Origin: Mariniflexile sp. AS56
Lineage (GTDB): Bacteria > Bacteroidota > Bacteroidia > Flavobacteriales > Flavobacteriaceae
Assembly: GCF_030552475.1 (NCBI RefSeq)
Contig: NZ_JAUPED010000005.1
Location: 1 to 64,000 of the forward strand
Reading direction: 5' to 3'
DNA: 64,000 nt
Part shown: one piece after another, positions 1-64,000 of the stretch
How positions within the stretch are numbered: position 1 is the first letter of the stretch
Layout: every line of letters begins with the position of its first letter
Made by a program: the position numbers and the translations under genes
Notes under the pieces: model-generated
What the model saw: the letters and a program-made list of their open reading frames with translations, nothing else
Told to the model about the DNA's origin: nothing
The model's database searches: none

Positions 1-969
1 ACAACAAATTCTACAAATGTGAATCCAAATTACTATTGGGCTTGGGACCCTACTTTAGGAACTAGAGGTGCTTATGTGTCTATAAATGTCAGGTTTGGAA
101 TTCCATCTGCAGGTCAAGCAAATCAATATTTACAAGCAGGACAGGCGGGATTTGTTCAAACTACCCTAACAGGACCCACACATTTAACTTTTACCCAATC
201 AAGTAAAAACGTATCTAATCCTCAAACACAGGTATTTAAATCTATAGATAAGAAAGCTGCTAGTACTGGCCGTTTACGCCTATTATTATTTGAAAACAAT
301 GCATTAGCAAACAACCAAACAGCTGCAGATGGTTTATTAATACTATTCGATGATGCTGGCAATAATGACATTGATAGTGAAGATGCTGTAAAATTCACCA
401 ATTTGGATGAAAATTTTGCAACTTCAAACAAGGGCACCTTACTAGGTATTGAAAGTAGAGCAACACCTAATAATTTAGATGAAATTCCTTTAGAAATTAA
501 CACCTACCGATTTAGTAATTATACTATAGTAGCTGAAGGTATTAGTTTGCAAGGAGAAGTTCCTTATTTACTAGATTCTTATAAAAATGTGTTAACAGAA
601 ATCCCACTTAACGGAACTGTAAATTATCCTTTTAACGTAGAAAATGATGTGCCAGATTCTAAGGCTGGAAACAGATTTAAAATTATCTATAATGCTAAAA
701 GACTATCTGTGGAGTACAAGAATCTAAATGAAATTTTACTTTACCCAAATCCAACTAATACAGGCAGGTTTTATTTAAACATTCCACAAAATATGAAAGA
801 TTTGGAAATGACTATCTACAATGCTTTAGGGGCCAAAATATTGCATAAAACAAACTTAAAAGCAGGTATCGAAGAGGCTATAAACACTAACGTTATTAAT
901 AGTGGTTTATACTTTGTAAAGTTAACTTCTGAAGGCAAATCAATAACTAAAAAATTAATGATTAACTAA
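1..969 (+). CDS. T9SS-secreted protein, C-terminal part (5' end outside window)
   Basis: The frame is open from the first base, so the real start lies before the window; about 322 codons are visible. The last ~80 residues form a type IX secretion (Por) type A sorting domain: LYPNPT near residue 245, a strand-rich Ig-like core with YNALGAKI, then GLYFVKL and a KKLMIN ending. Known role of this domain: it directs export through the T9SS, after which it is cleaved and the cargo is released or anchored at the surface. The part before it is rich in Asn, Thr and Gly and has no motif I recognise, so the cargo function is unknown. A GTG at base 19 could be taken for a start, but the codons before it are also open and similar in composition. 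The next gene follows after 18 bases. Confidence 0.85.
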   Translation, partial: TTNSTNVNPNYYWAWDPTLGTRGAYVSINVRFGIPSAGQANQYLQAGQAGFVQTTLTGPTHLTFTQSSKNVSNPQTQVFKSIDKKAASTGRLRLLLFENNALANNQTAADGLLILFDDAGNNDIDSEDAVKFTNLDENFATSNKGTLLGIESRATPNNLDEIPLEINTYRFSNYTIVAEGISLQGEVPYLLDSYKNVLTEIPLNGTVNYPFNVENDVPDSKAGNRFKIIYNAKRLSVEYKNLNEILLYPNPTNTGRFYLNIPQNMKDLEMTIYNALGAKILHKTNLKAGIEEAINTNVINSGLYFVKLTSEGKSITKKLMIN

Positions 970-987
970 CTAATAAATTTATAAATT

Positions 988-1230
988 ATGAAAAATTCAA
1001 AAAACACCTTAATTAAAACTTTAAAAGTAATGGTTGTAATAATTGCTTTTATATGCACAACCAACATACAAGCTCAAGGTATTGCAGGCCCTCCTAATCT
1101 TGGTGGACAAAGCGATAACAACGTTCAAGACAACCCAGATTCTATTCCTCTAGACGGCGGGCTAGCCATCCTGTTAGCAGGTGCTGCTGCTTTTGGAATT
1201 AAAAAATTACGTAACAAAAAAGAGCAATAA
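988..1230 (+). CDS. Small PID-CTERM-like sorted membrane protein
   Basis: An 80-residue protein with an N-terminal signal segment (hydrophobic residues ~12-25, ending NIQAQ). A short Gly/Asn/Asp-rich middle follows, then a C-terminal tripartite tail: the motif PLDGG at about residue 54, a hydrophobic helix, and a basic KKLRNKK end. This matches the layout of PID-CTERM-type tails in Bacteroidota (usually P-[IL]-D-G-G plus helix plus basic tail), which are thought to be sorting signals. It lies 18 bases after a T9SS-sorted protein, so the two are probably co-transcribed. The mature chain is only ~30 residues, so it may be a structural or linker peptide. The processing enzyme is not in the window. 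Function unknown. Confidence 0.75.
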   Translation: MKNSKNTLIKTLKVMVVIIAFICTTNIQAQGIAGPPNLGGQSDNNVQDNPDSIPLDGGLAILLAGAAAFGIKKLRNKKEQ

Positions 1231-1250
1231 ACCTTATTACAGTAGAATTA

Positions 1251-1280
1251 AAAAAGGCTTTTCTTAGGGAAAGCCTTTTT
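1251..1280 (+). terminator. Rho-independent terminator after the sorted-protein pair
   Basis: An 11-base perfect stem, AAAAAGGCTTT at 1251-1261 and AAAGCCTTTTT at 1270-1280, with an 8-base loop, ends in a T-tract. It sits 20 bases after the stop of the small PID-CTERM-like gene and closes that operon. Confidence 0.85.
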
Positions 1281-1352
1281 CTTTTTGAATAGGATTATTA
1301 AGATTCGCCATTCCCTCAAAATAGAATAAAGATTACGATAAAATACCACAAA

Positions 1353-1389
1353 AAAAACCGCCCAAAGAATATATCTTTAAACGGTTTTT
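1353..1389 (-). terminator. Rho-independent terminator of the lipoprotein gene
   Basis: AAAAACCG (1353-1360) pairs with CGGTTTTT (1382-1389). An inner AAAGA/TCTTT stem extends the hairpin. Read on the minus strand it is followed by a run of T and lies 25 bases after the stop of the lipoprotein gene. Confidence 0.75.
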
Positions 1390-1414
1390 AACCAAATAAC
1401 CAACCAAATTTTTA

Positions 1415-2359
1415 TTAACCCCTTGTATTTGTTCTTGGGTTATCTACTTTATCTTTTCTATACTTACGCATTTTTTCTGTTGTTGCTGTTTTCCCTTTGG
1501 TGTCTGTGGTTTTCATAAACTGTATATAACCTCTACCAACAAACTCGTAGGCCGTTCCAGAATCTGCGTGATACAATTCTATCTTACCGTCATTAATAAC
1601 GCTCAATTCAAAATATTCATTGTCGAAGTAGTCATAATCTAATGTTAAAGTTTTAAGCTTGTTATTACCTGTAACATTTCCAACACCATAGATACCCGTA
1701 TAATCCCAGTACAGGTTATTAGAACTAGTACCATTACCATCTTGCGAGCTTTTAAAAGTCGAATCGTTTCCGCCAGCTAAAAACTGTAAAAAGTTTTCGT
1801 TATCAAACTCATTAATAGCGCCATAATCACTGGTGTAAACCTTTTCCCAGGCATTATACTCTTGCAAGAAATAATGAATGTTATCATAAAACACAAAATC
1901 ATAATCGAAATTGCTACGTTGGTAACCATCTAAAAAGTATGAGGTATCGTTATTAGGGTTGTAAAGTTCTATGGTATTGTTATCAACTTGATAAATATCG
2001 AATGTCGAGAAACCATCAATAACATGCGATACATCTAAAATCATATCATAAGCATCATAATTTCCAACTTTAATTCCATAACCATTACCGGTATCTCCTA
2101 AACCAACAATATTATTATTAGCATACACACCACCGTTTCTAAACGACATGGTAAAGGCCTTTTGTAAAAATGGAGTTTCACCATACCCTTTGGTGGCATT
2201 AATATCTACATACCACAACTCATACGAACCTAATAATTGGTTTAATGATACTTGTGGCGTATTATCGTAATCATCTATAAGAACCTCGGTATAACACGAA
2301 GTGAATAAGGTCGCTGATAATGCAAATGTGAAAAGTAATTTTATAGTCTTCATAATCAA
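1415..2359 (-). CDS. Lipoprotein of unknown function
   Basis: A 314-residue protein with a lipoprotein signal peptide: basic start, hydrophobic stretch and lipobox LFTSC ending at about residue 22, so it is probably anchored in the outer or inner membrane. The mature part has ~240 residues rich in Tyr, Asn, Asp and Gly with repeated short strand patterns (for example IELYNPNND and IELYHADSG), suggesting an all-beta fold with two related halves. The last ~30 residues are strongly basic. No known catalytic motif is visible. A start two codons later (ATG at 2353) gives the same signal peptide. It is monocistronic, with its own terminator downstream. Confidence 0.8.
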   Translation of the reverse strand: MIMKTIKLLFTFALSATLFTSCYTEVLIDDYDNTPQVSLNQLLGSYELWYVDINATKGYGETPFLQKAFTMSFRNGGVYANNNIVGLGDTGNGYGIKVGNYDAYDMILDVSHVIDGFSTFDIYQVDNNTIELYNPNNDTSYFLDGYQRSNFDYDFVFYDNIHYFLQEYNAWEKVYTSDYGAINEFDNENFLQFLAGGNDSTFKSSQDGNGTSSNNLYWDYTGIYGVGNVTGNNKLKTLTLDYDYFDNEYFELSVINDGKIELYHADSGTAYEFVGRGYIQFMKTTDTKGKTATTEKMRKYRKDKVDNPRTNTRG

Positions 2360-2510
2360 TCGTTTTTAGTGTTTATAGTTTAATAGTTTTCAAAACACGT
2401 GCCAAAAAATTTTTATGCTTAGTTTTCAATTGCAATGGCTGTACATTCCATATACCACTTTTTGTATTTATTTATAGTACTTTGTTCCCAATACCGAAAA
2501 ATATTTTACG

Positions 2511-2518
2511 TATTTTTG
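2511..2518 (+). promoter_or_regulatory. Bacteroidota -7 promoter box of gpsA
   Basis: TATTTTTG matches the Bacteroidota -7 consensus TANNTTTG and lies 23 bases before the gpsA start codon. A TTTG at 2481-2484 could be the -33 part, but the spacing is longer than usual. Confidence 0.6.
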
Positions 2519-2541
2519 AAATATAAACAACGAAACTTTAT

Positions 2542-3543
2542 ATGAATAAACCTTTAAAATACGCAGTTTTTGGCGCAGGAAGTTGGGCAACAGCTATTGT
2601 GAAAATGCTTTGTGAAAATTTAGATGAAGTGGGCTGGTACATGCGAAGTGTTTACACCAAAGAGCATTTGTTAAGAGAATACCACAACCCTAATTATCTA
2701 AGTTCGGTTGAGTTTCATATAGACCAATTAAAACTTAGTAATGATATTAACGAGATTGCAGATTATGCTGATGTATTAATTTTTGTAATTCCTTCTGCTT
2801 TTATTCATAGCGAATTAGAAAAATTAACGGTTGATATCTCTAATAAAATAGTAGTTTCTGCTGTAAAAGGTATTTTACCAGAATCTGGTTTATTATTGGG
2901 CGAACATTTTCATGAATCTTATAAAATCCCCTATAATAACATTGCCATTATTGCGGGACCTTGCCATGCCGAAGAGGTTGCTTTAGAGCGTTTATCATAC
3001 TTAACCATTTCATGTTCCGATGCTAAAAAGGCACAAACTATTGCCGATACTTTATCAAGCGATTATATAAAAACCAAAATTAGCGACGACATTATAGGTA
3101 TAGAATATGCCGTAATGCTTAAAAATATTTACGCCATTGCAGCAGGCATAGCACATGGTTTGGGCTATGGAGACAACTTCCAGAGTGTGTTAATGAGCAA
3201 CTCCATTCGTGAAATGAAACGCTTTATTAAAAAAATGCATAAAATGAAACGTAACATTAATAATTCTGCTTATTTAGGCGATTTATTAGTTACGGGCTAT
3301 TCGGTATTTTCTAGAAACCGTATGTTTGGAAACATGATTGGAAAGGGTTACACCGTAAAAAGTGCACAAATGGAAATGAGCATGGTAGCAGAAGGTTTTT
3401 ATGCCACTAAAAGTGCCCATTTACTAAACGAAAAAAACAGCAAAAAAACACGCTTACCAATAATCAATGCGGTTTATGATATATTGTACGAAGGTAAAGA
3501 CCCAAAAAAAACCTTTAAAAAACTGACTGATAGATTGGATTAA
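2542..3543 (+). CDS. gpsA: Glycerol-3-phosphate dehydrogenase [NAD(P)+]
   Basis: Reduces dihydroxyacetone phosphate to sn-glycerol 3-phosphate with NAD(P)H, supplying the backbone of phospholipids in the cytoplasm. The Rossmann nucleotide-binding motif GAGSWA is at residues 11-16. SAVKG (Lys109), IAGPCHAEE near 138-145 and VMLKN (Lys194, the position of the catalytic lysine in the family) are all present, as is the C-terminal helical domain. The length of 333 residues is normal for the family. It is a single gene with its own TANNTTTG promoter. The neighbours on both sides are unrelated. Confidence 0.95.
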   Translation: MNKPLKYAVFGAGSWATAIVKMLCENLDEVGWYMRSVYTKEHLLREYHNPNYLSSVEFHIDQLKLSNDINEIADYADVLIFVIPSAFIHSELEKLTVDISNKIVVSAVKGILPESGLLLGEHFHESYKIPYNNIAIIAGPCHAEEVALERLSYLTISCSDAKKAQTIADTLSSDYIKTKISDDIIGIEYAVMLKNIYAIAAGIAHGLGYGDNFQSVLMSNSIREMKRFIKKMHKMKRNINNSAYLGDLLVTGYSVFSRNRMFGNMIGKGYTVKSAQMEMSMVAEGFYATKSAHLLNEKNSKKTRLPIINAVYDILYEGKDPKKTFKKLTDRLD

Positions 3544-3558
3544 TTTTCAATTTAAAAA

Positions 3559-3576
3559 AACCACGAAGCAATCCGT
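3559..3576. repeat. REP-like phrase, copy 1
   Basis: AACCACGAAGCAATCCGT matches the sequence at 11640-11657 at 16 of 18 bases. Both lie in gaps between genes. It resembles the 'cacgaagcaatctg' type of short intergenic repeat, but only two copies are in this window. Confidence 0.5.
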
Positions 3577-3583
3577 TTATTTG

Positions 3584-3664
3584 GGCGTTACCTAAAGGTC
3601 GGGCTATTCTCTACAAGTCCTCGCTCGTGCCTCGCTGTGGGCTTTCCGCTGCTATCCCTAACGC
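3584..3664 (-). repeat. Dispersed intergenic element, short copy
   Basis: An 81-base element that, read on the minus strand, starts GCGTTAGGGATAGCAGCGG and ends GCCCGACCTTTAGGTAACG plus CC. The same two ends flank a longer element at 44146-44295. GCGTTA at one end and TAACGC at the other are inverted repeats. No coding frame is seen. It fits a MITE-like or REP-like element, here with a deleted or replaced middle. Confidence 0.6.
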
Positions 3665-3707
3665 AATTTCAGAATTTTAAAAGAATACAACATTTAATTT
3701 AAACAGG

Positions 3708-3725
3708 TTCCTGCTTTCGCAGGAA
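3708..3725. repeat. Small palindrome TTCCTGC-GCAGGAA
   Basis: A 7-base perfect inverted repeat with a TTTC loop, five bases before the end of the minus-strand gene that follows. A related palindrome is at 33559-33578 and a degenerate form is near 39965-39986. It has no T-tract of terminator type. Confidence 0.45.
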
Positions 3726-3729
3726 TCTG

Positions 3730-4125
3730 TTATTTCACCAAAACCCCTTTAACTTCCATTAAAGGAATAGCTTGTAATGCCTTTAAATTTACCGTGTTTT
3801 TTCTAAACAAATAGGTTTTATCGAACATCGCATTCCCTTCAAAAAAAGACACCTTAAACGTATTATTTAATGCAAACAAATCCTCTTGCATCAACTCAAT
3901 TTTGGCATAACTTTTTTTAGGTAACACATCCAATTTCTTTCTAAAGGTCGATGTTATTTTCTCTTCAGAATAACCTGTTGTTACAATTAAAACCATCTCT
4001 AAATCAACTTCTTTATCGTTAATTATATAAGCGTTCCAATCTTGGGTTTTATAAATATCGTTGTACTCATTTACAATCGCCACGTAAACACCTTCCACTT
4101 TTGGGATTTCAATATCTTTCTTCAT
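3730..4125 (-). CDS. Conserved-type hypothetical protein, 131 residues
   Basis: Not recognised. It is a soluble, strand-rich 131-residue protein with no signal peptide or membrane segment; the pattern suggests a small single-domain beta or alpha/beta fold. It lies 37 bases after the outer membrane factor gene of the efflux operon on the same strand. It has its own perfect -7 box four bases before the ATG, so it is probably transcribed separately and possibly without a leader. Codon use looks like that of the neighbours. No function can be given. Confidence 0.75.
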   Translation of the reverse strand: MKKDIEIPKVEGVYVAIVNEYNDIYKTQDWNAYIINDKEVDLEMVLIVTTGYSEEKITSTFRKKLDVLPKKSYAKIELMQEDLFALNNTFKVSFFEGNAMFDKTYLFRKNTVNLKALQAIPLMEVKGVLVK

Positions 4126-4129
4126 CCGG

Positions 4130-4137
4130 CAAAAATA
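4130..4137 (-). promoter_or_regulatory. -7 box abutting the start codon of the 131-residue gene
   Basis: On the minus strand TATTTTTG ends four bases before the ATG at 4125. Because transcripts usually begin a few bases after this box, the mRNA would start at or next to the start codon. Confidence 0.55.
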
Positions 4138-4162
4138 AGTAAACTATTTCTATATTTTTATA

Positions 4163-5578
4163 CTACTTCCAGCCACCACCTAGCGCTTCATATAAATCGA
4201 CTATAGAAGTTAATTGTTTCAACTGGCTATCAATCACATTCAATTCGGCACTTAAAGCGCTTTGTCTGGCTGTTAATAAATCTAAATAATTCGCATACCC
4301 GTTTTTAAGTAATTCTTCCGAGTTGCTTTCCGCTTGTCGTAACGCCTCGACCTCCAAAGTTCTAAACTGAAATTTTTTGGTTTCCGCATTAAAACTATAT
4401 AGCGCGTTAGAAACCTCGTTTCCAGCAATCAATAAGGTTTTCTTAAAAGTTAACAAAGCTTGTTCTTGGTTTGCTAAGGCAACTTCTTGCTGAGTTTTTA
4501 AACTACGTTTATTAAAAATAGGTTGTGTTAATCCGCCAATAATCGTAGCAAATAACGAATTTGCATTGAATAATTGGTCTAAATCTAAACTCTGTAAACC
4601 GCCTGAGGCTGTTAATTTTAAAGACGGATAAAAACTGCTTCTTGCTGCATTTGTTAATTCAAAATTTTGAATTAACCCATACTCTGCCGCCATCACATCT
4701 GGGCGATTAACAAGTAAACTTGTTGGCACCCCAAGTGTGATATCTTCATCAATTTTTTGATTGGCTAAACTACCACGCTCAAAACGTTGTGGTGATTTAC
4801 CCAATAAAATACTTAGTGTGTTTTCAGCTTTAAAAATGGCAAATTCCAAATCTACCTGTAATGCCTTGGCGCTATTATATTGTGCTATATTTTGATCTAC
4901 AGCAACTTGCGTTACATTTCCAGCTTCCTTTAAAGCTTTAATGGTTTCTACACCGCTTTCTCTAGTTGCAATGGTTTGTTTGGTAACAACTAACTGTGCG
5001 TCTAAAGCTAATAAATTATAATAGGTGTTGGCAATACTAGAAATAAGCTGTGTTTTCACTGCTTGATGCCCTGCAACACTTTGCAAATAACCCGCTTGTG
5101 TTGCTCGTTTATTGCTTCTAATTTTTCCCCAAATATCAGCTTCCCATGATAAATTTCCAGTTATATCATACTGATCGGTTGATGTGTTTGTTAAAAACGA
5201 ACCAAACTGACTATTTTTTGACAACTCTTGGTGGGTTAAATTTCCGCTTATACTTAAGGTTGGAAAATAACCCGCTTTTCCTTGTTTCGCATAAGCTTCG
5301 GCTGCAGCCATTTGTTGCATCGCGATACGAACATCCATATTATTTTGGAGTCCTTCTTCTATATATTGATTTAATAGCGCATCGTTAAATAAGGTTTTCC
5401 AAGACACATTAGCCATCGACACACTATCGGTTGGTAAATTATCTGTACGGTAAAGCGCTTCTGTTTCTACTAGTGGACGTTCGTAGTCTTTAGCCACAAA
5501 ACAACTTTCTAGGGTGATTAAAACCAGCCCTAAAAGCATGATTTTACTAAAATTTCTATGTTTTATAATTGATTTCAT
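4163..5578 (-). CDS. RND efflux outer membrane factor (TolC/NodT-type lipoprotein)
   Basis: Forms the outer membrane and periplasmic tunnel of a tripartite drug or metal efflux pump. The 471-residue chain starts with a lipoprotein signal (lipobox LESC near residue 26). It then shows the duplicated OEP repeat pattern: WKTLFND and YFPTLSISG in the first half, LLVNRPDVMAAE and FYPSLKLTASGG in the second. RPDV and the long amphipathic helices are typical of NodT-family factors. It is the last gene of the pump operon, six bases after the pump gene, matching the usual adaptor-pump-channel order. The substrate cannot be read from the sequence. Confidence 0.92.
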   Translation of the reverse strand: MKSIIKHRNFSKIMLLGLVLITLESCFVAKDYERPLVETEALYRTDNLPTDSVSMANVSWKTLFNDALLNQYIEEGLQNNMDVRIAMQQMAAAEAYAKQGKAGYFPTLSISGNLTHQELSKNSQFGSFLTNTSTDQYDITGNLSWEADIWGKIRSNKRATQAGYLQSVAGHQAVKTQLISSIANTYYNLLALDAQLVVTKQTIATRESGVETIKALKEAGNVTQVAVDQNIAQYNSAKALQVDLEFAIFKAENTLSILLGKSPQRFERGSLANQKIDEDITLGVPTSLLVNRPDVMAAEYGLIQNFELTNAARSSFYPSLKLTASGGLQSLDLDQLFNANSLFATIIGGLTQPIFNKRSLKTQQEVALANQEQALLTFKKTLLIAGNEVSNALYSFNAETKKFQFRTLEVEALRQAESNSEELLKNGYANYLDLLTARQSALSAELNVIDSQLKQLTSIVDLYEALGGGWK

Positions 5579-5583
5579 TCTTC

Positions 5584-8500
5584 TTAATCTTCAATAGTTT
5601 GTATTGCTGGTTTACTCGAAACTTTTTCTTGTAACCACTGAAATAATATAAATAATACAGGAATAACAAATACACCTAAAATAGTACCAATAAGCATTCC
5701 GCCTGCGGCACCTGTACCAATAGAGTTGTTTCCTTCGGCACCAACACCTTTTGCTAACACTAATGGCATTAAGCCTAAAATAAAAGCGAAAGAGGTCATT
5801 AAAATAGGTCGTAAACGTGTTTTTGCACCGTTAATAGCAGCATTCACAATGCTTTCGCCATTTTTACGCCTGGCGAGTGCAAATTCTACAATAAGAATGG
5901 CGTTTTTAGCCAGCAAACCAATAAGCATGATTAAAGCAATTTGGAAATAAATATTGTTTTCCAATCCTAAAAACTTGGTACTTATATAGGCTCCAAATAC
6001 ACCAAACGGTAGTGAAAGTATCACCGCAAATGGCAGTAAATAACTTTCGTATTGAGCACTTAATAAGAAGTACACAAATAAAATACTTAATGCGAAAATA
6101 AATGTGGTTTGGTTCCCTGCACTAACTTCCTCCCTAGTTAAACCAGAATACGCCACGGTGTAATTACTTGGTAATTTGGCAACTTCTTCTTCAATAATTC
6201 GAATAGCATCTCCTGTACTAAATCCTTCATTTGTAGCACCTGTAATAGACGTCGAGTTAAATAAGTTAAAACGCGTTACCGATTGCGGACCATACACTCG
6301 TTTTAAGTTTACAAACTGTGTAATAGGTGTCATCTCTCCAGAATCTGTTCTTACATACATACTGTTTAAATCGTCTACACCTGCTCTATCATCTGGTAAG
6401 GCTTGAATATAAACTCTAAATTGTTTTCCGAATTTAGAAAAATCAGAGGCATAAATACCCCCTATATACCCTTGTAAGGTTGAAAATATACTGTTAATTG
6501 GCACCCCTTTTTCTTTAGCTAAAGGCACGTTAACTTCCATTTCATATTGTGGATATTCTGTATTAAAAGAGGATTGTGCGTATTTAATTTCTGGATGCGA
6601 CATTAAAGCCATGGCAAATTCCTTATTTGCCGTGTCTAAATCGGTGAACTCGCCACCAAACTTATCTAATAAATTAACCTCAAAACCAGATGAGTTACCA
6701 AAACCACGAATACTTGGTGGTGAAAAGAAAATAATCTTTGCCTCTGGAATAGATGCGACAATTCCAAATAGTTTACCTGTAATGGCTGTTGCCGATAATG
6801 CTTCGGTTCCACGCTCACTCCAATCTTTAAGTTTTATAATACCAAAACCGTAATTACTACCAGCTCCACTAATTAAACTTCTACCTTTAATAAAGTTAAC
6901 CGCTACAATACCGTCTAAACCATTTATTCTGTCGTATAAATCTTTTGTAACCTCGTCTGTTCTATCTAAAGAAGACCCTGCTGGTAATTCTATATTTGCA
7001 AAAATAATTCCTCTATCTTCATTAGGTACAAATCCTGTTGGAGTTGTTTTAGAAGCCCAGAAAATACCAACTACAGCTAAAAGCAATAATAAAACAGGCA
7101 CCCATTTTCTTTTGTATAAAAATTGGAGTGATCTACCATATCGTTCTACAGTGGCATTAAACCCACGGTTAAAAACGGTGTAAAAACGTTTTAAAGGACT
7201 TTTACCTTTTAACTCTTCATCATCCTTATGTGTTTTTAATAATAAAGCACATAACGCAGGACTTAATGTTAAAGCATTTACTGCCGAAATAAGAATGGCA
7301 ATAATTAATGTAACCCCAAATTGTTCATAAAATACCCCAGTTGGTCCTGTTACAAACGTTACCGGAATAAATACCGCTGCCATTACCAAAGTAATAGAAA
7401 TGATGGCTCCAGATATTTCGTTCATCGCTGTAAGCGTTGCCTTTTTAGGATTCTTTTCACCTTCATCCATTTTAGTATGAACCGCCTCTACAACAACAAT
7501 AGCATCATCCACCACAATACCAATGGCGAGGACTAATGCGAATAGCGTTAAGAGGTTAATGGAATAGCCAAAAACACTCAAGAAAAAGAAGGTACCAATA
7601 ATAGAAACCGGCACTGCAATGGCTGGAATCAAGGTAGATCTAAAATCTTGCAAGAAAAGAAATACTACCAAAAACACAAGTATAAAAGCCTCTAGTAAGG
7701 TGCTAATTACTTTTTCAATAGACGCATTTAAAAACAAACTAGTATCATACGGAATAAAAACATCCAATCCTTCTGGAAGGTCTTTTTTAACCGATTCCAA
7801 GGTCACTTTTATGTTTTCAATAATCTCACGAGCATTAGAACCCTTGGTTTGGAAAATCCCCATGAAAACGGCTGGATTCCCCTTACTTGTTGCATTGGCT
7901 GCGTATGATTGTGCATCTAACTCGATAGTTGCTACATCATTTAAACGAAGAAACTCGCCGTTGCCTAATGCCTTTATAACAATATCTCCATATTGTTTTG
8001 CTTCTTTGAATCGTCCACTATAGGTTAATGTATAAGAGAATGCTTCCCCGTTATTTTGACCTAAAGATCCTGCTGCTGCTTCTAAATTTTGTTCTTTTAA
8101 AGCTGCAGATATATCTGATGGAATTAAATTATATGCTGCTAATTTTGCAGGTTTTAACCAAACACGCATGGCGTAATCTTGTTGCGAGAATACACTAACA
8201 TCTCCAACACCACTAATACGTTGCATGGCAGGAATTACGTTTATTTTTAAGTAATTCTGAATAAATGTAGCATCATAGTCTTCACTTTCAGAATACATAG
8301 AAATAAACATCAACGCACTGGTTTCTTGCTTTTGTGTTGTTACACCCGTTTGTATAACTTCTTGAGGCAATAAGGGTGTTGCTCTAGATACACGATTTTG
8401 AACGTTAACGGCAGCAATATCTGCATCCATTTTCTGATCAAAATAAACGGTAATTTCAGCTGAACCTGTATTAGATGCTGTAGAAGTAATATAGGTCATC

Positions 8501-8721
8501 CCTTCTACACCATTAATTTGCTCCTCTATAGGAACAATAACACTTTCCAAAACCGTTTCGGCATTAGCTCCTGGATACGAAGCAACTACTTTAATTGTTG
8601 GTGGTGCAATATCTGGATACTCTTCTATTGGCAGGCTTGTAATACTTATTAAACCTAGCACAACTATGATAATAGAAATTACCGTTGAAAGTACGGGTCT
8701 TTCAATAAATGTTTTTAACAT
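5584..8721 (-). CDS. RND efflux pump inner membrane permease (HAE1/AcrB family)
   Basis: A proton-driven trimeric pump of the inner membrane that moves hydrophobic or amphiphilic compounds to the outside. At 1045 residues it is the normal length for the HAE1 class. The start MLKTFIERPVLSTVIS is the first transmembrane helix. VAYPGA-like SYPGANAETV and QNRVSRATPLLP are porter-domain motifs. GIVVDDAIVVVEAV near residue 405 carries the paired aspartates of the proton relay in TM4, and the second-half repeat ends with TSFAFILGLMPL and GTGAAGGMLIGT. It lies between the adaptor and channel genes with gaps of 21 and 5 bases. The pair DD plus the long porter loops argue for a drug-type rather than a heavy-metal (CusA) type. 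Confidence 0.95.
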   Translation of the reverse strand: MLKTFIERPVLSTVISIIIVVLGLISITSLPIEEYPDIAPPTIKVVASYPGANAETVLESVIVPIEEQINGVEGMTYITSTASNTGSAEITVYFDQKMDADIAAVNVQNRVSRATPLLPQEVIQTGVTTQKQETSALMFISMYSESEDYDATFIQNYLKINVIPAMQRISGVGDVSVFSQQDYAMRVWLKPAKLAAYNLIPSDISAALKEQNLEAAAGSLGQNNGEAFSYTLTYSGRFKEAKQYGDIVIKALGNGEFLRLNDVATIELDAQSYAANATSKGNPAVFMGIFQTKGSNAREIIENIKVTLESVKKDLPEGLDVFIPYDTSLFLNASIEKVISTLLEAFILVFLVVFLFLQDFRSTLIPAIAVPVSIIGTFFFLSVFGYSINLLTLFALVLAIGIVVDDAIVVVEAVHTKMDEGEKNPKKATLTAMNEISGAIISITLVMAAVFIPVTFVTGPTGVFYEQFGVTLIIAILISAVNALTLSPALCALLLKTHKDDEELKGKSPLKRFYTVFNRGFNATVERYGRSLQFLYKRKWVPVLLLLLAVVGIFWASKTTPTGFVPNEDRGIIFANIELPAGSSLDRTDEVTKDLYDRINGLDGIVAVNFIKGRSLISGAGSNYGFGIIKLKDWSERGTEALSATAITGKLFGIVASIPEAKIIFFSPPSIRGFGNSSGFEVNLLDKFGGEFTDLDTANKEFAMALMSHPEIKYAQSSFNTEYPQYEMEVNVPLAKEKGVPINSIFSTLQGYIGGIYASDFSKFGKQFRVYIQALPDDRAGVDDLNSMYVRTDSGEMTPITQFVNLKRVYGPQSVTRFNLFNSTSITGATNEGFSTGDAIRIIEEEVAKLPSNYTVAYSGLTREEVSAGNQTTFIFALSILFVYFLLSAQYESYLLPFAVILSLPFGVFGAYISTKFLGLENNIYFQIALIMLIGLLAKNAILIVEFALARRKNGESIVNAAINGAKTRLRPILMTSFAFILGLMPLVLAKGVGAEGNNSIGTGAAGGMLIGTILGVFVIPVLFILFQWLQEKVSSKPAIQTIED

Positions 8722-8742
8722 GACTAATGTATTTGTAGATTT

Positions 8743-9876
8743 CTAGTTTTTAAATAATGTAGCTATTGGTTTCGTAGCCTCTTCAAAAGAAACCTCCATG
8801 GGTACTATTTCAACACCATTTCTTAATTTACCAACTCCTGTGGTAACAATTTTATCTTTAGCATCTACTCCAGATTCTATAACATATAGATTACCAATTG
8901 TTGCTTTCACTTTTATAAGCGTAGTAACCACTTTGTTATCGTCACCCAATTTGTAAATCATAACATTGCCCTGTTGTTCGTAAGTAGCTTCTTGAGGTAC
9001 CACCGTCACGTTTTCATAAACGGTAGGTATTTGAATTTTACCACTATTTCCGTTAGTTAATAACTGTGTTGGGTTATTAAAAACCGCTCTTAAACTTACG
9101 GTTCCTGTGCTTTTATTGACTTGCCCTGTACTAGTTTCAATTTTCCCTTTTTCAGAATATGTACTTCCGTTAGCTAAAATTAAATTTACAGCACTATAAT
9201 TATCTAGCTTTTCTTTTAAACTAGCACCTTCTGCATTTTGCAAAAAGTTTAAATACTGCGTTTCATTCAAGCTGAAAAACGCATAAACTTTACTAATATC
9301 ACTCACGGTTGTTAATGGTGCCCCATCGTTTGGGCTTACCAATGTACCTTCTCTAAAATTAATAGCACCAATAAAACCGTCTACAGGACTTTTAATCGTA
9401 GCATAACCAATATTTGCAGAGACACTGCTGTAATTCGCTTTTGCCTGTGCTAAATTAGCCTTAGCCGTTTCAAGTTGCACAGCACTAATAATATTTTTTT
9501 CAACTAAAGGAATTAATTTATTCACCTCTACTTGTGCCACATTAACACGTGCTTTGGCTGCACCTGCATCTTGACTTAAAGACTGTGTTTCTAATTTGAA
9601 TAACACTTGACCTTTACGTACTTTCTCACCTTCATCGACCATCACTTTTTGGATATAACCAGATGTTTTTGCACGAACTGCACTGTTTATAATACCTTCT
9701 AAATTTGTTGGGTATTCCTGAAAACCCGTTACTGTTTTTGGCTCTAATTGGGCTACAGGGAAAGGTAAGGGAGCCGCAGATGCTGCTGCCGCTTTTGCAT
9801 CTCCTTTACTGCCACAACTTAAAAAAAGTAACACGAAGCTTAGTGTTAATACGGTGTATATATTATTTTTTTTCAT
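8743..9876 (-). CDS. RND efflux periplasmic adaptor (membrane fusion protein)
   Basis: Links the inner membrane pump to the outer membrane channel. The 377-residue protein has a lipoprotein signal (lipobox LSCG near residue 21). A lipoyl/biotinyl-like half-motif follows (AKTSGYIQKVMVDEGEKV), then a helical hairpin rich in Ala, Gln and Lys (~105-150). The second lipoyl half (IKSPVDGFIGAINFREG), a beta barrel and the membrane-proximal domain complete it. This is the AcrA/HlyD family order. It is 11 bases after the regulator gene and 21 bases before the pump gene, so all four are one operon. Confidence 0.93.
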   Translation of the reverse strand: MKKNNIYTVLTLSFVLLFLSCGSKGDAKAAAASAAPLPFPVAQLEPKTVTGFQEYPTNLEGIINSAVRAKTSGYIQKVMVDEGEKVRKGQVLFKLETQSLSQDAGAAKARVNVAQVEVNKLIPLVEKNIISAVQLETAKANLAQAKANYSSVSANIGYATIKSPVDGFIGAINFREGTLVSPNDGAPLTTVSDISKVYAFFSLNETQYLNFLQNAEGASLKEKLDNYSAVNLILANGSTYSEKGKIETSTGQVNKSTGTVSLRAVFNNPTQLLTNGNSGKIQIPTVYENVTVVPQEATYEQQGNVMIYKLGDDNKVVTTLIKVKATIGNLYVIESGVDAKDKIVTTGVGKLRNGVEIVPMEVSFEEATKPIATLFKN

Positions 9877-9887
9877 TTTATCTGAGT

Positions 9888-10391
9888 TTAAATACTAATT
9901 GTATTGTCTGTTATTTTTGTTTTTAAAGCGGTTATGGAAGCGCTGGCTTCGTCTATATATTTAATGTAATCTGTATGGAATTCTAAATCAAATTTCTCTT
10001 CTTCTTTCTCGATCTTAAAGTTGTTTATTACTTCCTTATAATCTTTAATCTCTAAATGTATTTTTCGCTCTTCATCCCAATGATTTACCATTTTATCAAT
10101 GTGTTGGATTATGATGTCTTTATTAATTATAAAATACTTTTTACGATCTCCAGTTTTTGTGAAATACTGAATTTTATTTAAATCTTGCAGATGATTTAAA
10201 TGCGTTGAAATGGTACTTTTACTAGCACAAAGAATGCTTACCATATCTTCAAAAGTAGTTCCTGCTTTACCTGTAAGTATAATATAAGATAGTATACGGG
10301 CCGCAACAGGAGCTAACTGCTCTCTGTTTTCCAAATGCACACCTAGTTTTTCAACCAGAGCCATTTTTTCTTTGCAAACGTTATCTTTCAT
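9888..10391 (-). CDS. GbsR/MarR-type winged-helix regulator of the efflux operon
   Basis: A 167-residue DNA-binding protein, first gene of the efflux operon. The winged helix is at about residues 20-95: ARILSYIILTGKAGTTFED, then the recognition helix ASKSTISTHLNHLQ, then a wing with KKYFIIN. The C-terminal half is a charged helical region likely to dimerise. The layout is that of GbsR-like MarR relatives. Being first in the operon, with a 22-base palindrome overlapping the upstream promoter zone, it is most likely an autorepressor of the pump. The inducer is unknown. Confidence 0.85.
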   Translation of the reverse strand: MKDNVCKEKMALVEKLGVHLENREQLAPVAARILSYIILTGKAGTTFEDMVSILCASKSTISTHLNHLQDLNKIQYFTKTGDRKKYFIINKDIIIQHIDKMVNHWDEERKIHLEIKDYKEVINNFKIEKEEEKFDLEFHTDYIKYIDEASASITALKTKITDNTISI

Positions 10392-10452
10392 TTTTGATTA
10401 TTTTATTACTGAATAGCGAACTCAATGTATTCATGCACAGTAAATATTTCTG

Positions 10453-10460
10453 CAAAAATA
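10453..10460 (-). promoter_or_regulatory. -7 promoter box of the efflux operon
   Basis: On the minus strand this reads TATTTTTG, a full TANNTTTG match, 61 bases before the regulator start codon. The palindromic operator lies just upstream, where the -33 region would be. Confidence 0.7.
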
Positions 10461-10464
10461 AAAC

Positions 10465-10486
10465 TAGTTCGGAACAAACCGAACTA
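10465..10486. promoter_or_regulatory. Palindromic operator of the efflux operon
   Basis: TAGTTCGG (10465-10472) and CCGAACTA (10479-10486) form a perfect 8-base inverted repeat around AACAAA. It starts four bases upstream of the -7 box, so a bound repressor would cover the -33 region. The likely ligand is the GbsR/MarR-type product of the first gene. The site is seen; the binding is inferred. Confidence 0.75.
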
Positions 10487-10510
10487 AACGAAGTTAAAAA
10501 ATTGTTAAAT

Positions 10511-10536
10511 AAAAAAGCCGATGAAATCATCGGCTT
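10511..10536 (-). terminator. Terminator of pheS
   Basis: AAGCCGATGA (10515-10524) pairs with TCATCGGCTT (10527-10536); on the minus strand the stem is followed by TTTTTTATTT. It lies 30 bases after the pheS stop. Confidence 0.85.
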
Positions 10537-10565
10537 AAGAAATAATATTAAAATGAATTTATAGC

Positions 10566-11585
10566 TTATAATGCAGACTTAAACTGCTCTAAAAACCTAA
10601 CATCATTTTCACTTAATAAACGTATATCATTTATTTGGTGAAGTAACATCGCAATACGATCGATACCTACACCAAAAGCAAAACCAGAATATTCTTTAGA
10701 ATCTATTTTGCAGTTTTCTAAAACGTTTGGATCTACCATACCACAGCCACCAATTTCTAACCAACCTGTACCTTTAGTAATGCGGTAATCAGATTCAGTT
10801 TCCAATCCCCAGTACACATCAATTTCTGCGCTTGGCTCTGTAAACGGGAAATAAGATGGACGTAAGCGTATCTTCGATTTTCCAAACATTTGAGTAGTAA
10901 AATATTGTAGCGTTTGCTTTAAATCGGCAAAACTCACATCTTTATCAATATACAAACCTTCTACCTGATGGAAAAAACAATGAGAACGCGCTGAAATAGC
11001 TTCGTTACGGTATACACGTCCCGGAGAAATAGTACGTATAGGCGGTTGGTTTTCTTCCATATAACGCACCTGTACCGAACTGGTGTGTGTGCGTAATAAA
11101 ATATCTGGATCTGTTTGCACAAAAAACGTATCCTGCATATCACGTGCTGGATGGTATTCCGGCAGGTTTAAAGCTGTAAAATTATGCCAATCATCTTCTA
11201 TCTCCGGACCTTCACTTACATTAAAACCAATGTTCGAAAAGATATCGGTAATTTGATTTTTAACAATAGAAATAGGATGACGCGCACCTATTTGAATAGG
11301 ACTTCCTGGGCGCGATAAATCGCCATAAATACCTTTTACTTCTTCCTTACTTTCTAGCTCTTCTTTTAAAGTATTTACTTTCGCTTCCGCTACTTTTTTA
11401 AGGGTGTTTATAGTTTGTCCAAATTCCTTTTTCTGGTCGTTGGCAACGTTTTTAAACTCGGCAAAAAAGTCGTTAAGCAACCCTTTTTTTCCTAAATATT
11501 TTATTCTAAAAACCTCTACTTCTTCCTTAGTCTGTGCTTTAAAGGCATCCGCTTCGGCAATAAGTTCTTTTATCTTGTCTATCAT
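10566..11585 (-). CDS. pheS: Phenylalanine-tRNA ligase alpha subunit
   Basis: Charges tRNA-Phe in the cytoplasm as the catalytic subunit of the alpha2-beta2 enzyme. At 339 residues it is the normal length. The N-terminal ~85 residues form the tRNA-binding coiled coil. Class II motifs follow: GFNVSEGPEIEDDWHNF, then DTFFVQTD, RVYRNEAISARS (motif 2), and GFAFGVGIDRIAML near the C-terminus (motif 3). The start ATG at 11585 is followed directly by IDKIKELIAEA, as in relatives. pheT is not in the window, as is common in this group. It is followed by its own terminator. Confidence 0.96.
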   Translation of the reverse strand: MIDKIKELIAEADAFKAQTKEEVEVFRIKYLGKKGLLNDFFAEFKNVANDQKKEFGQTINTLKKVAEAKVNTLKEELESKEEVKGIYGDLSRPGSPIQIGARHPISIVKNQITDIFSNIGFNVSEGPEIEDDWHNFTALNLPEYHPARDMQDTFFVQTDPDILLRTHTSSVQVRYMEENQPPIRTISPGRVYRNEAISARSHCFFHQVEGLYIDKDVSFADLKQTLQYFTTQMFGKSKIRLRPSYFPFTEPSAEIDVYWGLETESDYRITKGTGWLEIGGCGMVDPNVLENCKIDSKEYSGFAFGVGIDRIAMLLHQINDIRLLSENDVRFLEQFKSAL

Positions 11586-11639
11586 AACTTCCTTAAAATG
11601 ATGGCAAATTTAATTAATTTCTAGTCATTACTAGGTGGA

Positions 11640-11657
11640 AACCACGAAGTAATCTGT
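11640..11657. repeat. REP-like phrase, copy 2
   Basis: AACCACGAAGTAATCTGT, 16 of 18 bases identical to 3559-3576. It sits in the 131-base gap before pheS, where no gene is seen. Confidence 0.5.
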
Positions 11658-11716
11658 AAAAAAGACACAGATAGCTTCAGCAAATGAAAAATTCGCTAAG
11701 CAATAACTCAAAAAAA

Positions 11717-12073
11717 CTAATTTATGTATTCGGTTTCTAAAAAGTAATTTACAACCGCTTCTTTCATTAAAACACTTTGCTCACCTGCTTTTAAATGAGG
11801 CAATTCACCTATAGTTTTGTAATGTGGCCAACCTTCATCATCTACATACTCAAGTTCATAATAACCGTAAGGCGCGAGCAACTTACAAATGGCTATGTGC
11901 ATTAAATCTAATTTTTGGTCTTTTTTAAAGGTTTTATCTAATTGCCCTAATTCTTGCACACCTATTAAATAAATAATAGCATCGAGGTCTAGTGTATCAC
12001 CATCGGCAAATTGATTGGATAGTTTATTTACTACCAATTCCCAGCGTTCTTTTAATTGTTCGTCTCTAGACAT
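11717..12073 (-). CDS. Conserved-type hypothetical protein, 118 residues
   Basis: Not recognised by function. It is a soluble, acidic, mostly helical 118-residue protein. It begins MSRDEQLKERWELV, then a segment with LDAIIYLIGVQELG, and ends with an aromatic-rich part (YGYYELEYVDDEGWPHY). The frame is open to an ATG at 12109, but that would overlap the leader of the divergent cvpA gene. The ATG at 12073 starts a typical charged N-terminus and is preferred. It lies between pheS and cvpA. No catalytic motif, signal peptide or membrane segment is visible. Confidence 0.75.
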   Translation of the reverse strand: MSRDEQLKERWELVVNKLSNQFADGDTLDLDAIIYLIGVQELGQLDKTFKKDQKLDLMHIAICKLLAPYGYYELEYVDDEGWPHYKTIGELPHLKAGEQSVLMKEAVVNYFLETEYIN

Positions 12074-12180
12074 TTCTCGAGTGGAAAATTTAATGTTTGA
12101 AAGTTGCAAAGTTAGTAAACCTCTATGGGTCTAGACTGCTTCTCTGTTTAAAAAATTATATATTTACAAAAACTGTTTTA

Positions 12181-12729
12181 ATGAATGCTTTAGATATTGT
12201 TTTATTAGCCTTTTTAATTCTTGGGTTGGTACGTGGTTTTTGGCGCGGACTTTTTGTTGAAGTAGCTTCCTTAGTTGCTTTAATCGCTGGGGTTTACGGC
12301 GCTTTCCACTTTAGTGATTTTGCCTCTAAATTTTTAAAAGAGAAAGTAGATTGGAATGAAAATACTATAAACATTGTGGCCTTTGTAGGCACATTAATTC
12401 TTATTGTTTTAGCGGTTGCTTTGGCAGGAAAAGCCTTAACAAAAATAGCAGATTTCGCAGCACTTGGCTTGGTTAACAAAGCATTAGGTGCGCTTTTTGG
12501 CGGATTAAAAATGGCCGTAATTTTAAGTGCTATCCTAATTATTTTTGAAAAAATAAACACAACTATTCCGTTTACTGCGGAAGAAGATAAAGAAGCCTCG
12601 GTACTTTACACGCCTATAAGATCTATTGTGCCCTTAATTTTTCCAAATTTAATAGTGAATGGCAAACCAATTGGAGATGACTTAGAGAAGGAACCGTTAG
12701 AAAACGAAGCCTTAATAATAGTTAAATAA
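12181..12729 (+). CDS. cvpA: CvpA family inner membrane protein
   Basis: A 182-residue membrane protein that begins MNALDIVLLAFLILGLVRGFWRG, the typical first helix of the CvpA (colicin V production) family, with the conserved G-x-x-R-G-F/W pattern. Four hydrophobic segments lie at about 5-20, 27-45, 62-82 and 100-125, followed by a soluble tail of ~60 residues. The frame is open 28 codons upstream, but the ATG at 12181 gives the family N-terminus. In other bacteria CvpA affects envelope integrity and biofilm; the exact activity is not known. Single gene, divergent from the 118-residue gene. Confidence 0.88.
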   Translation: MNALDIVLLAFLILGLVRGFWRGLFVEVASLVALIAGVYGAFHFSDFASKFLKEKVDWNENTINIVAFVGTLILIVLAVALAGKALTKIADFAALGLVNKALGALFGGLKMAVILSAILIIFEKINTTIPFTAEEDKEASVLYTPIRSIVPLIFPNLIVNGKPIGDDLEKEPLENEALIIVK

Positions 12730-12738
12730 ACGTTTTAT

Positions 12739-13365
12739 CTAATCTAAATGATAAATCTCTCTAATGTTTTCAAGAATACTTTCGAAGTCTATTTTTAAAT
12801 CTATTAGTTCACCCGTATGCACATCGAACACCCAACCGTGCACTATTAATCCGCGTTCGCGAGCTGCTTTTTGAATGGCAGCCGTTTTAATGAGGTTTAC
12901 ACATTGTTCTTGCACATTAAGTTCTACAAGTCTATCATATTTAGTTTCTTGATCGCTTATAGCGTTCAACTCACTTTTATGAATTCGGTACACATCGCGA
13001 ATGTTGCGCAACCATGGGTTTAAGACACCTAAATCTGCCGACTGCATCGCTGCTTTGACTCCGCCACAGGCATAATGACCACAAACTACCACATGATTGA
13101 CTTTAAGATGCACCACTGCATATTCAACAACCGACATCACGTTTAAATCGGTTCCTGAAACCATATTAGCAATGTTACGATGTACAAAGACGTCTCCAGG
13201 TCCCAAACCCATTAATTCCTCTGCCGTAACGCGACTATCAGAACAACCAATAAATAATAATTCGGGACTTTGACCTTCGCCTAAATTTTCAAAATAATGT
13301 GCATCGGTATCTAGCTTCTCCTTAATCCATTGTTTATTATTCTGAAAGACTTTATCTAAGTTCAT
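12739..13365 (-). CDS. Beta-class carbonic anhydrase
   Basis: Interconverts CO2 and bicarbonate in the cytoplasm. The 208-residue chain has all zinc ligands and the catalytic dyad: CSDSR with Cys41, Asp43 and Arg45, and HYACGG with His97 and Cys100. VHRNIAN at ~61-67 is also typical. Length fits the bacterial Can type. It converges on cvpA with a 9-base gap. It lies downstream of the bat operon on the same strand with a 39-base gap, so it may be read through from batE or be transcribed alone. Confidence 0.94.
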   Translation of the reverse strand: MNLDKVFQNNKQWIKEKLDTDAHYFENLGEGQSPELLFIGCSDSRVTAEELMGLGPGDVFVHRNIANMVSGTDLNVMSVVEYAVVHLKVNHVVVCGHYACGGVKAAMQSADLGVLNPWLRNIRDVYRIHKSELNAISDQETKYDRLVELNVQEQCVNLIKTAAIQKAARERGLIVHGWVFDVHTGELIDLKIDFESILENIREIYHLD

Positions 13366-13404
13366 ATATAATAATTAATAAGGTTAAAGATACTGTAAAG
13401 GAAG

Positions 13405-14154
13405 TTACAGCGCTTTTATATCTTCGGAAGATACCCAACCCGTTTTACCGTCTTGAAGCTTAATTTTCCTCCAATTTGAAACCGTATCTAACACTTGAAC
13501 CTTCGTGCCTTCATGCAACCTAAACGACTCGTCGCTTCTGTTATTTGGGGCATTCTTTACCAAAATTTCTTTAGCAAACACAATCGCTGGTTTATCCTTT
13601 TTATCTAAATTGAACTTATGAAATGCAAACAACAAACTCACACACATCAATATTAAGGATACCAAACTACCTAAAAAAGTTAAACGTTTTCTAAGTGACG
13701 AATAAGCAAAATAGTATATCAAGAATAAAATTACAAAACAAAACACAAAGCCAATTGAAACTTTCGCCCACCCATCAAACTCCATTCTGTTGGTGGCGTT
13801 ATTTACTATTTTTGATAATCCAGCTTCAGGAACCACTTCAATGGCATCAATAGTCATGTTTTGTGCAAAAGCCAAGTTGTTTTTTATATCTTGATCATTA
13901 GGCGCTAACTGCAATGCCTTTTCATAGTAATAAATACTTGGTGCTATATTGTTTAATTTATAGTGGGCATTCCCTAAATTAAAATACAGTTCAGCTGAAT
14001 GATTTTTAGTATCTAAAATGGTTTTATACTTATCGATAGCATCGCCATATTTTCCGGCGTTATATAATGCATTAGCCTGCTCGAAAACAGCTGTATTTTG
14101 TGCCATCAAACCAACACTGAACAAAAACGATAGTATGTATAATAACTGTTTCAT
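13405..14154 (-). CDS. batE: BatE-like TPR/SH3 protein
   Basis: The last gene of the MoxR/Bat operon. A signal peptide (MKQLLYILSFLFSVGLMAQ) is followed by TPR repeats at about 25-95 (NALYNAGKYGDAIDKY, AELYFNLGNAHYKL). Two membrane helices lie at about 135-175, and a C-terminal bacterial SH3 domain is marked by VQVLDTVSNWRKI and GKTGWVSSEDI. The frame is open to an ATG at 14175 inside batD, but the ATG at 14154 lies one base after the batD stop and begins the signal peptide. Bat proteins are linked to aerotolerance and envelope stress in Bacteroidota; BatE is presumed to be a periplasmic/inner membrane scaffold. Confidence 0.88.
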   Translation of the reverse strand: MKQLLYILSFLFSVGLMAQNTAVFEQANALYNAGKYGDAIDKYKTILDTKNHSAELYFNLGNAHYKLNNIAPSIYYYEKALQLAPNDQDIKNNLAFAQNMTIDAIEVVPEAGLSKIVNNATNRMEFDGWAKVSIGFVFCFVILFLIYYFAYSSLRKRLTFLGSLVSLILMCVSLLFAFHKFNLDKKDKPAIVFAKEILVKNAPNNRSDESFRLHEGTKVQVLDTVSNWRKIKLQDGKTGWVSSEDIKAL

Positions 14155-14155
14155 C

Positions 14156-15928
14156 TTAACGTGCTTGTTTATCAATTAAAGAAATAGTTTTCGCTGCTTT
14201 ATCATAATCTTCTTGCATGGTTACAATATCTATAGGTGTGTAACGTGCCAATTCGCAACTTTCTAAAATTTTATTAAAATCGACGATCACCTCGTTGTCA
14301 ACCTGCTTAACCGCTAACAATTCATTAATTTTATCCTTACTTAAATCGCTGGTTTCAATGTGTAACTTTCCTTTTAAATAATTGTGTAACGCTTTCTCTA
14401 AAGCAATGTAAAACGCTTCTTTTTTACCAAGCGATTTTTTAGCATGACTTAAATATTTTCTAGCCAACTTATCAGCTTTTCTAATTTTATTACCATACAC
14501 ATCAGCATCGCGTGTTGCTTTCTTATTTCTAATCATAATCGCTAAAGGAATGGCTAAAAATGGCAGTAATAACAAACTCCAAAACCCTGTTGTTTTAAAG
14601 AATTTTGAACTGCTAACACTCACAAAATTGGTGCTGGTTTTAATAAATGCAAATTGATCTTTATTAAGAATAACAGCTTGCTTTCCGTTACTTGCCATGG
14701 CTGCATTATTGGCATTGACACTATTTACGGGGCCACCTAAAACATCTAAAACAATTTCGTTAGATGTTAAACGCTTATAACTTTCTGTTTTTAAATCGAA
14801 GTACGAAAAGGAAATACTTGGTATGGGATACTTCCCTTTGTATTGTGGTACGATGGTATAACTATCGGAAATAGTTCCCTGCATACCAGAAAGGGTTGTA
14901 TTAACTTCCTCCTTGTATTCCGGTTCATAAACCTCTAGTGAACTTGGCAACGACACTTTAGGTAGCTTAAAAAGCTTTAAATTTCCGTTTCCACTAACTG
15001 CTACTTTTAATTGTAAAGATTCGGATGCGTCTAAACTTGTTTTTGATGGCACAACCTCAAAACTAAAGTTACCAACAGCTCCAGAAAAATCTAAAGGTTT
15101 TCCTTCTTCAGGCAATGCTTTAACCGTAATCGTGCTATTCCCAGCAGAAACTACTTTGTTGGTGCGCGTCATTAAAAGGCTTCCAAAAATATCGCGTCTG
15201 TTGGTTGGTACACGCAAAGAAATATCTAAACTTAAAGGTTCAATATCAAGTTTACCTGTTTTTTGAGGATATAACACCACTTTCTTTAACACTAAAAATC
15301 GGTAATCTTCCCCTTTGTAAGTACCGTTTTGTACTTTCTGTCCTTGTGTGTTTATGTTCTGACTCCAAAAGTCGTTGTAACGTGGGCTATCAATTTCATT
15401 CCAGTTATCTACAGCGATGGTTGGAGACACATAAAGCTTATATACAACGGTGATAGCTTCATTTAAATACGGACTGGTTTTTGAAATTTCAGCAACCAAA
15501 TGAATATTTTCTGAAGCAATATACTCTGGATTATTAGGGTCTTTAGGGATGTCTACCGCAGCAGTAACCTCAACTGCAATAGGTACCGTCTTGAACGTTT
15601 CGCCGCCAATATTAATAGTAGCTTGACCAATAGTAAAATTACCTCGGCCTTTAGGCGCTAAAAAATAGCTATATGTTTTGCTGAAGCTTCCAACCCCATT
15701 TGCATACACTCTTTTAACCGATTGATTCGGGCCACCAACTACGGTGAAATTAGCAAAATCTGGTGGATTGAAATTATCGCCATCTTGATTCATTTCAAAA
15801 TCGATGCGCAAACGCTCATTAACCCCAAGTTTTTGTTTGCTCACTTTAGCATCAAACTTAACTTGTGCAGAAGCCATACTTGTTACAAGTATGAATAATA
15901 GTATGTATGTGTGTTTTATAAATTTCAT
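14156..15928 (-). CDS. batD: BatD protein
   Basis: A 590-residue envelope protein of the Bat complex. It has a signal peptide (ending SMASAQ near residue 22) and a long beta-sandwich region with the BatD/oxygen-tolerance signature (LGVNERLRIDFEM, FTVVGGPNQS, SYFLAPKGRGNFTIG). One transmembrane helix at ~445-465 is followed by a cytoplasmic helical tail (AFYIALEKALHNYLKGK, CELARYTP). The length is normal for BatD. It is one base from batE and 82 bases from batC. It probably organises the VWA proteins BatA and BatB on the periplasmic side; the precise activity is not established. Confidence 0.9.
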   Translation of the reverse strand: MKFIKHTYILLFILVTSMASAQVKFDAKVSKQKLGVNERLRIDFEMNQDGDNFNPPDFANFTVVGGPNQSVKRVYANGVGSFSKTYSYFLAPKGRGNFTIGQATINIGGETFKTVPIAVEVTAAVDIPKDPNNPEYIASENIHLVAEISKTSPYLNEAITVVYKLYVSPTIAVDNWNEIDSPRYNDFWSQNINTQGQKVQNGTYKGEDYRFLVLKKVVLYPQKTGKLDIEPLSLDISLRVPTNRRDIFGSLLMTRTNKVVSAGNSTITVKALPEEGKPLDFSGAVGNFSFEVVPSKTSLDASESLQLKVAVSGNGNLKLFKLPKVSLPSSLEVYEPEYKEEVNTTLSGMQGTISDSYTIVPQYKGKYPIPSISFSYFDLKTESYKRLTSNEIVLDVLGGPVNSVNANNAAMASNGKQAVILNKDQFAFIKTSTNFVSVSSSKFFKTTGFWSLLLLPFLAIPLAIMIRNKKATRDADVYGNKIRKADKLARKYLSHAKKSLGKKEAFYIALEKALHNYLKGKLHIETSDLSKDKINELLAVKQVDNEVIVDFNKILESCELARYTPIDIVTMQEDYDKAAKTISLIDKQAR

Positions 15929-16010
15929 AATAATTAACGAACAACGATTAACAATTTTGCATTCACAATGTCGCTCTCGAACCTGTAAAAATCAAAATTC
16001 ATAATTCGTT

Positions 16011-16841
16011 TTACCAATCTTTTTCTGTTTTTACTTTGCTGCCTTTTTGCTTTTCAGCATTTACTTTTTCTTGAACCTTTTGTTCTTGATTGTTCATGGC
16101 TTCTAATAAACTCTTAACCTGTTGTGGAGACATTTGTCCTGGGCGAGGTTGTGGCGGCTGTTGCTTTTCCTTCTCGTCACCTTTCCCTTTATCGTCTTTT
16201 TCATCTTTAGGCTTTCCTTTATCATCCTTCTTATCGTCGCCCTCTTTTTTGTCTTGGTCTTTTTGATCTTGATTTTTCTTATCGTCTTTATTATCGCCCT
16301 TATCGTCTTTCTTATCTTGATCCTTTTTGTCGTCTTTTTTATCCTTGTCCTTATCGTCCTTTTTATCGTCTTCCTTATCTTTTTGTTGCTCTGCACATAT
16401 TTTAGCTAAGCCCAAATTATAACGGGTTTCCTCATCGGAAGGGTCGTTTCTTAAGGCATTTTTATAGGCTTCAACCGCTTCTTTACACTTTTTATTCTTC
16501 ATAAGCACATTCCCTATGTTGTGATATGCTTTATGCTTTTCAACTTTTGATGTCGATATTTTTGCCGCTTCATCTAAACGATACAAAGCCTCATCAAAAC
16601 TTCCTTTTTTAATATAAGAGCTTCCTAAATTATAGATACCTGAAACAGTTGTTCCTTGTTCTGAAATGGCTTTTCTATATTCCTTTTCAGCTGAAACAAA
16701 ATCATCTTCACCTATTAAATTATTTCCTTCATACACATAATTATTAGCCTTTTTGGCTGCTAAAAGGGCTGCCTTCTCTTGCTCTTGAGCGAAAGAAAAC
16801 GTCGTGGTTAGTGCTATTATGATAAAAAATATATACTTCAT
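16011..16841 (-). CDS. batC: BatC TPR protein with a Lys/Asp repeat tract
   Basis: A 276-residue exported TPR protein of the Bat operon. The signal peptide ends TFSFAQ (~residue 18). TPR repeats run from about 30 to 150 (GIYNLGSSYIKKGSFDEALY, KAYHNIGNVLMKN, ETRYNLGLAKI). Then comes a striking ~80-residue tract made almost only of Lys, Asp, Glu, Gln and Gly (repeats of the type DKKDDK). A Pro/Gln hinge and a helix with SPQQVKSLLEAMNNQEQ close the chain; this last helix recurs in BatC proteins. The tract is low-complexity at DNA level and opens long false frames on both strands. It is probably a flexible spacer; its length may vary between strains. Confidence 0.88.
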   Translation of the reverse strand: MKYIFFIIIALTTTFSFAQEQEKAALLAAKKANNYVYEGNNLIGEDDFVSAEKEYRKAISEQGTTVSGIYNLGSSYIKKGSFDEALYRLDEAAKISTSKVEKHKAYHNIGNVLMKNKKCKEAVEAYKNALRNDPSDEETRYNLGLAKICAEQQKDKEDDKKDDKDKDKKDDKKDQDKKDDKGDNKDDKKNQDQKDQDKKEGDDKKDDKGKPKDEKDDKGKGDEKEKQQPPQPRPGQMSPQQVKSLLEAMNNQEQKVQEKVNAEKQKGSKVKTEKDW

Positions 16842-16938
16842 TTTTATGGTTCTTTAATCGACTGATAAATATATAAAACCAAACAACGGCTTATAGTTAA
16901 AGGTTTTATAAAATATTTAAATAACGCTTTCGCGGAAA

Positions 16939-17976
16939 TTATAGGTTTTCGTTGAATAAGTTCAACTTTTTCAACCAAGCTGTTTTGCGTTCCAACAAGA
17001 AAATATCTATTAACAAAAAGAATACAGCAAAAGCCAAAAACCATTGAAACTGGTCTTTAAAATCGGCATACTCCTTGGTTTCAAACTCTTTCTTGTCCAT
17101 ACCGTTTAAAATACCGCCTATTTCTTTAACGACATCGTTTGTGTTTTTTCCATTTAAATACACACCATTGGCTTCAGATGCAATATTTTTAAGCGTTTCC
17201 TCATCTAACCGCGTAATAACGGTTTCTCCCTTACTATCCTTCTTATAATTTAAAACAATACCGTTTCGTTTTTCTGGAATGGGACCACCCTTTACATCTC
17301 CAACACCAATAGTGAAAATTCTAATACCTGCTTCGTTTGCTTCTTCAGCTATCGTTGTGGCACCTTCACTATGGTCTTCCCCATCTGAAATAATAATAAG
17401 AATACGGTTGGTTTGTTCTTCATCATCAAAGTAGGTTGTTGCTAATTTAATGGCTTCATCAATAGCTGTTCCTTGCGATGAAAGCATGTCGGTATTCATG
17501 CTTTGAAGAAACATTTTTGCCGAACCATAATCGGTTGTAATAGGCAATTGCGGAAATGCTTTTCCTGCGTAAGCAATAATACCCACGCGGTCGCTCGCTA
17601 AATTGTTGATAATTTGGGTAACTAATTGCTTTGCTTTTTCCAATCGGTTGGGTGCAATATCTTCGGCAAGCATACTTTTAGATACATCGACTGCAAATAC
17701 AATATCAACTCCTTCGCGTTTTATAGTTTCTAGCTTCGTACCTATTTTTGGGTTTACCAAGGCTATTGCTAAACACGCAAAAGCTAAACTTAACACCACC
17801 ACTTTTAAAACCGATTTGAATATTGAGGCATTCGGACTTAATTTTTTCAATAATGCTTTATCGGCAAATTTGCGTTGGGTGCGGTGTTTCCAAAATTGAA
17901 GCAGCAAAAAGAATAGGATTATTACTGGAATAATTCCTAAAGCCCAAAACCATATTTTTTCATCTAATTGATACAT
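16939..17976 (-). CDS. batB: BatB, membrane-anchored von Willebrand factor A protein
   Basis: A 345-residue VWA protein of the Bat complex. Membrane helices are at about 8-28 and 58-76, then the VWA domain with a complete MIDAS metal site. The site comprises DVSKS at residues 97-101, a Thr in SQGTAIDEA and an Asp in IISDGEDHS. A final membrane helix lies at ~315-335. The N-terminal motif after the helix (RTQRKFADKALLKKLSP) is typical. It is 97 bases from batC and 49 bases from the Coa1-like gene. It is expected to bind protein partners through Mg2+ at the MIDAS on the periplasmic side. Confidence 0.93.
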   Translation of the reverse strand: MYQLDEKIWFWALGIIPVIILFFLLLQFWKHRTQRKFADKALLKKLSPNASIFKSVLKVVVLSLAFACLAIALVNPKIGTKLETIKREGVDIVFAVDVSKSMLAEDIAPNRLEKAKQLVTQIINNLASDRVGIIAYAGKAFPQLPITTDYGSAKMFLQSMNTDMLSSQGTAIDEAIKLATTYFDDEEQTNRILIIISDGEDHSEGATTIAEEANEAGIRIFTIGVGDVKGGPIPEKRNGIVLNYKKDSKGETVITRLDEETLKNIASEANGVYLNGKNTNDVVKEIGGILNGMDKKEFETKEYADFKDQFQWFLAFAVFFLLIDIFLLERKTAWLKKLNLFNENL

Positions 17977-18025
17977 TAACTGTTTATTTGTTTCTCGTGG
18001 ATTTATTTATATATTTTGCCACGAA

Positions 18026-18466
18026 TTAATCAACTTCATCCTTCAAAACTAGTATAGTTTGTTTAGGTTCTTTAATTCTTACATTAATTTCTTTGTAATT
18101 CCAAACGGCTCCATTTCTCTCAGCTGAAATATCTAGCTTTCCGTTAGACTTACTCCCTTTTATCCTTACACTCGTCTTAACCGTATTGTTATTATTTGAA
18201 AATATCGTGGTTCCTTCCAGAATAGCCAAATTATCTAAGGGTTCTATATCACCTAACAGTTCCTGTAATTCTATACTCTTTTTTGCTATTTCCAATGCAC
18301 CATCATATAGCTTTCCCTCACTATAAGCAACTGTTGTAGTCACAATACCTTCACCAATTTTAGTAGTTGATAGAGCATATACCCCAAATAGAAAAACCAT
18401 TATTAATGGTATGAACCATTTCCAACTTCTATGAAACCAACTTCTATTCTTGATTAAATCATTCAT
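18026..18466 (-). CDS. Coa1-like single-pass membrane protein within the Bat operon
   Basis: A 146-residue protein with a basic/aromatic start (NRSWFHRSWKWF), one membrane helix at ~17-35, and a ~110-residue extracytoplasmic domain. The layout and the W-x-x-x-x-W-K-W-F start resemble the cytochrome c oxidase assembly factor Coa1 (TIM21-like) family in Bacteroidota; this assignment rests on pattern memory and is not certain. It sits between batA (2-base gap) and batB (49 bases) on the same strand, so it is co-transcribed. Coa1-like proteins are not a standard part of the bat set, so a role in envelope or respiratory protein folding is only inferred. Confidence 0.6.
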   Translation of the reverse strand: MNDLIKNRSWFHRSWKWFIPLIMVFLFGVYALSTTKIGEGIVTTTVAYSEGKLYDGALEIAKKSIELQELLGDIEPLDNLAILEGTTIFSNNNNTVKTSVRIKGSKSNGKLDISAERNGAVWNYKEINVRIKEPKQTILVLKDEVD

Positions 18467-18468
18467 TT

Positions 18469-19476
18469 TTATACAAAACTCCTAAAAATCGTATTTCTAA
18501 GTAAAAATTCTATTAATATAAATAGGCCCGCCAATAATACCAACGGGCGGTATTTTTCTTCGTAATTATAGTATTTAAACTCTTCTACATCCGTTTTCTC
18601 AAGTTTGTTTATTTCACCATATATTTCCTCTAACTTTTTGTTATTGGTCGCTCTAAAATACTTTCCACCTGTAACTGCAGCTATTTCTTTTAATAGTACT
18701 TCGTCTATTTCTACCTGTACACGCGCGTATTGAAAACCGCCTGTTCTTGGGTCTAAAGCCACAGGTGAGAGTGCCATTCCATTAGTTCCTAAACCAATAG
18801 TATAGGTTTTAATGCCATATTCCATAGCTAATTCACTTGCTATTTTTGGGTCTATAAAACCAGAATTATTAACCCCATCGGTTAATAAAATAATCACTTT
18901 ACTTTTGGCTTTACTATCTTTTAAACGATTTACAGCTGTAGCTAAACCCATACCTATAGCCGTACCTCCTTCAATAATGGTATTGTATTTAATATCATTC
19001 AAGGAACGTAATACAATAGATTTATCGCTGGTAACCGGTGTTCTGGTATAACTTTCTCCGGCATATTCAACCAACCCTATGCGATCGTTTGGCCTGCCTT
19101 TAATAAACTCTGCCGCTACATTTTTTAAAGCTTCTAATCTGTTTGGAGATAAATCTTTCGCTAACATACTTGCCGAAACATCTATAGCCATTACAATATC
19201 AATACCTCTAGTGGTTTTTGTTTTAGAAGACACATCAACTGTTTGCGGTCTTGCCAATGCCGTAATTAATAAAGCCAAGGCCAATAAACGCAATATAAAT
19301 AAGCCGTGTTTTAGTTTTGGCAACCAAGAACTGGTTAATTTAAACCCTTGTAAACTTGATATTTTAAGTTCGGCTGTTTGTTTTTTATGTTTGAAAATGT
19401 ACCAAACTATCGCCAAAGGCAATACCAAAAATGCCCAAAACCATTGTTTATTTAAAAAATCGATGCCTTCAAACAT
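18469..19476 (-). CDS. batA: BatA, membrane-anchored von Willebrand factor A protein
   Basis: A 335-residue VWA protein. Membrane helices are at ~12-28 and ~58-76, and the VWA domain starts at ~90. The MIDAS residues are in place: DVSAS at 99-103, GGTAIGMG, and LLTDGVNNSG. A C-terminal helix is at ~310-328. AIDVSASMLAKDLSPNRLEA is typical of BatA, and BatA and BatB are clear paralogs. The start codon shares one base with the upstream stop (TAATG), so translation is coupled. Expected to act in the envelope with BatB and BatD in resistance to oxidative or other stress. Confidence 0.93.
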   Translation of the reverse strand: MFEGIDFLNKQWFWAFLVLPLAIVWYIFKHKKQTAELKISSLQGFKLTSSWLPKLKHGLFILRLLALALLITALARPQTVDVSSKTKTTRGIDIVMAIDVSASMLAKDLSPNRLEALKNVAAEFIKGRPNDRIGLVEYAGESYTRTPVTSDKSIVLRSLNDIKYNTIIEGGTAIGMGLATAVNRLKDSKAKSKVIILLTDGVNNSGFIDPKIASELAMEYGIKTYTIGLGTNGMALSPVALDPRTGGFQYARVQVEIDEVLLKEIAAVTGGKYFRATNNKKLEEIYGEINKLEKTDVEEFKYYNYEEKYRPLVLLAGLFILIEFLLRNTIFRSFV

Positions 19477-21137
19477 TATTCTTCTGCTTTTTTAAGTTCA
19501 ACTGAATTTAAAATACGTGCTATTATTTGATCTGCATACTCATCATTTACAGGATAAGTCATCATAATTTGTTGTAACACATTTTCTGATGCAAATTGCA
19601 ATAACACATAGTTTCCTTCTAGTATTTTTTGACTTATTGGGTTTTTAATTTTTAATGTTCCGTAGGTTTTTAATCCTTCTGCACCATTTGGTGTTATAAA
19701 TTTATCACGCAACACCACAATATCTTGAGCTCCTTGCGCTTCAATTCCTTTCAAGCTTTGCTCTGATGCTTTTTCGACATCAATTTTATTTTCACCCATA
19801 TTTTTATATGAGTTGGTATTTACCATCACACTAAACACATCCAACAAAGTACCGTAAATAAAGGTTGTTTGAGTTACTTGGGCTTTCATTTCCTCTGGAA
19901 GTGGTAGCTCGATGCGCGATAACACTTTGGGCGTAGAAATAGTAACAGGAGGCACACCGTACGCACTCGTTACCCAATCGCCTTCTAGAAGCTCTACACT
20001 ATCATGACCAATAATGGTGTCTTTTACATAACTGAACCCATATTTTAAACCAAAGCCAACAAAGGTTGCCATTAAAAGGAACACACCAATTACCACCGTA
20101 ATGATTATTTTTTTGCGTTTCTTTTTACGTTCTAATTGTTCTCTATATTGCTCATCTAGAAGTTTTTCTTCTTCAGTAGGTTCTGGAAGCGCTTCTTTTA
20201 CGTGATCGATCTCAATATCGATGGTCTTTCTATCTAATTTAGCAAGTTCAACATCTACTGCAGATTTAGCAAACTTCACCAAATCGGCACGTTTTAAGAT
20301 GCTTTCTAAATTTTTAATATCTTCAACACTTAACTCAATTTGATTTCCTTCCTTTAATAATTTAAGTCTGTTAATCAACTCATCCGTGGTGCTCTCTAAA
20401 GCGCGATCGTATACTTTTTCATCCAGATATTTTCTAATAATGAAAGTAAGATCTGAGTAATATTCCTTTATAGATTCGGTTTCTAAATAATGACTTTCAT
20501 CCAACTTTCTAAGTGCTAGTTTCGCACGATCGTAAGGTGGTAATAAAGCTATTTGTTCTGCTTCCGTTAATGGTTTTTTACGCCAAATAAACCAATACAT
20601 TAAAAAGCCTACAGCGCCAATTATTAAAAGTGTTAGCAAAAGGTATTTCCACCAATCACTGCCTTTTTCTTTTACTTCAATAATAGGTTTTATATCATAA
20701 AGCCCTTGTTTTGTAGTGTCTACCACCACATTATTCACCTCAACTTTTAAAGAATCGGTATAAAAGGTTTTATCGCCAATAATAATTTTTTGCCTTGGAA
20801 TGGTATATTTCCCAGAATCGAATTGGGTTAAACCGTACTTTTTTATAAGGCTGTATTTATCTGTATTTTTAATGGTATCAATCGCATACGATTCAATCAT
20901 TTCCAAAGGTGAAAAAGTTTGCCCTTCGGGGAATACCACCAAGCCGTTAGGTTTGGTTTCTACTTCAATTTTAAAGGTGATTTGCTGCCCTATCTTGATT
21001 TTTGTAGAATCGATAGAAGATTTTACTTGTGAAAATGACACAAAAGATAGAAGAACCAATACCAAAGACAAGGCATAATTTCTTAGTTGTCTGTTTTCAA
21101 GATTTGTAATTCGTAATTTGTAATTCATCATTCGCAT
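19476..21137 (-). CDS. Bat operon membrane protein (BatD/DUF4381-like)
   Basis: A 553-residue protein between DUF58 and batA. The N-terminus holds a signal segment (ALSLVLVLLSFVSFSQ, ending near residue 37) and a short beta domain with a BatD-like pattern (IKIGQQITFKIEVETKPNG). A membrane helix at ~165-185 is followed by a cytoplasmic helical part with the DUF4381/BatD-tail pattern (PPYDRAKLALRKLDES, then a Glu/Lys-rich linker). A second membrane helix at ~345-365 leads to a ~180-residue C-terminal domain of unknown type. The first ~20 codons read like the intergenic 'attacgaattac' phrase that flavobacteria often carry, so the true start may be later, though no closer ATG exists. It shares one base with each neighbour (TAATG at both ends). 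Confidence 0.75.
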   Translation of the reverse strand: MRMMNYKLRITNLENRQLRNYALSLVLVLLSFVSFSQVKSSIDSTKIKIGQQITFKIEVETKPNGLVVFPEGQTFSPLEMIESYAIDTIKNTDKYSLIKKYGLTQFDSGKYTIPRQKIIIGDKTFYTDSLKVEVNNVVVDTTKQGLYDIKPIIEVKEKGSDWWKYLLLTLLIIGAVGFLMYWFIWRKKPLTEAEQIALLPPYDRAKLALRKLDESHYLETESIKEYYSDLTFIIRKYLDEKVYDRALESTTDELINRLKLLKEGNQIELSVEDIKNLESILKRADLVKFAKSAVDVELAKLDRKTIDIEIDHVKEALPEPTEEEKLLDEQYREQLERKKKRKKIIITVVIGVFLLMATFVGFGLKYGFSYVKDTIIGHDSVELLEGDWVTSAYGVPPVTISTPKVLSRIELPLPEEMKAQVTQTTFIYGTLLDVFSVMVNTNSYKNMGENKIDVEKASEQSLKGIEAQGAQDIVVLRDKFITPNGAEGLKTYGTLKIKNPISQKILEGNYVLLQFASENVLQQIMMTYPVNDEYADQIIARILNSVELKKAEE

Positions 21138-22003
21138 TATCCTCTTCTTTTAAAATACCCCAACATTTTCTTCACATAGCTTTCATCCACACGACAATCG
21201 ATGGTACCAGCTCCCGATTTTGCAAAACTGTCTTTGTAATAATCTACTTTTTCTTGGTAAAACTTAGCGTAATTTAAACGTACTTTTTTTGAAGATGTAT
21301 TTACCAACATATATTCGCCCGTTTCTTCATCTTGCATTTGCACGACTCCTAAATTCGGAATCTCTTCTTCACGTTTATCGTACACCCGAATACCTGTAAC
21401 ATCGTGTTTACCTGAAACAATTTTCATGGTTTGGCGGTAATCATCTGCAATAAAATCAGATAATACAAAAACAATGGTTTTCTTCTTCATGACATTTCGC
21501 ATGAATTTTAAAGCTTCTGCCAAATTGGTTTTTTTGCTTTCTGGCTTAAACTCAATTAATTCACGAATGATACGAAGTACATGCGAACGTCCTTTTTTTG
21601 GTGGAATATAAAGCTCTACTTTATCTGAAAATAAAATAAGCCCAATTTTATCATTATTTTGAGTGGCGGAAAAGGCTAAAGTAGCCGCTATTTCTGTAAT
21701 AATCTCGTTTTTAAATTGTGATTCGGTTCCAAACATTTCAGATCCTGAAACATCTACCATAAGCATCATGGTAAGTTCACGTTCTTCTTCAAAAACCTTT
21801 ACATAAGGTTCGCTGTAACGCGCCGTCACGTTCCAATCTATATTTCGAACATCATCACCAAATTGATACTGGCGCACTTCGCTAAAAGTCATACCACGAC
21901 CTTTGAAGGTGGAATGGTATTCCCCTCCAAAAATATGATCAGACAATCGGCGTGTCTTAATCTCTATTTTTCGTACTTTTTTTAGTAATTCTTTAGTATC
22001 CAT
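21137..22003 (-). CDS. DUF58 domain protein of the MoxR/Bat operon
   Basis: A 288-residue cytoplasmic protein with a VWA-like fold. DUF58 signatures are the start MDTKELLKKVRKIEIKTRR, GEYHSTFKGRGMTFSEVRQY, then DVRNIDWNVTAR and a degenerate MIDAS segment MLMVDVSGS. The frame is open 12 codons further, but those codons come from intergenic repeat sequence, so the ATG at 22003 is chosen. DUF58 proteins are usual partners of MoxR ATPases and are thought to be delivery or adaptor factors. It sits 120 bases after moxR and overlaps the next gene by one base. Confidence 0.9.
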   Translation of the reverse strand: MDTKELLKKVRKIEIKTRRLSDHIFGGEYHSTFKGRGMTFSEVRQYQFGDDVRNIDWNVTARYSEPYVKVFEEERELTMMLMVDVSGSEMFGTESQFKNEIITEIAATLAFSATQNNDKIGLILFSDKVELYIPPKKGRSHVLRIIRELIEFKPESKKTNLAEALKFMRNVMKKKTIVFVLSDFIADDYRQTMKIVSGKHDVTGIRVYDKREEEIPNLGVVQMQDEETGEYMLVNTSSKKVRLNYAKFYQEKVDYYKDSFAKSGAGTIDCRVDESYVKKMLGYFKRRG

Positions 22004-22008
22004 TTTTT

Positions 22009-22115
22009 TTAGTAAACAGTTTTCAGTCGCAGTATTCAATTATCAGCAAACCGTTAATTTTGTTATGAGTATTCAGTTTTTAGTCTGCAACTACAAACTG
22101 GAACTGAACACTGTA
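22009..22115. repeat. Degenerate intergenic 'ACTGAAAACTG' phrases
   Basis: The gap between moxR and the DUF58 gene consists of loose variants of one phrase on both strands: ACAGTTTTCAGTCGCAGT, ATTCAGTTTTTAGTCTGCAA, and AACTGGAACTGAACACTGT. No gene or hairpin terminator is seen, so moxR and the DUF58 gene can be co-transcribed across it. Similar AT-rich phrases lie at 15930-15990 and at the start of the 553-residue gene. Confidence 0.4.
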
Positions 22116-22123
22116 AACTCTTT

Positions 22124-23128
22124 TTATGGCACTTCTATTTCGTTTACTATTTTATTGATGATGTCTACTGAAGTTACATTTTCAGCCTCCGCTTCATAAG
22201 TGATACCTATTCTGTGTCTTAACACATCGTATACTACAGCACGAACATCTTCTGGAATTACATAACCACGACGTTTTATAAAAGCATAACATTTAGCAGC
22301 AGTGGCTAAATTGATACTTCCACGAGGCGATGCTCCAAAAGAAATTAAAGGTTTTAAATCGGCAAGTTTATATTTTTCTGGATAACGCGTTGCGAAAATA
22401 ATATCAAGAATGTATTTTTCAATTTTCTCGTCCATGTAAACTTCACGAACAGCAGATTGCGCTTTTAGAATTTGTTCTACAGATACGACTGCGTTCACTT
22501 TATCCCAAGCACCTTTTAAATTCGCTCTCATGATCAACTGCTCCTCAGCAATTTTCGGGTAATCTATAACCGTTTTCAGCATAAAACGGTCAACCTGTGC
22601 TTCTGGCAATACATAAGTTCCTTCTTGTTCAACAGGATTCATGGTTGCCATTACTAAAAATGGTCTATCTAGCTTAAAAGTCTCATCACCAATGGTTACT
22701 TGCTTTTCCTGCATGGCTTCAAGTAGCGCCGATTGCACTTTTGCAGGGGCACGGTTAATCTCATCTGCCAACACGAAATTCGCGAAAATAGGACCTTTTT
22801 TGATGGAGAAGTCATTCAACTTCATGTTGTATATTAAGGTTCCTGTAACATCGGCAGGTAATAAATCGGGGGTAAACTGTATTCTACTAAAACTACCATC
22901 AACCGCTTGCGCTAAAGTATTAATGGCCAATGTTTTTGCTAATCCAGGAACACCTTCTAGCAATATATGCCCTTGCCCAAGTAAACCAATAAGCAAACGT
23001 TCTACCATATGCTTTTGCCCTACGATGACTTTATTCATCTCTAGCATCAATAAATCAACAAAAGCACTTTCTCTTTCAATTTTCTCGTTAATTGTCTTAA
23101 TATCAATTGTACCAGTTTCTTCCATCAT
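22124..23128 (-). CDS. moxR: MoxR family AAA+ ATPase
   Basis: The first gene of the nine-gene Bat operon. The 334-residue ATPase has Walker A GVPGLAKT at 59-66, Walker B VLADEINRAPAK, sensor 1 ATMNPVEQEGTY and an arginine-finger/sensor 2 segment ISFGASPRGSINLA. MoxR ATPases act as chaperones that insert cofactors or remodel partner proteins, with a VWA protein as partner; here DUF58, BatA and BatB are the obvious partners. The ATG at 23127/23128 gives MMEETG; either Met can start. A near-match to the -7 box (TATATTCG) lies 20 bases upstream. It is preceded by the terminator of the neighbouring lipoprotein gene. Confidence 0.95.
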   Translation of the reverse strand: MMEETGTIDIKTINEKIERESAFVDLLMLEMNKVIVGQKHMVERLLIGLLGQGHILLEGVPGLAKTLAINTLAQAVDGSFSRIQFTPDLLPADVTGTLIYNMKLNDFSIKKGPIFANFVLADEINRAPAKVQSALLEAMQEKQVTIGDETFKLDRPFLVMATMNPVEQEGTYVLPEAQVDRFMLKTVIDYPKIAEEQLIMRANLKGAWDKVNAVVSVEQILKAQSAVREVYMDEKIEKYILDIIFATRYPEKYKLADLKPLISFGASPRGSINLATAAKCYAFIKRRGYVIPEDVRAVVYDVLRHRIGITYEAEAENVTSVDIINKIVNEIEVP

Positions 23129-23259
23129 TTTTTTGTTTTTAAAAGCCCGAATATAGTAAGCTTATTTGAGCATTGCAAATTGTTAAAATTTTTCTTTGAA
23201 CGCTGTTAAATAATGGTTAAAATAATTTAGGCACACCGTTAATAATAGGTTAAAATAAA

Positions 23260-23289
23260 AAAGAGCAGTTTCTTACGAAACTGCTCTTT
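23260..23289 (-). terminator. Terminator of the DUF4382 lipoprotein gene
   Basis: A 13-base perfect stem, AAAGAGCAGTTTC (23260-23272) and GAAACTGCTCTTT (23277-23289), with loop TTAC. On the minus strand it ends in TTTTTTATTTT, 24 bases after the gene stop. Confidence 0.9.
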
Positions 23290-23312
23290 AATTATAAAGG
23301 TTCTAATTACTT

Positions 23313-24404
23313 TTATTGGGCTACTAACGTTATATCTGCCAATGCCGTTAGTGTATTTGACACTACGATAGCTTCTACATCTTGCGATACATAACCCGCA
23401 GCACCAACTGTTACGGTATATGTTCCAGCCGGAATATTTTCTACAAGAAATTCACCATTTGCATTCGAATTGATTGTTGTTACAACCTCAACACTATCTT
23501 TTAATTTCACAATAACGTTCACAATAATGTTATTTGTTACATCTCCACTTATAGATCCTGGTTTTAATAATAACTCAATAGGGTTTGAAATAACTGTTAC
23601 TTCACCGTTTGCAACAGTAACCATCGCACTTCCTGAGCTATAACTAGAGGTTTCATCTAAAGGCGTCACCACGACTTCATAAGTTCCTGCAGGCACACCC
23701 CACAATGCAAAAGCACCGTTTGAATCTGTATTTGCTGAAATAATAAAATCATCTTCAATTTCTGGAGTTCCTTTATCATCTACTAAAACAGACGCTACAG
23801 AAGGGACATCTGTTGGGTTTACTGTTCCTTGAATAATACCAGAACTCACTTCTGCACTTGCATAAAGTACTGGTTTTAATATAATATTTCCTGAATTCCC
23901 AGCCATTACGATGGATTTTTCAACATCAAAATCTAAAACAAAATCATACGTAAATCCTTCTTCTAAAACAGCGTTAATTTTCACTTTCAAACCAGATTGT
24001 TGTGCACTAGGTGTTTTAAGTTCATATTCATTATCGCTTGTTTCTCCTTCAATAACAATAGTATTTCCATCACCTAACACCAAACGCATTTGGCTTAATG
24101 TACCTGCTGGAATTAGAAAACGATCTACTAAAACCTTACTAAAGCCACCTGTGAAATCTAATAAATTAACGGTTCCGCTTTCTGCGTTTAAAGACACCCA
24201 CCCATTATCATCGGTTGAATCATCATTCATCTTAACCATCACATCTACAATTTCGATGTTAACGGCTTTATAATCACCCGGAGCATCCACAAGTCTTACC
24301 GATATGGTTGGAGTCGATTTATCTAAACTATTTGAGTCTGAATCTGTACAAGAAGACACAAATGCTAAGACCATTAAATAAAATAAATATTTTAAACTTT
24401 TCAT
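23313..24404 (-). CDS. DUF4382 lipoprotein with carboxypeptidase-like repeats
   Basis: A 363-residue surface or periplasmic lipoprotein. The signal ends at lipobox SSC near residue 19. The DUF4382 domain spans ~34-190 (VRLVDAPGDYKAVNIEIVDV and SQMRLVLGDG). Two carboxypeptidase regulatory-like beta domains follow, each with the pattern G-x-F-x-[LV]-x-[GN]-[VI]-P-A-G-T-Y (GAFALWGVPAGTYEVVV and GEFLVENIPAGTYTVTV). The 10-15-residue linkers are rich in Ser and Asp. Such proteins are often adhesive or structural. It is monocistronic, with its own terminator. No enzyme motif is visible. Confidence 0.85.
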   Translation of the reverse strand: MKSLKYLFYLMVLAFVSSCTDSDSNSLDKSTPTISVRLVDAPGDYKAVNIEIVDVMVKMNDDSTDDNGWVSLNAESGTVNLLDFTGGFSKVLVDRFLIPAGTLSQMRLVLGDGNTIVIEGETSDNEYELKTPSAQQSGLKVKINAVLEEGFTYDFVLDFDVEKSIVMAGNSGNIILKPVLYASAEVSSGIIQGTVNPTDVPSVASVLVDDKGTPEIEDDFIISANTDSNGAFALWGVPAGTYEVVVTPLDETSSYSSGSAMVTVANGEVTVISNPIELLLKPGSISGDVTNNIIVNVIVKLKDSVEVVTTINSNANGEFLVENIPAGTYTVTVGAAGYVSQDVEAIVVSNTLTALADITLVAQ

Positions 24405-24642
24405 AAATATGCTGTTTTTAAACTTAAACTAAAGTTTTATATACGCAGCCTTTTACGGTTTTGGACGCTTCCAACCATTTTTCTGAAGTTTTCCTCCCTT
24501 ATTTAAAAAGGTTACAACCAAGTGCAATAAACCTCAATACACTAAAAATAAATTATTAAACACATTTAAAAAGTAAAAGCAAAATAGTAAACTAAGTTTT
24601 AAGTATTTTTATAAATCAATTAAACTGTTTAATTAAAAACAT

Positions 24643-25404
24643 ATGACAAAAACAGCCTTAATAACGGGTGCAACAAGTGGTATTGGACAGGCAACTGCCC
24701 GCGAATTCGCAAAACATGGTATTCGTTTAATTTTATGTGGAAGACGTTTAGAGCGTTTACAAACCATACAGAACTATTTAAGTAGCCTAACCCAAGTTCA
24801 TATTTTAAATTTTGATGTCCGTGATAAAACCGCAACATTTAAAGCCATTGAGTCGCTACCCGAAAACTTTAAACAGATAGATATTTTAATAAACAATGCC
24901 GGCAATGCGCATGGTTTAGATCCCATACACGAAGGGAATATGGACGATTGGGATGCTATGATGGACATAAATGTAAAAGGACTTTTATATGTAAGTAAAG
25001 CAATTATTCCACAAATGACCGAGCGCAAATCTGGACACATCATAAATATTGGTTCATCCGCAGGTAAAGAAGTGTACCCTAAAGGAAATGTGTACTGCGG
25101 AAGTAAACATGCCGTTTTAGCCATAACTGAAGGCATGCGTATCGATTTGAATCCGTTTGGCATAAAAGTAGGCGCTATAAACCCCGGTTTGGTTGAAACC
25201 GAGTTTTCGCAAGTCCGTTTTAAGGGTGATAAAATAGCCGATTCCGTTTACAAAGGTTTCAAAGCGTTGCAAGCGGAAGATGTTGCAGAAACTATTTATT
25301 TTGTGGTGTCACGTCCCGCCCATGTGAATATTGCTGATGTATTATTGTTTTGTACGGCGCAGGCGAGTTCAACTATTGTAAATAAATCTTTACAGATTTC
25401 CTGA
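24643..25404 (+). CDS. Short-chain dehydrogenase/reductase (YdfG-like)
   Basis: A 253-residue classical SDR. The cofactor motif TGATSGIGQATA is at 8-19. RRLERL follows with basic residues after the second strand, which suggests NADP. NNAG lies at ~85, a catalytic Ser in NIGSSAGKE, and YCGSK with the Tyr/Lys pair at ~151-155. PGLVETEFS follows. The pattern fits the 3-hydroxy acid/serine dehydrogenase (YdfG) group, but substrate cannot be read. It is a single gene. After its stop comes a decayed gene, so there is no operon partner. Confidence 0.93.
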   Translation: MTKTALITGATSGIGQATAREFAKHGIRLILCGRRLERLQTIQNYLSSLTQVHILNFDVRDKTATFKAIESLPENFKQIDILINNAGNAHGLDPIHEGNMDDWDAMMDINVKGLLYVSKAIIPQMTERKSGHIINIGSSAGKEVYPKGNVYCGSKHAVLAITEGMRIDLNPFGIKVGAINPGLVETEFSQVRFKGDKIADSVYKGFKALQAEDVAETIYFVVSRPAHVNIADVLLFCTAQASSTIVNKSLQIS

Positions 25405-25434
25405 CCAGAGTTGAACATTATTTATTCAAGTAAT

Positions 25435-25631
25435 ATGGCGCACCACAATTCATTTGAAAGTCTGGACATTTATAAAGAAGCAACTGTGTTTTGTGATGCT
25501 ATAAACGAAACCACATCGATGAAATCACTTTTAATAAATTGAATGCTAATGCTTAAAATTTAATAAATCAATTATCAAAATTCATTAATTATCTAAAAAA
25601 CTCTGAACGCAAGGGGTCTAAATTTGATTAG
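25435..25631 (+). pseudogene. Remnant of a four-helix-bundle (S23-type) protein gene
   Basis: Two pieces of one family are visible. The first frame (25435-25542) reads MAHHNSFESLDIYKEATVFC, the usual start of four-helix-bundle/23S intervening-sequence-like proteins, and stops after 35 codons. The second piece (~25561-25631, other frame) reads INQLSKFINYLKNSERKGSK, which matches the usual C-terminal helix of the same family. The central ~60 residues are missing, so this is an internally deleted, frameshifted gene. Family assignment is from pattern recognition. Confidence 0.7.
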
Positions 25632-25673
25632 TCTCGAATAAATAATAAAAATAAACAATAGATAATATCAAAG

Positions 25674-26807
25674 ATGATCAACAAACGCCTACTTATAAAA
25701 CATCTGTTATCGCATAACGATGAAAATAGTTTTTACGATAAAAAGCGTAAAATTGATATTAGTTTCAAGGAAGGAAAAGCTAAATTTCTGAAGCACGTTT
25801 GCGCCCTATCGAACAGCAACCCTAAAAACAACTCCTTTATTGTGATTGGTGTTGAAGATGATGACAACGATATTGTTGGTGTCGATTTTTTTGATGACAG
25901 CAAAATTCAAAACCTTATCAATGCCTATTTATCCCACCCACCTATTGTTCAGTATGAAAATATACCGTTTCCACATTTACCCGACCACAAAGTAGTTGGC
26001 TTAGTAACCATTCGCCCCACGGGAAAAATAACATCCCTACGCAAAAATATCTGGAAATATTACGGCGGCTCGGTGTTTTTTAGAGATGGCAGCATGAGTA
26101 TGCCTAAAGTGTTTGATATTGAAATAAAAGATAATAACTCTAAAATTGTAGAGGCTATTGAAAACAATTCGCAAAATAATATAGAGCACACTCTAAACGG
26201 CGTTTTCGATTTTCTTAAGAAACGAAAAGATTACAACGCCCAATACAAAGTGTTTAAAGAGTATTTTGTGGTATGTTGGGCAGGACAAAAGAAGGTCGTT
26301 AAAGATGAAATTTTTTATTCTAGAGTTGACATTGAATTGATAAATGAACAAGTCCGCTTGTTTTTCTCCGCTTTAGATGACGTCACTATCGATATAAGTG
26401 ACGATTCATTCAAAATTATTGAATATGTAAATCTAGGGTTTCAAAATTCAAATAAATACTACCAGTTGGAAGAAACACGTATTAGTTTTGAAAACAATGC
26501 TAATTACACCATCGAAACTAAACTTTTATTTGAACCACCGCAATATGATAAAAAAGTACTTCACCACATTTACAATACTACAAACGCTCTTTTTGAAAAA
26601 CTTAAAAACGGACTGCCTTTCACAAAAAATGAAGAAGCCGATTTGAAAAATTTACCTGTTACTTATTTAATTTGTTACCTTAATTTATTTCATGAAGCTA
26701 TTGATAAACTACATGAAGCGAAGCCCTATTTAAGAGCACATAGCGAGGAATTATACCTGCTATTTAAAGAATCTATGCGTGTTTTAAGAAAGGTAAAATA
26801 CAGTTGA
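25674..26807 (+). CDS. AlbA_2/Schlafen-type putative DNA-binding protein
   Basis: A 377-residue protein whose first ~125 residues form an AlbA_2 (Schlafen AAA-4) domain: FKEGKAKFLKHVCALSNS, FIVIGVEDDDNDIVGV, then GLVTIRPTGK. In family members this domain binds nucleic acid, often near mobile or defence genes. The remaining ~250 residues show no motif I know; they are predicted mixed alpha/beta, with a helical C-terminal end. The usual C-terminal winged helix or AAA part of longer relatives is not evident. It is a single gene lying between a pseudogene and a structured RNA element. Function unknown. Confidence 0.75.
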   Translation: MINKRLLIKHLLSHNDENSFYDKKRKIDISFKEGKAKFLKHVCALSNSNPKNNSFIVIGVEDDDNDIVGVDFFDDSKIQNLINAYLSHPPIVQYENIPFPHLPDHKVVGLVTIRPTGKITSLRKNIWKYYGGSVFFRDGSMSMPKVFDIEIKDNNSKIVEAIENNSQNNIEHTLNGVFDFLKKRKDYNAQYKVFKEYFVVCWAGQKKVVKDEIFYSRVDIELINEQVRLFFSALDDVTIDISDDSFKIIEYVNLGFQNSNKYYQLEETRISFENNANYTIETKLLFEPPQYDKKVLHHIYNTTNALFEKLKNGLPFTKNEEADLKNLPVTYLICYLNLFHEAIDKLHEAKPYLRAHSEELYLLFKESMRVLRKVKYS

Positions 26808-26872
26808 TATTCTTTTTTACTAAATTTTACTTAAAATTAACATGGGTGCTTTTTTTCTGACGAAATAATACA

Positions 26873-26880
26873 TATATTTG
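26873..26880 (+). promoter_or_regulatory. -7 promoter box before the structured element
   Basis: TATATTTG is a full TANNTTTG match in a gap with no downstream plus-strand gene. Transcription from it would start near 26885 and run into the hairpin and T-tract at 26908-26958. No clear -33 TTG is seen at the usual distance. Confidence 0.5.
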
Positions 26881-26884
26881 CCTT

Positions 26885-26957
26885 GCTATTAATCTTTATC
26901 AAGATATAACCTTGCTGCTCCCGAGAAAAACTTCGGCATTGTAGCAAGGTTTTTTTT
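26885..26957 (+). ncRNA. Candidate small structured RNA / strong terminator hairpin
   Basis: A putative ~70-base transcript. AACCTTGCT (26908-26916) pairs with AGCAAGGTT (26943-26951). An inner stem CCGA/TCGG is separated from the outer one by an internal loop. The right arm runs into nine T. A perfect -7 box lies just upstream. The hairpin also ends the convergent DUF1501 gene region and could simply be a terminator. On the opposite strand the loop region reads CGGGAGCAGCAAGG, which resembles the conserved 3' strand of bacterial SRP RNA. The strand and identity are therefore open. Confidence 0.45.
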
Positions 26958-28147
26958 TATATAAAATCCAACTGGTTAAAAGACTTGTTTAGAATTTTAT
27001 GATCATCAACTTCCAACCATTTATTTAGTACCGTAGCATAAATAGTTCTAAAATCTATTTCGAACTTTAAATCGCCATTATCATCCAAATCACTTAAACT
27101 CGCCATGTTATTGTAAACACCTTGTTTTTTCAACTGGTCACCAATAATGAACACGTTATTTGCCGTTCCATGATCTGTACCTACACTGGCGTTTTGTTTA
27201 ACACGACGTCCAAATTCAGAAAAAGTAAGTATTAAAGTGTCTTTAAAAGTATTATTGGCTTTTAAATCTTCAACAAAAGTTTCAATACCTTCCGCATAGG
27301 TTTTTAATAATTTCTTTTGAGTATTTTGTTGGTTTACATGAGTATCAAACCCGCCTAAAGACGTATAAAACACTTTGGTTTGTAACCCAGAATTAATAAA
27401 CTGCGCCGTTGTTTTAAGCTGTTTCCCAAACTTATTGTTTGGATATTCTTTTACAGAAGATACCGTTTTGCTGGTTTCATAAATATACTTGGCTGATGAT
27501 TGCGCATCAATCATAGTCTTATACAAATACCCTAAATTATGCTCACTTAAATGTGCATCATTTTGATGTTTGCCTAAGTTTTTAAAATAAGGGTCTCTCG
27601 ATAAATTAAACAAGGTTTTTGGATCTTGAGTTGCAATACCATTCATGTTCGAGCCTTTTAAAGCCAGCGACAAATTATCATCAACCTCTATTGCCGAATA
27701 CGGTTGTTCCCCGTAGGCATCTAAATAGCGCCCTAGCCAACCTGTTTGCGAAAACTTATTCGAATCGGTTGCTGTTTGCCAAATATCCATCGACCTAAAA
27801 TGCGAACGAACCGGATTGGGATACCCTACATTATTAATAATAGACAAATACCCATTATCGTATAATCTTTTTAATGGTGTTAGGCTACTATGTAACCCCA
27901 GCTCATCATTAAGTTTTATAACTTCATTTTTCGGAATGCTTAAAGTGGGACGTTCCTTATAATACAAATCATTTCTAAAAGGAATCACCGTATTTAAACC
28001 ATCGTTTCCGCCAGATAATTGAATAATAACCAAACGTTTATATCCCAATTCACTACTCGCAACCTGCTCAAAAGCTTTCACAAAACTTGGTACAAAAAAT
28101 AAACTGCTTGCTAAAGAGGACTGTTTTAAAAATTTTCTTCTATCCAT
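26957..28147 (-). CDS. DUF1501 family exported protein
   Basis: A 396-residue protein that begins MDRRKFLKQSSLASSLFFVP, a Tat-like signal with paired arginines. The DUF1501 signatures are VIIQLSGGNDGLNTVIPF, HSSLTPLKRLYDNG, FSQTGWLGRYLD, FYTSLGGFDTHVNQ and LILTFSEFGRR. DUF1501 proteins are relatives of the alkaline phosphatase/sulfatase fold and are nearly always encoded next to DUF1800 proteins. The frame is open 15 codons further, but the ATG at 28147 lies two bases after the DUF1800 stop and gives the signal peptide. The function is not established. Confidence 0.9.
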   Translation of the reverse strand: MDRRKFLKQSSLASSLFFVPSFVKAFEQVASSELGYKRLVIIQLSGGNDGLNTVIPFRNDLYYKERPTLSIPKNEVIKLNDELGLHSSLTPLKRLYDNGYLSIINNVGYPNPVRSHFRSMDIWQTATDSNKFSQTGWLGRYLDAYGEQPYSAIEVDDNLSLALKGSNMNGIATQDPKTLFNLSRDPYFKNLGKHQNDAHLSEHNLGYLYKTMIDAQSSAKYIYETSKTVSSVKEYPNNKFGKQLKTTAQFINSGLQTKVFYTSLGGFDTHVNQQNTQKKLLKTYAEGIETFVEDLKANNTFKDTLILTFSEFGRRVKQNASVGTDHGTANNVFIIGDQLKKQGVYNNMASLSDLDDNGDLKFEIDFRTIYATVLNKWLEVDDHKILNKSFNQLDFI

Positions 28148-28149
28148 AA

Positions 28150-29529
28150 CTAACACATTTGGTATTCTGGTAATGACATAAGTTGAATGCAATATTCATG
28201 CTTCGACACTTTATTTAATGACTTTAAATAATGCCGCGCTTCTAGATTTAAATCGCTTAACAAAATATAATCTTGCAAGTCTTTTACATCTACGTCTTTA
28301 AAATTTTTATTGAAGGCCTCCCAATTATGCTCTATTTTAAATTTCTTCCCGTAAGTGTTTTTAAATGCTGACTTTTTAGTAGCCATCATACCATCCGATT
28401 CACCTAGTTCCATTTTAGAAATGTAGGCATCGTTTAATAAAATAGAAGGAAGCTTTAATCGCAACACAATGGTATTACTGTCTATCCAGTTTTTACCACC
28501 TTTCCAACCTGCCACGTTTGGCGGGTCTAACAAGGTTTGCCCCAGTTGTTTTTGAATATAAAGTAATTGCTTTGGGTTGTTAAATTTTATGGGTACTAGT
28601 ACATTCATACCAACCAAAAGTTCGATGGGCGATTTTATTTTTGTACCGATATTTTCTTCATTATAAAACCACTCTTGACTAAATACAAAGCGCATAAGGC
28701 TTTCAATATGGTAGTCTTTATAAAACACATCGGCCATTTGGTTTATATGCGCCTCATCTAAAACACCATTTACAAAATAGCGGTATATTTTTTCACATAT
28801 AAATTTTGCACATTGCTTTTGCTCTAAAATAATATCGATGATATCTTCCCCTTTAAAACTTCCTGTTTTTCCGAAGAACGTTTTATCGGTAGTATCATGA
28901 GCAAAACGTCTAAAAACAAATTCGCCATTTAAATTATGGCCATAGCCTGTAAAAGCTTTAGCACTTTCTTTTATATCATTTTCGGTATAATGTCCTTCGC
29001 CTAAGGTGAACAATTCCATGAGTTCACGCGCGAAATTCTCGTTGGGTTTTTGTTTCTTATTTTGTTTAGTATTTAAATACTTGGTCATGGCAGCTTCTTT
29101 AGCAACTGCATTCACAAAATCTTTAAAATTTCCTAGTGCATGTTGGCGCAGCATATTATTAAACTGCTGAATATACACTACATTATTATCTTCACAAACA
29201 AACACATTAGCCCAAAAGAGTGTCATTTTCTCTCTTAAAAGTTCCGATGAATTTACCAATCGATCTACCCAAGCCACATTTAATTCTATGGTTTTTTCTC
29301 GACTTAACTTTTGAAGTTTTTTTAAATCTTCTGAAGACCTTTTGGTTTCACCGTTTAAAACAGCATCAATTTCAGCAGTATCTACTTTTAAAGCCGTGAC
29401 ATTCTTCGAACTCTCAAAAAGATTCCGAATAACATCTTCCTTCTTTAATTTCGATAAAACTTCTACCTGATTTGGTAAAATACCAAAGCCGGCTCGCCAA
29501 TATAAATGCTGAATATGCTTTGCTTTCAT
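28150..29529 (-). CDS. DUF1800 family protein
   Basis: A 459-residue helical protein with DUF1800 signatures: the start KHIQHLYWRAGFGILP, LREKMTLFWANVFV, NFARELMELFTLGEGHY, YTENDIKESAKAFTGY, then FFGKTG and LLDPPNVAGWKGG. No clear signal peptide is seen, although the partner is Tat-type; it may be carried out with DUF1501 or its start may differ. It is the first gene of the two-gene operon. The pair is common in Bacteroidota and Planctomycetes and is thought to act in the envelope or extracellularly, but no activity is proven. Confidence 0.9.
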   Translation of the reverse strand: MKAKHIQHLYWRAGFGILPNQVEVLSKLKKEDVIRNLFESSKNVTALKVDTAEIDAVLNGETKRSSEDLKKLQKLSREKTIELNVAWVDRLVNSSELLREKMTLFWANVFVCEDNNVVYIQQFNNMLRQHALGNFKDFVNAVAKEAAMTKYLNTKQNKKQKPNENFARELMELFTLGEGHYTENDIKESAKAFTGYGHNLNGEFVFRRFAHDTTDKTFFGKTGSFKGEDIIDIILEQKQCAKFICEKIYRYFVNGVLDEAHINQMADVFYKDYHIESLMRFVFSQEWFYNEENIGTKIKSPIELLVGMNVLVPIKFNNPKQLLYIQKQLGQTLLDPPNVAGWKGGKNWIDSNTIVLRLKLPSILLNDAYISKMELGESDGMMATKKSAFKNTYGKKFKIEHNWEAFNKNFKDVDVKDLQDYILLSDLNLEARHYLKSLNKVSKHEYCIQLMSLPEYQMC

Positions 29530-29619
29530 CTGTAAACAAATAAGTTATATAACCTCTTAGACCCTAATTATTTAAAATAGTTTAATGGAGGCAGCTTAAA
29601 GCATAAATATAGCGCTTAA

Positions 29620-31173
29620 TTATAAATCAAACTTAATGCCTTGCGCTAGTGGTAACTCGGTTGTATAATTAATGGTATTGGTTTGGCGTCGCATATATAC
29701 TTTCCAAGCATCACTACCCGATTCACGACCACCACCTGTGTCTTTTTCACCACCAAAAGCACCACCAATCTCGGCACCAGAAGTTCCAATATTCACGTTA
29801 GCAATACCACAATCAGACCCAGCAACAGATAAGAAATGTTCAGCTTCTCGTAAATTGTTAGTCATAATTGCAGAAGATAAGCCTTGTGCCACATTATTTT
29901 GAATATCAATAGCATTTTCTATACTGCCTGAGTATTTAAGTAAATATAAAACAGGAGCAAAAGTTTCGTGTTGTACAATTTTATATTCAGGTTTCCCTTC
30001 AGCGATTGCTGGTTTTACATAACAACCACTTTCATAACCTTCACCTTTAAAAACGCCACCTTCAACAACAATGTTTCCACCTTCTTCAACAACTTTGGTT
30101 AGAGCATTTTGATACATTTTAACAGCATCTGTATCTATTAACGGTCCTACATGGTTATTTTCATCTAACGGATTCCCAACACGAAGTTGTTTATAAGCAT
30201 CGGTAACCGCGGTTTTTACCGTATCGTAAACAGACTCATGAATAATTAATCGACGTGTTGAAGTACAACGCTGTCCGCAAGTACCCACGGCACCAAAAAC
30301 AGCTCCAATAACTGTCATTTTTATATCAGCATCTGGCGTTACAATAATAGCGTTATTTCCACCCAATTCTAATAAAGATTTCCCTAAACGACCCGCCACT
30401 TCTTTGGCTACAATTTTACCCATTCTGGTAGAACCTGTTGCCGAAATTAACGGAATACGCGTATCCTTGGTCATAAATTCACCTACTTGATAATCGCCGT
30501 TAATTAAACAGGAAATACCTTCGGGTAAATTATTTGCTTTAAAAACTTCGGCCGCCATATTTTGACATGCAATACCACAAAGCGGTGTTTTTTCACTCGG
30601 TTTCCACACACATACATCACCACAAATCCAAGCAAGCGCGGTATTCCAAGCCCAAACAGCTACAGGAAAGTTAAATGCAGAAATAATACCAACAACGCCT
30701 AGTGAATGGTATTGCTCATACATACGGTGTCCAGGACGTTCCGAATGCATAGTTAACCCATGAAGCTGGCGCGATAAACCCACTGCAAAATCGCAGATAT
30801 CAATCATTTCTTGTACTTCACCCAAACCTTCTTGGTATGATTTACCCATTTCATAAGACACTAGTTTCCCTAAAGCCTCTTTTTTTTCTCGTAATTTATC
30901 TCCAAATTGCCTAACAATATCTCCTCGTTGCGGTGCAGGCATCATCTTCCAAGTTTTAAAAGCTTGGGTAGCAGCCTCCATGACTTTATCAAAATCTTCT
31001 TTTGAAGTGGTAGCGACCTTCCCTATTAATTGTCCGTCTACGGGCGAGTAAGATTCCAAAACGTCTCCATTAGAAAAATTCACTGAACCTGTAGAAGTTC
31101 CTTCATTTATTGCTTTAACACCTAATTGCTCTAAGGCTTCCTTTATTCCGAAATTTGCAGAAATTGCACTCAT
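29620..31173 (-). CDS. Aldehyde dehydrogenase, ALDH7/AASADH type
   Basis: Oxidises an aldehyde to the acid with NAD(P)+, most likely alpha-aminoadipic semialdehyde in lysine breakdown (antiquitin type). The length of 517 residues fits. Motifs: the oxyanion Asn in SAFNFPVAVWAWN, SATGSTRMGK for the cofactor, LLELGGNNAIIV with the general base Glu, GTCGQRCTSTRRL with the catalytic Cys, and HETFAPVLYLLKY. The C-terminal GGAFGGEKDTGGGRESGSD, plus the ALDH7-type INVGTSGAEIG pattern, supports the subfamily. It is a single gene. The Tyr-rich segment HSERPGHRMYEQYHSLG is typical of ALDH7. Confidence 0.92.
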   Translation of the reverse strand: MSAISANFGIKEALEQLGVKAINEGTSTGSVNFSNGDVLESYSPVDGQLIGKVATTSKEDFDKVMEAATQAFKTWKMMPAPQRGDIVRQFGDKLREKKEALGKLVSYEMGKSYQEGLGEVQEMIDICDFAVGLSRQLHGLTMHSERPGHRMYEQYHSLGVVGIISAFNFPVAVWAWNTALAWICGDVCVWKPSEKTPLCGIACQNMAAEVFKANNLPEGISCLINGDYQVGEFMTKDTRIPLISATGSTRMGKIVAKEVAGRLGKSLLELGGNNAIIVTPDADIKMTVIGAVFGAVGTCGQRCTSTRRLIIHESVYDTVKTAVTDAYKQLRVGNPLDENNHVGPLIDTDAVKMYQNALTKVVEEGGNIVVEGGVFKGEGYESGCYVKPAIAEGKPEYKIVQHETFAPVLYLLKYSGSIENAIDIQNNVAQGLSSAIMTNNLREAEHFLSVAGSDCGIANVNIGTSGAEIGGAFGGEKDTGGGRESGSDAWKVYMRRQTNTINYTTELPLAQGIKFDL

Positions 31174-31303
31174 ATATATTGAATATTTACGAATTATATT
31201 ATTTACAGGTAAATATACTAATAAAAACTCAATACTTTTTGAAGATACTCACTAAAATAAATTATATTTAAAGTCTATTTTAAATAAAAAATAATTCTGG
31301 AAA

Positions 31304-31627
31304 ATGACAAAAACACCCCCTTATTATGCGGTTATTTTCACATCTAAACATTCTAATGTAACAGATGGCTATAACGAGATGACGCAACAAATGGAAACTT
31401 TAGCAAAACAACAAAAGGGTTTCTTAGGCATCACTAGCGCCCGAGACCATATTGGCATTACTGTAAGTTATTGGGAACGTTTGGATGACATTACGAATTG
31501 GAAGCAACAAAGCGACCATTTTATAGCTCAGAAAAAAGGAAAGAGTACTTGGTACGATTGGTATGATGTGAAAATTTGTAAAGTTGAACGTGCCTACAAT
31601 TTCAATGCCCCAGAAACTACTGTTTAA
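31304..31627 (+). CDS. Antibiotic biosynthesis monooxygenase (ABM) fold protein
   Basis: A 107-residue dimeric alpha/beta-barrel type protein. The pattern YYAVIFTSKHS, then YNEMTQQMETLAKQQKGFLG, then ITVSYWERLDDITNWKQQSDH is the ABM fold seen in small monooxygenases, heme-degrading enzymes and stress proteins. No heme ligand can be assigned. It is divergent from the aldehyde dehydrogenase gene. Its stop overlaps the end of the convergent EEP gene by 11 bases. The function is unknown beyond the fold. Confidence 0.85.
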   Translation: MTKTPPYYAVIFTSKHSNVTDGYNEMTQQMETLAKQQKGFLGITSARDHIGITVSYWERLDDITNWKQQSDHFIAQKKGKSTWYDWYDVKICKVERAYNFNAPETTV

Positions 31628-32486
31628 TATATGTTTTTAACATACTGTGGTCACTTTTAAATGTACTTATTTTTTGGGTTTTAAGAATGTTCAAATCTTT
31701 AGAAACCCAAATATGGTCGAGAGACAGTAAGGGTATATTCCAAAACCAAGTTTCTCTAAAACCATTTCCTTTTTCATTAAAAGCATGATTAAAATTAGCT
31801 TTAATTTCTTTTAAAGTTTTAGATTCAAAAGGCACATTAAAATCTCCTAAAAGGATGGTTTTTTCTTGTTTCTTAATTATTTTATTTACAAAATCGAGTT
31901 CCCATGTTCGTGGCACATCAGGACTTCCTGTAACATCCACCGCATAAAAATTTATGCCCTGGGTTTTAAAATTTATAACTGTAGACTTATAATTGGAAGT
32001 TATTTCGTTTTCAATTTGAATGGCTGTTTTTGAAAAAATAGTGATTCCATTTCTCAATTTATAAAAATAATAGTTTGGATATTTTAGCTGAAGCAACTTT
32101 ACACGAACCTTTTCAGATTCCACTAAAACCAATACATCTGGAATGCTGCTACTTTCATTAAAAGCTTCCTCAAAACCATTATCGCGTGACGCATTCCAAA
32201 ATACCACCTCTAGATCTGAATCTTTTACAGATTCTGGAATGTGAATTTTAAAGCTTCGTCCCAGCCAAATTACTAATAAAACACTAGCTACAATAACATG
32301 ATACTTTCTTTTCTTAAGAAATACCGATAACATTAATATGACAGTTATAATTGCTGGTAACGTAAATACATAATAATATAATGAACTCGTGTAACTACGC
32401 TCCTTCAATACAAAATGTACTACCAAAAGTGCCGTAATTAATACAACATTTAGCAGCCAATAAAGAATCCTGAAAAATTTTATCAT
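31617..32486 (-). CDS. Endonuclease/exonuclease/phosphatase family membrane protein
   Basis: A 289-residue protein with three N-terminal membrane helices (~5-25, ~35-55, ~62-80) and a C-terminal EEP domain. Domain motifs: VVFWNASRD near residue 95, DVLVLVESE with the metal Glu, ILLGDFNVP with Asp/Asn, and LDHIWVSKD and FKSDHSMLKT with the catalytic His/Asp. EEP domains cut phosphodiesters in nucleic acids, phospholipids or other phosphate esters. The membrane anchor places the active domain outside the cytoplasm, so extracellular DNA or lipid phosphates are possible substrates. It overlaps the YciI-like gene by one base. Confidence 0.87.
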   Translation of the reverse strand: MIKFFRILYWLLNVVLITALLVVHFVLKERSYTSSLYYYVFTLPAIITVILMLSVFLKKRKYHVIVASVLLVIWLGRSFKIHIPESVKDSDLEVVFWNASRDNGFEEAFNESSSIPDVLVLVESEKVRVKLLQLKYPNYYFYKLRNGITIFSKTAIQIENEITSNYKSTVINFKTQGINFYAVDVTGSPDVPRTWELDFVNKIIKKQEKTILLGDFNVPFESKTLKEIKANFNHAFNEKGNGFRETWFWNIPLLSLDHIWVSKDLNILKTQKISTFKSDHSMLKTYIKQ

Positions 32487-33010
32487 TACCTAAGCGGAGA
32501 GCCTTTTCCTGCCCACCAAGGGTGCATTTCTATAACCAAACGGCCTGCTTTCACCATAGGGTCGGCATTCGCTAAACTATCCGCCATTTTTTGAGTTGGC
32601 ACGTTGTAGATAGTAACACCTCGTATACTACCTGTATCTCCAAAAGGACCAGAAATATCAGCATAACCTAACTCATACATTTTAGCTAAATGCGCTAAAT
32701 GTTCTTGCTGTAAAATCTCTGCTTCTTCTTCGTTTTGCGAACGAATGGGTCCATTCTTTAAAAAAGCCATAAAATACTGCTGCATTAAAATGGTGTCTTT
32801 CGTCTTTTCATCAACATACTCGTAGGTTTTAAACCCTTTAGAAGTCAGTTCTTCTTTAATTTCTTTAACCGTTTTTATTATAGGTTCTTCTATAATCTCT
32901 GTAATTATGGTGTCTTGAACAGGTTCGCTAACCACTGGGTTTTCCTTTTCTATTTTTTTACACGACACAAGCACTAATACCGCAACACATACTCCTATAT
33001 ATTTTTTCAT
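32486..33010 (-). CDS. YciI-like lipoprotein
   Basis: A 174-residue lipoprotein (lipobox LVSC near residue 17). It has a Glu/Val/Pro-rich spacer at ~20-60 and a YCII-related domain. Domain signs are QQYFMAFLKNGPIRSQ, then QEEHLAHL-like QQEHLAHLAKMYELG, GPFGDTGSIRGV and DPMVKAGRLVIEMHPWW. YciI domains are ferredoxin-like folds with a conserved His, and some are chlorite-dismutase-like or dehydrogenase-like; an exported lipoprotein form is common in Bacteroidota. It is coupled to the EEP gene through a one-base overlap and lies 23 bases after the CYTH gene. Confidence 0.85.
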   Translation of the reverse strand: MKKYIGVCVAVLVLVSCKKIEKENPVVSEPVQDTIITEIIEEPIIKTVKEIKEELTSKGFKTYEYVDEKTKDTILMQQYFMAFLKNGPIRSQNEEEAEILQQEHLAHLAKMYELGYADISGPFGDTGSIRGVTIYNVPTQKMADSLANADPMVKAGRLVIEMHPWWAGKGSPLR

Positions 33011-33033
33011 GGGTTTTCTTTTAATAATTTACG

Positions 33034-33501
33034 TTACCAAGTTTTAAATGGTTTTTTACTAAGTTGTGAATTATAATATTTTATAGCTCCTGTAACCTCT
33101 TCACCCAACCAATCGGGCTTTAAAAAAGTTTCATTTTCCGAGTTTAATTCTACTTCTGCAACAACTAATCCGTCATTTTCACCATAAAACTCATCCACTT
33201 CAAAAATATGATTACCAACATTAACTTCATAACGCGTTTTATCTATAATACCTGGCTCACAAAGTTTTAAAAGCGCTTCTACTTCTTCTTTCAACAACGA
33301 TTTTTCCCATTCAAATCGCGACAAACCATCATGAGTCGACGCACCTTTTACAGTAATAAACCCCATATCTCCTTTCAACCGAACGCGTACCGTTCGCTCT
33401 TTATGCGTATTTAAGAACCCTTGGATAATTCTAGTGCTTTTAAAAGCTTCCGTTTTATATCTATTTGAATTTACTAAAAATTTACGTTCTATTTCTATCA
33501 T
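33034..33501 (-). CDS. CYTH domain protein (triphosphate tunnel metalloenzyme)
   Basis: A 155-residue CYTH protein. The key start MIEIERKFLV carries the ExExK motif. Further tunnel residues are seen in RTVRVRLKG, FITVKGASTHDGLSRFEWEK, DKTRYEV, and EVDEFYGENDGLVVAEVEL. Family members hydrolyse inorganic tripolyphosphate or other triphosphates. The frame is open 14 codons upstream, but the ATG at 33501 gives the exact motif start and fits the -7 box 40 bases before it. First gene of a three-gene operon with the YciI lipoprotein and EEP protein, an unusual grouping around phosphate esters. Confidence 0.9.
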   Translation of the reverse strand: MIEIERKFLVNSNRYKTEAFKSTRIIQGFLNTHKERTVRVRLKGDMGFITVKGASTHDGLSRFEWEKSLLKEEVEALLKLCEPGIIDKTRYEVNVGNHIFEVDEFYGENDGLVVAEVELNSENETFLKPDWLGEEVTGAIKYYNSQLSKKPFKTW

Positions 33502-33540
33502 AATAATGCCCACTAAGGTGGATATCTCATTAATTTTATA

Positions 33541-33548
33541 CAAATCTA
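33541..33548 (-). promoter_or_regulatory. -7 promoter box of the CYTH operon
   Basis: The minus strand reads TAGATTTG, a full TANNTTTG match, 39 bases before the CYTH start codon at 33501. Confidence 0.6.
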
Positions 33549-33558
33549 ATAAATTGAG

Positions 33559-33578
33559 ATTCCTGCCGTCTCAGGAAT
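33559..33578. repeat. Small palindrome ATTCCTG-CAGGAAT
   Basis: A 7-base perfect inverted repeat with loop CCGTCT in the gap between the divergent CYTH and dinB genes. It is related to the palindrome at 3708-3725. It is too far from a T-tract to be a terminator. Confidence 0.45.
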
Positions 33579-33593
33579 TCATAAATTTACAGT

Positions 33594-34691
33594 ATGTTGA
33601 CCGATTTACCAATACGAAAAATAATTCATGTAGATATGGATGCATTTTATGCCTCTGTTGAACAATTGGATAACCCAGATCTTATAGGGAAACCGGTCGC
33701 TGTTGGAGGAAACGGAAAACGAGGCGTAATAAGTGCTGCGAGTTATGAGGCCAGAAAATTTGGCGTAAAAAGTGCTATGGCAGGAAATTTAGCTATTAAA
33801 TTGTGTCCAGAACTTATTTTCGTGAAACCTAATTTTGAACGTTATACCGAAATTTCAAAAAAAATTAGAAAAATATTTCTCGATTACACCGATTTGGTTG
33901 AACCTCTTTCTTTAGATGAAGCCTATTTAGATGTTACCGATAATAAAAAAGGAAACCCTAGCGCTTCATTAATCGCTGAAGAGATAAGAGCGCGTATTTT
34001 TAATGAAGTGGGCTTAACAGCCTCTGCAGGCATCTCTATAAACAAGTTTGTTGCCAAAATTGCCAGTGATTATAATAAACCTAACGGTCAAAAAACTGTA
34101 AACCCCGAAGAAGTTGTGCCATTTTTAGAAGTTCTTGATATTCGGAAATTTTATGGCGTAGGCAAGGTCACTGCTGAAAAAATGTATCAATTGGGCATTT
34201 TTACGGGAGAAGATTTAAAACGAAAATCTATTGAGTTTTTAGATGAACATTTTGGAAAATCTGGAAAGTATTACTACGATGTGGTAAGAGGAATCCATAC
34301 CAGTGACGTTAAACCCAACCGAATTAGAAAAAGTTTAGCTGCTGAACGTACGTTTAGTGAAAATTTATCGAGTGAAGTATTTATGCTTGAAAAATTAGAG
34401 CACATCGCAGCCGAAGTCTCCCGAAGGTTAGTGAAAAGTAAAGTTTCTGGCAAAACCGTGACTTTAAAAATTAAATATAGCGATTTCACATTGCAAACTA
34501 GAAGTAAAACTTTGCACTATTTTATTAGCGACAAGGCTTTAATTCTAGATACCGCCAAAGACCTATTATATCAAGAAAAATTAAATAACTCGGTGCGGTT
34601 ACTTGGCATTTCCATGTCTAACCTTAACACCGAAACAAAAAAAACACCGGAACAAAAAAGTGTAAGCGTCCAGTTAAAATTTGGGTTTTAG
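33594..34691 (+). CDS. dinB: DNA polymerase IV
   Basis: A Y-family translesion polymerase of 365 residues. Catalytic motifs: HVDMDAFYASVEQ near residue 12 (metal Asp), the little-finger-adjacent SLDEAYLDVTDN (paired Asp/Glu), GISINKFVAKIASDYNKPNG, and the helix-hairpin-helix GVGKVTAEKMYQLGI. The C-terminal little finger is complete, but I see no canonical beta-clamp-binding QLxLF tail; the chain ends VQLKFGF, which may serve. The start codon is four bases after a near -7 box (TAAATTTA). It is monocistronic with a strong terminator. Confidence 0.95.
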   Translation: MLTDLPIRKIIHVDMDAFYASVEQLDNPDLIGKPVAVGGNGKRGVISAASYEARKFGVKSAMAGNLAIKLCPELIFVKPNFERYTEISKKIRKIFLDYTDLVEPLSLDEAYLDVTDNKKGNPSASLIAEEIRARIFNEVGLTASAGISINKFVAKIASDYNKPNGQKTVNPEEVVPFLEVLDIRKFYGVGKVTAEKMYQLGIFTGEDLKRKSIEFLDEHFGKSGKYYYDVVRGIHTSDVKPNRIRKSLAAERTFSENLSSEVFMLEKLEHIAAEVSRRLVKSKVSGKTVTLKIKYSDFTLQTRSKTLHYFISDKALILDTAKDLLYQEKLNNSVRLLGISMSNLNTETKKTPEQKSVSVQLKFGF

Positions 34692-34731
34692 TGGCACCCC
34701 ATTTTATATGCAACACCCCTCTACAAAATGA

Positions 34732-34769
34732 AAAAGGGCAGATTTCTTAATAAAGAAATCTGCCCTTTT
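34732..34769. terminator. Bidirectional terminator between dinB and pyk
   Basis: A 17-base perfect stem, AAAAGGGCAGATTTCTT (34732-34748) and AAGAAATCTGCCCTTTT (34753-34769), loop AATA. A-rich on one side and T-rich on the other, so it serves both convergent genes. Confidence 0.92.
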
Positions 34770-34790
34770 ATAATTCTATAAAATGATGTT

Positions 34791-36224
34791 TTATTGAGAA
34801 ATCTCTCTTACTCTCAATGTGTTTACCATACCTTTTTCTGCTATAGGCATCGATGCTAAACTAATTACCATATCGCCTTTTTGCACGTAATTTTGTGCTT
34901 TAGCCATTCTGTTAATATCTCCAACAGTTTCATCAGTCGATACAAATTTATCGTAAAAGAATGCTTTAACACCCCAAAGTAAACTCAATTGTGTTAAAAT
35001 ACGTTTATTAGATGTAAACACTAAAATATGACATGAAGGTCTCCAAGCCGAAATTTGAAATGCTGTATAACCACTATTTGTTAAAGTAGAAATAGCTTTT
35101 GCATCAATTTCATTTGCCATAATAGCCGCATGATAACAAATTGATTTTGTAATATAACGGTTAGTACGGATATGAGGAGGCAATTGTGGTACTTTAATTA
35201 ATGGTGAATCTTCAACATTCTTTAAAATATTGGCCATTTGTCTAATCACCTGAACTGGGTAGCTACCTACAGATGTTTCACCTGAAAGCATTACAGCATC
35301 GGCACCATCCATAACCGAGTTAGCTACATCATTTACCTCTGCACGTGTTGGCGTTAAACTAGTAATCATAGTTTCCATCATTTGGGTTGCTATAATTACT
35401 GGGATTCTAGCTTTCTTAGCTCTTAAAACTAATTGCTTTTGAATAAGCGGTACTTCTTCAGCAGGAACTTCCACACCTAGATCACCACGAGCTACCATCA
35501 AGCCATCACAATGCGCGATAATCGCATCAATATTTGCTACAGCTTCTGGTTTTTCGATTTTTGCTATAATAGGAATTTTGTGATCACTGTGTTTCTCTAT
35601 TAAATCACGTAATTGAATCAAATCTTCTGCATGACGCACAAATGATAAAGCCATCCAATCTACATCTTGACTTATTGCGAAAATAGCATCTTCGATGTCT
35701 TTTTCAGTTAAAGCAGGTTGCGATATATTCGTGTTCGGTAAGTTTACTCCTTTTTTAGATTTCAAAGGTCCGCCTTGAATTACTCTCGCTTTCACTTCAG
35801 ATTTCCCGTCTGTAGAAACGACTTCAAACATTAGTTTACCATCATCTAAAAGAATACGCTCTCCTGGTTTAGCATCTTGTGGAAACCTGTCGTAAGTCAT
35901 GTAAACACGTTCTTTTGTCCCTTCAAATCGTTTTCCAGTTGCGAAAATAATTTCATCACCTGGGTTTACAACCACTTCCTCTTTCATAACCCCAACACGA
36001 AGTTTAGGCCCTTGTAAATCGGCTAAAATAGCAGCGTTATAACCAAATTCTTCATTCAGTTCACGTATCATTTGTATACGTTCTGCTACATCTTTATAGT
36101 CAGCGTGTGAAAAGTTAATTCTAAATACGTTAGCACCCTCATCAAGCATTCCTTTTAATACTTCTTTAGTGCTTGTAGCTGGACCTAAGGTCGCTACTAT
36201 CTTGGTTTTTTTTCTTAATGGCAT
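34791..36224 (-). CDS. pyk: Pyruvate kinase
   Basis: Converts phosphoenolpyruvate and ADP to pyruvate and ATP in glycolysis. The 477-residue chain starts MPLRKKTKIVATLGPAT and has VFRINFSHADY and DLQGPKLRVG in the first barrel part. The B domain follows (DDGKLMFEV), then the active-site Lys segment IIAKIEKPEA and GDLGVEVP, then TQMMETMITSLTPTRAEVNDVAN. The C-terminal domain is complete. It shares one base with the upstream IPExxxVDY gene (TAATG). This pairing is typical of Flavobacteriia. Confidence 0.96.
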   Translation of the reverse strand: MPLRKKTKIVATLGPATSTKEVLKGMLDEGANVFRINFSHADYKDVAERIQMIRELNEEFGYNAAILADLQGPKLRVGVMKEEVVVNPGDEIIFATGKRFEGTKERVYMTYDRFPQDAKPGERILLDDGKLMFEVVSTDGKSEVKARVIQGGPLKSKKGVNLPNTNISQPALTEKDIEDAIFAISQDVDWMALSFVRHAEDLIQLRDLIEKHSDHKIPIIAKIEKPEAVANIDAIIAHCDGLMVARGDLGVEVPAEEVPLIQKQLVLRAKKARIPVIIATQMMETMITSLTPTRAEVNDVANSVMDGADAVMLSGETSVGSYPVQVIRQMANILKNVEDSPLIKVPQLPPHIRTNRYITKSICYHAAIMANEIDAKAISTLTNSGYTAFQISAWRPSCHILVFTSNKRILTQLSLLWGVKAFFYDKFVSTDETVGDINRMAKAQNYVQKGDMVISLASMPIAEKGMVNTLRVREISQ

Positions 36225-36709
36225 TAGCTAAAAATTAAATTGTCTTTTGATTTTAATTGATTAATATCAATACTAAAGGCTGTTGCTACTTGTGGTATAT
36301 CTAAAATTTTATCTAGAATACGTTTTTCTTCACTTAAATTGAATTCGTTATCTATTTTCAAAAAATAGTTAACAGCCTTATATTCTGGTACTAAATAAAT
36401 TGTTTCTATTACTTTTTCTTCGGTGTTAAACAAAGAATTAAAATTATCTTGTTTATAAACTTCGGTCTTATAAATATTAGACACTAAACACCATGTTGTT
36501 AAATACTTAGAGTCTTCCCATTCAAAAACTGAATAGGTGGCATTATCAACACAGAAATCTAAATTTGATGATTTTCGATTGAGATTGGTACTCAAGTTTT
36601 TATTTAGAAGATATGCTAAACGATAATCTTCAATGGTACAATGAATTGCAATTAATGTGCAATCTACCTCTTCAAAAACATCATCAAGAATAAGTTTGTG
36701 TACTGCCAT
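36224..36709 (-). CDS. IPExxxVDY family protein
   Basis: A 161-residue protein of the Bacteroidota-specific IPExxxVDY family; here the name motif reads LVPEYKAVNYFL near residue 120. Start: MAVHKLILDDVFEEVDCTLIAIHC. It is soluble with no catalytic motif. It lies between rnc and pyk and is translationally coupled to pyk, as in many relatives, so a link to pyruvate kinase expression is possible but not shown. A near -7 box (TATATTTA) lies ~20 bases upstream on the minus strand. Confidence 0.85.
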   Translation of the reverse strand: MAVHKLILDDVFEEVDCTLIAIHCTIEDYRLAYLLNKNLSTNLNRKSSNLDFCVDNATYSVFEWEDSKYLTTWCLVSNIYKTEVYKQDNFNSLFNTEEKVIETIYLVPEYKAVNYFLKIDNEFNLSEEKRILDKILDIPQVATAFSIDINQLKSKDNLIFS

Positions 36710-36826
36710 AACCTATGTTAAACAATGTAAATATAGTATTTAAAAACATTCAACAGTGAAAGTTATGCGAATCTTAACAAGTAAAACAACTAAAACGTTA
36801 TAGTTAAATGTTGTAAATAAAACGTC

Positions 36827-37567
36827 TTAAAGCATTTTAGACATCTTATTTTGGAATACAAAAAAGGCGCGCTTAGAAGCTTTTTCTTCTGCCTTCTTCT
36901 TAGAAGTAGCTCTTGCTTTAGCAACAACTTTACTGTCTATGGATAGTTTTACTGAAAAATGCCTAACATCATCATTACCAGTATCTTCATACACATTATA
37001 ACCAAATGTTCTTTTTTCTTTTTGACACCATTCTATTAATAAACTTTTATAGCTTATTACTTTACCTTCTAAGGTTTCAATGTCTACATAAGGTGTAATA
37101 ACACGCTTATAAATAAACTTTTCGCAATATTTATAGCCTTTATCCAGAAAGATAGCGCCTACTAAAGCTTCAAATAAATTACCGTGTATATTGTCACCAA
37201 ACTGGCCTGCAGGTATTTTACTTTCTACTAGACTAATAAGGTTTAACTCGCGACCTAGTTCATTTAAATGCTCTCTACTAACTACCTTAGAACGCATTTT
37301 AGTTAAATAACCTTCATCACCCGCTGGCACTTCAAGATACAAATGAGATGCAATTACAGCGCTAAGCATAGCATCACCTAAAAACTCCAACCGTTCATAA
37401 TTGATAGCATTTCCTTTGCTATCTTTTATATTCATAGATCGATGTGTAAATGCTTTCTTATAGAATTTGATGTTTTTAGGCTTAAAACCGAGAATCTTAA
37501 TTAATTCCATAAAAAAATTCCCGTTGCGTCTAAAACGGGAATTTAATATGTTACGAATGTTCTTCAT
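36827..37567 (-). CDS. rnc: Ribonuclease III
   Basis: Cuts double-stranded RNA, for example in rRNA maturation. The 246-residue chain has the signature ERLEFLGDAML near residue 62, with the metal Glu/Asp. GNLFEALVGAIFLD follows with the second acidic pair, and the dsRNA-binding domain is in the last ~75 residues (SYKSLLIEWCQKE, ATSKKKAEEKASKRA). Third gene of the acpP-fabF-rnc operon, seven bases after fabF. The N-terminal ~19 residues before FFMELIKILG are basic, and an internal Met at residue 20 is an alternative start. Confidence 0.95.
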   Translation of the reverse strand: MKNIRNILNSRFRRNGNFFMELIKILGFKPKNIKFYKKAFTHRSMNIKDSKGNAINYERLEFLGDAMLSAVIASHLYLEVPAGDEGYLTKMRSKVVSREHLNELGRELNLISLVESKIPAGQFGDNIHGNLFEALVGAIFLDKGYKYCEKFIYKRVITPYVDIETLEGKVISYKSLLIEWCQKEKRTFGYNVYEDTGNDDVRHFSVKLSIDSKVVAKARATSKKKAEEKASKRAFFVFQNKMSKML

Positions 37568-37574
37568 TCGGGAT

Positions 37575-38825
37575 TCAGTCTAATTTTTTAAATAATACAC
37601 AAGCGTTATGTCCGCCAAATCCAAATGTATTACTCATTACTACTTTAACATCACGCTTTTGGGCTTTGTTCAAAGTCAAATTTAATTCTGGATCAATGTT
37701 TTCATCAGCTGTTGTGTGGTTAATGGTTGGTGGTATAATACCATGTTCCATTGCCAAAATAGCCGATATAGCTTCAATAGCACCTGCCGCACCCAATAAG
37801 TGGCCAGTCATTGATTTTGTTGAATTAATATTGATATGCTTCGCATGGTCGCCAAATATTTCTGAAATTGCTTTCAATTCTGCAACATCTCCTAATGGTG
37901 TAGAAGTTCCATGTGTATTGATATGGTCTACATCTTCTGGTTTTAGGCCTGCATTTTCTAAACAATTTTTCATAACGGCAACAACGCCTCTTCCTTCCGG
38001 ATGTGGTGCTGTCATGTGGTAGGCATCAGACGATAAACCTCCACCAACAAATTCAGCATAAATTTTTGCTCCTCTTGCCTTTGCGTACTCATATTCTTCT
38101 AAAACAAGTGCACCTGCACCTTCACCAAGCACAAAACCATCTCTGGTAGCATCAAAAGGTCTTGACGCTGTTTCTGGACTTTCGTTTCTAGTAGAAAGCG
38201 CATGCATGGCATTAAAACCACCCATTCCTGCAATAGTAACTGCAGCTTCACTTCCTCCTGTAACTACAATGTCGCAATGTCCTAAACGTATTGAGTTTAG
38301 AGCATCAAACATCGCGTTTGCAGAAGACGCGCAAGCAGAAACTGTTGTGTAATTTGGTCCCATAAACCCATATTTAATGGATATGTTTCCTGGTGCAATG
38401 TCTGCAATCATTTTAGGAATAAAGAACGGATTAAATCTTGGTGTTCCGTCGCCTTTAGCAAAGTTTAAAACTTCTTCCTGAAAGGTTTCTAAACCTCCAA
38501 TACCTGCACCCCAAATAACACCTACGCGCAATTTATTAACGGCATCTAAATCTAACTTAGCATCGGCAATGGCCTCATCGGCAGCTACCATAGCATATTG
38601 TGTAAATTTATCCATTCTACTGGCCAGCTTTCTGTCAATAAAATCGGTAGCAGTAAAGTTTTTCAATTCGCAAGCGAACTTCGTTTTAAACTTTTCTGTA
38701 TCGTAATATGTTATAGGCGCAGCACCACTTTTACCACTTATTAAGCCTTCCCAATATTCGTCTTTGGTATTGCCTATAGGTGTTAAAGCCCCTAAACCCG
38801 TGACTACAACTCGCTTTAATTCCAT
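37575..38825 (-). CDS. fabF: Beta-ketoacyl-ACP synthase II
   Basis: Elongates fatty acyl-ACP with malonyl-ACP. The 416-residue thiolase-fold enzyme has the catalytic triad: Cys165 in TVSACASSAN, His in INTHGTSTPLGD (~304) and His in SMTGHLLGAAG (~340). N-terminal VVVTGLGALTPIG and C-terminal NTFGFGGHNA are family marks. It lies 13 bases after acpP, the usual acpP-fabF-rnc order in Bacteroidota. Confidence 0.97.
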   Translation of the reverse strand: MELKRVVVTGLGALTPIGNTKDEYWEGLISGKSGAAPITYYDTEKFKTKFACELKNFTATDFIDRKLASRMDKFTQYAMVAADEAIADAKLDLDAVNKLRVGVIWGAGIGGLETFQEEVLNFAKGDGTPRFNPFFIPKMIADIAPGNISIKYGFMGPNYTTVSACASSANAMFDALNSIRLGHCDIVVTGGSEAAVTIAGMGGFNAMHALSTRNESPETASRPFDATRDGFVLGEGAGALVLEEYEYAKARGAKIYAEFVGGGLSSDAYHMTAPHPEGRGVVAVMKNCLENAGLKPEDVDHINTHGTSTPLGDVAELKAISEIFGDHAKHININSTKSMTGHLLGAAGAIEAISAILAMEHGIIPPTINHTTADENIDPELNLTLNKAQKRDVKVVMSNTFGFGGHNACVLFKKLD

Positions 38826-38838
38826 AAATGTTTTTTGC

Positions 38839-39072
38839 TTATTTTGCAGCTTCTATATAAGAGATAGCTTGACCAACTGTTGCTATATTTTCAGCTTGAT
38901 CATCTGGAATTTGGATATCGAATTCTTTTTCGAATTCCATAATTAATTCCACAGTGTCTAAAGAGTCTGCTCCTAAATCGTTCGTGAAGCTTGCTTCAGT
39001 TACAACTTCGTTCTCATCAACTCCTAACTTGTCTACGATAATCGCTTTTACTCTTGATGCAATGTCTGACAT
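38839..39072 (-). CDS. acpP: Acyl carrier protein
   Basis: Carries growing fatty acids on a phosphopantetheine arm attached to Ser37 in [11 protein letters not shown]. It is acidic and 77 residues long, the normal size. First gene of the acpP-fabF-rnc operon, with a perfect -7 box 31 bases upstream. Confidence 0.97.
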
Positions 39073-39103
39073 AATCTTTTAATTTTAAGTTTTAATTAAG
39101 TGG

Positions 39104-39111
39104 CAAAAATA
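39104..39111 (-). promoter_or_regulatory. -7 promoter box of acpP-fabF-rnc
   Basis: The minus strand reads TATTTTTG (TANNTTTG), 31 bases before the acpP start. Confidence 0.65.
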
Positions 39112-39127
39112 AAAAACTTTATTTTTA

Positions 39128-39156
39128 AATCACATCTTTAATAAAAAAATGTGATT
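39128..39156. promoter_or_regulatory. Inverted repeat upstream of the acpP promoter
   Basis: AATCACAT (39128-39135) and ATGTGATT (39149-39156) form an 8-base inverted repeat with a 13-base A/T-rich spacer, ~16 bases upstream of the acpP -7 box. It could be a regulator site for fatty acid synthesis. No T-tract follows, so it is not a terminator. The role is inferred from position only. Confidence 0.4.
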
Positions 39157-39262
39157 GTAATTTACTAAATAAGTTTCAAGTATTTTATTTTAAGCCTCAA
39201 TTTGTTAATATTTATTCTTTTTTTTGCTCGAACAAGTTAATATTATCATTTGAAATTTAACG

Positions 39263-39270
39263 TAAATTTG
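39263..39270 (+). promoter_or_regulatory. -7 promoter box upstream of purN
   Basis: TAAATTTG matches TANNTTTG, with a ~70-base leader before the purN start. The 270-base gap between acpP and purN holds this promoter, the acpP promoter and the inverted repeat, but no gene. Confidence 0.55.
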
Positions 39271-39342
39271 TAAAAATTACTTAACATTCTTATTTTAATC
39301 TGCTTATTGCACCTAAAAAAATTAAAAAACATATAGTAATAG

Positions 39343-39906
39343 ATGAAACGTATTGTGATTTTTGCGTCCGGAAGTGGAAGTAATGCTGAAAATTTAATCA
39401 AGTTTTTTAAAAACAGCGATAATGCGTCTGTTGTTCAAGTACTAACTAACAACCCTCATGCCAAAGTTTTAGACCGCTGCAAAACTCTTGAAGTTAGCGC
39501 GCTGTCTTTCAATAAAATAGCACTTTCAAAAAGCAATGATGTTCTAAACATATTAAAAGCATCCAAACCAGACTTAATTATTTTAGCTGGCTTTTTGTGG
39601 AAATTTCCAGAATTTATCCTGAATGAATTCCCCAATAAAGTAATTAATGTACACCCTGCCTTATTACCAAATTACGGTGGTAAAGGCATGTATGGCATGC
39701 ATGTACATGAGGCTGTTGTTGCTAATAAAGAAACTGAAACAGGAATCACCATCCACTATGTTAATGAACATTATGATGAAGGCGCTATTATTTTTCAAGC
39801 GACATGTGAAGTAACACCCTCAGATTCTGCTCAAGATGTGGCGGCAAAAATTCACGAGTTGGAAATGGAACATTTTCCAAAAGTGGTGGCTAAATTATTA
39901 AAATAG
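39343..39906 (+). CDS. purN: Phosphoribosylglycinamide formyltransferase
   Basis: Transfers a formyl group from 10-formyl-THF to GAR in purine synthesis. 187 residues, normal length. Motifs: IFASGSGSNAENLI at the phosphate-binding loop, INVHPALLPNYGG with Asn102 and His104, and HYDEGAIIFQ with the Asp at about 145. It is followed 85 bases later by the RNase H gene. Confidence 0.94.
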   Translation: MKRIVIFASGSGSNAENLIKFFKNSDNASVVQVLTNNPHAKVLDRCKTLEVSALSFNKIALSKSNDVLNILKASKPDLIILAGFLWKFPEFILNEFPNKVINVHPALLPNYGGKGMYGMHVHEAVVANKETETGITIHYVNEHYDEGAIIFQATCEVTPSDSAQDVAAKIHELEMEHFPKVVAKLLK

Positions 39907-39991
39907 TTCGTTGCGTTAAACGCAATCGAAGCCGCTATTCATAAAAAAAACACTAAATTCATAAGATTCTCTCCTGCTAGGGAATGACAAT

Positions 39992-40633
39992 ATGAGCAAA
40001 AAGAAAAAAAAATACTATACGGTTTGGAAAGGACACAAAACCGGTGTTTTTGAAACATGGAAAGCTTGTAAAGCACAAATATCCAATTTTGAAGGCGCTC
40101 AATACAAATCGTTTGAAACTTTAGATGCCGCGAAAGAAGCGCTTACCGGTAATTACTTTAATTACATAGGTAAAAAAACGAGCTTTAAAAGTGAGCTATC
40201 TTCCATTCAACTAAAAAAAATTGGGCTTCCAAATTACAATTCCATTTCTGTTGATGCCGCTTCAAGCGGAAACCCTGGTATTATGGAATACCGTGGTGTC
40301 GATACAAAAACCAAAAAGCAATTATTTATTCAAGGGCCTTTCCCCGAAGGCACCAATAACATTGGTGAATTTTTAGCCTTAGTTCATGGGTTGGCAATTC
40401 TTAAAAAGAATAACAGCGACCGAATCCTATATACGGATAGTAGAACAGCCATGAGTTGGGTTAGAAAGAAAGGTTGCAACACCAAATTAGAACGCAACGA
40501 AAAGAACAAAGCTCTTTTTGAATTGGTTGATAGAGCTGTAAATTGGCTAAAAACAACCACATACAATACCGTTATTGTAAAATGGGAAACCAAGGCTTGG
40601 GGAGAAATTCCTGCCGATTTTGGAAGAAAATAA
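39992..40633 (+). CDS. Viroplasmin-domain ribonuclease H
   Basis: Cuts the RNA strand of RNA-DNA hybrids. The 213-residue protein has an N-terminal viroplasmin (caulimovirus P6-like) domain at 6-52 (KYYTVWKGHKTGVFETW, YKSFETLDAAKEAL), which binds hybrids. The RNase H domain follows: Asp in ISVDAASSGNPG, Glu in NIGEFLALVHGL, Asp in LYTDSRTAMSW, and a last Asp near the end (IPADFGRK). The N-terminus is very basic (MSKKKKKY). This architecture is common in Bacteroidota and eukaryotic RNase H1. It starts just after a degenerate 'tcctgc..gggaatgaca' repeat. Confidence 0.92.
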   Translation: MSKKKKKYYTVWKGHKTGVFETWKACKAQISNFEGAQYKSFETLDAAKEALTGNYFNYIGKKTSFKSELSSIQLKKIGLPNYNSISVDAASSGNPGIMEYRGVDTKTKKQLFIQGPFPEGTNNIGEFLALVHGLAILKKNNSDRILYTDSRTAMSWVRKKGCNTKLERNEKNKALFELVDRAVNWLKTTTYNTVIVKWETKAWGEIPADFGRK

Positions 40634-40681
40634 CACCCCTTTACGTTCCGCTTTAAAACGATACTATTCACAAAAATATTC

Positions 40682-40711
40682 TTGCCTTAGTATTTAAAAG
40701 CCTTATATTTG
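40682..40711 (+). promoter_or_regulatory. Complete -33/-7 promoter of the PfkB kinase gene
   Basis: TTG at 40682-40684 and TATATTTG at 40704-40711 are separated by 19 bases, the ideal Bacteroidota layout, 22 bases before the start codon. Confidence 0.75.
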
Positions 40712-40733
40712 CACAAAATTATCACACGCTTTT

Positions 40734-41660
40734 ATGAGTAAATTAGTAATTGTTGGCACGGTGGCTTTTGATGCTATTGAAACGCCTTTCGGTAAAACCG
40801 ATAAAATTCTTGGTGGCGCTGCAACGTACATTGGTTTGGCTGCTTCACATTTTAATATTGATGCTGCTGCCGTTTCTGTTGTAGGTGGTGATTTTCCTCA
40901 AAAATACTTAGATCTTTTATCTAATAGAAATATTGATATTTCAGGTATTGAAATCGTTAAAGATGGCAAAACTTTCTTTTGGAGTGGACGCTACCACAAC
41001 GACATGAATTCTAGAGACACCTTAGTTACCGAACTAAATACGCTTGAAAATTTCAATCCCGTTGTTCCAGAAAATTATCGTGATGCTGAAATAGTTATGT
41101 TAGGAAATCTACATCCTATCGTCCAATCTAGTGTATTAGACCAAATGGTTACTAAACCAAAATTGGTTATCTTAGATACGATGAACTTTTGGATGGATAT
41201 TGCATTAAATGATTTACATAACGTTATGAAACGCGTAGATGTTATTACCATAAACGATGAAGAAGCGAGACAACTTACCGGAGAATACTCTTTAGTTGTG
41301 GCTGCTAGAAAAATTCAGACTATGGGTCCTAAATATGTTGTTATTAAGAAAGGAGAGCATGGCGCTTTATTATTTCACAATGACGCTATGTTTTATGCAC
41401 CTGCATTGCCTTTAGAAGAAGTATTTGATCCAACTGGAGCAGGTGATACTTTTGCTGGTGGTTTTGCTGGTTATATTGCCAAAACAGGTGATACATCTTT
41501 TGAAAACATGAAAAAAGCTGTGATTTACGGTTCGACATTGGCTTCGTTTTCTGTTGAAAAATTTGGTACCGAACGTATGGAAAGTTTAAAAAGTGAAGAC
41601 GTACATAATCGATTGTTACAATTTAAACAATTGACACAATTTGATATAAATTTATCATAA
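40734..41660 (+). CDS. PfkB family carbohydrate or nucleoside kinase
   Basis: A 308-residue ribokinase-fold kinase. The N-terminal GGAATYIGLAASHF and the C-terminal DPTGAGDTFAGGFAG (anion hole and catalytic Asp) are intact. The middle segment INDEEARQL is also typical. The substrate is not evident: the compact lid and absence of the sugar-type N-terminal motif fit a nucleoside or unknown-substrate kinase as well as ribokinase. It has its own promoter and terminator and stands just before the PurF-like gene. Confidence 0.88.
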   Translation: MSKLVIVGTVAFDAIETPFGKTDKILGGAATYIGLAASHFNIDAAAVSVVGGDFPQKYLDLLSNRNIDISGIEIVKDGKTFFWSGRYHNDMNSRDTLVTELNTLENFNPVVPENYRDAEIVMLGNLHPIVQSSVLDQMVTKPKLVILDTMNFWMDIALNDLHNVMKRVDVITINDEEARQLTGEYSLVVAARKIQTMGPKYVVIKKGEHGALLFHNDAMFYAPALPLEEVFDPTGAGDTFAGGFAGYIAKTGDTSFENMKKAVIYGSTLASFSVEKFGTERMESLKSEDVHNRLLQFKQLTQFDINLS

Positions 41661-41665
41661 ACAAG

Positions 41666-41691
41666 CGCGCTCTTTAATAGAGCGCGTTTTT
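41666..41691 (+). terminator. Terminator of the PfkB kinase gene
   Basis: CGCGCTCT (41666-41673) pairs with AGAGCGCG (41679-41686), loop TTAAT, followed by TTTTT. It lies six bases after the stop. Confidence 0.9.
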
Positions 41692-41787
41692 AATTTAAAT
41701 AATAATTTTCATTTCGGCGAAATCTAATGATTCACGAATTCAACGATTTGAAATAAAACTAATAGAGTAAAGCGAAAATCTTTAAAG

Positions 41788-43686
41788 ATGAGTGATTCAA
41801 TAAAACACGAATGTGGTATAGCCGTTTTAAGACTTTTAAAGCCCTTAGAATTTTATAAAGAAAAATATGGTACAGCCTTTTACGGGGTAAACAAAATGTA
41901 CCTTATGATGGAAAAGCAACACAACCGTGGTCAAGACGGTGCTGGGTTTGCAAGTATTAAGCTAGATACTAAACCAGGTGAACGCTACATTAGCCGTGTG
42001 CGATCTATTGCACAACAGCCTATTCAAGACATCTTTGCTCAAATAAACGACCGCGTAAACAAAGAGTTTGAGGCGCACCCAGAATATACAGACGATGTTG
42101 CTTTACAAAAAAAGCACATTCCTTATATTGGTGAAGTGTTTTTAGGCCACGTACGTTATGGTACTTTTGGTAAAAACAGTGTTGAAAGTGTACACCCTTT
42201 TTTAAGACAAAATAACTGGATGCACCGTAATTTAATTATGGCTGGAAACTTTAACATGACCAATGTTAAAGAGTTATTTGCAAACCTTATCAGACTTGGG
42301 CAACACCCTAAAGAGTACACCGATACCATTACCATCATGGAAAAAATTGGTCACTTTTTAGATGATGCTGTAAGCAAAATTTATAAAGACGTTAAAAAAG
42401 AAGGCTATAGCAAAATGGATGCTTCTCCATTAATTGCCGAACGTTTAAATGTTGCTAAAATATTAAAAAAAGCAGCTAAAGATTGGGATGGTGGCTATGC
42501 TATGGCAGGATTAATTGGTCATGGTGATGCGTTCGTGTTAAGAGATCCAGCAGGAATTAGACCAACATATTATTATAAAGATGATGAAATTGTTGTAATA
42601 GCATCAGAGCGTCCAGTAATTCAAACCGTATTCAACGTGAAATTTGAAGACGTAAAAGAATTAGAACCTGGCCATGCAATTATTACTAAAAAATCTGGTA
42701 AAGTAGTTATTAAGAAAATATTAGAACCATTAGAGCGTAAAGCCTGTTCATTTGAACGTGTTTACTTTTCTAGAGGAAGTGATGCTGAAATATATCAAGA
42801 ACGTAAAATGCTTGGTAAATTATTAATGCCAAAGGTATTAGAAGCTATTGATAACGACACTAAAAATACCGTATTCTCTTTTATTCCGAATACCGCTGAA
42901 ACCTCCTTTTTTGGAATGGTAGAAACAGCTGAAGCGGCATTAAACAAAAAGAAAACGGCTGCCATATTAAATGGACAACGTTCACTATCTGCAGAAAAAG
43001 TTACCGATGTGCTTTCTGAACGCATTCGTATAGAAAAAATAGCTATTAAAGATGTAAAACTAAGAACCTTTATTACTGAAGACAGTAGTAGAGATGATTT
43101 AGTGGCACACGTTTACGACGTTACCTACGGTGTAATTAAACCAACAGATAACTTAGTAATTATTGATGACAGTATAGTAAGAGGGACTACCTTAAAGATG
43201 AGTATTTTAAAAATGCTTGACCGTTTAAACCCTAAGAAAATTGTTGTTGTGTCTTCAGCACCGCAAATTCGTTATCCAGACTGTTACGGTATTGATATGG
43301 CAAATCTTGAAAGCTTAGTCGCTTTTAGAGCTGCTTTAGCACTGTTAAAAGAAACAGACAAATTCCATATTGTTAAAGACGTTTACTTGAAATGTATTGA
43401 ACAAACGGATTTAGATGATAAGCATGTACAAAATTTTGTAAAAGAAATTTACGATCCTTTCACAGACGAGCAATTATCTGATAAAATAGCAGAATTATTA
43501 AGTGATGACACGATAAAAGCCGAAGTTAAGATTATATTCCAATCGGTTGAAAATTTACATAAAGCCTGCCCTGAGCATTTAGGCGATTGGTATTTTACAG
43601 GAGACTACCCAACAGTTGGTGGTAACCGTGTTGTAAATCGTGCCTTTATCAATTTTTATGAAGGGAACAATGAACGTGCATACTAA
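41788..43686 (+). CDS. Amidophosphoribosyltransferase-like glutamine amidotransferase (long paralog)
   Basis: A 632-residue PurF-type protein, clearly longer than the usual ~480-510. The N-terminal Ntn glutaminase domain starts HECGIAVLR with Cys9 as likely nucleophile after processing; MEKQHNRGQDGAGFA, LGHVRYGTFG and MAGNFNMTN follow. The C-terminal PRTase domain has the PRPP loop NLVIIDDSIVRGTTLK and SSAPQIRYPDCYGIDM. Bacteroidota often carry such a long copy beside the normal PurF; whether it makes phosphoribosylamine is not known. Insertions lie in the glutaminase part and a ~100-residue tail follows the PRTase part. It is single, with the twin RNA elements downstream. Confidence 0.87.
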   Translation: MSDSIKHECGIAVLRLLKPLEFYKEKYGTAFYGVNKMYLMMEKQHNRGQDGAGFASIKLDTKPGERYISRVRSIAQQPIQDIFAQINDRVNKEFEAHPEYTDDVALQKKHIPYIGEVFLGHVRYGTFGKNSVESVHPFLRQNNWMHRNLIMAGNFNMTNVKELFANLIRLGQHPKEYTDTITIMEKIGHFLDDAVSKIYKDVKKEGYSKMDASPLIAERLNVAKILKKAAKDWDGGYAMAGLIGHGDAFVLRDPAGIRPTYYYKDDEIVVIASERPVIQTVFNVKFEDVKELEPGHAIITKKSGKVVIKKILEPLERKACSFERVYFSRGSDAEIYQERKMLGKLLMPKVLEAIDNDTKNTVFSFIPNTAETSFFGMVETAEAALNKKKTAAILNGQRSLSAEKVTDVLSERIRIEKIAIKDVKLRTFITEDSSRDDLVAHVYDVTYGVIKPTDNLVIIDDSIVRGTTLKMSILKMLDRLNPKKIVVVSSAPQIRYPDCYGIDMANLESLVAFRAALALLKETDKFHIVKDVYLKCIEQTDLDDKHVQNFVKEIYDPFTDEQLSDKIAELLSDDTIKAEVKIIFQSVENLHKACPEHLGDWYFTGDYPTVGGNRVVNRAFINFYEGNNERAY

Positions 43687-43787
43687 TGTAATGCATTCAA
43701 TTTTACTAGGTTAAAACTTTTAAAATACAGTTAATCCGAAAAATATGTCGTTTACCTAATAAATGACTGAAATTTCGAAAATACACA

Positions 43788-43795
43788 TAAATTAG
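43788..43795 (+). promoter_or_regulatory. -7-like box of small RNA unit 1
   Basis: TAAATTAG differs from TANNTTTG at one base and stands at exactly the same place relative to the repeat as the perfect box of unit 2. Confidence 0.5.
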
Positions 43796-43796
43796 T

Positions 43797-43872
43797 ATCA
43801 CCATAACATAAGTAGGTTAAGTTCATGGTAGATTTGGGGCAAAAAAAGGTGAACATCTGTTCGCCTTTTTTT
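43797..43872 (+). ncRNA. Tandem small RNA, unit 1
   Basis: A ~75-base unit. ACCATAAC (43800-43807) can pair with GTTCATGGT (43821-43829) with one bulged base. A linker reading AGATTTGGGGCAAAA comes next, then a terminator hairpin GGTGAAC (43848-43854)/GTTCGCC (43859-43865) followed by seven T. The first 50 bases match unit 2 at 49 positions, whereas the sequence between the units is unrelated. It has no coding frame of note. Its promoter, conserved body and terminator point to a transcribed RNA. Known family not recognised. Confidence 0.7.
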
Positions 43873-43980
43873 ATGGAATAAACTTTCCTTTTTCAAATAT
43901 TATTAAAAATCACCACAAACCGCTTAAGCCAATATATAAGTAGTTTGACCAAAATATTTTTCTCAACGCTCAAGCAGCTA

Positions 43981-43988
43981 TACATTTG
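43981..43988 (+). promoter_or_regulatory. -7 box of small RNA unit 2
   Basis: TACATTTG is a full TANNTTTG match immediately before the conserved TATCACC start of the second unit. Confidence 0.65.
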
Positions 43989-43989
43989 T

Positions 43990-44061
43990 ATCACCATAAC
44001 ATAAGTAGGTTAAGTTTATGGTAGATTTGGGGCAAAAAGGTGAACACTCGTTCACCTTTTT
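43990..44061 (+). ncRNA. Tandem small RNA, unit 2
   Basis: Second copy of the unit at 43797-43872. ACCATAAC (43993-44000) pairs with GTTTATGGT (44014-44022); the single body difference (C to T) lies in this stem and allows a continuous ACCATAA/TTATGGT helix. The terminator stem GGTGAAC (44039-44045)/GTTCACC (44050-44056) is now perfect, and its loop (ACTC) differs from that of unit 1 (ATCT). Stem kept and loop changed is what selection on structure would leave. T-tract at 44057-44061. Confidence 0.72.
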
Positions 44062-44145
44062 CATTTTATAAACTTTCGTAAAAAATAGCCACCCTTTTTA
44101 ATACTGTCTTATTATAATTTCTAATTCTTTTAGTCTTCTTATTTT

Positions 44146-44295
44146 GCGTTAGGGATTGAAGCGGTATCCTTTTTAAAACTAGTAACTAACAATACCCTTC
44201 AATAGAACTTAAAACTGGTAGATTGCTTTATCACACTCCTTGAGAAATAACGTTTTAAAAAGATTTAGCGAAAAGCCCGACCCTTGGGTAACGCC
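44146..44295 (+). repeat. Dispersed intergenic element, long copy
   Basis: A 150-base element with the same ends as 3584-3664: it starts GCGTTAGGGATTGAAGCGG and ends GCCCGACCCTTGGGTAACG plus CC. GCGTTA/TAACGC are terminal inverted repeats. Inside, CTTTTTAAAAC (44169-44179) and GTTTTAAAAAG (44252-44262) form an 11-base perfect stem, so the whole element can fold on itself. No coding frame is seen. Confidence 0.65.
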
Positions 44296-44297
44296 AT

Positions 44298-44330
44298 AAA
44301 AAAAAGCAAACCCAATGAAGAGTTTGCTTT
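44298..44330 (-). terminator. Terminator of sodA
   Basis: AAAGCAAAC (44303-44311) pairs with GTTTGCTTT (44322-44330); on the minus strand it runs into a tract of eight T. It lies 23 bases after the sod stop. Confidence 0.88.
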
Positions 44331-44353
44331 AATTTATACTATGTAACTATGTT

Positions 44354-44962
44354 TTATTTCGCTTCTGCGTAACGTTTTTCAACTTCGTTCCAGTTAATAA
44401 CGCTAAAAAATGCATTAATATAATCTGGACGACGGTTTTGGTAGTTTAAGTAATAAGCGTGTTCCCAAACATCAATTCCTAAAATTGGTGTGCCACCACA
44501 TCCAACTCCTGGCATTAATGGGTTATCTTGGTTTGGAGAAGAACAAACTTCTACCTTACCACCTTTTTGAACACATAACCAAGCCCATCCTGAACCAAAA
44601 CGAGTTGCTGCTGCTTTTGCAAAAGCATCTTTAAATGCATCTACAGAACCATAAGCTGCTTCAATAGCATCTTTTAATTCACCAGATAAATAACCTTTTC
44701 CTTCTGGATTCATAACACTCCAAAATAAAGAGTGATTAAAGAAACCGCCACCATTATTTCTTACTGCACCATTGTTCATATCGAGGTTTTCAAGAATATC
44801 TTCAATAGATTTTCCTTCTAAATCTGTTCCTGAAATAGCGTTATTTAAGTTCGTTGTATATCCTTGGTGATGTTTTGAGTGGTGTATCTCCATAGTACGA
44901 GCATCAATATGAGGCTCTAAAGCATCATAAGCGTATCCTAATTCTGGTAATTCGAAAGCCAT
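44354..44962 (-). CDS. Superoxide dismutase [Mn/Fe]
   Basis: Converts superoxide to peroxide and oxygen in the cytoplasm. 202 residues, normal length. Metal ligands: His in [12 protein letters not shown] (~28), His in [11 protein letters not shown] (~78), and Asp/His in [15 protein letters not shown] (~165/169). GGTPILGID does not settle Mn versus Fe, so the enzyme may be cambialistic. It has a perfect -7 box 38 bases upstream and its own terminator. Confidence 0.95.
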
Positions 44963-44999
44963 AATTTTTTGTTTTTATAATTAGTATTTATTTTCTTTC

Positions 45000-45007
45000 C
45001 AAATTTA
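45000..45007 (-). promoter_or_regulatory. -7 promoter box of the superoxide dismutase gene
   Basis: The minus strand reads TAAATTTG (TANNTTTG), 37 bases before the start codon at 44962. Confidence 0.6.
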
Positions 45008-45089
45008 CGCATAAAACGCTTCAATTAAAAATAATTAATTGTTATCAAATCATCGATAGTCTTTATCTTGTATGCAAATTTTAAAATTC

Positions 45090-48000
45090 ATGCCACAAAA
45101 TCACCCGTTTACAATTTACAACGCCTCTGCAGGTAGTGGCAAAACCTTTACTTTGGTTAAAGAGTATTTAAAAATTTTATTTCAATCAAGTAATCCAGAT
45201 CAATACAAACGCATTTTAGCCATTACGTTTACTAATAAGGCTGTGGCTGAAATGAAGGAACGTATTATTGAAGTACTCAAATCATTCTCAAACATTGAAA
45301 TTATAGAAAACCCAGAAGGCATGTTTGAGGTTATTTGTGACGAATTGCAAATGGACCCCAATGAACTTCATTTGAAATCCAAAAAATTATTAAACACCAT
45401 CATTCATAATTACGCGGCTTTTGATATTTCAACTATTGATGGTTTTACGCATAGATTAATACGAACCTTTGCTTTTGATTTAAAGCTGCCGCTGAATTTT
45501 GAAGTAGAATTAGACCAAGAAGCCTTGCTAAATGAAGCTGTTGATAGCCTAATTGCCAAAGCAGGTACAGACAAGCTACTTACAAACGTGTTGGTAGATT
45601 TTGCAATTGAAAAAGCTGATGGTGACAAAAGTTGGGATGTTTCTTTCGACTTTAATAAAATAGCAAAACTGCTGGTTAATGAAAACGACATTCCGTTTAT
45701 TGACACTTTAAAAAACAAAAGTTTAGACGATTTTATAGCCTTAAAAAAACAACTAAAGAAAGAAGTAAGCACAACAGAAATCGGCATTATTGAAGCAGCG
45801 CAAAGTATTTTAACATTAATAGAAGAAGCAGGTTTAGAATTTAATGATTTTTCATCCAGTTATTTACCCAAACACTTTCAAAAATTAGCTGATAAAAATT
45901 TTGAGGTTTCTTTCGGCACAAAATGGCAAGAAGGCATAGAAAACAACACGCTGTACCCAAAACGTGTAACACCAGAAGTTGCCTCCATAATTGAACAATT
46001 ACAACCTGAAATTGCTTCTGTTTTTAACCTAACCAAACAGGCTGTTTTTCACATTAAATTTTTAAACGCTTTTTATAGAAACATAACACCTTTATCCGTT
46101 TTAAATGCCATTAATAATGAGCTAAAGCTTTTAAAGGCCGACCAAAACAAAATGCTTATTTCAGAATTTAATACCATAATTAGTAAAGAAATAAGTAACC
46201 AACCCACTCCCTTTATTTACGAACGTATTGGCGAAAAATTTAAGCATTATTTTATTGATGAGTTTCAAGACACATCAACCATGCAATGGCAAAATTTAAT
46301 TCCGTTACTAGACAACTCACTGGCTACAGATAATGGAAGCACCATGTTAGTAGGCGATGCCAAACAAGCTATTTACCGTTGGCGTGGCGGGAAAGCAGAA
46401 CAATTTATTGGGCTATTTCATAACGACAACCCATTCCAAATAGAAAAAGAATTAAAAAACTTACCAACCAATTTCAGGAGTTTTAAAGAGGTTGTTACCT
46501 TTAACAATGGTTTTTTCAACTTTATAGCATCCCAAATTTTTAGTAATGAGGCTTATAAAAACCTTTATGAAAATGCCCATCAAAATATTAGCAAAACCAA
46601 CGATGGCTATGTAGAACTATCTTTTTTAGGCCTAGAAAAGGAAGACGACAGAGATGAAATTTTTACAGAGCGTGTTTTAAAAATCATTGAAGACAGTCAA
46701 AAAAACGGTTTTAAACTTGAAGATATTTGTGTTTTAGTTAGAAAGAAAAAAGAAGGTGTCGCTATTGCCAATTACTTAAGTCAGCACCACATTCCTATAG
46801 TATCTTCTGAAACCCTTCTCATAAACAATGCACCTGAAGTTGCTTTTATAAACAACCTGATGGGGCTTTTAAATCAGCCCAAAAACAACGAACTAAAAAT
46901 TGCTGTTTTAGATTTTTTAGCCACTTTATTTAATATTGAAAACAAACACGACTTTTTTAGTTCGCATTTAGCACTCACACCATCACAACTTTTCAAGAGC
47001 TTTGAAGCGCACCATGTATTTGTAAACAACCAAGATTTATTACAACTTCCGCTTTACGATTTAGCTGAAACCATTGTTAGAAGCTTCGGTTTAGTTAAAA
47101 TTTCAAATGCTTATATTCAATTTTATTTAGATGTTGTTTTAGATTTTTCTCAGAAAAAAGGTTCGGATATTGCTGCATTTTTAAACTATTTCGACAAGAA
47201 AAAAGAAAATTTAAGTATCGTATCGCCCAAAGGACAAGATGCTGTACAAATTATGACTATTCATAAATCGAAAGGTCTGGAGTTTCCTGTGGTTATTTTC
47301 CCGTATGCCGATTTAGATATTTACCGAGAATTAGAACCAAAAGAATGGTTCCCTATAAACAAAGACGTTTACAGCGGTTTCTCGAATACCTTATTGAATT
47401 TCAATAAAGACTTTGAAAATTTTGGTGATGTAGGCTTGGAAATTTTCAACAACCATAAATCGGAACAAGAGCTGGATAACATCAACCTTTTATATGTAGC
47501 CCTTACCCGTGCTGTGGAGCAACTCTATATCATTTCAACCAAAGATATTTCAGCAAAAGGAGAAATCAATAGTAAAAAATATTCAGGGTTATTCATTAAT
47601 TACCTCCAACAATTAGGTGTTTGGAACGATTTGGACACCACGTACACTTTTGGAAGCAGTGAAAAAACCTCTAAACCCAAAGTGTCTTCGTTAAATACGA
47701 CCTTTCAAACGGAATTCATTTCAACCTCAAAAGAAACTCACCATATTCGCGTAGTTACAAAATCGGGAATGCTCTGGGACACCAATCAAGAAGAAGCCAT
47801 CGAAAAAGGAAACCTTGTTCACAACATCATGTCCCATATAAAAACGAAGGAAGATATTGATGCTGTACTAACCAATTACATTAACAGTGCCACCATTAAT
47901 ACAGTACAGGCCGATAAATTAAAAAATTTAGTTACTAAAATTGTAAGCCATCCAAAACTGGAAACCTACTATAGTGCAAGTAATACAATTTATAATGAAC

Positions 48001-48221
48001 GTGATATTATTACCCAAGAAGGTGTTATTTTAAGACCAGACAGAGTGGTTTTAACTACAGAACATGAAGCCGTTATTATCGATTATAAAACAGGAGCTGA
48101 AGACAAAAAACACATACAACAATTACAATCCTATCAAGATGTGTTGCAAGACATGAAAATAATTGTAAAAAAGAAGATTCTTATATATATAAATGATGAT
48201 ATTTTAGTAAAAGAAGTGTAA
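45090..48221 (+). CDS. AddA/RecB-like UvrD helicase-nuclease
   Basis: Helicase-nuclease subunit for double-strand break end processing. About 1043 residues from the ATG at 45090, which places NASAGSGKT (Walker A) at residues 11-19; the ATG at 45072 adds six. Motifs: ITFTNKAVAEMKER (Ia), YFIDEFQDTSTMQW (II), VGDAKQAIYRWRGG (III), NLPTNFRS (IV), QIMTIHKSKGLEFP (V), and YVALTRAVEQLYI (VI). The C-terminal RecB-type nuclease has GNLVHNIMS, RPDRVVL and VIIDYKTG. The partner AddB-like nuclease is at 51048, with kbl and ompA between. Confidence 0.92.
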   Translation: MPQNHPFTIYNASAGSGKTFTLVKEYLKILFQSSNPDQYKRILAITFTNKAVAEMKERIIEVLKSFSNIEIIENPEGMFEVICDELQMDPNELHLKSKKLLNTIIHNYAAFDISTIDGFTHRLIRTFAFDLKLPLNFEVELDQEALLNEAVDSLIAKAGTDKLLTNVLVDFAIEKADGDKSWDVSFDFNKIAKLLVNENDIPFIDTLKNKSLDDFIALKKQLKKEVSTTEIGIIEAAQSILTLIEEAGLEFNDFSSSYLPKHFQKLADKNFEVSFGTKWQEGIENNTLYPKRVTPEVASIIEQLQPEIASVFNLTKQAVFHIKFLNAFYRNITPLSVLNAINNELKLLKADQNKMLISEFNTIISKEISNQPTPFIYERIGEKFKHYFIDEFQDTSTMQWQNLIPLLDNSLATDNGSTMLVGDAKQAIYRWRGGKAEQFIGLFHNDNPFQIEKELKNLPTNFRSFKEVVTFNNGFFNFIASQIFSNEAYKNLYENAHQNISKTNDGYVELSFLGLEKEDDRDEIFTERVLKIIEDSQKNGFKLEDICVLVRKKKEGVAIANYLSQHHIPIVSSETLLINNAPEVAFINNLMGLLNQPKNNELKIAVLDFLATLFNIENKHDFFSSHLALTPSQLFKSFEAHHVFVNNQDLLQLPLYDLAETIVRSFGLVKISNAYIQFYLDVVLDFSQKKGSDIAAFLNYFDKKKENLSIVSPKGQDAVQIMTIHKSKGLEFPVVIFPYADLDIYRELEPKEWFPINKDVYSGFSNTLLNFNKDFENFGDVGLEIFNNHKSEQELDNINLLYVALTRAVEQLYIISTKDISAKGEINSKKYSGLFINYLQQLGVWNDLDTTYTFGSSEKTSKPKVSSLNTTFQTEFISTSKETHHIRVVTKSGMLWDTNQEEAIEKGNLVHNIMSHIKTKEDIDAVLTNYINSATINTVQADKLKNLVTKIVSHPKLETYYSASNTIYNERDIITQEGVILRPDRVVLTTEHEAVIIDYKTGAEDKKHIQQLQSYQDVLQDMKIIVKKKILIYINDDILVKEV

Positions 48222-48319
48222 TTTTGAATTAAATTAAATTTAAAGCCGATTATTTAACAATACAATAATTACAGCCGGTTTAAAACTAAAAACACTTCAA
48301 AGCTATAAAACATTAAATT

Positions 48320-49513
48320 ATGTACGGAAAACTAAAGAATCATTTACAATTAGAGCTTCAAGACATAAAAGATAACGGACTTTTTAAAGAAGAACGTATT
48401 ATTACCTCTGCACAAGGTGCCGAAATAACTTTAAATACAGGCCAAAAAGTTTTAAATTTTTGTGCTAATAACTATTTAGGATTATCATCCCATCCCGATG
48501 TAATCCAAGCTGCTAAAGATGCTATGGATACTCATGGATTTGGAATGAGTTCCGTTCGGTTTATATGCGGAACACAAGATATTCACAAAGAATTAGAACA
48601 GAAAATTTCCGATTTCTATCAAACCGAAGACACCATTTTATACGCTGCAGCTTTTGATGCCAATGGTGGTGTTTTTGAACCTTTATTGGGTGCTGATGAC
48701 GCCATTATTTCAGACTCCTTAAACCACGCTTCTATTATAGATGGTGTTCGTTTATGTAAAGCAGCCCGCTACCGCTACGAAAACAGCAATATGGAAGATT
48801 TAGAAAATCAACTTATTGCAGCCAATAAAAATGGCGCACGTTTTAAAATAATAGTAACAGACGGTGTTTTCTCTATGGATGGCTTAGTAGCCCCGCTTGA
48901 TAAAATTTGTGATTTAGCAGATAAGTATGACGCCTTAGTGATGATTGATGAATGTCATGCCGCTGGATTTATTGGAAAAACAGGCCGTGGCACCCTAGAG
49001 GAAAAGGGTGTTTTAGACAGAATAGATATCATAACAGGAACCTTGGGTAAAGCCTTGGGTGGCGCAATGGGCGGCTATACTACTGGTAAAAAGGAAATTA
49101 TAGAAATGCTACGCCAACGCTCTAGACCCTATTTGTTCTCAAACTCACTAGCTCCTGCTATTGTTGGCGCCTCCATTAAGGTTTTTGATATGCTGGCAAA
49201 CGACACCAAATTGCGGGACACTCTAGAATGGAACACGAATTATTTCAAAAAAGGCATAAAAAAGGCTGGATTGGATATTGTAGACGGAGATTCTGCGATA
49301 GTTCCCGTCATGTTATACGATGCTAAATTGGCACAAACCATGGCCAATATGTTATTAAAGGAAGGCATTTATGTAATTGGTTTCTTCTTCCCGGTAGTAC
49401 CAAAAGAAAAAGCACGAATACGTGTGCAACTATCCGCAGCGCACACCAAAGAGCAGCTAGACAAAGCGATACACGCCTTCACGCTTGTTGGAAAAACCTT
49501 AAATATAATTTAA
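48320..49513 (+). CDS. kbl: Glycine C-acetyltransferase (2-amino-3-ketobutyrate CoA ligase)
   Basis: A PLP enzyme of threonine breakdown that splits 2-amino-3-ketobutyrate with CoA to glycine and acetyl-CoA. 397 residues, normal length. Motifs: [57 protein letters not shown] and [14 protein letters not shown] with the PLP lysine. The C-terminal half ends with RVQLSAAHT. The threonine dehydrogenase partner is not adjacent. The related Bacteroidota serine palmitoyltransferase is excluded by the KBL-type IVPVMLYD and [12 protein letters not shown] segments. Confidence 0.93.
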
Positions 49514-49570
49514 AACTATTCTGAACAATCGTTCAATAACCTAAAACTTCGTTTTTTTTATATATTTGTC

Positions 49571-49601
49571 TTTGTTAATAAAATTTAACAACTTACTTTT
49601 G
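49571..49601 (+). promoter_or_regulatory. Complete -33/-7 promoter of ompA, with a second -7 box upstream
   Basis: TTTG at 49571-49574 and TACTTTTG at 49594-49601 are separated by 19 bases, the ideal layout. Another full box, TATATTTG at 49561-49568, may be a second promoter. This fits a strongly expressed outer membrane protein. Confidence 0.75.
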
Positions 49602-49636
49602 TTTACAATTAACACTTAAAAATTAAACTTTTGAAT

Positions 49637-50977
49637 ATGAAAAATCTTAGCAGATTATTGTTCGCTATGTTGCTTGTACTTGTATTTAGCAACGCTAATG
49701 CGCAAGACAAAAACAATCCATGGCAAATTACAATTGGCGCAAATGCCGTTGATAATTACCCAACAGAAGATGTAGGTGGTACATTTTCAGACTTCTTCAA
49801 TGTAGGAGATAACTGGAATATCTTACCTTCTTTATCATCTATTTCAGTATCTAAATATTTAGGAGATGGTTTTTCTTTTGGAGGAGCTGGATCTTTAAAT
49901 AAAATAGAGCACTGGGATGGTGTAAATCAATCTGATTTATCTTACTATGGTGTTGACGGTACAATTAAATACAACTTTTTAGACGGTACAACTATCGATC
50001 CTTACTTAGGTCTTGGTGGTGGTTACACTTGGGTTGACGAAGTTGGTGCTGGTACTTTAAACGGAACTTTAGGTTTAAACATTTGGTTTAACGATAACGT
50101 TGGTTTAACTGTACAAACTTCTTACAAACATGCGTTTGAAGATTACTTAAGCACTCACTTCCAACATACTGCTGGTATCTCTATCAAATTTGGTGGAACT
50201 GATACTGATGGTGATGGAATATATGACAAAGATGACGCTTGTCCAGATGTTGCAGGTATTGCTGCATTTAACGGATGTCCTGACACTGATGGTGACGGAA
50301 TTGAAGATAGCAAAGATTCTTGTCCTAACGAAGCTGGTCCTGCTGAACTTAACGGATGTCCTGATGCTGACGGTGACGGTGTTGCTGACAAAGATGACAA
50401 ATGTCCTTCTGTTGCTGGATTAAAAGCTTTAGCTGGTTGTCCTGATGCTGACGGTGACGGTGTAACTGATGCTGACGATAAATGTCCTTCTGTTGCTGGT
50501 CCTGCTGCAAACCAAGGATGTCCTTGGCCTGATACTGACGGTGACGGTGTATTAGACAAAGATGATAAATGTCCTTCTGTAAAAGGAACTGTTGCAAACA
50601 ATGGTTGTCCTGAAGTTTCAGAAGAAGTTCAAAAAACTTTAAATGCATACGCTAAAACTATTTTATTTGATACTGGAAAGTCTTCAATTAAAGAGCAATC
50701 TGCGGCTGTATTAGCTGACATCATCAAAATTCTTAAAGAATACCCGAACTCTAAATTTACAGTTGAGGGTCATACTGATTCTATTGGAAGTGATAAACTA
50801 AACCAAGTTTTATCTGAAGCTAGAGCATTATCAGTTAAAGAATACTTAACTAAAAATGGTATTGATGAATTTAGACTTTCTTCTAAAGGTTACGGAGAAG
50901 CTAAACCAATCGACAAAAACACTACTTCTAAAGGTAGAGCTAACAACAGACGTGTTGAAATTAACTTAGCTAAATAA
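49637..50977 (+). CDS. OmpA family protein with thrombospondin type 3 repeats
   Basis: Outer membrane anchor of 446 residues. Signal peptide ends NANAQ (residue ~23). An eight-stranded OmpA-type barrel occupies ~25-190. Six calcium-binding TSP type 3 repeats follow (about 195-320), each of the type D-x-D-G-D-G-x-x-D...D-x-C-P. The last ~115 residues are the OmpA peptidoglycan-binding domain with [25 protein letters not shown] and [13 protein letters not shown] two codons upstream also opens the frame, but the ATG at 49637 starts the signal peptide. The DNA of the repeats is repetitive and should not be taken for a CRISPR. Confidence 0.95.
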
Positions 50978-51006
50978 TTACTTTTAAAGTAAAAATAAAT
51001 AAGTTT

Positions 51007-51036
51007 AAAACGCTTCGGATATCCGAAGCGTTTTTT
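51007..51036 (+). terminator. Terminator of the OmpA gene
   Basis: AAAACGCTTCGG (51007-51018) and CCGAAGCGTTTT (51023-51034) form a 12-base perfect stem with loop ATAT, followed by TT. It lies 29 bases after the stop and just before the AddB-like gene. Confidence 0.9.
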
Positions 51037-51047
51037 ATTTTTATACA

Positions 51048-53813
51048 ATGACAACTTTCATTTTTGATGTTCTAAAAGATTTACAAAACAACAACTCAAA
51101 TCTTTCCGAGCTTACGTTTATTCTACCTAGTAAAAGAGCTGGTCTCTTTTTAAAACACCAACTTTATAAGGTTAGCAATCAAACTATTTTTTCACCCACC
51201 ATTATTAGTATTGAAGAATTTGTTGAAGATTTATCACAACTTCAAACCATCTCAAATACCGAATTACTTTTCGAGTTTTATACCGCGTATACCCAAGTAA
51301 CGAAAAAGGAGGAAACGGATAGCTTTGAAATATTCTCAAAATGGGCACAAATTTTACTTCAAGATTTTAACGAGATTGACCGTTATCTTATTCCTCAAGA
51401 AAAGATTTTCAATTATCTAACAGCTATAAAAGAAATTGAAAACCACCATTGGTCTTTAGAAGAAAACCAAACGGAGTTTATAAAAAACTACTTATCCTTT
51501 TGGAATAAATTACACAGTTATTACACGCATTTCAGCAAGCAACTTCTCAATAAAAAAATTGGGTACCAAGGCTTAATTTACAGAGAAGCTGTCGCAAATT
51601 TGGAAGCGTACATTCAAGACCACCCAAACAAACAACATGTTTTTTTAGGCTTCAACGCGCTTAATACCTGTGAAGAAACAATTATTCAAAAATTGCTTCA
51701 AAATCATTTAGCAAAAATTTATTGGGATATTGATACCGTTTTTTTTAACAGTCCAAACCACGATGCTGCTTTATTTACAAGACAACATCACCAAAAGTGG
51801 CCTCATTTTAAAACCGAGCCTTTTAACTGGATTACGACTAATTATTCCAACAAAAAAAACATTTCAACGTTCGGAATCCCCAAAAACATAGGACAAGCAA
51901 AACATATTGGCTCCTTATTAAAAAGCCTGCAACATGAAAACTCAAGTTTGCAAAACACAGCTGTTGTTTTAGGCGATGAGAATTTACTAATTCCTGTGCT
52001 TAATGCGTTGCCTGAAAATATCGACGCCTTAAATATAACAATGGGTTTTCCGTTAAAGTCCATTCCATTGGCTTGGTTATTTGAAACCTTGTTTTACATT
52101 CACAAAACACCATCTAATAGTTTTTACCATAAAGATGTTATTAATGTGATGTCGCATCAATTTATTAGACCTCTTTTTAATGTAGACCAAGTAGACTATG
52201 CTTCAAAAATAATTGAGACCATAGATGCTAACAATATTATTTACTTAACGGCAGACCGACTAAAAGCCATCGCACCTCATTCGGGAACTGTTATCGATCT
52301 TCTATTCTCAAACTGGGGCAAAACGATCGATTTAGCGCTTCAAAATTGCTTTCAGCTTATACTGAGTATAAAAACATATTTAGACGCTAACAAGGCCGCT
52401 AATTTACTCTCATTGGAGTATTTATTTAGGTTTAATGAATTGTTTAATGAGCTTTCACGTTTAAATGCCAAATACCAACACATAAAAGATGTTTCAACGC
52501 TATTTAGCATCTATAAAGAATTATTAAGTTCTGAAACTTTAGATTTCCAGGGAGAACCTTTACAAGGACTGCAAATTATGGGAATGTTAGAATCGCGTGT
52601 TTTAGATTTTGACACCGTTATAATTTCATCTGTAAATGAAGGCGTGCTTCCTTCCGGAAAAAGCAATAATTCCTTTATTCCTTTCGATGTAAAACTTGAA
52701 AATAAACTGCCTACTTACAAAGAAAAGGATGCCGTTTACACCTATCACTTTTACAGACTTTTACAACGTGCCAAAAATATTTATATACTTTACAACACTG
52801 AAGCCGATGTGTTAACTGGTGGCGAAAGAAGCCGTTTTATCACCCAACTAGAATTAGAGGGCATACACAATATTAACCATCAAATTGTTGCACCTCAGGT
52901 TCCTGTAATTGAAGCTTCATTACAAACTATTGATAAAAATGAAAGTCTTGTAAATGATATTATAAATTTATCAGCAAAAGGTTTTTCACCTTCTTCTTTA
53001 ACCTCTTATATTCGAAATCCCATCGATTTTTATCATCAGAAATTATTAAAAATAAAAGAGCATGATGATGTTGAAGAAACCGTGGCTGCCAACACGCTAG
53101 GAACTGTTGTACACAATACCCTTGAAGATTTTTACAAACCTTTAACTGGCACTTTTATAACAGTAGATATTATTAAAAGTTTAAAATCTAAAATTGAAGA
53201 ACAAGTTACTTATCACTTTAAAAACGAGTATAAGGAAGGTGATATTACCAAGGGAAAAAACTTAATTGTTTTTGAAATAGCAAAACGCTATGTATCCAAT
53301 TTTTTAGATTTAGAAATTCAAGATTTAAAAGCTGGAAATCAAATTAAAATAATAGCGATTGAAGCAGATAACCAGGTTATAGTCGATATTCCTGAACTGG
53401 ATTTCCCTGTGAAATTAGTTGGAAAAGTAGACAGAGTTGATGAATATAATGGCATCACCAGAATTATCGATTATAAAACGGGTCGGGTAGAGCAAAACCA
53501 AGTTGAAGTTATTAATTGGGACGAGCTTACAACCGACTATAAAAAATATAGCAAGTCTTTTCAAATACTTGCATATGCTTATATGATGCAACAAATGGGC
53601 ACGATTAATCTCCCCGTGGAAGCAGGTATCATTTCCTTTAAAAATTTAAGTGCCGGTTTTTTAAAATTTGCTAAAAAAGATAAATCTGGTAATGGAGCAA
53701 AAAAAGATTTTTTGATTACAAACGATACTATTGACAGTTTTAAGTCTGAATTAAAACAGCTTATTTTAGAAATTTGCAACCCTAACATCCCATTCACTGA
53801 AAAAGAAGTTTAA
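51048..53813 (+). CDS. AddB-like PD-(D/E)XK nuclease/inactive helicase
   Basis: A 921-residue partner of the AddA-like protein. The N-terminal half has degenerate UvrD-type helicase folds (LTFILPSKRAGLFLKHQL, FLGFNALNTCEE, VVLGDENLLIPVL, GMLESRVLDFDTVIISSVNEG), as in AddB. The C-terminal nuclease starts at ~640 (SPSSLTSYIRNPIDFY, LGTVVHNTLEDFY) and has the catalytic GKVDRVDEYNGITRIIDYKTG. AddB normally has an Fe-S cluster with four Cys around the nuclease; none is visible here. The start codon lies 11 bases after the OmpA terminator. Confidence 0.88.
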   Translation: MTTFIFDVLKDLQNNNSNLSELTFILPSKRAGLFLKHQLYKVSNQTIFSPTIISIEEFVEDLSQLQTISNTELLFEFYTAYTQVTKKEETDSFEIFSKWAQILLQDFNEIDRYLIPQEKIFNYLTAIKEIENHHWSLEENQTEFIKNYLSFWNKLHSYYTHFSKQLLNKKIGYQGLIYREAVANLEAYIQDHPNKQHVFLGFNALNTCEETIIQKLLQNHLAKIYWDIDTVFFNSPNHDAALFTRQHHQKWPHFKTEPFNWITTNYSNKKNISTFGIPKNIGQAKHIGSLLKSLQHENSSLQNTAVVLGDENLLIPVLNALPENIDALNITMGFPLKSIPLAWLFETLFYIHKTPSNSFYHKDVINVMSHQFIRPLFNVDQVDYASKIIETIDANNIIYLTADRLKAIAPHSGTVIDLLFSNWGKTIDLALQNCFQLILSIKTYLDANKAANLLSLEYLFRFNELFNELSRLNAKYQHIKDVSTLFSIYKELLSSETLDFQGEPLQGLQIMGMLESRVLDFDTVIISSVNEGVLPSGKSNNSFIPFDVKLENKLPTYKEKDAVYTYHFYRLLQRAKNIYILYNTEADVLTGGERSRFITQLELEGIHNINHQIVAPQVPVIEASLQTIDKNESLVNDIINLSAKGFSPSSLTSYIRNPIDFYHQKLLKIKEHDDVEETVAANTLGTVVHNTLEDFYKPLTGTFITVDIIKSLKSKIEEQVTYHFKNEYKEGDITKGKNLIVFEIAKRYVSNFLDLEIQDLKAGNQIKIIAIEADNQVIVDIPELDFPVKLVGKVDRVDEYNGITRIIDYKTGRVEQNQVEVINWDELTTDYKKYSKSFQILAYAYMMQQMGTINLPVEAGIISFKNLSAGFLKFAKKDKSGNGAKKDFLITNDTIDSFKSELKQLILEICNPNIPFTEKEV

Positions 53814-54668
53814 ATGCTAGCACAACAACATATTGTTATAAACGGAAAACACCAAAGGCCCATCGTAATGGATGTGACTTTTGCAGAAAACAAAACCAAT
53901 CTACCTGTTATTATATTCTGTCACGGTTACAAGGGCTTTAAAGATTGGGGCGCTTGGAACATCATGGCGAAACAATTTGCTAACACGAGATTTTGCTTTG
54001 TAAAATTCAACTTTTCACATAACGGCGGCACTGTTGAACAACCTATAGATTTCCCAGATTTAGAGGCCTTTGGAAATAACAACTACACAAAAGAGTTAGA
54101 CGATTTAGAAACTGTTATCGATTGGGTTTTCAATAACCCAGACATACAAAAAATTGCAAATACCGACCAGATTACTTTAATTGGCCATAGCCGAGGCGGA
54201 GGCATCGTGGCTATTAAAGCAGAAGAAGACCGTAGAATAAAAAACCTTATCAGTTTGGCCGGAGTATGCGATTTCGCAAGCAGAACCGCAACCATTGGCG
54301 ATTTAGAATCGTGGAAAACGGATGGTGTAAAATATGTTTTAAATGGTAGAACAAAACAGCAAATGCCGCATTTTTATCAGTTTTATGAAGATTTTATAAC
54401 TAATGAAGAGCGTCTAACCATTAAACGTGCTGTTTCCAGCATAAACATCCCGCACCTTATAATTCACGGGAATAATGATACCAGCGTTTTTATAGCTGAA
54501 GCTGAACAACTTCACGCATGGAATCCGAAAAGTGAATTACACATTATTGATGCCGCCAACCATGTGTTTGGAGCATATCATCCTTGGAGAGAAGAAGACC
54601 TTCCACAACACTTAGATGAGGTTGCTCAAAAAGTTCGTGCCTTTTTGAAACACCCCACAACATCTTAA
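53814..54668 (+). CDS. Alpha/beta hydrolase
   Basis: A 284-residue hydrolase. The oxyanion segment CHGYKGFKDWG, the nucleophile elbow GHSRGGG with Ser at ~127, the acid Asp in HGNNDTSVF and the His in ANHVFGAYH complete the triad. Substrate unknown; an esterase or dienelactone-hydrolase-like role fits. The ATG begins directly after the stop of the AddB-like gene, so translation is coupled. It is probably not functionally linked to DNA repair. Confidence 0.9.
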   Translation: MLAQQHIVINGKHQRPIVMDVTFAENKTNLPVIIFCHGYKGFKDWGAWNIMAKQFANTRFCFVKFNFSHNGGTVEQPIDFPDLEAFGNNNYTKELDDLETVIDWVFNNPDIQKIANTDQITLIGHSRGGGIVAIKAEEDRRIKNLISLAGVCDFASRTATIGDLESWKTDGVKYVLNGRTKQQMPHFYQFYEDFITNEERLTIKRAVSSINIPHLIIHGNNDTSVFIAEAEQLHAWNPKSELHIIDAANHVFGAYHPWREEDLPQHLDEVAQKVRAFLKHPTTS

Positions 54669-54807
54669 TAAAAGCCCCTGCCCACTTACCAACTAAAAAT
54701 AAAACCGTCATGTTAATAACACTATTTTAATATAAAACAAAGTTTTTGTTGGACGCATAATTTAAAAAAACATACTAAATTAGCATATAAAAGTAAACTT
54801 TCATTCT

Positions 54808-54999
54808 ATGACGGAGAAACAAATTTTAGAGGAAAAATTAGCACAGATGCGGAAGGACGTGTTGTTATCGGACTCAATATCGAAGGGGGAATCATTAATA
54901 AATCCATTATTATCCACGAGCTACCTCATGTCCTCTAAAGATTTTCTAGCATCATTACCTTTAGAACAGCAAGAACTTCAGGAACCTAATAAAAAGTAA
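54808..54999 (+). CDS. Doubtful small ORF overlapping an alternative frame
   Basis: A 63-residue Lys/Glu/Leu-rich frame (MTEKQILEEKLAQMRKDV). Its first half has unusually G/C-rich third positions for this genome (ACG, GAG, CGG, GTG, TTG). The +2 frame over the same bases, open from ~54750 to about 54939, reads DGETNFRGKISTDAEG and NIEGGIINKSIIIHEL, with ordinary codon use. It looks more like real protein, but has no start of its own. Either is a small gene or the region is a decayed gene. Neither is recognised. Confidence 0.35.
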   Translation: MTEKQILEEKLAQMRKDVLLSDSISKGESLINPLLSTSYLMSSKDFLASLPLEQQELQEPNKK

Positions 55000-55286
55000 A
55001 TGATTCTACGAGTTCCTCTATCTATAACATCAACATACGCTCCGTATTTCCAAAAGTCAATTATTGAACAGGCAGTGGTATATTAAAAATATCATTATCC
55101 CTTCATTTTTCATTTCACCAATTCACGATACAAAATTGAAACAACCATTCTTATTAAGATAAATAGAATTGTAAATGAAGAGGAAAACGACAAAAACATA
55201 TTAGGCTCTAGTCTTAAAATCACAATCGGGATGTTATGAATAAGATAGACTAAATTTAATTTATAAATTTTCTGAAAACAACAATT

Positions 55287-55313
55287 AAAAAAAGGCTTAC
55301 ATCTCTGTAAACC
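55287..55313 (-). terminator. Terminator downstream of the tRNA-Ala fragment
   Basis: GGCTTAC (55294-55300) pairs with GTAAACC (55307-55313, with one G-T pair), loop ATCTCT; on the minus strand seven T follow. It lies 15 bases after the 3' end of the tRNA fragment, as expected for the original tRNA gene. Confidence 0.75.
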
Positions 55314-55327
55314 CTTATCAATACTAG

Positions 55328-55369
55328 TGGAGAAGATGGGATTCGAACCCACGACCTCTTGACTGCCAG
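55328..55369 (-). tRNA. 3' fragment of tRNA-Ala(GGC), attachment-site remnant
   Basis: On the minus strand the sequence gives tRNA positions 32-73: anticodon loop CTGGCAG with anticodon GGC, stem strand TCAAG, variable loop AGGTC, T arm GTGGG-TTCGAAT-CCCAT, acceptor strand CTTCTCC and discriminator A. The 5' acceptor, D arm and 5' anticodon strand are absent; the bases beyond 55369 do not pair. U70 in the acceptor strand is compatible with the Ala identity pair G3-U70. It is not a working tRNA. It is a typical left attachment scar of an element integrated in a tRNA gene. Confidence 0.8.
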
Positions 55370-55441
55370 AGTTGGAATAAGCACATCAAACACCACCAAA
55401 CACAAACATATAATACTGGTTTTCAGTTGTTTAATTAATTT

Positions 55442-55469
55442 TGATATCAAATGATATCATTTGATATCA
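55442..55469. promoter_or_regulatory. 28-base palindrome of three phased TGATATCA sites
   Basis: TGATATCA occurs at 55442-55449, 55452-55459 and 55462-55469, spaced by AA and TT, so the whole 28 bases are one perfect palindrome with a 10-base helical period. It lies between the tRNA fragment and the recombinase promoter. A binding array for a regulator or for the recombinase arm domain is likely; which one is not known. Confidence 0.65.
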
Positions 55470-55475
55470 TCTATC

Positions 55476-55497
55476 TGCGTGCAAATTGCGTGCAAAT
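55476..55497 (+). repeat. Tandem 11-base repeat before the recombinase
   Basis: TGCGTGCAAAT is present twice without a gap (55476-55486 and 55487-55497), directly before the recombinase -7 box. Possible recombinase arm site or regulator site. Confidence 0.6.
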
Positions 55498-55503
55498 TTT
55501 TTT

Positions 55504-55511
55504 TATCTTTG
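55504..55511 (+). promoter_or_regulatory. -7 box abutting the recombinase start codon
   Basis: TATCTTTG (TANNTTTG) ends six bases before the ATG at 55518. The transcript would start at or next to the start codon, as for the gene at 4125. Confidence 0.6.
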
Positions 55512-55517
55512 GGTATC

Positions 55518-56735
55518 ATGAATACTAATATAAAACTTTCTTTAGACACCCGCAGAAAGAAAAATGACAACTCTTTTCCAATAATTTTAAGGCTTAGTCA
55601 TTTTCGAAAAACCACGTCAATACGGTTAGGAGCATCTGTGCCATTAATTTTTTGGGATGAAAGAAGCGAAAAAATAAAAAAATCTTATGGTAATTCTGTA
55701 ACCGTAAAAAAATTAAACAATAACCTATTAAAAGCAAAAGTGCGTGCAATTAATATTATTGACCATTTAAATGAAAAGGAAGAACTCAATTATTTATCCA
55801 TTTCTCAAATAAAAAACAAAATCACAAAAAAGGTTACCGTCAATTCATTTTTTGAATATAGTAACAGCATCATAGAAGACCTTAATAAGGTTGAGCGGTA
55901 TGGAAATGCCAATTCCTACTACGCAATTACTAAAATTTTAAAAAAATTCAATAATGATAATGATTTAAAATTTAACGAAGTTAATTACGAGTTTCTTAAA
56001 AGGTTTGAGCAATTTCATTATTCTAGAGGAAATTCCACGAACGGATTAGCTGTTTACATGAAGACCATAAGAGCTATATTTAATAAAGCCATCAAAGCTG
56101 GAATTGTTGCAAAAGAAGCTTATCCGTTTGTAAATTATAAGATAAAAACAACGCCTACCGAAAAAAGAGCTCTTGATATTAAAAGTATAAAAGCAATCAT
56201 GCTATTGCAATTAGATGAATCGGACCATCTTTTTCATTTTCGAAATTACTTTTTAGCATCCTACATGCTTTATGGGGTTTCTTTTATTGATATGGCATTT
56301 TTAAAACTTGAAAACATTATAGATAATCGTATAAAATTTTTTAGAAGCAAAACATCTAAACCGTATGATATTAAAATCACCGCTCCATTAAAAGAGATAC
56401 TTGATTTTTACACAAAAGACAAAGAAAAATCCGATTTTATCTTTCCAATTATAAAAAGAGACACCTACGAACTTCAATACAAAGATGTATTATGGGCTCG
56501 TAAAGTTTATAACAAGGGGCTAAAGCAAATTGCAGAAAAATGTAATATTGAACAACGCGTAACATCTTATGTGTCTCGCCATAGTTTTGCAACTCAAGCA
56601 ATGCTTCAAGATGTTCCTTTACTGGCCATTTCTGCCATGCTAGGACATAACCGCTTAACAACCACTCAAATTTATCTTAAATCATTACCTAGTGAAGTAT
56701 TAGATGATTATAATAAAAAATTAATGCAGTTTTAG
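55518..56735 (+). CDS. Tyrosine recombinase (Bacteroidota integrase)
   Basis: Site-specific recombinase of 405 residues. Arm-binding domain at ~1-90 (MNTNIKLSLDTRRKKNDNSF, IRLGASVPLIFWDERSEK), a SAM-like core-binding domain at ~100-200, and the catalytic domain after. Box I reads YGVSFIDMAFL, where the usual Arg is Ser, as known for the CTnDOT integrase. Box II reads SYVSRHSFAT (Arg and His kept, the outer His replaced by Tyr). LGHNRLTTTQIYL carries the second His and the nucleophile Tyr. The frame is open 19 codons upstream, but those codons run over the tandem repeat and promoter, so the ATG at 55518 is chosen. It stands next to the tRNA scar. Confidence 0.92.
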   Translation: MNTNIKLSLDTRRKKNDNSFPIILRLSHFRKTTSIRLGASVPLIFWDERSEKIKKSYGNSVTVKKLNNNLLKAKVRAINIIDHLNEKEELNYLSISQIKNKITKKVTVNSFFEYSNSIIEDLNKVERYGNANSYYAITKILKKFNNDNDLKFNEVNYEFLKRFEQFHYSRGNSTNGLAVYMKTIRAIFNKAIKAGIVAKEAYPFVNYKIKTTPTEKRALDIKSIKAIMLLQLDESDHLFHFRNYFLASYMLYGVSFIDMAFLKLENIIDNRIKFFRSKTSKPYDIKITAPLKEILDFYTKDKEKSDFIFPIIKRDTYELQYKDVLWARKVYNKGLKQIAEKCNIEQRVTSYVSRHSFATQAMLQDVPLLAISAMLGHNRLTTTQIYLKSLPSEVLDDYNKKLMQF

Positions 56736-56802
56736 GCCGATTATAGACTAGGCTATTAAATTTCCTAGATAATTTCATTTTACCATTATAATTATAGTCT
56801 GT

Positions 56803-56810
56803 TATTTTTG
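56803..56810 (+). promoter_or_regulatory. -7 promoter box of the winged-helix/nucleotidyltransferase operon
   Basis: TATTTTTG (TANNTTTG) in the 136-base gap after the recombinase, 61 bases before the first start codon. The module therefore has its own promoter. Confidence 0.6.
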
Positions 56811-56839
56811 AATATTAATTTAAAAAATTCTAATTTCGT

Positions 56840-56858
56840 GTTTTGCGAATCGCGAAAC
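56840..56858. promoter_or_regulatory. Inverted-repeat operator of the winged-helix/nucleotidyltransferase operon
   Basis: A 19-base palindrome, GTTTTGCGA-A-TCGCGAAAC, with a single T/G mismatch, centred at 56849. It lies between the -7 box and the ATG at 56872, where binding would block transcription. The likely ligand is the winged-helix product of the first gene, as toxin-antitoxin operons often autoregulate. The binding is inferred. Confidence 0.6.
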
Positions 56859-56871
56859 AAAAACTAAGCAT

Positions 56872-57384
56872 ATGAAAAAGCATAATGGAATGCGACCTCA
56901 CGATATTGTTATTTTATTAAAAATAGTAGCAAAGGGTGATCAAGATTGGTTGATGAAAGATATTGCAAACGAATTATTTATTAGTAATAGTGAAGTAAGT
57001 GAATCTTTAAATCGTAGTGTCCTTGCAGGTCTTATTGCTAGTGATAAAAAGCGAGTTATGAACCAGGCTTTGGTGGAGTTTATAACTTCAGGGCTAAAAT
57101 ATGTATATCCACAAAAGCCAAGTGGACTAGTAAGGGGTATTGCAACCGCACATAGCGCGCCACCACTTTCTGAAATCATACAAAGTGATGAATTATATGT
57201 TTGGCCATATGCTGAAGGAAACCAGAGAGGGTTTTCTATTGAGCCTTTACACCCAAATGTTCCAAAAGCGGCATTAAAAGATCCTATTTTGCATGAATTA
57301 TTGGCTTTAGTTGATGCAATACGTTTAGGAAATGTAAGAGAGCAAAAAATAGCGAAAGTAGAACTTGAAAAACATTTCAATTGA
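56872..57384 (+). CDS. Winged-helix protein paired with a nucleotidyltransferase (putative antitoxin/regulator)
   Basis: A 170-residue protein with a MarR-like winged helix at ~8-70 (MRPHDIVILLKIVAKG, then LMKDIANELFISNSEVSESL as the helix-turn-helix). The C-terminal half is distinctive: YVYPQKPSGLVRGIATAHSA, a WPYAEGNQRG segment, EPLHPNVPKAALKD, and LHELLALVDAIRLGNVREQ. I recall the same C-terminal pattern in proteins from other phyla that also precede a nucleotidyltransferase gene; this is from memory and unchecked. Its stop overlaps the next start (TTGA), so translation is coupled. Probable roles: repressor of the operon and antitoxin. Confidence 0.75.
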   Translation: MKKHNGMRPHDIVILLKIVAKGDQDWLMKDIANELFISNSEVSESLNRSVLAGLIASDKKRVMNQALVEFITSGLKYVYPQKPSGLVRGIATAHSAPPLSEIIQSDELYVWPYAEGNQRGFSIEPLHPNVPKAALKDPILHELLALVDAIRLGNVREQKIAKVELEKHFN

Positions 57385-58067
57385 AAAATACAATTATAAA
57401 TAGAATAATCATCCAGCGAGTTGCCAAAGCATTGGGAGATCTAAACAATGAGGTGATTTATGTGGGGGGAGCAACAGTAAGCTTGTATATCAATGACCCT
57501 GCCGCTGATGATGTTAGACCTACAAAAGATATTGATATCAGTATTAAAATTGTATCAATAACACATTTAGAGGAAATCAGAGAGAAATTGGTTGCTAAAG
57601 GATTCAAACAATCGGCTGATTTAGGGGTAATTTGCAGATTCAAACTTGATGATATTTTGGTGGATGTTATGGGAACTTCACCAGTAGGTTGGGCTCCTGC
57701 AAATCCATGGTTTGAATTAGGTTTTGATCATAAAGAACAACTTCAAATTGAAGAATATATTATTAATATAATGCCATTACCTTATTTCTTGGCCAGTAAA
57801 TTTGTAGCTCACACAGATAGAGGAGGCAATGACCCTAGGATGAGTCATGATTTTGAAGACATTGTTTATATTTTGGATAATCGTACAGATTGGCATGAAA
57901 TAGTTAATTATGCTGATACTAAAGTCAAAACTTATTTGCTGGAGCAATTTCAAAATATTTTGCACTCAAACAGGATGCAAGAAGCCATAATAGGAAACCT
58001 TTATTATGAAACTCAAGATAAGAGATATAAAATGATAATAAAGAAAATTCAATCACTATTTAAATAA
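57381..58067 (+). CDS. AbiEii/MenT-like nucleotidyltransferase (putative toxin)
   Basis: A 228-residue polymerase-beta-type nucleotidyltransferase. The signature is complete: YVGGAT with Gly29-Gly30, then TKDIDIS with the metal Asp50 and Asp52, and the third Asp95 in DILVDVMG. A C-terminal helical part has FLASKFVAHTDRG and SHDFEDIVYIL, where AbiEii-like proteins have K...R and D...D positions. The only plausible start is TTG at 57381, inside the stop of the upstream gene. Family members modify tRNA 3' ends or other targets and act as toxins; the target here is unknown. Located on a recombinase-bounded island, which fits a mobile toxin-antitoxin or phage-defence cassette. Confidence 0.78.
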   Translation: MKNTIINRIIIQRVAKALGDLNNEVIYVGGATVSLYINDPAADDVRPTKDIDISIKIVSITHLEEIREKLVAKGFKQSADLGVICRFKLDDILVDVMGTSPVGWAPANPWFELGFDHKEQLQIEEYIINIMPLPYFLASKFVAHTDRGGNDPRMSHDFEDIVYILDNRTDWHEIVNYADTKVKTYLLEQFQNILHSNRMQEAIIGNLYYETQDKRYKMIIKKIQSLFK

Positions 58068-58200
58068 TACTAATGGCGAATAGTAAGCATGCACATTTCG
58101 GTACACATTCGTTTTACTCATGCTGCCAATTTTTCTAGTAATTGTTCCAGATTGCATTTTTACATGTGCAAAATAGGTTGTTTTTGGCATTTTTAGGTGT

Positions 58201-58416
58201 GCGAGTATTAAATATAAAATAGTACAACGAGTAACCTCTTATTTCTCACGCCATAGTTTTGCTACTCAAGCCACGCTACAAGATGTACCTTTACAAGCCA
58301 TTTCCGCCATGCTAGGACATAACGGCTTAATTACCACTCAAATTTATCTTAAATCATTACCTAGTGAAATATTAGATGATTACAACAAAAAGTTAGTTCA
58401 GCTTTGGGCTTTTTAA
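58201..58416 (+). pseudogene. Decayed 3' end of a second tyrosine recombinase
   Basis: Only the last ~65 codons are left, reading VTSYFSRHSFATQATLQDV, LGHNGLITTQIYLKSLPSE and ending LVQLWAF. The sequence is clearly homologous to the end of the intact recombinase at 55518-56735 but differs at many positions, so it is an older or separate copy and not a recent duplication. It still has box II and the nucleophile Tyr. It lies 134 bases after the nucleotidyltransferase gene, so that module is framed by recombinase 3' ends. The 58068-58200 gap before it shows no gene. Confidence 0.88.
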
Positions 58417-58488
58417 AATTACCCTATTGTTCTCTGAAATCATCGTAATGATGACTTTTATAGTTAAGGAAATTTAAAAACTCTATTC

Positions 58489-60222
58489 TTATAGCAACAC
58501 AGTCTTAGACACACCGTCTTGCAGATATTTTATACTGAATTGTTTTGTTCTAAGATTAGCTTTTAAATGAGCGAATTCATTTTGATTTGTCCATAAAATG
58601 TCAATCATACTATCAATTGAGTCATTAATTTTGACCGTTCCCGAAAATGCCTTTGAGGTATTTCTTAATCGGATTAATTCCAATTGATTGCGCACTATGT
58701 TTGTTTTAAGTGCTACTTCAACATCTTTTAGAGTTAAGGTGGTTCTATTTATTTCTTTGTGTCCGGCACTACCTCCTTTATCGGCTGCAGCATAATCATT
58801 TTTTCCGGCAAAAATATCTAAATACCATACTTGTGGAATCCCCGGCATAAACATTTGAATTGCTCTAGCTAGCAACAACTTTTGTTCATCTGCTCCTAAT
58901 GCGCTAAAAAAAGTAGCGTTTACTTGATAGTAAGAGATTTTATTTCCTTCTGGATCATACAGGTTTTTAACTCTACCACCACGTTCCATGATTTTGTTCA
59001 TTATTCCCTCGATCTCGGCATCGTCCAACAACCCTTTATTATAGGTGCCATTTACTTCTTTTCCCTTTAGGTCTAGCACAGGAATACCATCGTGACACCC
59101 TAGCATATTCACGGTTTTATAGCCTTTTTCTATAATTTCTTTAGCCCAGGTTAAAATGGCTTTACTATTCTCATTTTCAATGGTGTGAATGGTTAAACCA
59201 GGCAAGAAAAAATCGTATATCTGATACCCTTCTTTAGCCACCTCATCGTGCAAATGCAATCCGTATTCTGCGTGAATTTCTGGTAAAAGTATTAAATTAT
59301 TCTTGTCTGCTATTTGTTTAATACGCTCAAGATGCTCCCAGGTACCTGGTTTATTAAAAAAATTGGATTGTCCGATTTCTTTGTGCAAATAAGCAAACGC
59401 ATCCAATCTTAAAATTTTACCGCCATAATTGCTCACTTTTTCAAGTGTCTCAGTATAAAAATCCCAAACTAATTCGGAATTGGCATTTACATCCATTTGC
59501 CCTAAATAAGAGCGTTTTTTATTTACAACTTGTAATACGTCGCTTTTAACATGGTTGCAATCTGCAAAATCCAGATTTGTTAAATCTTGGTTTTCTTCAA
59601 TGGCTTTATTTACTTTATCTGTGATGAATCTAGCTTCCCAACTAGTTAACTTTTTAATACTTTGTAAATCGCTTTCCGTTATTTTATTATACGTAATTTG
59701 CTGATAGAAGGTATTCCAGTACGGTTTTTCGCTTCCATCGGGAAACATAACTTTAAGAATAGGCAGGCCCGATTTCCTCATAAATAATTTATTGAGAAAT
59801 TCTTTGTTAGGAATGACAACCCCATCAGCTCCCATTATGCCATGACCTTCCCAAAACTCATTCCAGTTAATAAAAAAATATTTGTATTTTGATTGATCTC
59901 CGTGTTTTAATAAATCTTTAAATTGAGGCGATGCCACCGATAAATGATTTAATACAATATCAAATTTCAATTGGATATTGAGTGCTTCTAAAGCTTTTAA
60001 ATCTGCTTCTGAAACCAATTCTTCATTTATGTTATAATCGATAATAGAAAAACCTCTATCTAAGTCGCTATTAAAGAAGGTTGGCAACACATAAAACAAT
60101 GAAAAAACATCCTTAAATTCGGGCATTTTTAGCATAGTAATGGTATCATTTAAATTACTACCTATACTGTCTGGATATGCATTGAGCATAACACCGTTAC
60201 TAATTTTATTCTCTTTTGACAT
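58489..60222 (-). CDS. GH13 sucrose-phosphorylase-like glycoside hydrolase
   Basis: A 577-residue GH13 enzyme of the sucrose phosphorylase/glucosylglycerate type. The catalytic residues are in place: nucleophile Asp in KILRLDAFAYLHKE, acid/base Glu in LLPEIHAEYG, and Asp in LGCHDGIPVLDL. FDIVLNHLS is the first conserved region, and the C-terminal beta domain is complete. The start MSKENKISNGVMLNAYPD lacks a signal peptide, so it is cytoplasmic. Phosphorolysis of sucrose to glucose 1-phosphate and fructose fits the fructokinase-like and transporter genes 13 and 50 bases upstream. A hydrolase role cannot be excluded from sequence. Confidence 0.85.
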   Translation of the reverse strand: MSKENKISNGVMLNAYPDSIGSNLNDTITMLKMPEFKDVFSLFYVLPTFFNSDLDRGFSIIDYNINEELVSEADLKALEALNIQLKFDIVLNHLSVASPQFKDLLKHGDQSKYKYFFINWNEFWEGHGIMGADGVVIPNKEFLNKLFMRKSGLPILKVMFPDGSEKPYWNTFYQQITYNKITESDLQSIKKLTSWEARFITDKVNKAIEENQDLTNLDFADCNHVKSDVLQVVNKKRSYLGQMDVNANSELVWDFYTETLEKVSNYGGKILRLDAFAYLHKEIGQSNFFNKPGTWEHLERIKQIADKNNLILLPEIHAEYGLHLHDEVAKEGYQIYDFFLPGLTIHTIENENSKAILTWAKEIIEKGYKTVNMLGCHDGIPVLDLKGKEVNGTYNKGLLDDAEIEGIMNKIMERGGRVKNLYDPEGNKISYYQVNATFFSALGADEQKLLLARAIQMFMPGIPQVWYLDIFAGKNDYAAADKGGSAGHKEINRTTLTLKDVEVALKTNIVRNQLELIRLRNTSKAFSGTVKINDSIDSMIDILWTNQNEFAHLKANLRTKQFSIKYLQDGVSKTVLL

Positions 60223-60235
60223 CTCTTTTTAAGAT

Positions 60236-61174
60236 TTACAGAAGTTCTGATAATATATTAATGTTATCTGGTAACCTCCCTACATTTTGAAGTTTTAAAG
60301 CAGCTAGTTGCAAAGCAACCTCCAAGCATTTTTCCATAGGTTTTTCTTTTATATAAGCAAATAAAAAACCAGACCAAAACGCATCGCCAGCTCCCGTAGC
60401 ATCTTGTACCACATCAATTTTAATAGCTGGTAACTGAATTACGTTTTTTCCTTTTTGCGATAGTTTAACACCTTTACTACCTAAGGTTAAACAAACGACA
60501 TCTACTCCTTGAGAATGAAAAAACTCAAATATATCTTCATGTGATAATTCCTTCTCAAATAGTCGCAACATATCGTCTTCACTAATCTTTACCAATGGGT
60601 TGAACTTGCAGTAGGCCTTAATAACACTAAGCGCTTCTTCTTGACTATCCCATAATTTCTTAGCATAATTGACGTCAATACTTAATTTACAACCTAAACT
60701 AAAAGCTTCTTCAGCCTTTTTTAAAATAGTGGATTGTGCGGGTTTTTTGCTTAATGCAAAACAGGTAGTGTGGTAAATATTGGTATTAGAAAGTATTTCT
60801 CTTGAAATTTGATCTTCGGTAATGCAATAATCAGCTTTTCGAAACGGAATAAAATCTGGTGTACCATCTGTTCTAGACACAAAAATGACACTGGTAGGCT
60901 CCTCTTCAAGCCGTTTAATAAAATGGGTTAGTACACCTACTTCACCAAGTCTTTCAAAAATATATTCACCAAAACCATCATTACCAACTGTTGCTACCAA
61001 AACAGATTTTAATCCCAATCTGGCGGAATTCATAGCCACATTTGTGGGTGAACCCCCTAAATATCTGTGGTAATCTCTTGTGTTGTTAATTTGCACGCCT
61101 GCTTGATGCCCTATAAAATCGACAAGCACTTCGCCAACGCATAAAATATCTATATCTTTTATATTATTTTTCAA
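60236..61174 (-). CDS. PfkB family sugar kinase, probable fructokinase
   Basis: A 312-residue ribokinase-fold kinase. N-terminal ILCVGEVLVDFIGHQ, the sugar-binding YLGGSPTNVAMNSARLG and the C-terminal DATGAGDAFWSGF with the catalytic Asp are all seen. The N-terminal motif fits fructokinase or 2-keto-3-deoxygluconate kinase. The operon (sucrose-type GH13 enzyme, MFS sugar transporter) favours fructose. It lies 13 bases from the GH13 gene and 36 bases from the transporter gene. Confidence 0.87.
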   Translation of the reverse strand: MKNNIKDIDILCVGEVLVDFIGHQAGVQINNTRDYHRYLGGSPTNVAMNSARLGLKSVLVATVGNDGFGEYIFERLGEVGVLTHFIKRLEEEPTSVIFVSRTDGTPDFIPFRKADYCITEDQISREILSNTNIYHTTCFALSKKPAQSTILKKAEEAFSLGCKLSIDVNYAKKLWDSQEEALSVIKAYCKFNPLVKISEDDMLRLFEKELSHEDIFEFFHSQGVDVVCLTLGSKGVKLSQKGKNVIQLPAIKIDVVQDATGAGDAFWSGFLFAYIKEKPMEKCLEVALQLAALKLQNVGRLPDNINILSELL

Positions 61175-61210
61175 AATAAATTCGTTTTTAATAAGTCATT
61201 CGCTTTTAAA

Positions 61211-62569
61211 CTAGTGTCCGCCACTGCCCATCGGTACTGCCTCATCACCATCTTCATTGTCCTTTGGCTGTTTAAGTCGTAACGCCAGAATACCTGCTAT
61301 CACAAAAAATACACCTCCAAATAATATAGCATTAAAAGCACTATTATTAAGAAGATTTTTAACAATAGGCCCAAACGTTAATGTTTGAATTCCCATAGGA
61401 ATAACAATCATCATATTAAGTATACCCATATAGACGCCTCGACGTTCTTGAGGCACTATTTTTGAAACCATAGAATAAGGAATCCCCATCATGGCAGCCC
61501 ACCCAATTCCAAATAAAATCATGGGTAAAATAACCAAGAATGGATCTTGTATATAGGGGATTGAAAGCATAGCAATTCCTGTTAAAAACAGACTTAGTAC
61601 ATATACTTTTTTACCTCCAAATTTTAACGCTAGAGGCACTAAAGCCAATGCAAAAACAATGGTGGAAACGTTATAAGTAGTATTCATTTTTGCTGCCTGA
61701 CTTAAGGCTTGCGATTTATCAAACCCCATACTTTCTTCAAACATGGGCGCAATAAACTGCCAATACACAAATAAAGCATACCACTGAAACAGATAAACCG
61801 CAGATAATTTCCACATAAATTTGGGCATATCTTTTATTGCTGAAACAATTTCTAAAAAAGGTGTTTTTATCCTATCTGAAAGCGGCAAAGCATTGTGCCT
61901 TTTAATATCCTCAATTTCCTCGTCTGAAGGTGGAATTTCAGGTGTTTTTAAAACAGACCACAATATGGTACCCACAGACAATACAGCCCCAATAAAAAAG
62001 GAATAATACAACCATTTTGGAATAGCACTTACAGTTTCAGTAACCGTTTCTGCGCCACCAAACCAATCTTGAAAAAGAAAAATAGAGGCATTGGCCAAAA
62101 CAATTCCAGCACCTACAAATAAGCTTTGCATTTGATATCCAAAACTTAGCTGTTTGTTTGGTAATTTATCGCCCACAAAAGCACGATAAGGTTCCATAGC
62201 CATATTATTACCTACATCTAGAATCCACAACAAACCAACGGCAAACCAAAGTGTTGGACTAAAAGGAAATGCAAACAAACACAAGCTACCAATTAGTGCG
62301 CCAATTAAAAAGAACGGTTTACGTCTTCCCCAACGCGGTGACCAAGTTTTATCTGAAATAGCACCTATTATAGGCTGAATGATTAAACCTGTTACAGGAC
62401 CTGCTAGGTTTAATAAGGGCAAATCTTCATGATGTGCTCCTAAAAAAGAAAATATAGGGTTAACAGCGGTTTGTTGTAAACCGAAACTGAATTGAATTCC
62501 TAAGAATCCAACATTCATATTAAAAATCTGCCAAAAGCTTAATCTAGGTTTGGTTAACATAACTGCCAT
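61211..62569 (-). CDS. MFS/GPH-type sugar transporter (SLC45-like)
   Basis: A 452-residue, 12-helix inner membrane transporter. The start RLSFWQIFNMNVGFLGIQFSF-type first helix, the loop PRWGRRKPF, and MEPYRAFVGD resemble the SLC45/plant sucrose-proton symporter group, with GPH-type relatives in Bacteroidota. A cytosolic loop of ~40 residues follows helix 6 (EIPPSDEEIEDIKRHNAL). It is the only inner membrane transporter of the operon and is expected to import sucrose or a similar disaccharide. It lies eight bases after the thiol protein gene. Confidence 0.88.
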   Translation of the reverse strand: MAVMLTKPRLSFWQIFNMNVGFLGIQFSFGLQQTAVNPIFSFLGAHHEDLPLLNLAGPVTGLIIQPIIGAISDKTWSPRWGRRKPFFLIGALIGSLCLFAFPFSPTLWFAVGLLWILDVGNNMAMEPYRAFVGDKLPNKQLSFGYQMQSLFVGAGIVLANASIFLFQDWFGGAETVTETVSAIPKWLYYSFFIGAVLSVGTILWSVLKTPEIPPSDEEIEDIKRHNALPLSDRIKTPFLEIVSAIKDMPKFMWKLSAVYLFQWYALFVYWQFIAPMFEESMGFDKSQALSQAAKMNTTYNVSTIVFALALVPLALKFGGKKVYVLSLFLTGIAMLSIPYIQDPFLVILPMILFGIGWAAMMGIPYSMVSKIVPQERRGVYMGILNMMIVIPMGIQTLTFGPIVKNLLNNSAFNAILFGGVFFVIAGILALRLKQPKDNEDGDEAVPMGSGGH

Positions 62570-62577
62570 TTTATATT

Positions 62578-62919
62578 TTATTTAATAATTCTTTTAAGAA
62601 ATGCTTTAAAATCTTTTCCGTTGGTAAAAATTTCTCCACCTTTATCAATAACCGGTAGACTTAAACTAGAAACATCAATATTTGCTTTTATTAATTTGTT
62701 CAGCATCTCTTGTTGTTTTTCCAAATTCACATCTACATCAAAATAAATAAACTTTACTTTTTTTTCTTTTAAAAACGCTTTGGTATCGGTGCAATAATGA
62801 CAAGTATCACTGCCATAAACAATAATGGTTTTTTGTTCTTGTACCAAATCATCACTTAAAAGTTTAGTTTGACTATTTAAAGTCATAAAAAAAAGAAATG
62901 TAAAAGCTAAATATTTCAT
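62578..62919 (-). CDS. Exported glutaredoxin-like protein
   Basis: A 113-residue thioredoxin-fold protein with a signal peptide (MKYLAFTFLFFMTLNSQ) and the motif SDTCHYC followed by FLKEKKVKFIYFD, LPVIDKGGEIF and KAFLKRI. The CxxC pair (CHYC) is intact and the cis-Pro in SLPVI is present. Periplasmic location is expected. Its place between a TonB receptor and the sugar transporter, on the same strand, is odd for a sugar operon; it may help fold the receptor or enzyme or be a passenger. Confidence 0.85.
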   Translation of the reverse strand: MKYLAFTFLFFMTLNSQTKLLSDDLVQEQKTIIVYGSDTCHYCTDTKAFLKEKKVKFIYFDVDVNLEKQQEMLNKLIKANIDVSSLSLPVIDKGGEIFTNGKDFKAFLKRIIK

Positions 62920-62941
62920 ATTGGAATAAATTTAAAGTAAA

Positions 62942-62975
62942 AGAGTTGATATCAAGTTGCCAAAACACCAACTCT
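62942..62975 (-). terminator. Weak hairpin after the TonB receptor gene
   Basis: AGAGTTG (62942-62948) pairs with CAACTCT (62969-62975) around a 20-base loop, followed on the minus strand by a short TTTT. It could partly stop transcription after the receptor gene, which is usually expressed more strongly than the genes behind it. Confidence 0.35.
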
Positions 62976-63016
62976 AATTACTAACTTAAAAACTAACTAA
63001 ATGCTATTAACCAGTA

Positions 63017-64000
63017 TTAAAATTTATATTGAAGCGATATGGTTGATGAACGACCACTAATAGATCTTGCTCTCACTAAACGATTTGAACCAAAAGCACC
63101 ATCGCCATTACCTTCAACTTCTGTTATACCAACTGTATCAAAAATATTGTTCATACTTAACACTAAAGAAAGACCCTCGGTTAAACCAACTCTTCCTATT
63201 AAGTTAAAATATGCATATGCCGGCATCACTAAATCGTTATCATCTTGCGCGTACGATTTTGATGTACCTAAAACACTTAATGCTACACTATGTTGACTGG
63301 TTTCTCCAAAATTATAAGATGGCGATAAGTTATAAACCAAATCGGCTTGTCTTCTAGGAGTATTTCCTTTATTAGCACCACCATCAATTTCGGCTTTAGT
63401 CCAAGTAAAAGAACCATTAAAAGAAAAGTCATCTCCAAAATCTAAAGAAGTTTCAGCCTCTAAACCTAAAGCTTTAAAAGGGTTACCTACAGATCTATTT
63501 AATTCGTTACTTAAACCTTCATCAGTATTACTCATAAACCCAGTTAAGTTAAGAACTCCATTTTTAAGTCGTTTCTTGTACCCAACTTCAAGTTGAGAAA
63601 CTTCATCATACTGCACATCTGCTTTTCCATCTGTACCATAATTATTTCTATCTGAAGCTCTTCCAGATGCACCAGAACTATATCTAGCAAAAACAGCAGC
63701 ACCTTGACTCAATTTATAGTTAAGACCCGCAGAGTAAGAAACAAAATTATAGTTATCGTTAACAATTTGACCAGCATTTCCAATAATTACCGGCACACTT
63801 TCCTCAATGCCTTCAATGGTTCCATTTCCGTCATAATCAAATTCACCTTGACTTGTTGGACCACCTTGTATATTTCCATTCACACGTACATTTTCAAAAC
63901 GTATACTACCGTCAAAATTTAATTTTTCACTTAAATCAGCGTCTACACCTACATAAGGAGAGTTTACATTATGTACTGTATTGTATTTACGTTGACAACA
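63017..64000 (-). CDS. TonB-dependent receptor, C-terminal part (5' end outside window)
   Basis: The frame is open to the last base of the window; 327 codons of the barrel are visible. Repeating beta-strands with aromatic ends, the penultimate strand SLVLSMNNIFDTVGITEV, and the last strand ending SGRSSTISLQYKF with C-terminal Phe are typical of TonB-dependent outer membrane receptors. An EF-hand-like loop DYDGNGTIEG lies early in the visible part. A GTG at 63883 could be mistaken for the start. It is the first visible gene of the sucrose-type operon and probably takes the sugar across the outer membrane. Confidence 0.9.
   Translation of the reverse strand, partial: CCQRKYNTVHNVNSPYVGVDADLSEKLNFDGSIRFENVRVNGNIQGGPTSQGEFDYDGNGTIEGIEESVPVIIGNAGQIVNDNYNFVSYSAGLNYKLSQGAAVFARYSSGASGRASDRNNYGTDGKADVQYDEVSQLEVGYKKRLKNGVLNLTGFMSNTDEGLSNELNRSVGNPFKALGLEAETSLDFGDDFSFNGSFTWTKAEIDGGANKGNTPRRQADLVYNLSPSYNFGETSQHSVALSVLGTSKSYAQDDNDLVMPAYAYFNLIGRVGLTEGLSLVLSMNNIFDTVGITEVEGNGDGAFGSNRLVRARSISGRSSTISLQYKF

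Follow-up and report, generated by a model that had tools for sequence, protein, structure and literature searches.

A multicopy family of tandem small RNAs in Flavobacteriaceae, probably antisense to the start of a small-protein mRNA

The window analysed here, a stretch of 64,000 nucleotides of Mariniflexile sp. AS56 (contig NZ_JAUPED010000005.1, positions 1 to 64,000), carries two near-identical units in tandem, which are probably trans-acting antisense small RNAs (sRNAs) of a family present in several copies in Flavobacteriaceae and acting within an incoherent feed-forward loop. As in trans-acting base-pairing sRNAs, the family has kept its complementarity to an mRNA encoded at a distant locus, around the start of the latter. 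In the circuit that we propose, a LytTR-type response regulator would bind a tandem operator (−74 to −35) and activate each sRNA through a promoter of the −7-box type, while the same regulator would also activate the small-protein mRNA encoded between scoB and oppDF (the scoB–smORF–oppDF arrangement) and genes for secreted surface proteins. According to computed duplexes, the loop, 3′ arm and linker of the sRNA would pair with one to three sites in the small-protein mRNA, spread over its leader, its start and its first codons. Leaders of the surface-protein mRNAs would be paired to a lesser extent. The sRNA–mRNA duplex would block translation initiation, and the feed-forward loop would cap or delay the output of the regulon, whereas the 5′ hairpin may hold part of the antisense stretch until it is opened by a target or a protein.

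Two RNA Units Between purF and sodA

A body of 49 bases occurs twice in the window, with starts at 43796 and 43989 (193 bases apart) and 48/49 identical positions, and 0/100 shuffles contained a match at ≤3 mismatches, which bears out the original prediction of two near-identical tandem units. The sole difference within the body (C at 43824 in unit 1, T at 44017 in unit 2) had been located in a stem, but it sits beside the 5′ stem, where, in the predicted folds, unit 1 has a bulged C and unit 2 a U that is able to pair; it says little about the selection on RNA structure that had been read from it, for which the covarying terminator (see below) does speak. Each unit is predicted to fold into a 5′ hairpin, followed by an unpaired linker and by a terminator hairpin with a T-run (z = −4.7 for unit 1 and −4.6 for unit 2; 0/200 shuffles as low), so that the predicted folds agree with the terminators announced for both unit ends. 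A simple terminator scan of the window listed the terminator of the second unit and missed that of the first.

With predicted ends, sRNA 1 spans 43800–43872 of the + strand (73 nt) and sRNA 2 spans 43993–44061 of the same strand (69 nt). A covariance model made from relatives matches them at 43800–43871 (90.4 bits, unit 1 itself not being part of the model) and at 43993–44061 (87.2 bits), respectively. The 5′ hairpin of sRNA 1 is predicted at 43800–43829 (+). Its loop and 3′ arm, together with the linker AGATTTGGGGCAAAA, make up the antisense stretch (43811–43844, +), which is delimited by near-invariance and by the duplexes described below. Its terminator hairpin and T-run occupy 43841–43872 (+), an A-run being taken up in the predicted stem, while the terminator hairpin of sRNA 2 (44034–44061, +) is indicated by the predicted fold, the terminator scan and covariation. 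As had been claimed, a −7 box precedes each unit at an equal distance, TAAATTAG at 43788–43795 (+) for sRNA 1 and TACATTTG at 43981–43988 (+) for sRNA 2, with TAnnTT conserved at this place in the family. The start sites are modelled at 43800 and 43993, i.e., at the first base of the 5′ hairpin, because TAnnTTTG has been placed at −12 to −5 in Flavobacterium psychrophilum (PMC9723704).

The units are flanked by two conserved neighbours, upstream at 41788–43686 (+) and downstream at 44354–44962 (−). We take these neighbours, by recognition of their sequences, to be purF and sodA, respectively. Directly 3′ of the twins, the Flavo-1 motif (RF01705) is found at 44128–44286 (+; 51.1 bits vs. a gathering threshold of 42), and this is the only match in the region, no Rfam family reaching its gathering threshold over the twins themselves. 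Twelve related array loci were likewise devoid of Rfam matches at gathering thresholds, while the sub-threshold matches over the twins mostly involve terminator-like sRNA models. A coding interpretation of the units (ATG GTA GAT TTG GGG ...) was considered and rejected, the frame being broken in relatives by an inserted A and by the variable length of the A-run. Finally, text searches, made with the core sequence as well as for sRNA families of flavobacteria and other Bacteroidetes, covered descriptions rather than the Rfp sequences in the supplements of PMC9723704; no account of the family appeared among the papers listed, so that it is apparently undescribed so far.

Taxonomic Distribution of the Family

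When unit 2 was used as a BLAST query (E ≤ 0.01), matches were obtained in 29 of 60 relatives, all of them among the 37 Flavobacteriaceae (29/37; 28 with a match below 1e-8, and a partial match only in the 29th, G020), and in none of the 23 genomes from other families of the order (0/23). Counted by hand from the matches below 1e-8 in these 28 genomes, the number of copies per genome, which may miss diverged copies, is two in 16 genomes, three in six, four in three, six in one and one in two. Most copies are in tandem, spaced about 190–250 bp, and some lie elsewhere in the genome. Moreover, a 20-mer scan of genome contigs recovered at least 117 stretches, with titles naming many Flavobacteriaceae genera.

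In a sample of 247 genomes covering the phylum, the covariance model R2 scores at least 64.9 bits in 23 of 27 Flavobacteriaceae (membership inferred from list order; two genomes common to both samples), while in the other 220 Bacteroidota genomes it never exceeds 32.0 bits and gives no convincing match. Seven weak loci, six of them outside Flavobacteriaceae, were inspected, and the body was absent at all seven matches. The conserved copies that had been anticipated in other Flavobacteriaceae are thus present in 28/37 and 23/27 of the sampled genomes. Members of the family are also seen on a few contigs assigned to other Bacteroidetes (e.g., L102, L103), whose labels may be wrong. Since purF and/or sodA of the window type are found at 141 of 152 array loci (several of which overlap within one genome), the array is an old locus that has been kept vertically.

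Conservation and Covariation of the RNA

The loop, the 3′ stem arm and the linker (~33 nt), which together read AGTAGGTTAAGTTYATGGTA(A)GATTTGGGGCAAA, are nearly invariant across 225 copies. Part of this invariance is imposed by the selection of the copies (≤3–4 mismatches over about 30 bases of the invariant stretch, and exact match for the 20-mer contigs), but the observed conservation exceeds both criteria. The 5′ arm ACCATAAC is more variable, with pairing mostly kept.

When 36 equally long copies are compared at the 21 pairs proposed, pairing is present in 99.2% of cells, and changes on both sides occur in 8 of 13 terminator pairs and in one of eight hairpin pairs, a covariation reached by 0/500 shuffles. 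These 36 copies, which are the input of R2, come from 45 copies of 71 nt, of which 41 were chosen by the predicted hairpin register and five then removed (L028, L088, L093, L120 and L128; 5′ arm shifted in three of them). The 3′ hairpin folds in 45/45 copies of 71 nt. The terminator is well supported by covariation, while the 5′ hairpin is consistent with the alignment but little tested by it, because its 3′ arm hardly varies. Conservation in Flavobacteriaceae and covariation of the terminator together uphold the idea that the units are small RNA genes, each with its own promoter and terminator.

A Small Open Reading Frame Complementary to the sRNAs

A partial sRNA match at C45:237212 of the same genome led to the region between two genes that we recognise, from their sequences, as presumably scoB and oppDF. 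This region contains a conserved ORF of ~42 aa (L153:2244-2372, + strand, i.e., C45:237243 onward), lying 193 kb from the twins (237.2 kb vs. 43.8–44.1 kb on C45), both loci being syntenic. The 12 scoB–oppDF regions that were fetched display promoter-like sequence and then one to three sRNA-complementary stretches, and a frame of ~42 codons is open in 10/12, while G011 has an ORF with a different end. In G010 (L166/L366), the sRNA sites are present and the small-ORF frame does not run through, owing either to an assembly error or to decay. The possibility that the element is a second sRNA was examined and discarded, its promoter-like sequence, sites and ORF lying on the opposite strand.

In Mariniflexile sp. 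AS56, the leader of the ORF reads CCCCAAATCTACCATAAACTT just 5′ of the ATG, and a second site covers codons 5–12, the duplex between mRNA and sRNA reaching −42.4 kcal/mol (0/500 target shuffles and 0/500 sRNA shuffles as low). A profile of ten ORF proteins found a match in 24 of 68 genomes (the G010 match being false), and a broader profile added weaker matches. An ORF could be extracted from 21 of the 24 profile loci (excluded: L309, pattern miss; L310, partial; L312, false match), and the best duplex ranges from −36.0 to about −49 kcal/mol in 20 of them and is −27.0 in the remaining one. Among the ten loci reached by the protein profile rather than by their likeness to the sRNA, nine pair at ≤−36.0 and one at −27.0. 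The suggestion that the linker is the target-binding part is therefore supported and can be extended to the linker, the 3′ stem arm and the loop, which are jointly antisense to the small ORF over its leader and first codons.

Across whole genomes, the complementarity is not generally enriched: the 16-nt complement occurs at 66 places of the window's own genome at ≤3 mismatches, vs. 178 for the reversed control. With the 15-nt complement at ≤1 mismatch in 40 genomes, the places listed are mostly sRNA genes or the scoB–oppDF element, with about 18 scattered ones.

The codons of the ORF fall into two parts. In nine close relatives, codons 13–42 have a pN/pS of 0.26 vs. 1.57 and 1.52 in the shifted frames, while pS is 0.10 in codons 1–12 vs. 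0.47 in codons 13–42. This pattern makes translation of the ORF very likely and points to RNA pairing as the constraint on its start. Three ORF proteins were compared with Pfam and NCBIfam, and nothing was found above the cut-offs, one of them matching Tsi6 at E 0.16, below cut-off. The same codons bear on another reading, in which the scoB–oppDF RNA would act as a sponge for the sRNAs, the ORF being incidental. That the RNA offers one to three tandem complementary sites, and that the element has a stand-alone promoter with the shared operator, would fit such a role, but codons 13–42 evolve in a protein-like manner in one frame only and small ORFs with a similar C-terminus persist at scoB in lineages where pairing is weak, which makes a pure sponge rather improbable in our eyes. 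A dual role, as both sponge and mRNA, is possible.

At E ≤ 0.01 and excluding G010, the ORF was found in 28 of 50 sRNA-bearing Flavobacteriaceae vs. 0/12 of those lacking the sRNA (Fisher p 0.0003, uncorrected for kinship; G087 and G111, with weak model hits, being counted as lacking), five of the 28 coming from the broader profile (four match the last 16 positions only, and the matched frame of the fifth contains a stop). The first profile alone gives 23/50 vs. 0/12 (p 0.002, again uncorrected for kinship).

Variation within the antisense stretch gives a mixed picture. In G032, one of the two sRNAs reads GGTAAGATTTGGG, and a leader matches it with CCCAAATCTTACC. Considering the 11 genomes whose sRNA copies have the extra A (exclusively so in 10), the best site prefers the extra-A form in four, is indifferent in four and prefers the other form in three, so that co-variation of sRNA and leader is partial. 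Pairing is weaker in extra-A, more distant lineages (about −25 to −38). In genus g52 (presumably Flavobacterium), sRNAs are present in 14/14 tested genomes and the ORF at E ≤ 0.01 in 0/14, with none at scoB in the seven judgeable loci out of 14. Consequently, the ORF cannot be the sole reason for the invariance of the sRNA, which must have other partners there.

A Tandem Operator Shared by sRNA and ORF Promoters

The sequence between the units had been described as unrelated, which does not wholly hold, as a 40-bp operator precedes each of them, at 43726–43765 (+) for sRNA 1 and 43919–43958 (+) for sRNA 2. Both consist of two half-sites 20 bp apart, from −74 to −35 relative to the predicted start, and they are the window's second best and best places for an operator profile (20.1 and 22.7 bits, respectively) built from 157 sRNA promoters, the two window promoters being within the training set. 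In the 157 non-redundant upstream regions aligned on the −7 box, two similar half-sites (about gcATTTaAtCGAATTT and gcATTTcATCTAAAATTT) recur with a 20-bp period from −72 to −36, while no clear TTTG is seen at −33. The alignment picked the best box of each region, which favours conservation of the box itself.

Using this profile from sRNA promoters only, the promoter of the small ORF scores 12.5–24.5 bits in 19 of 21 loci (8.1 and 5.6 in the others) and 22.4 bits in the window's own genome, whereas 0.8% of 230-nt stretches of the window background reach 12 bits. Judged by eye, however, sRNA and ORF promoters do not space operator and −7 box alike, the difference being about 9 bp, which weighs against the proposed circuit.

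LytTR regulators bind two repeats of 9–11 nt with 11–13 nt between them, and YpdB, one of them, binds GGCATTTCAT repeats (PMC4847170). Like such operators, the sRNA operator has two direct repeats, 20 bp apart vs. 21 in the YpdB site; its half-site is about gcATTTcATC, and a period of 20 bp is compatible with the 9 + 11 nt of LytTR sites. The shape of the motif, along with its occurrence before a LytTR gene (see below), thus suggests a resemblance to LytTR sites.

Surface-Protein Genes and a Candidate Regulator

In the genome of Mariniflexile sp. AS56, the operator pattern occurs at 23 places vs. 14 for the reversed control, and four intergenic sites besides the ORF promoter reach ≥18 bits. 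One of them precedes the gene of a 1341-aa protein, in which Pfam identifies a ConA-like lectin domain and in which a T9SS type A sorting tail scores above the NCBIfam cut-off and below that of Pfam. The leader of this gene, CCCAAACTAAACTTAACCCTCTTGTG, pairs with the sRNA (2/500 target shuffles and 1/500 sRNA shuffles as low). A lipoprotein-like gene of the same genome has a good operator and no pairing (291/500 target shuffles as low), and a third operator-bearing gene pairs little (32/500). Strong intergenic operators were located at C2:208010-208039 (L344), C6:91639-91668 (L356) and C3:87878-87907 (L352); that of L352 precedes the lipoprotein-like gene, while no ORF of ≥60 aa starts on the same strand within 450 bases of that of L344.

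A search for the leader pattern in 30 genomes yielded 59 scored places outside sRNA genes, three of which have an operator score of ≥16. In all three, the matched codon is the start of a protein whose signal peptide was recognised by eye, one being the 1341-aa protein and two being new. A fourth secreted protein (L392) has a weak operator, with a score of 9.0 that falls between the 95% and 99% background points. The surface-protein region of three genomes, including that of L392, contains in addition a LytTR response regulator gene, about 4–8 kb off and with genes between (L419:6599-7294, − strand, with Response_reg and LytTR domains; kin in L420 and L421). The operator is found in the promoter of all three LytTR genes (15.8, 16.0 and 18.2, vs. 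0.2% of 300-nt background stretches reaching 15.8), and autoregulation of the regulator is probable on this sequence basis. The duplexes between the leaders of the regulator genes and the sRNA have raw values of −19.6 to −23.4.

Read together, these genes raise the possibility that one response regulator drives the surface-protein and small-protein mRNAs along with tandem sRNAs that have the same operator and are antisense to them, the first dozen codons being fixed by the pairing; we regard the odds for this complete scheme as evenly balanced.

Comparison with Known Antisense and Tandem RNAs

The gene of a type I antitoxin RNA usually, though not universally, lies beside its toxin gene or overlaps it. 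Long antisense pairing with the leader of a peptide gene and tandem RNA copies invite comparison with such modules, i.e., with zorO/orzO and dinQ/agrAB (PMC3919570, PMC3567139): the 42-aa peptide would be amphipathic and harmful when free, and the tandem sRNAs would be antitoxins in trans. The C-terminal stretch of the peptide, which bears lysines, would indeed be amphipathic as a helix (moments of 0.52, 0.69 and 0.25 in three examples), but no obvious transmembrane stretch is seen, the sRNA family also occurs in genomes that yielded no ORF, and the operator is common to the sRNA, the ORF and some secreted-protein genes. A small-peptide mRNA with an antisense RNA is found here, as in type I systems, while the two genes are neither adjacent nor overlapping, sRNA and ORF being at two separate syntenic loci 193 kb apart. 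These separate loci and the shared operator argue against a simple toxin–antitoxin module, a reading that we consider unlikely. The twins are like OrzO/OrzP and AgrA/AgrB as near-duplicate sRNAs antisense to a small-peptide mRNA, and differ from them by the distance to the target, by the shared operator and by the likely existence of further, secreted-protein targets (PMC3919570, PMC3567139).

Multicopy sRNAs of Bacteroides offer a second comparison. Like FopS, the twins belong to a family of short sRNAs in several copies with a conserved seed, a terminator and pairing near the start codon; however, the 5′ part of FopS is single-stranded instead of forming a hairpin, FopS has 12–15 copies per genome vs. 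1–6 here, and an operator shared with the targets, as present in the twin family, is not mentioned in the parts of PMC11697453 considered here (PMC11697453). A distant flavobacterial branch of the FopS/GibS family, which represses susC-like mRNAs, would account for the multiple copies, the −7 type promoter, the 3′ terminator and the start-region pairing, and the FopS alignment has a short stretch of the seed in common with the twins (UUCAUGGU..AGAUUU..GG). Occurrence in several copies and conservation of the seed, the promoter and the terminator are traits that the twins share with FopS. Yet the FopS model (RF04319) scores only 21.0 bits vs. a gathering threshold of 56 (20.5 on the opposite strand), and a protein with the RRM_1 domain (PF00076) of the FopS partner RbpB was found in 0/16 Flavobacteriaceae vs. 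2/10 genomes from other families of the order (G040 and G044). As targets, the susC start regions of the window's own genome were tested and rejected, since they pair no better than shuffles (mean −12.6; 99/100 target-shuffle and 31/100 sRNA-shuffle sets as low or lower, for 26 of 30 fetched loci, two without a start found and two mis-oriented being left out). By eye, many of these susC leaders (L230–L259) have an A/C-rich stretch like AACTAAACTAA before the ATG. By threshold, partner and tested target, the twin family is not a member of FopS, and a remote kinship appears very improbable.

The tandem sRNAs OmrA and OmrB are activated by OmpR and repress surface proteins through short seeds with Hfq. 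Like them, the units described here are twins, multicopy and putatively under a response regulator, and unlike them, they would pair over 20–30 bp at several sites rather than by short seeds. OmrA/OmrB are twin sRNAs of enterobacteria (PMC12692685). Among flavobacterial RNAs, Rfp18 of Flavobacterium psychrophilum is reported to pair through its third stem-loop and to affect metalloproteases (PMC9723704). The Rfp sRNAs and the twins are small RNAs of the same bacterial family, the Flavobacteriaceae, and some Rfp RNA of that study may be a member of the twin family.

Significance for Flavobacteriaceae

To our knowledge, post-transcriptional control in Flavobacteriaceae has been little explored. 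Rfp18 is one flavobacterial sRNA for which a deletion phenotype is described (PMC9723704). What the twin family adds is a widespread sRNA for which a concrete predicted target can be named, together with precisely placed pairing sites, an operator in common and a LytTR protein as candidate regulator. Secreted surface proteins and a conserved small protein are thereby connected with an sRNA. The small ORF would be a clear example of codons constrained by an sRNA gene at another locus. If the proposed circuit is true, it would represent an RNA brake matched to its regulon and widespread across the Flavobacteriaceae, where the search for an RbpB-type protein was negative.
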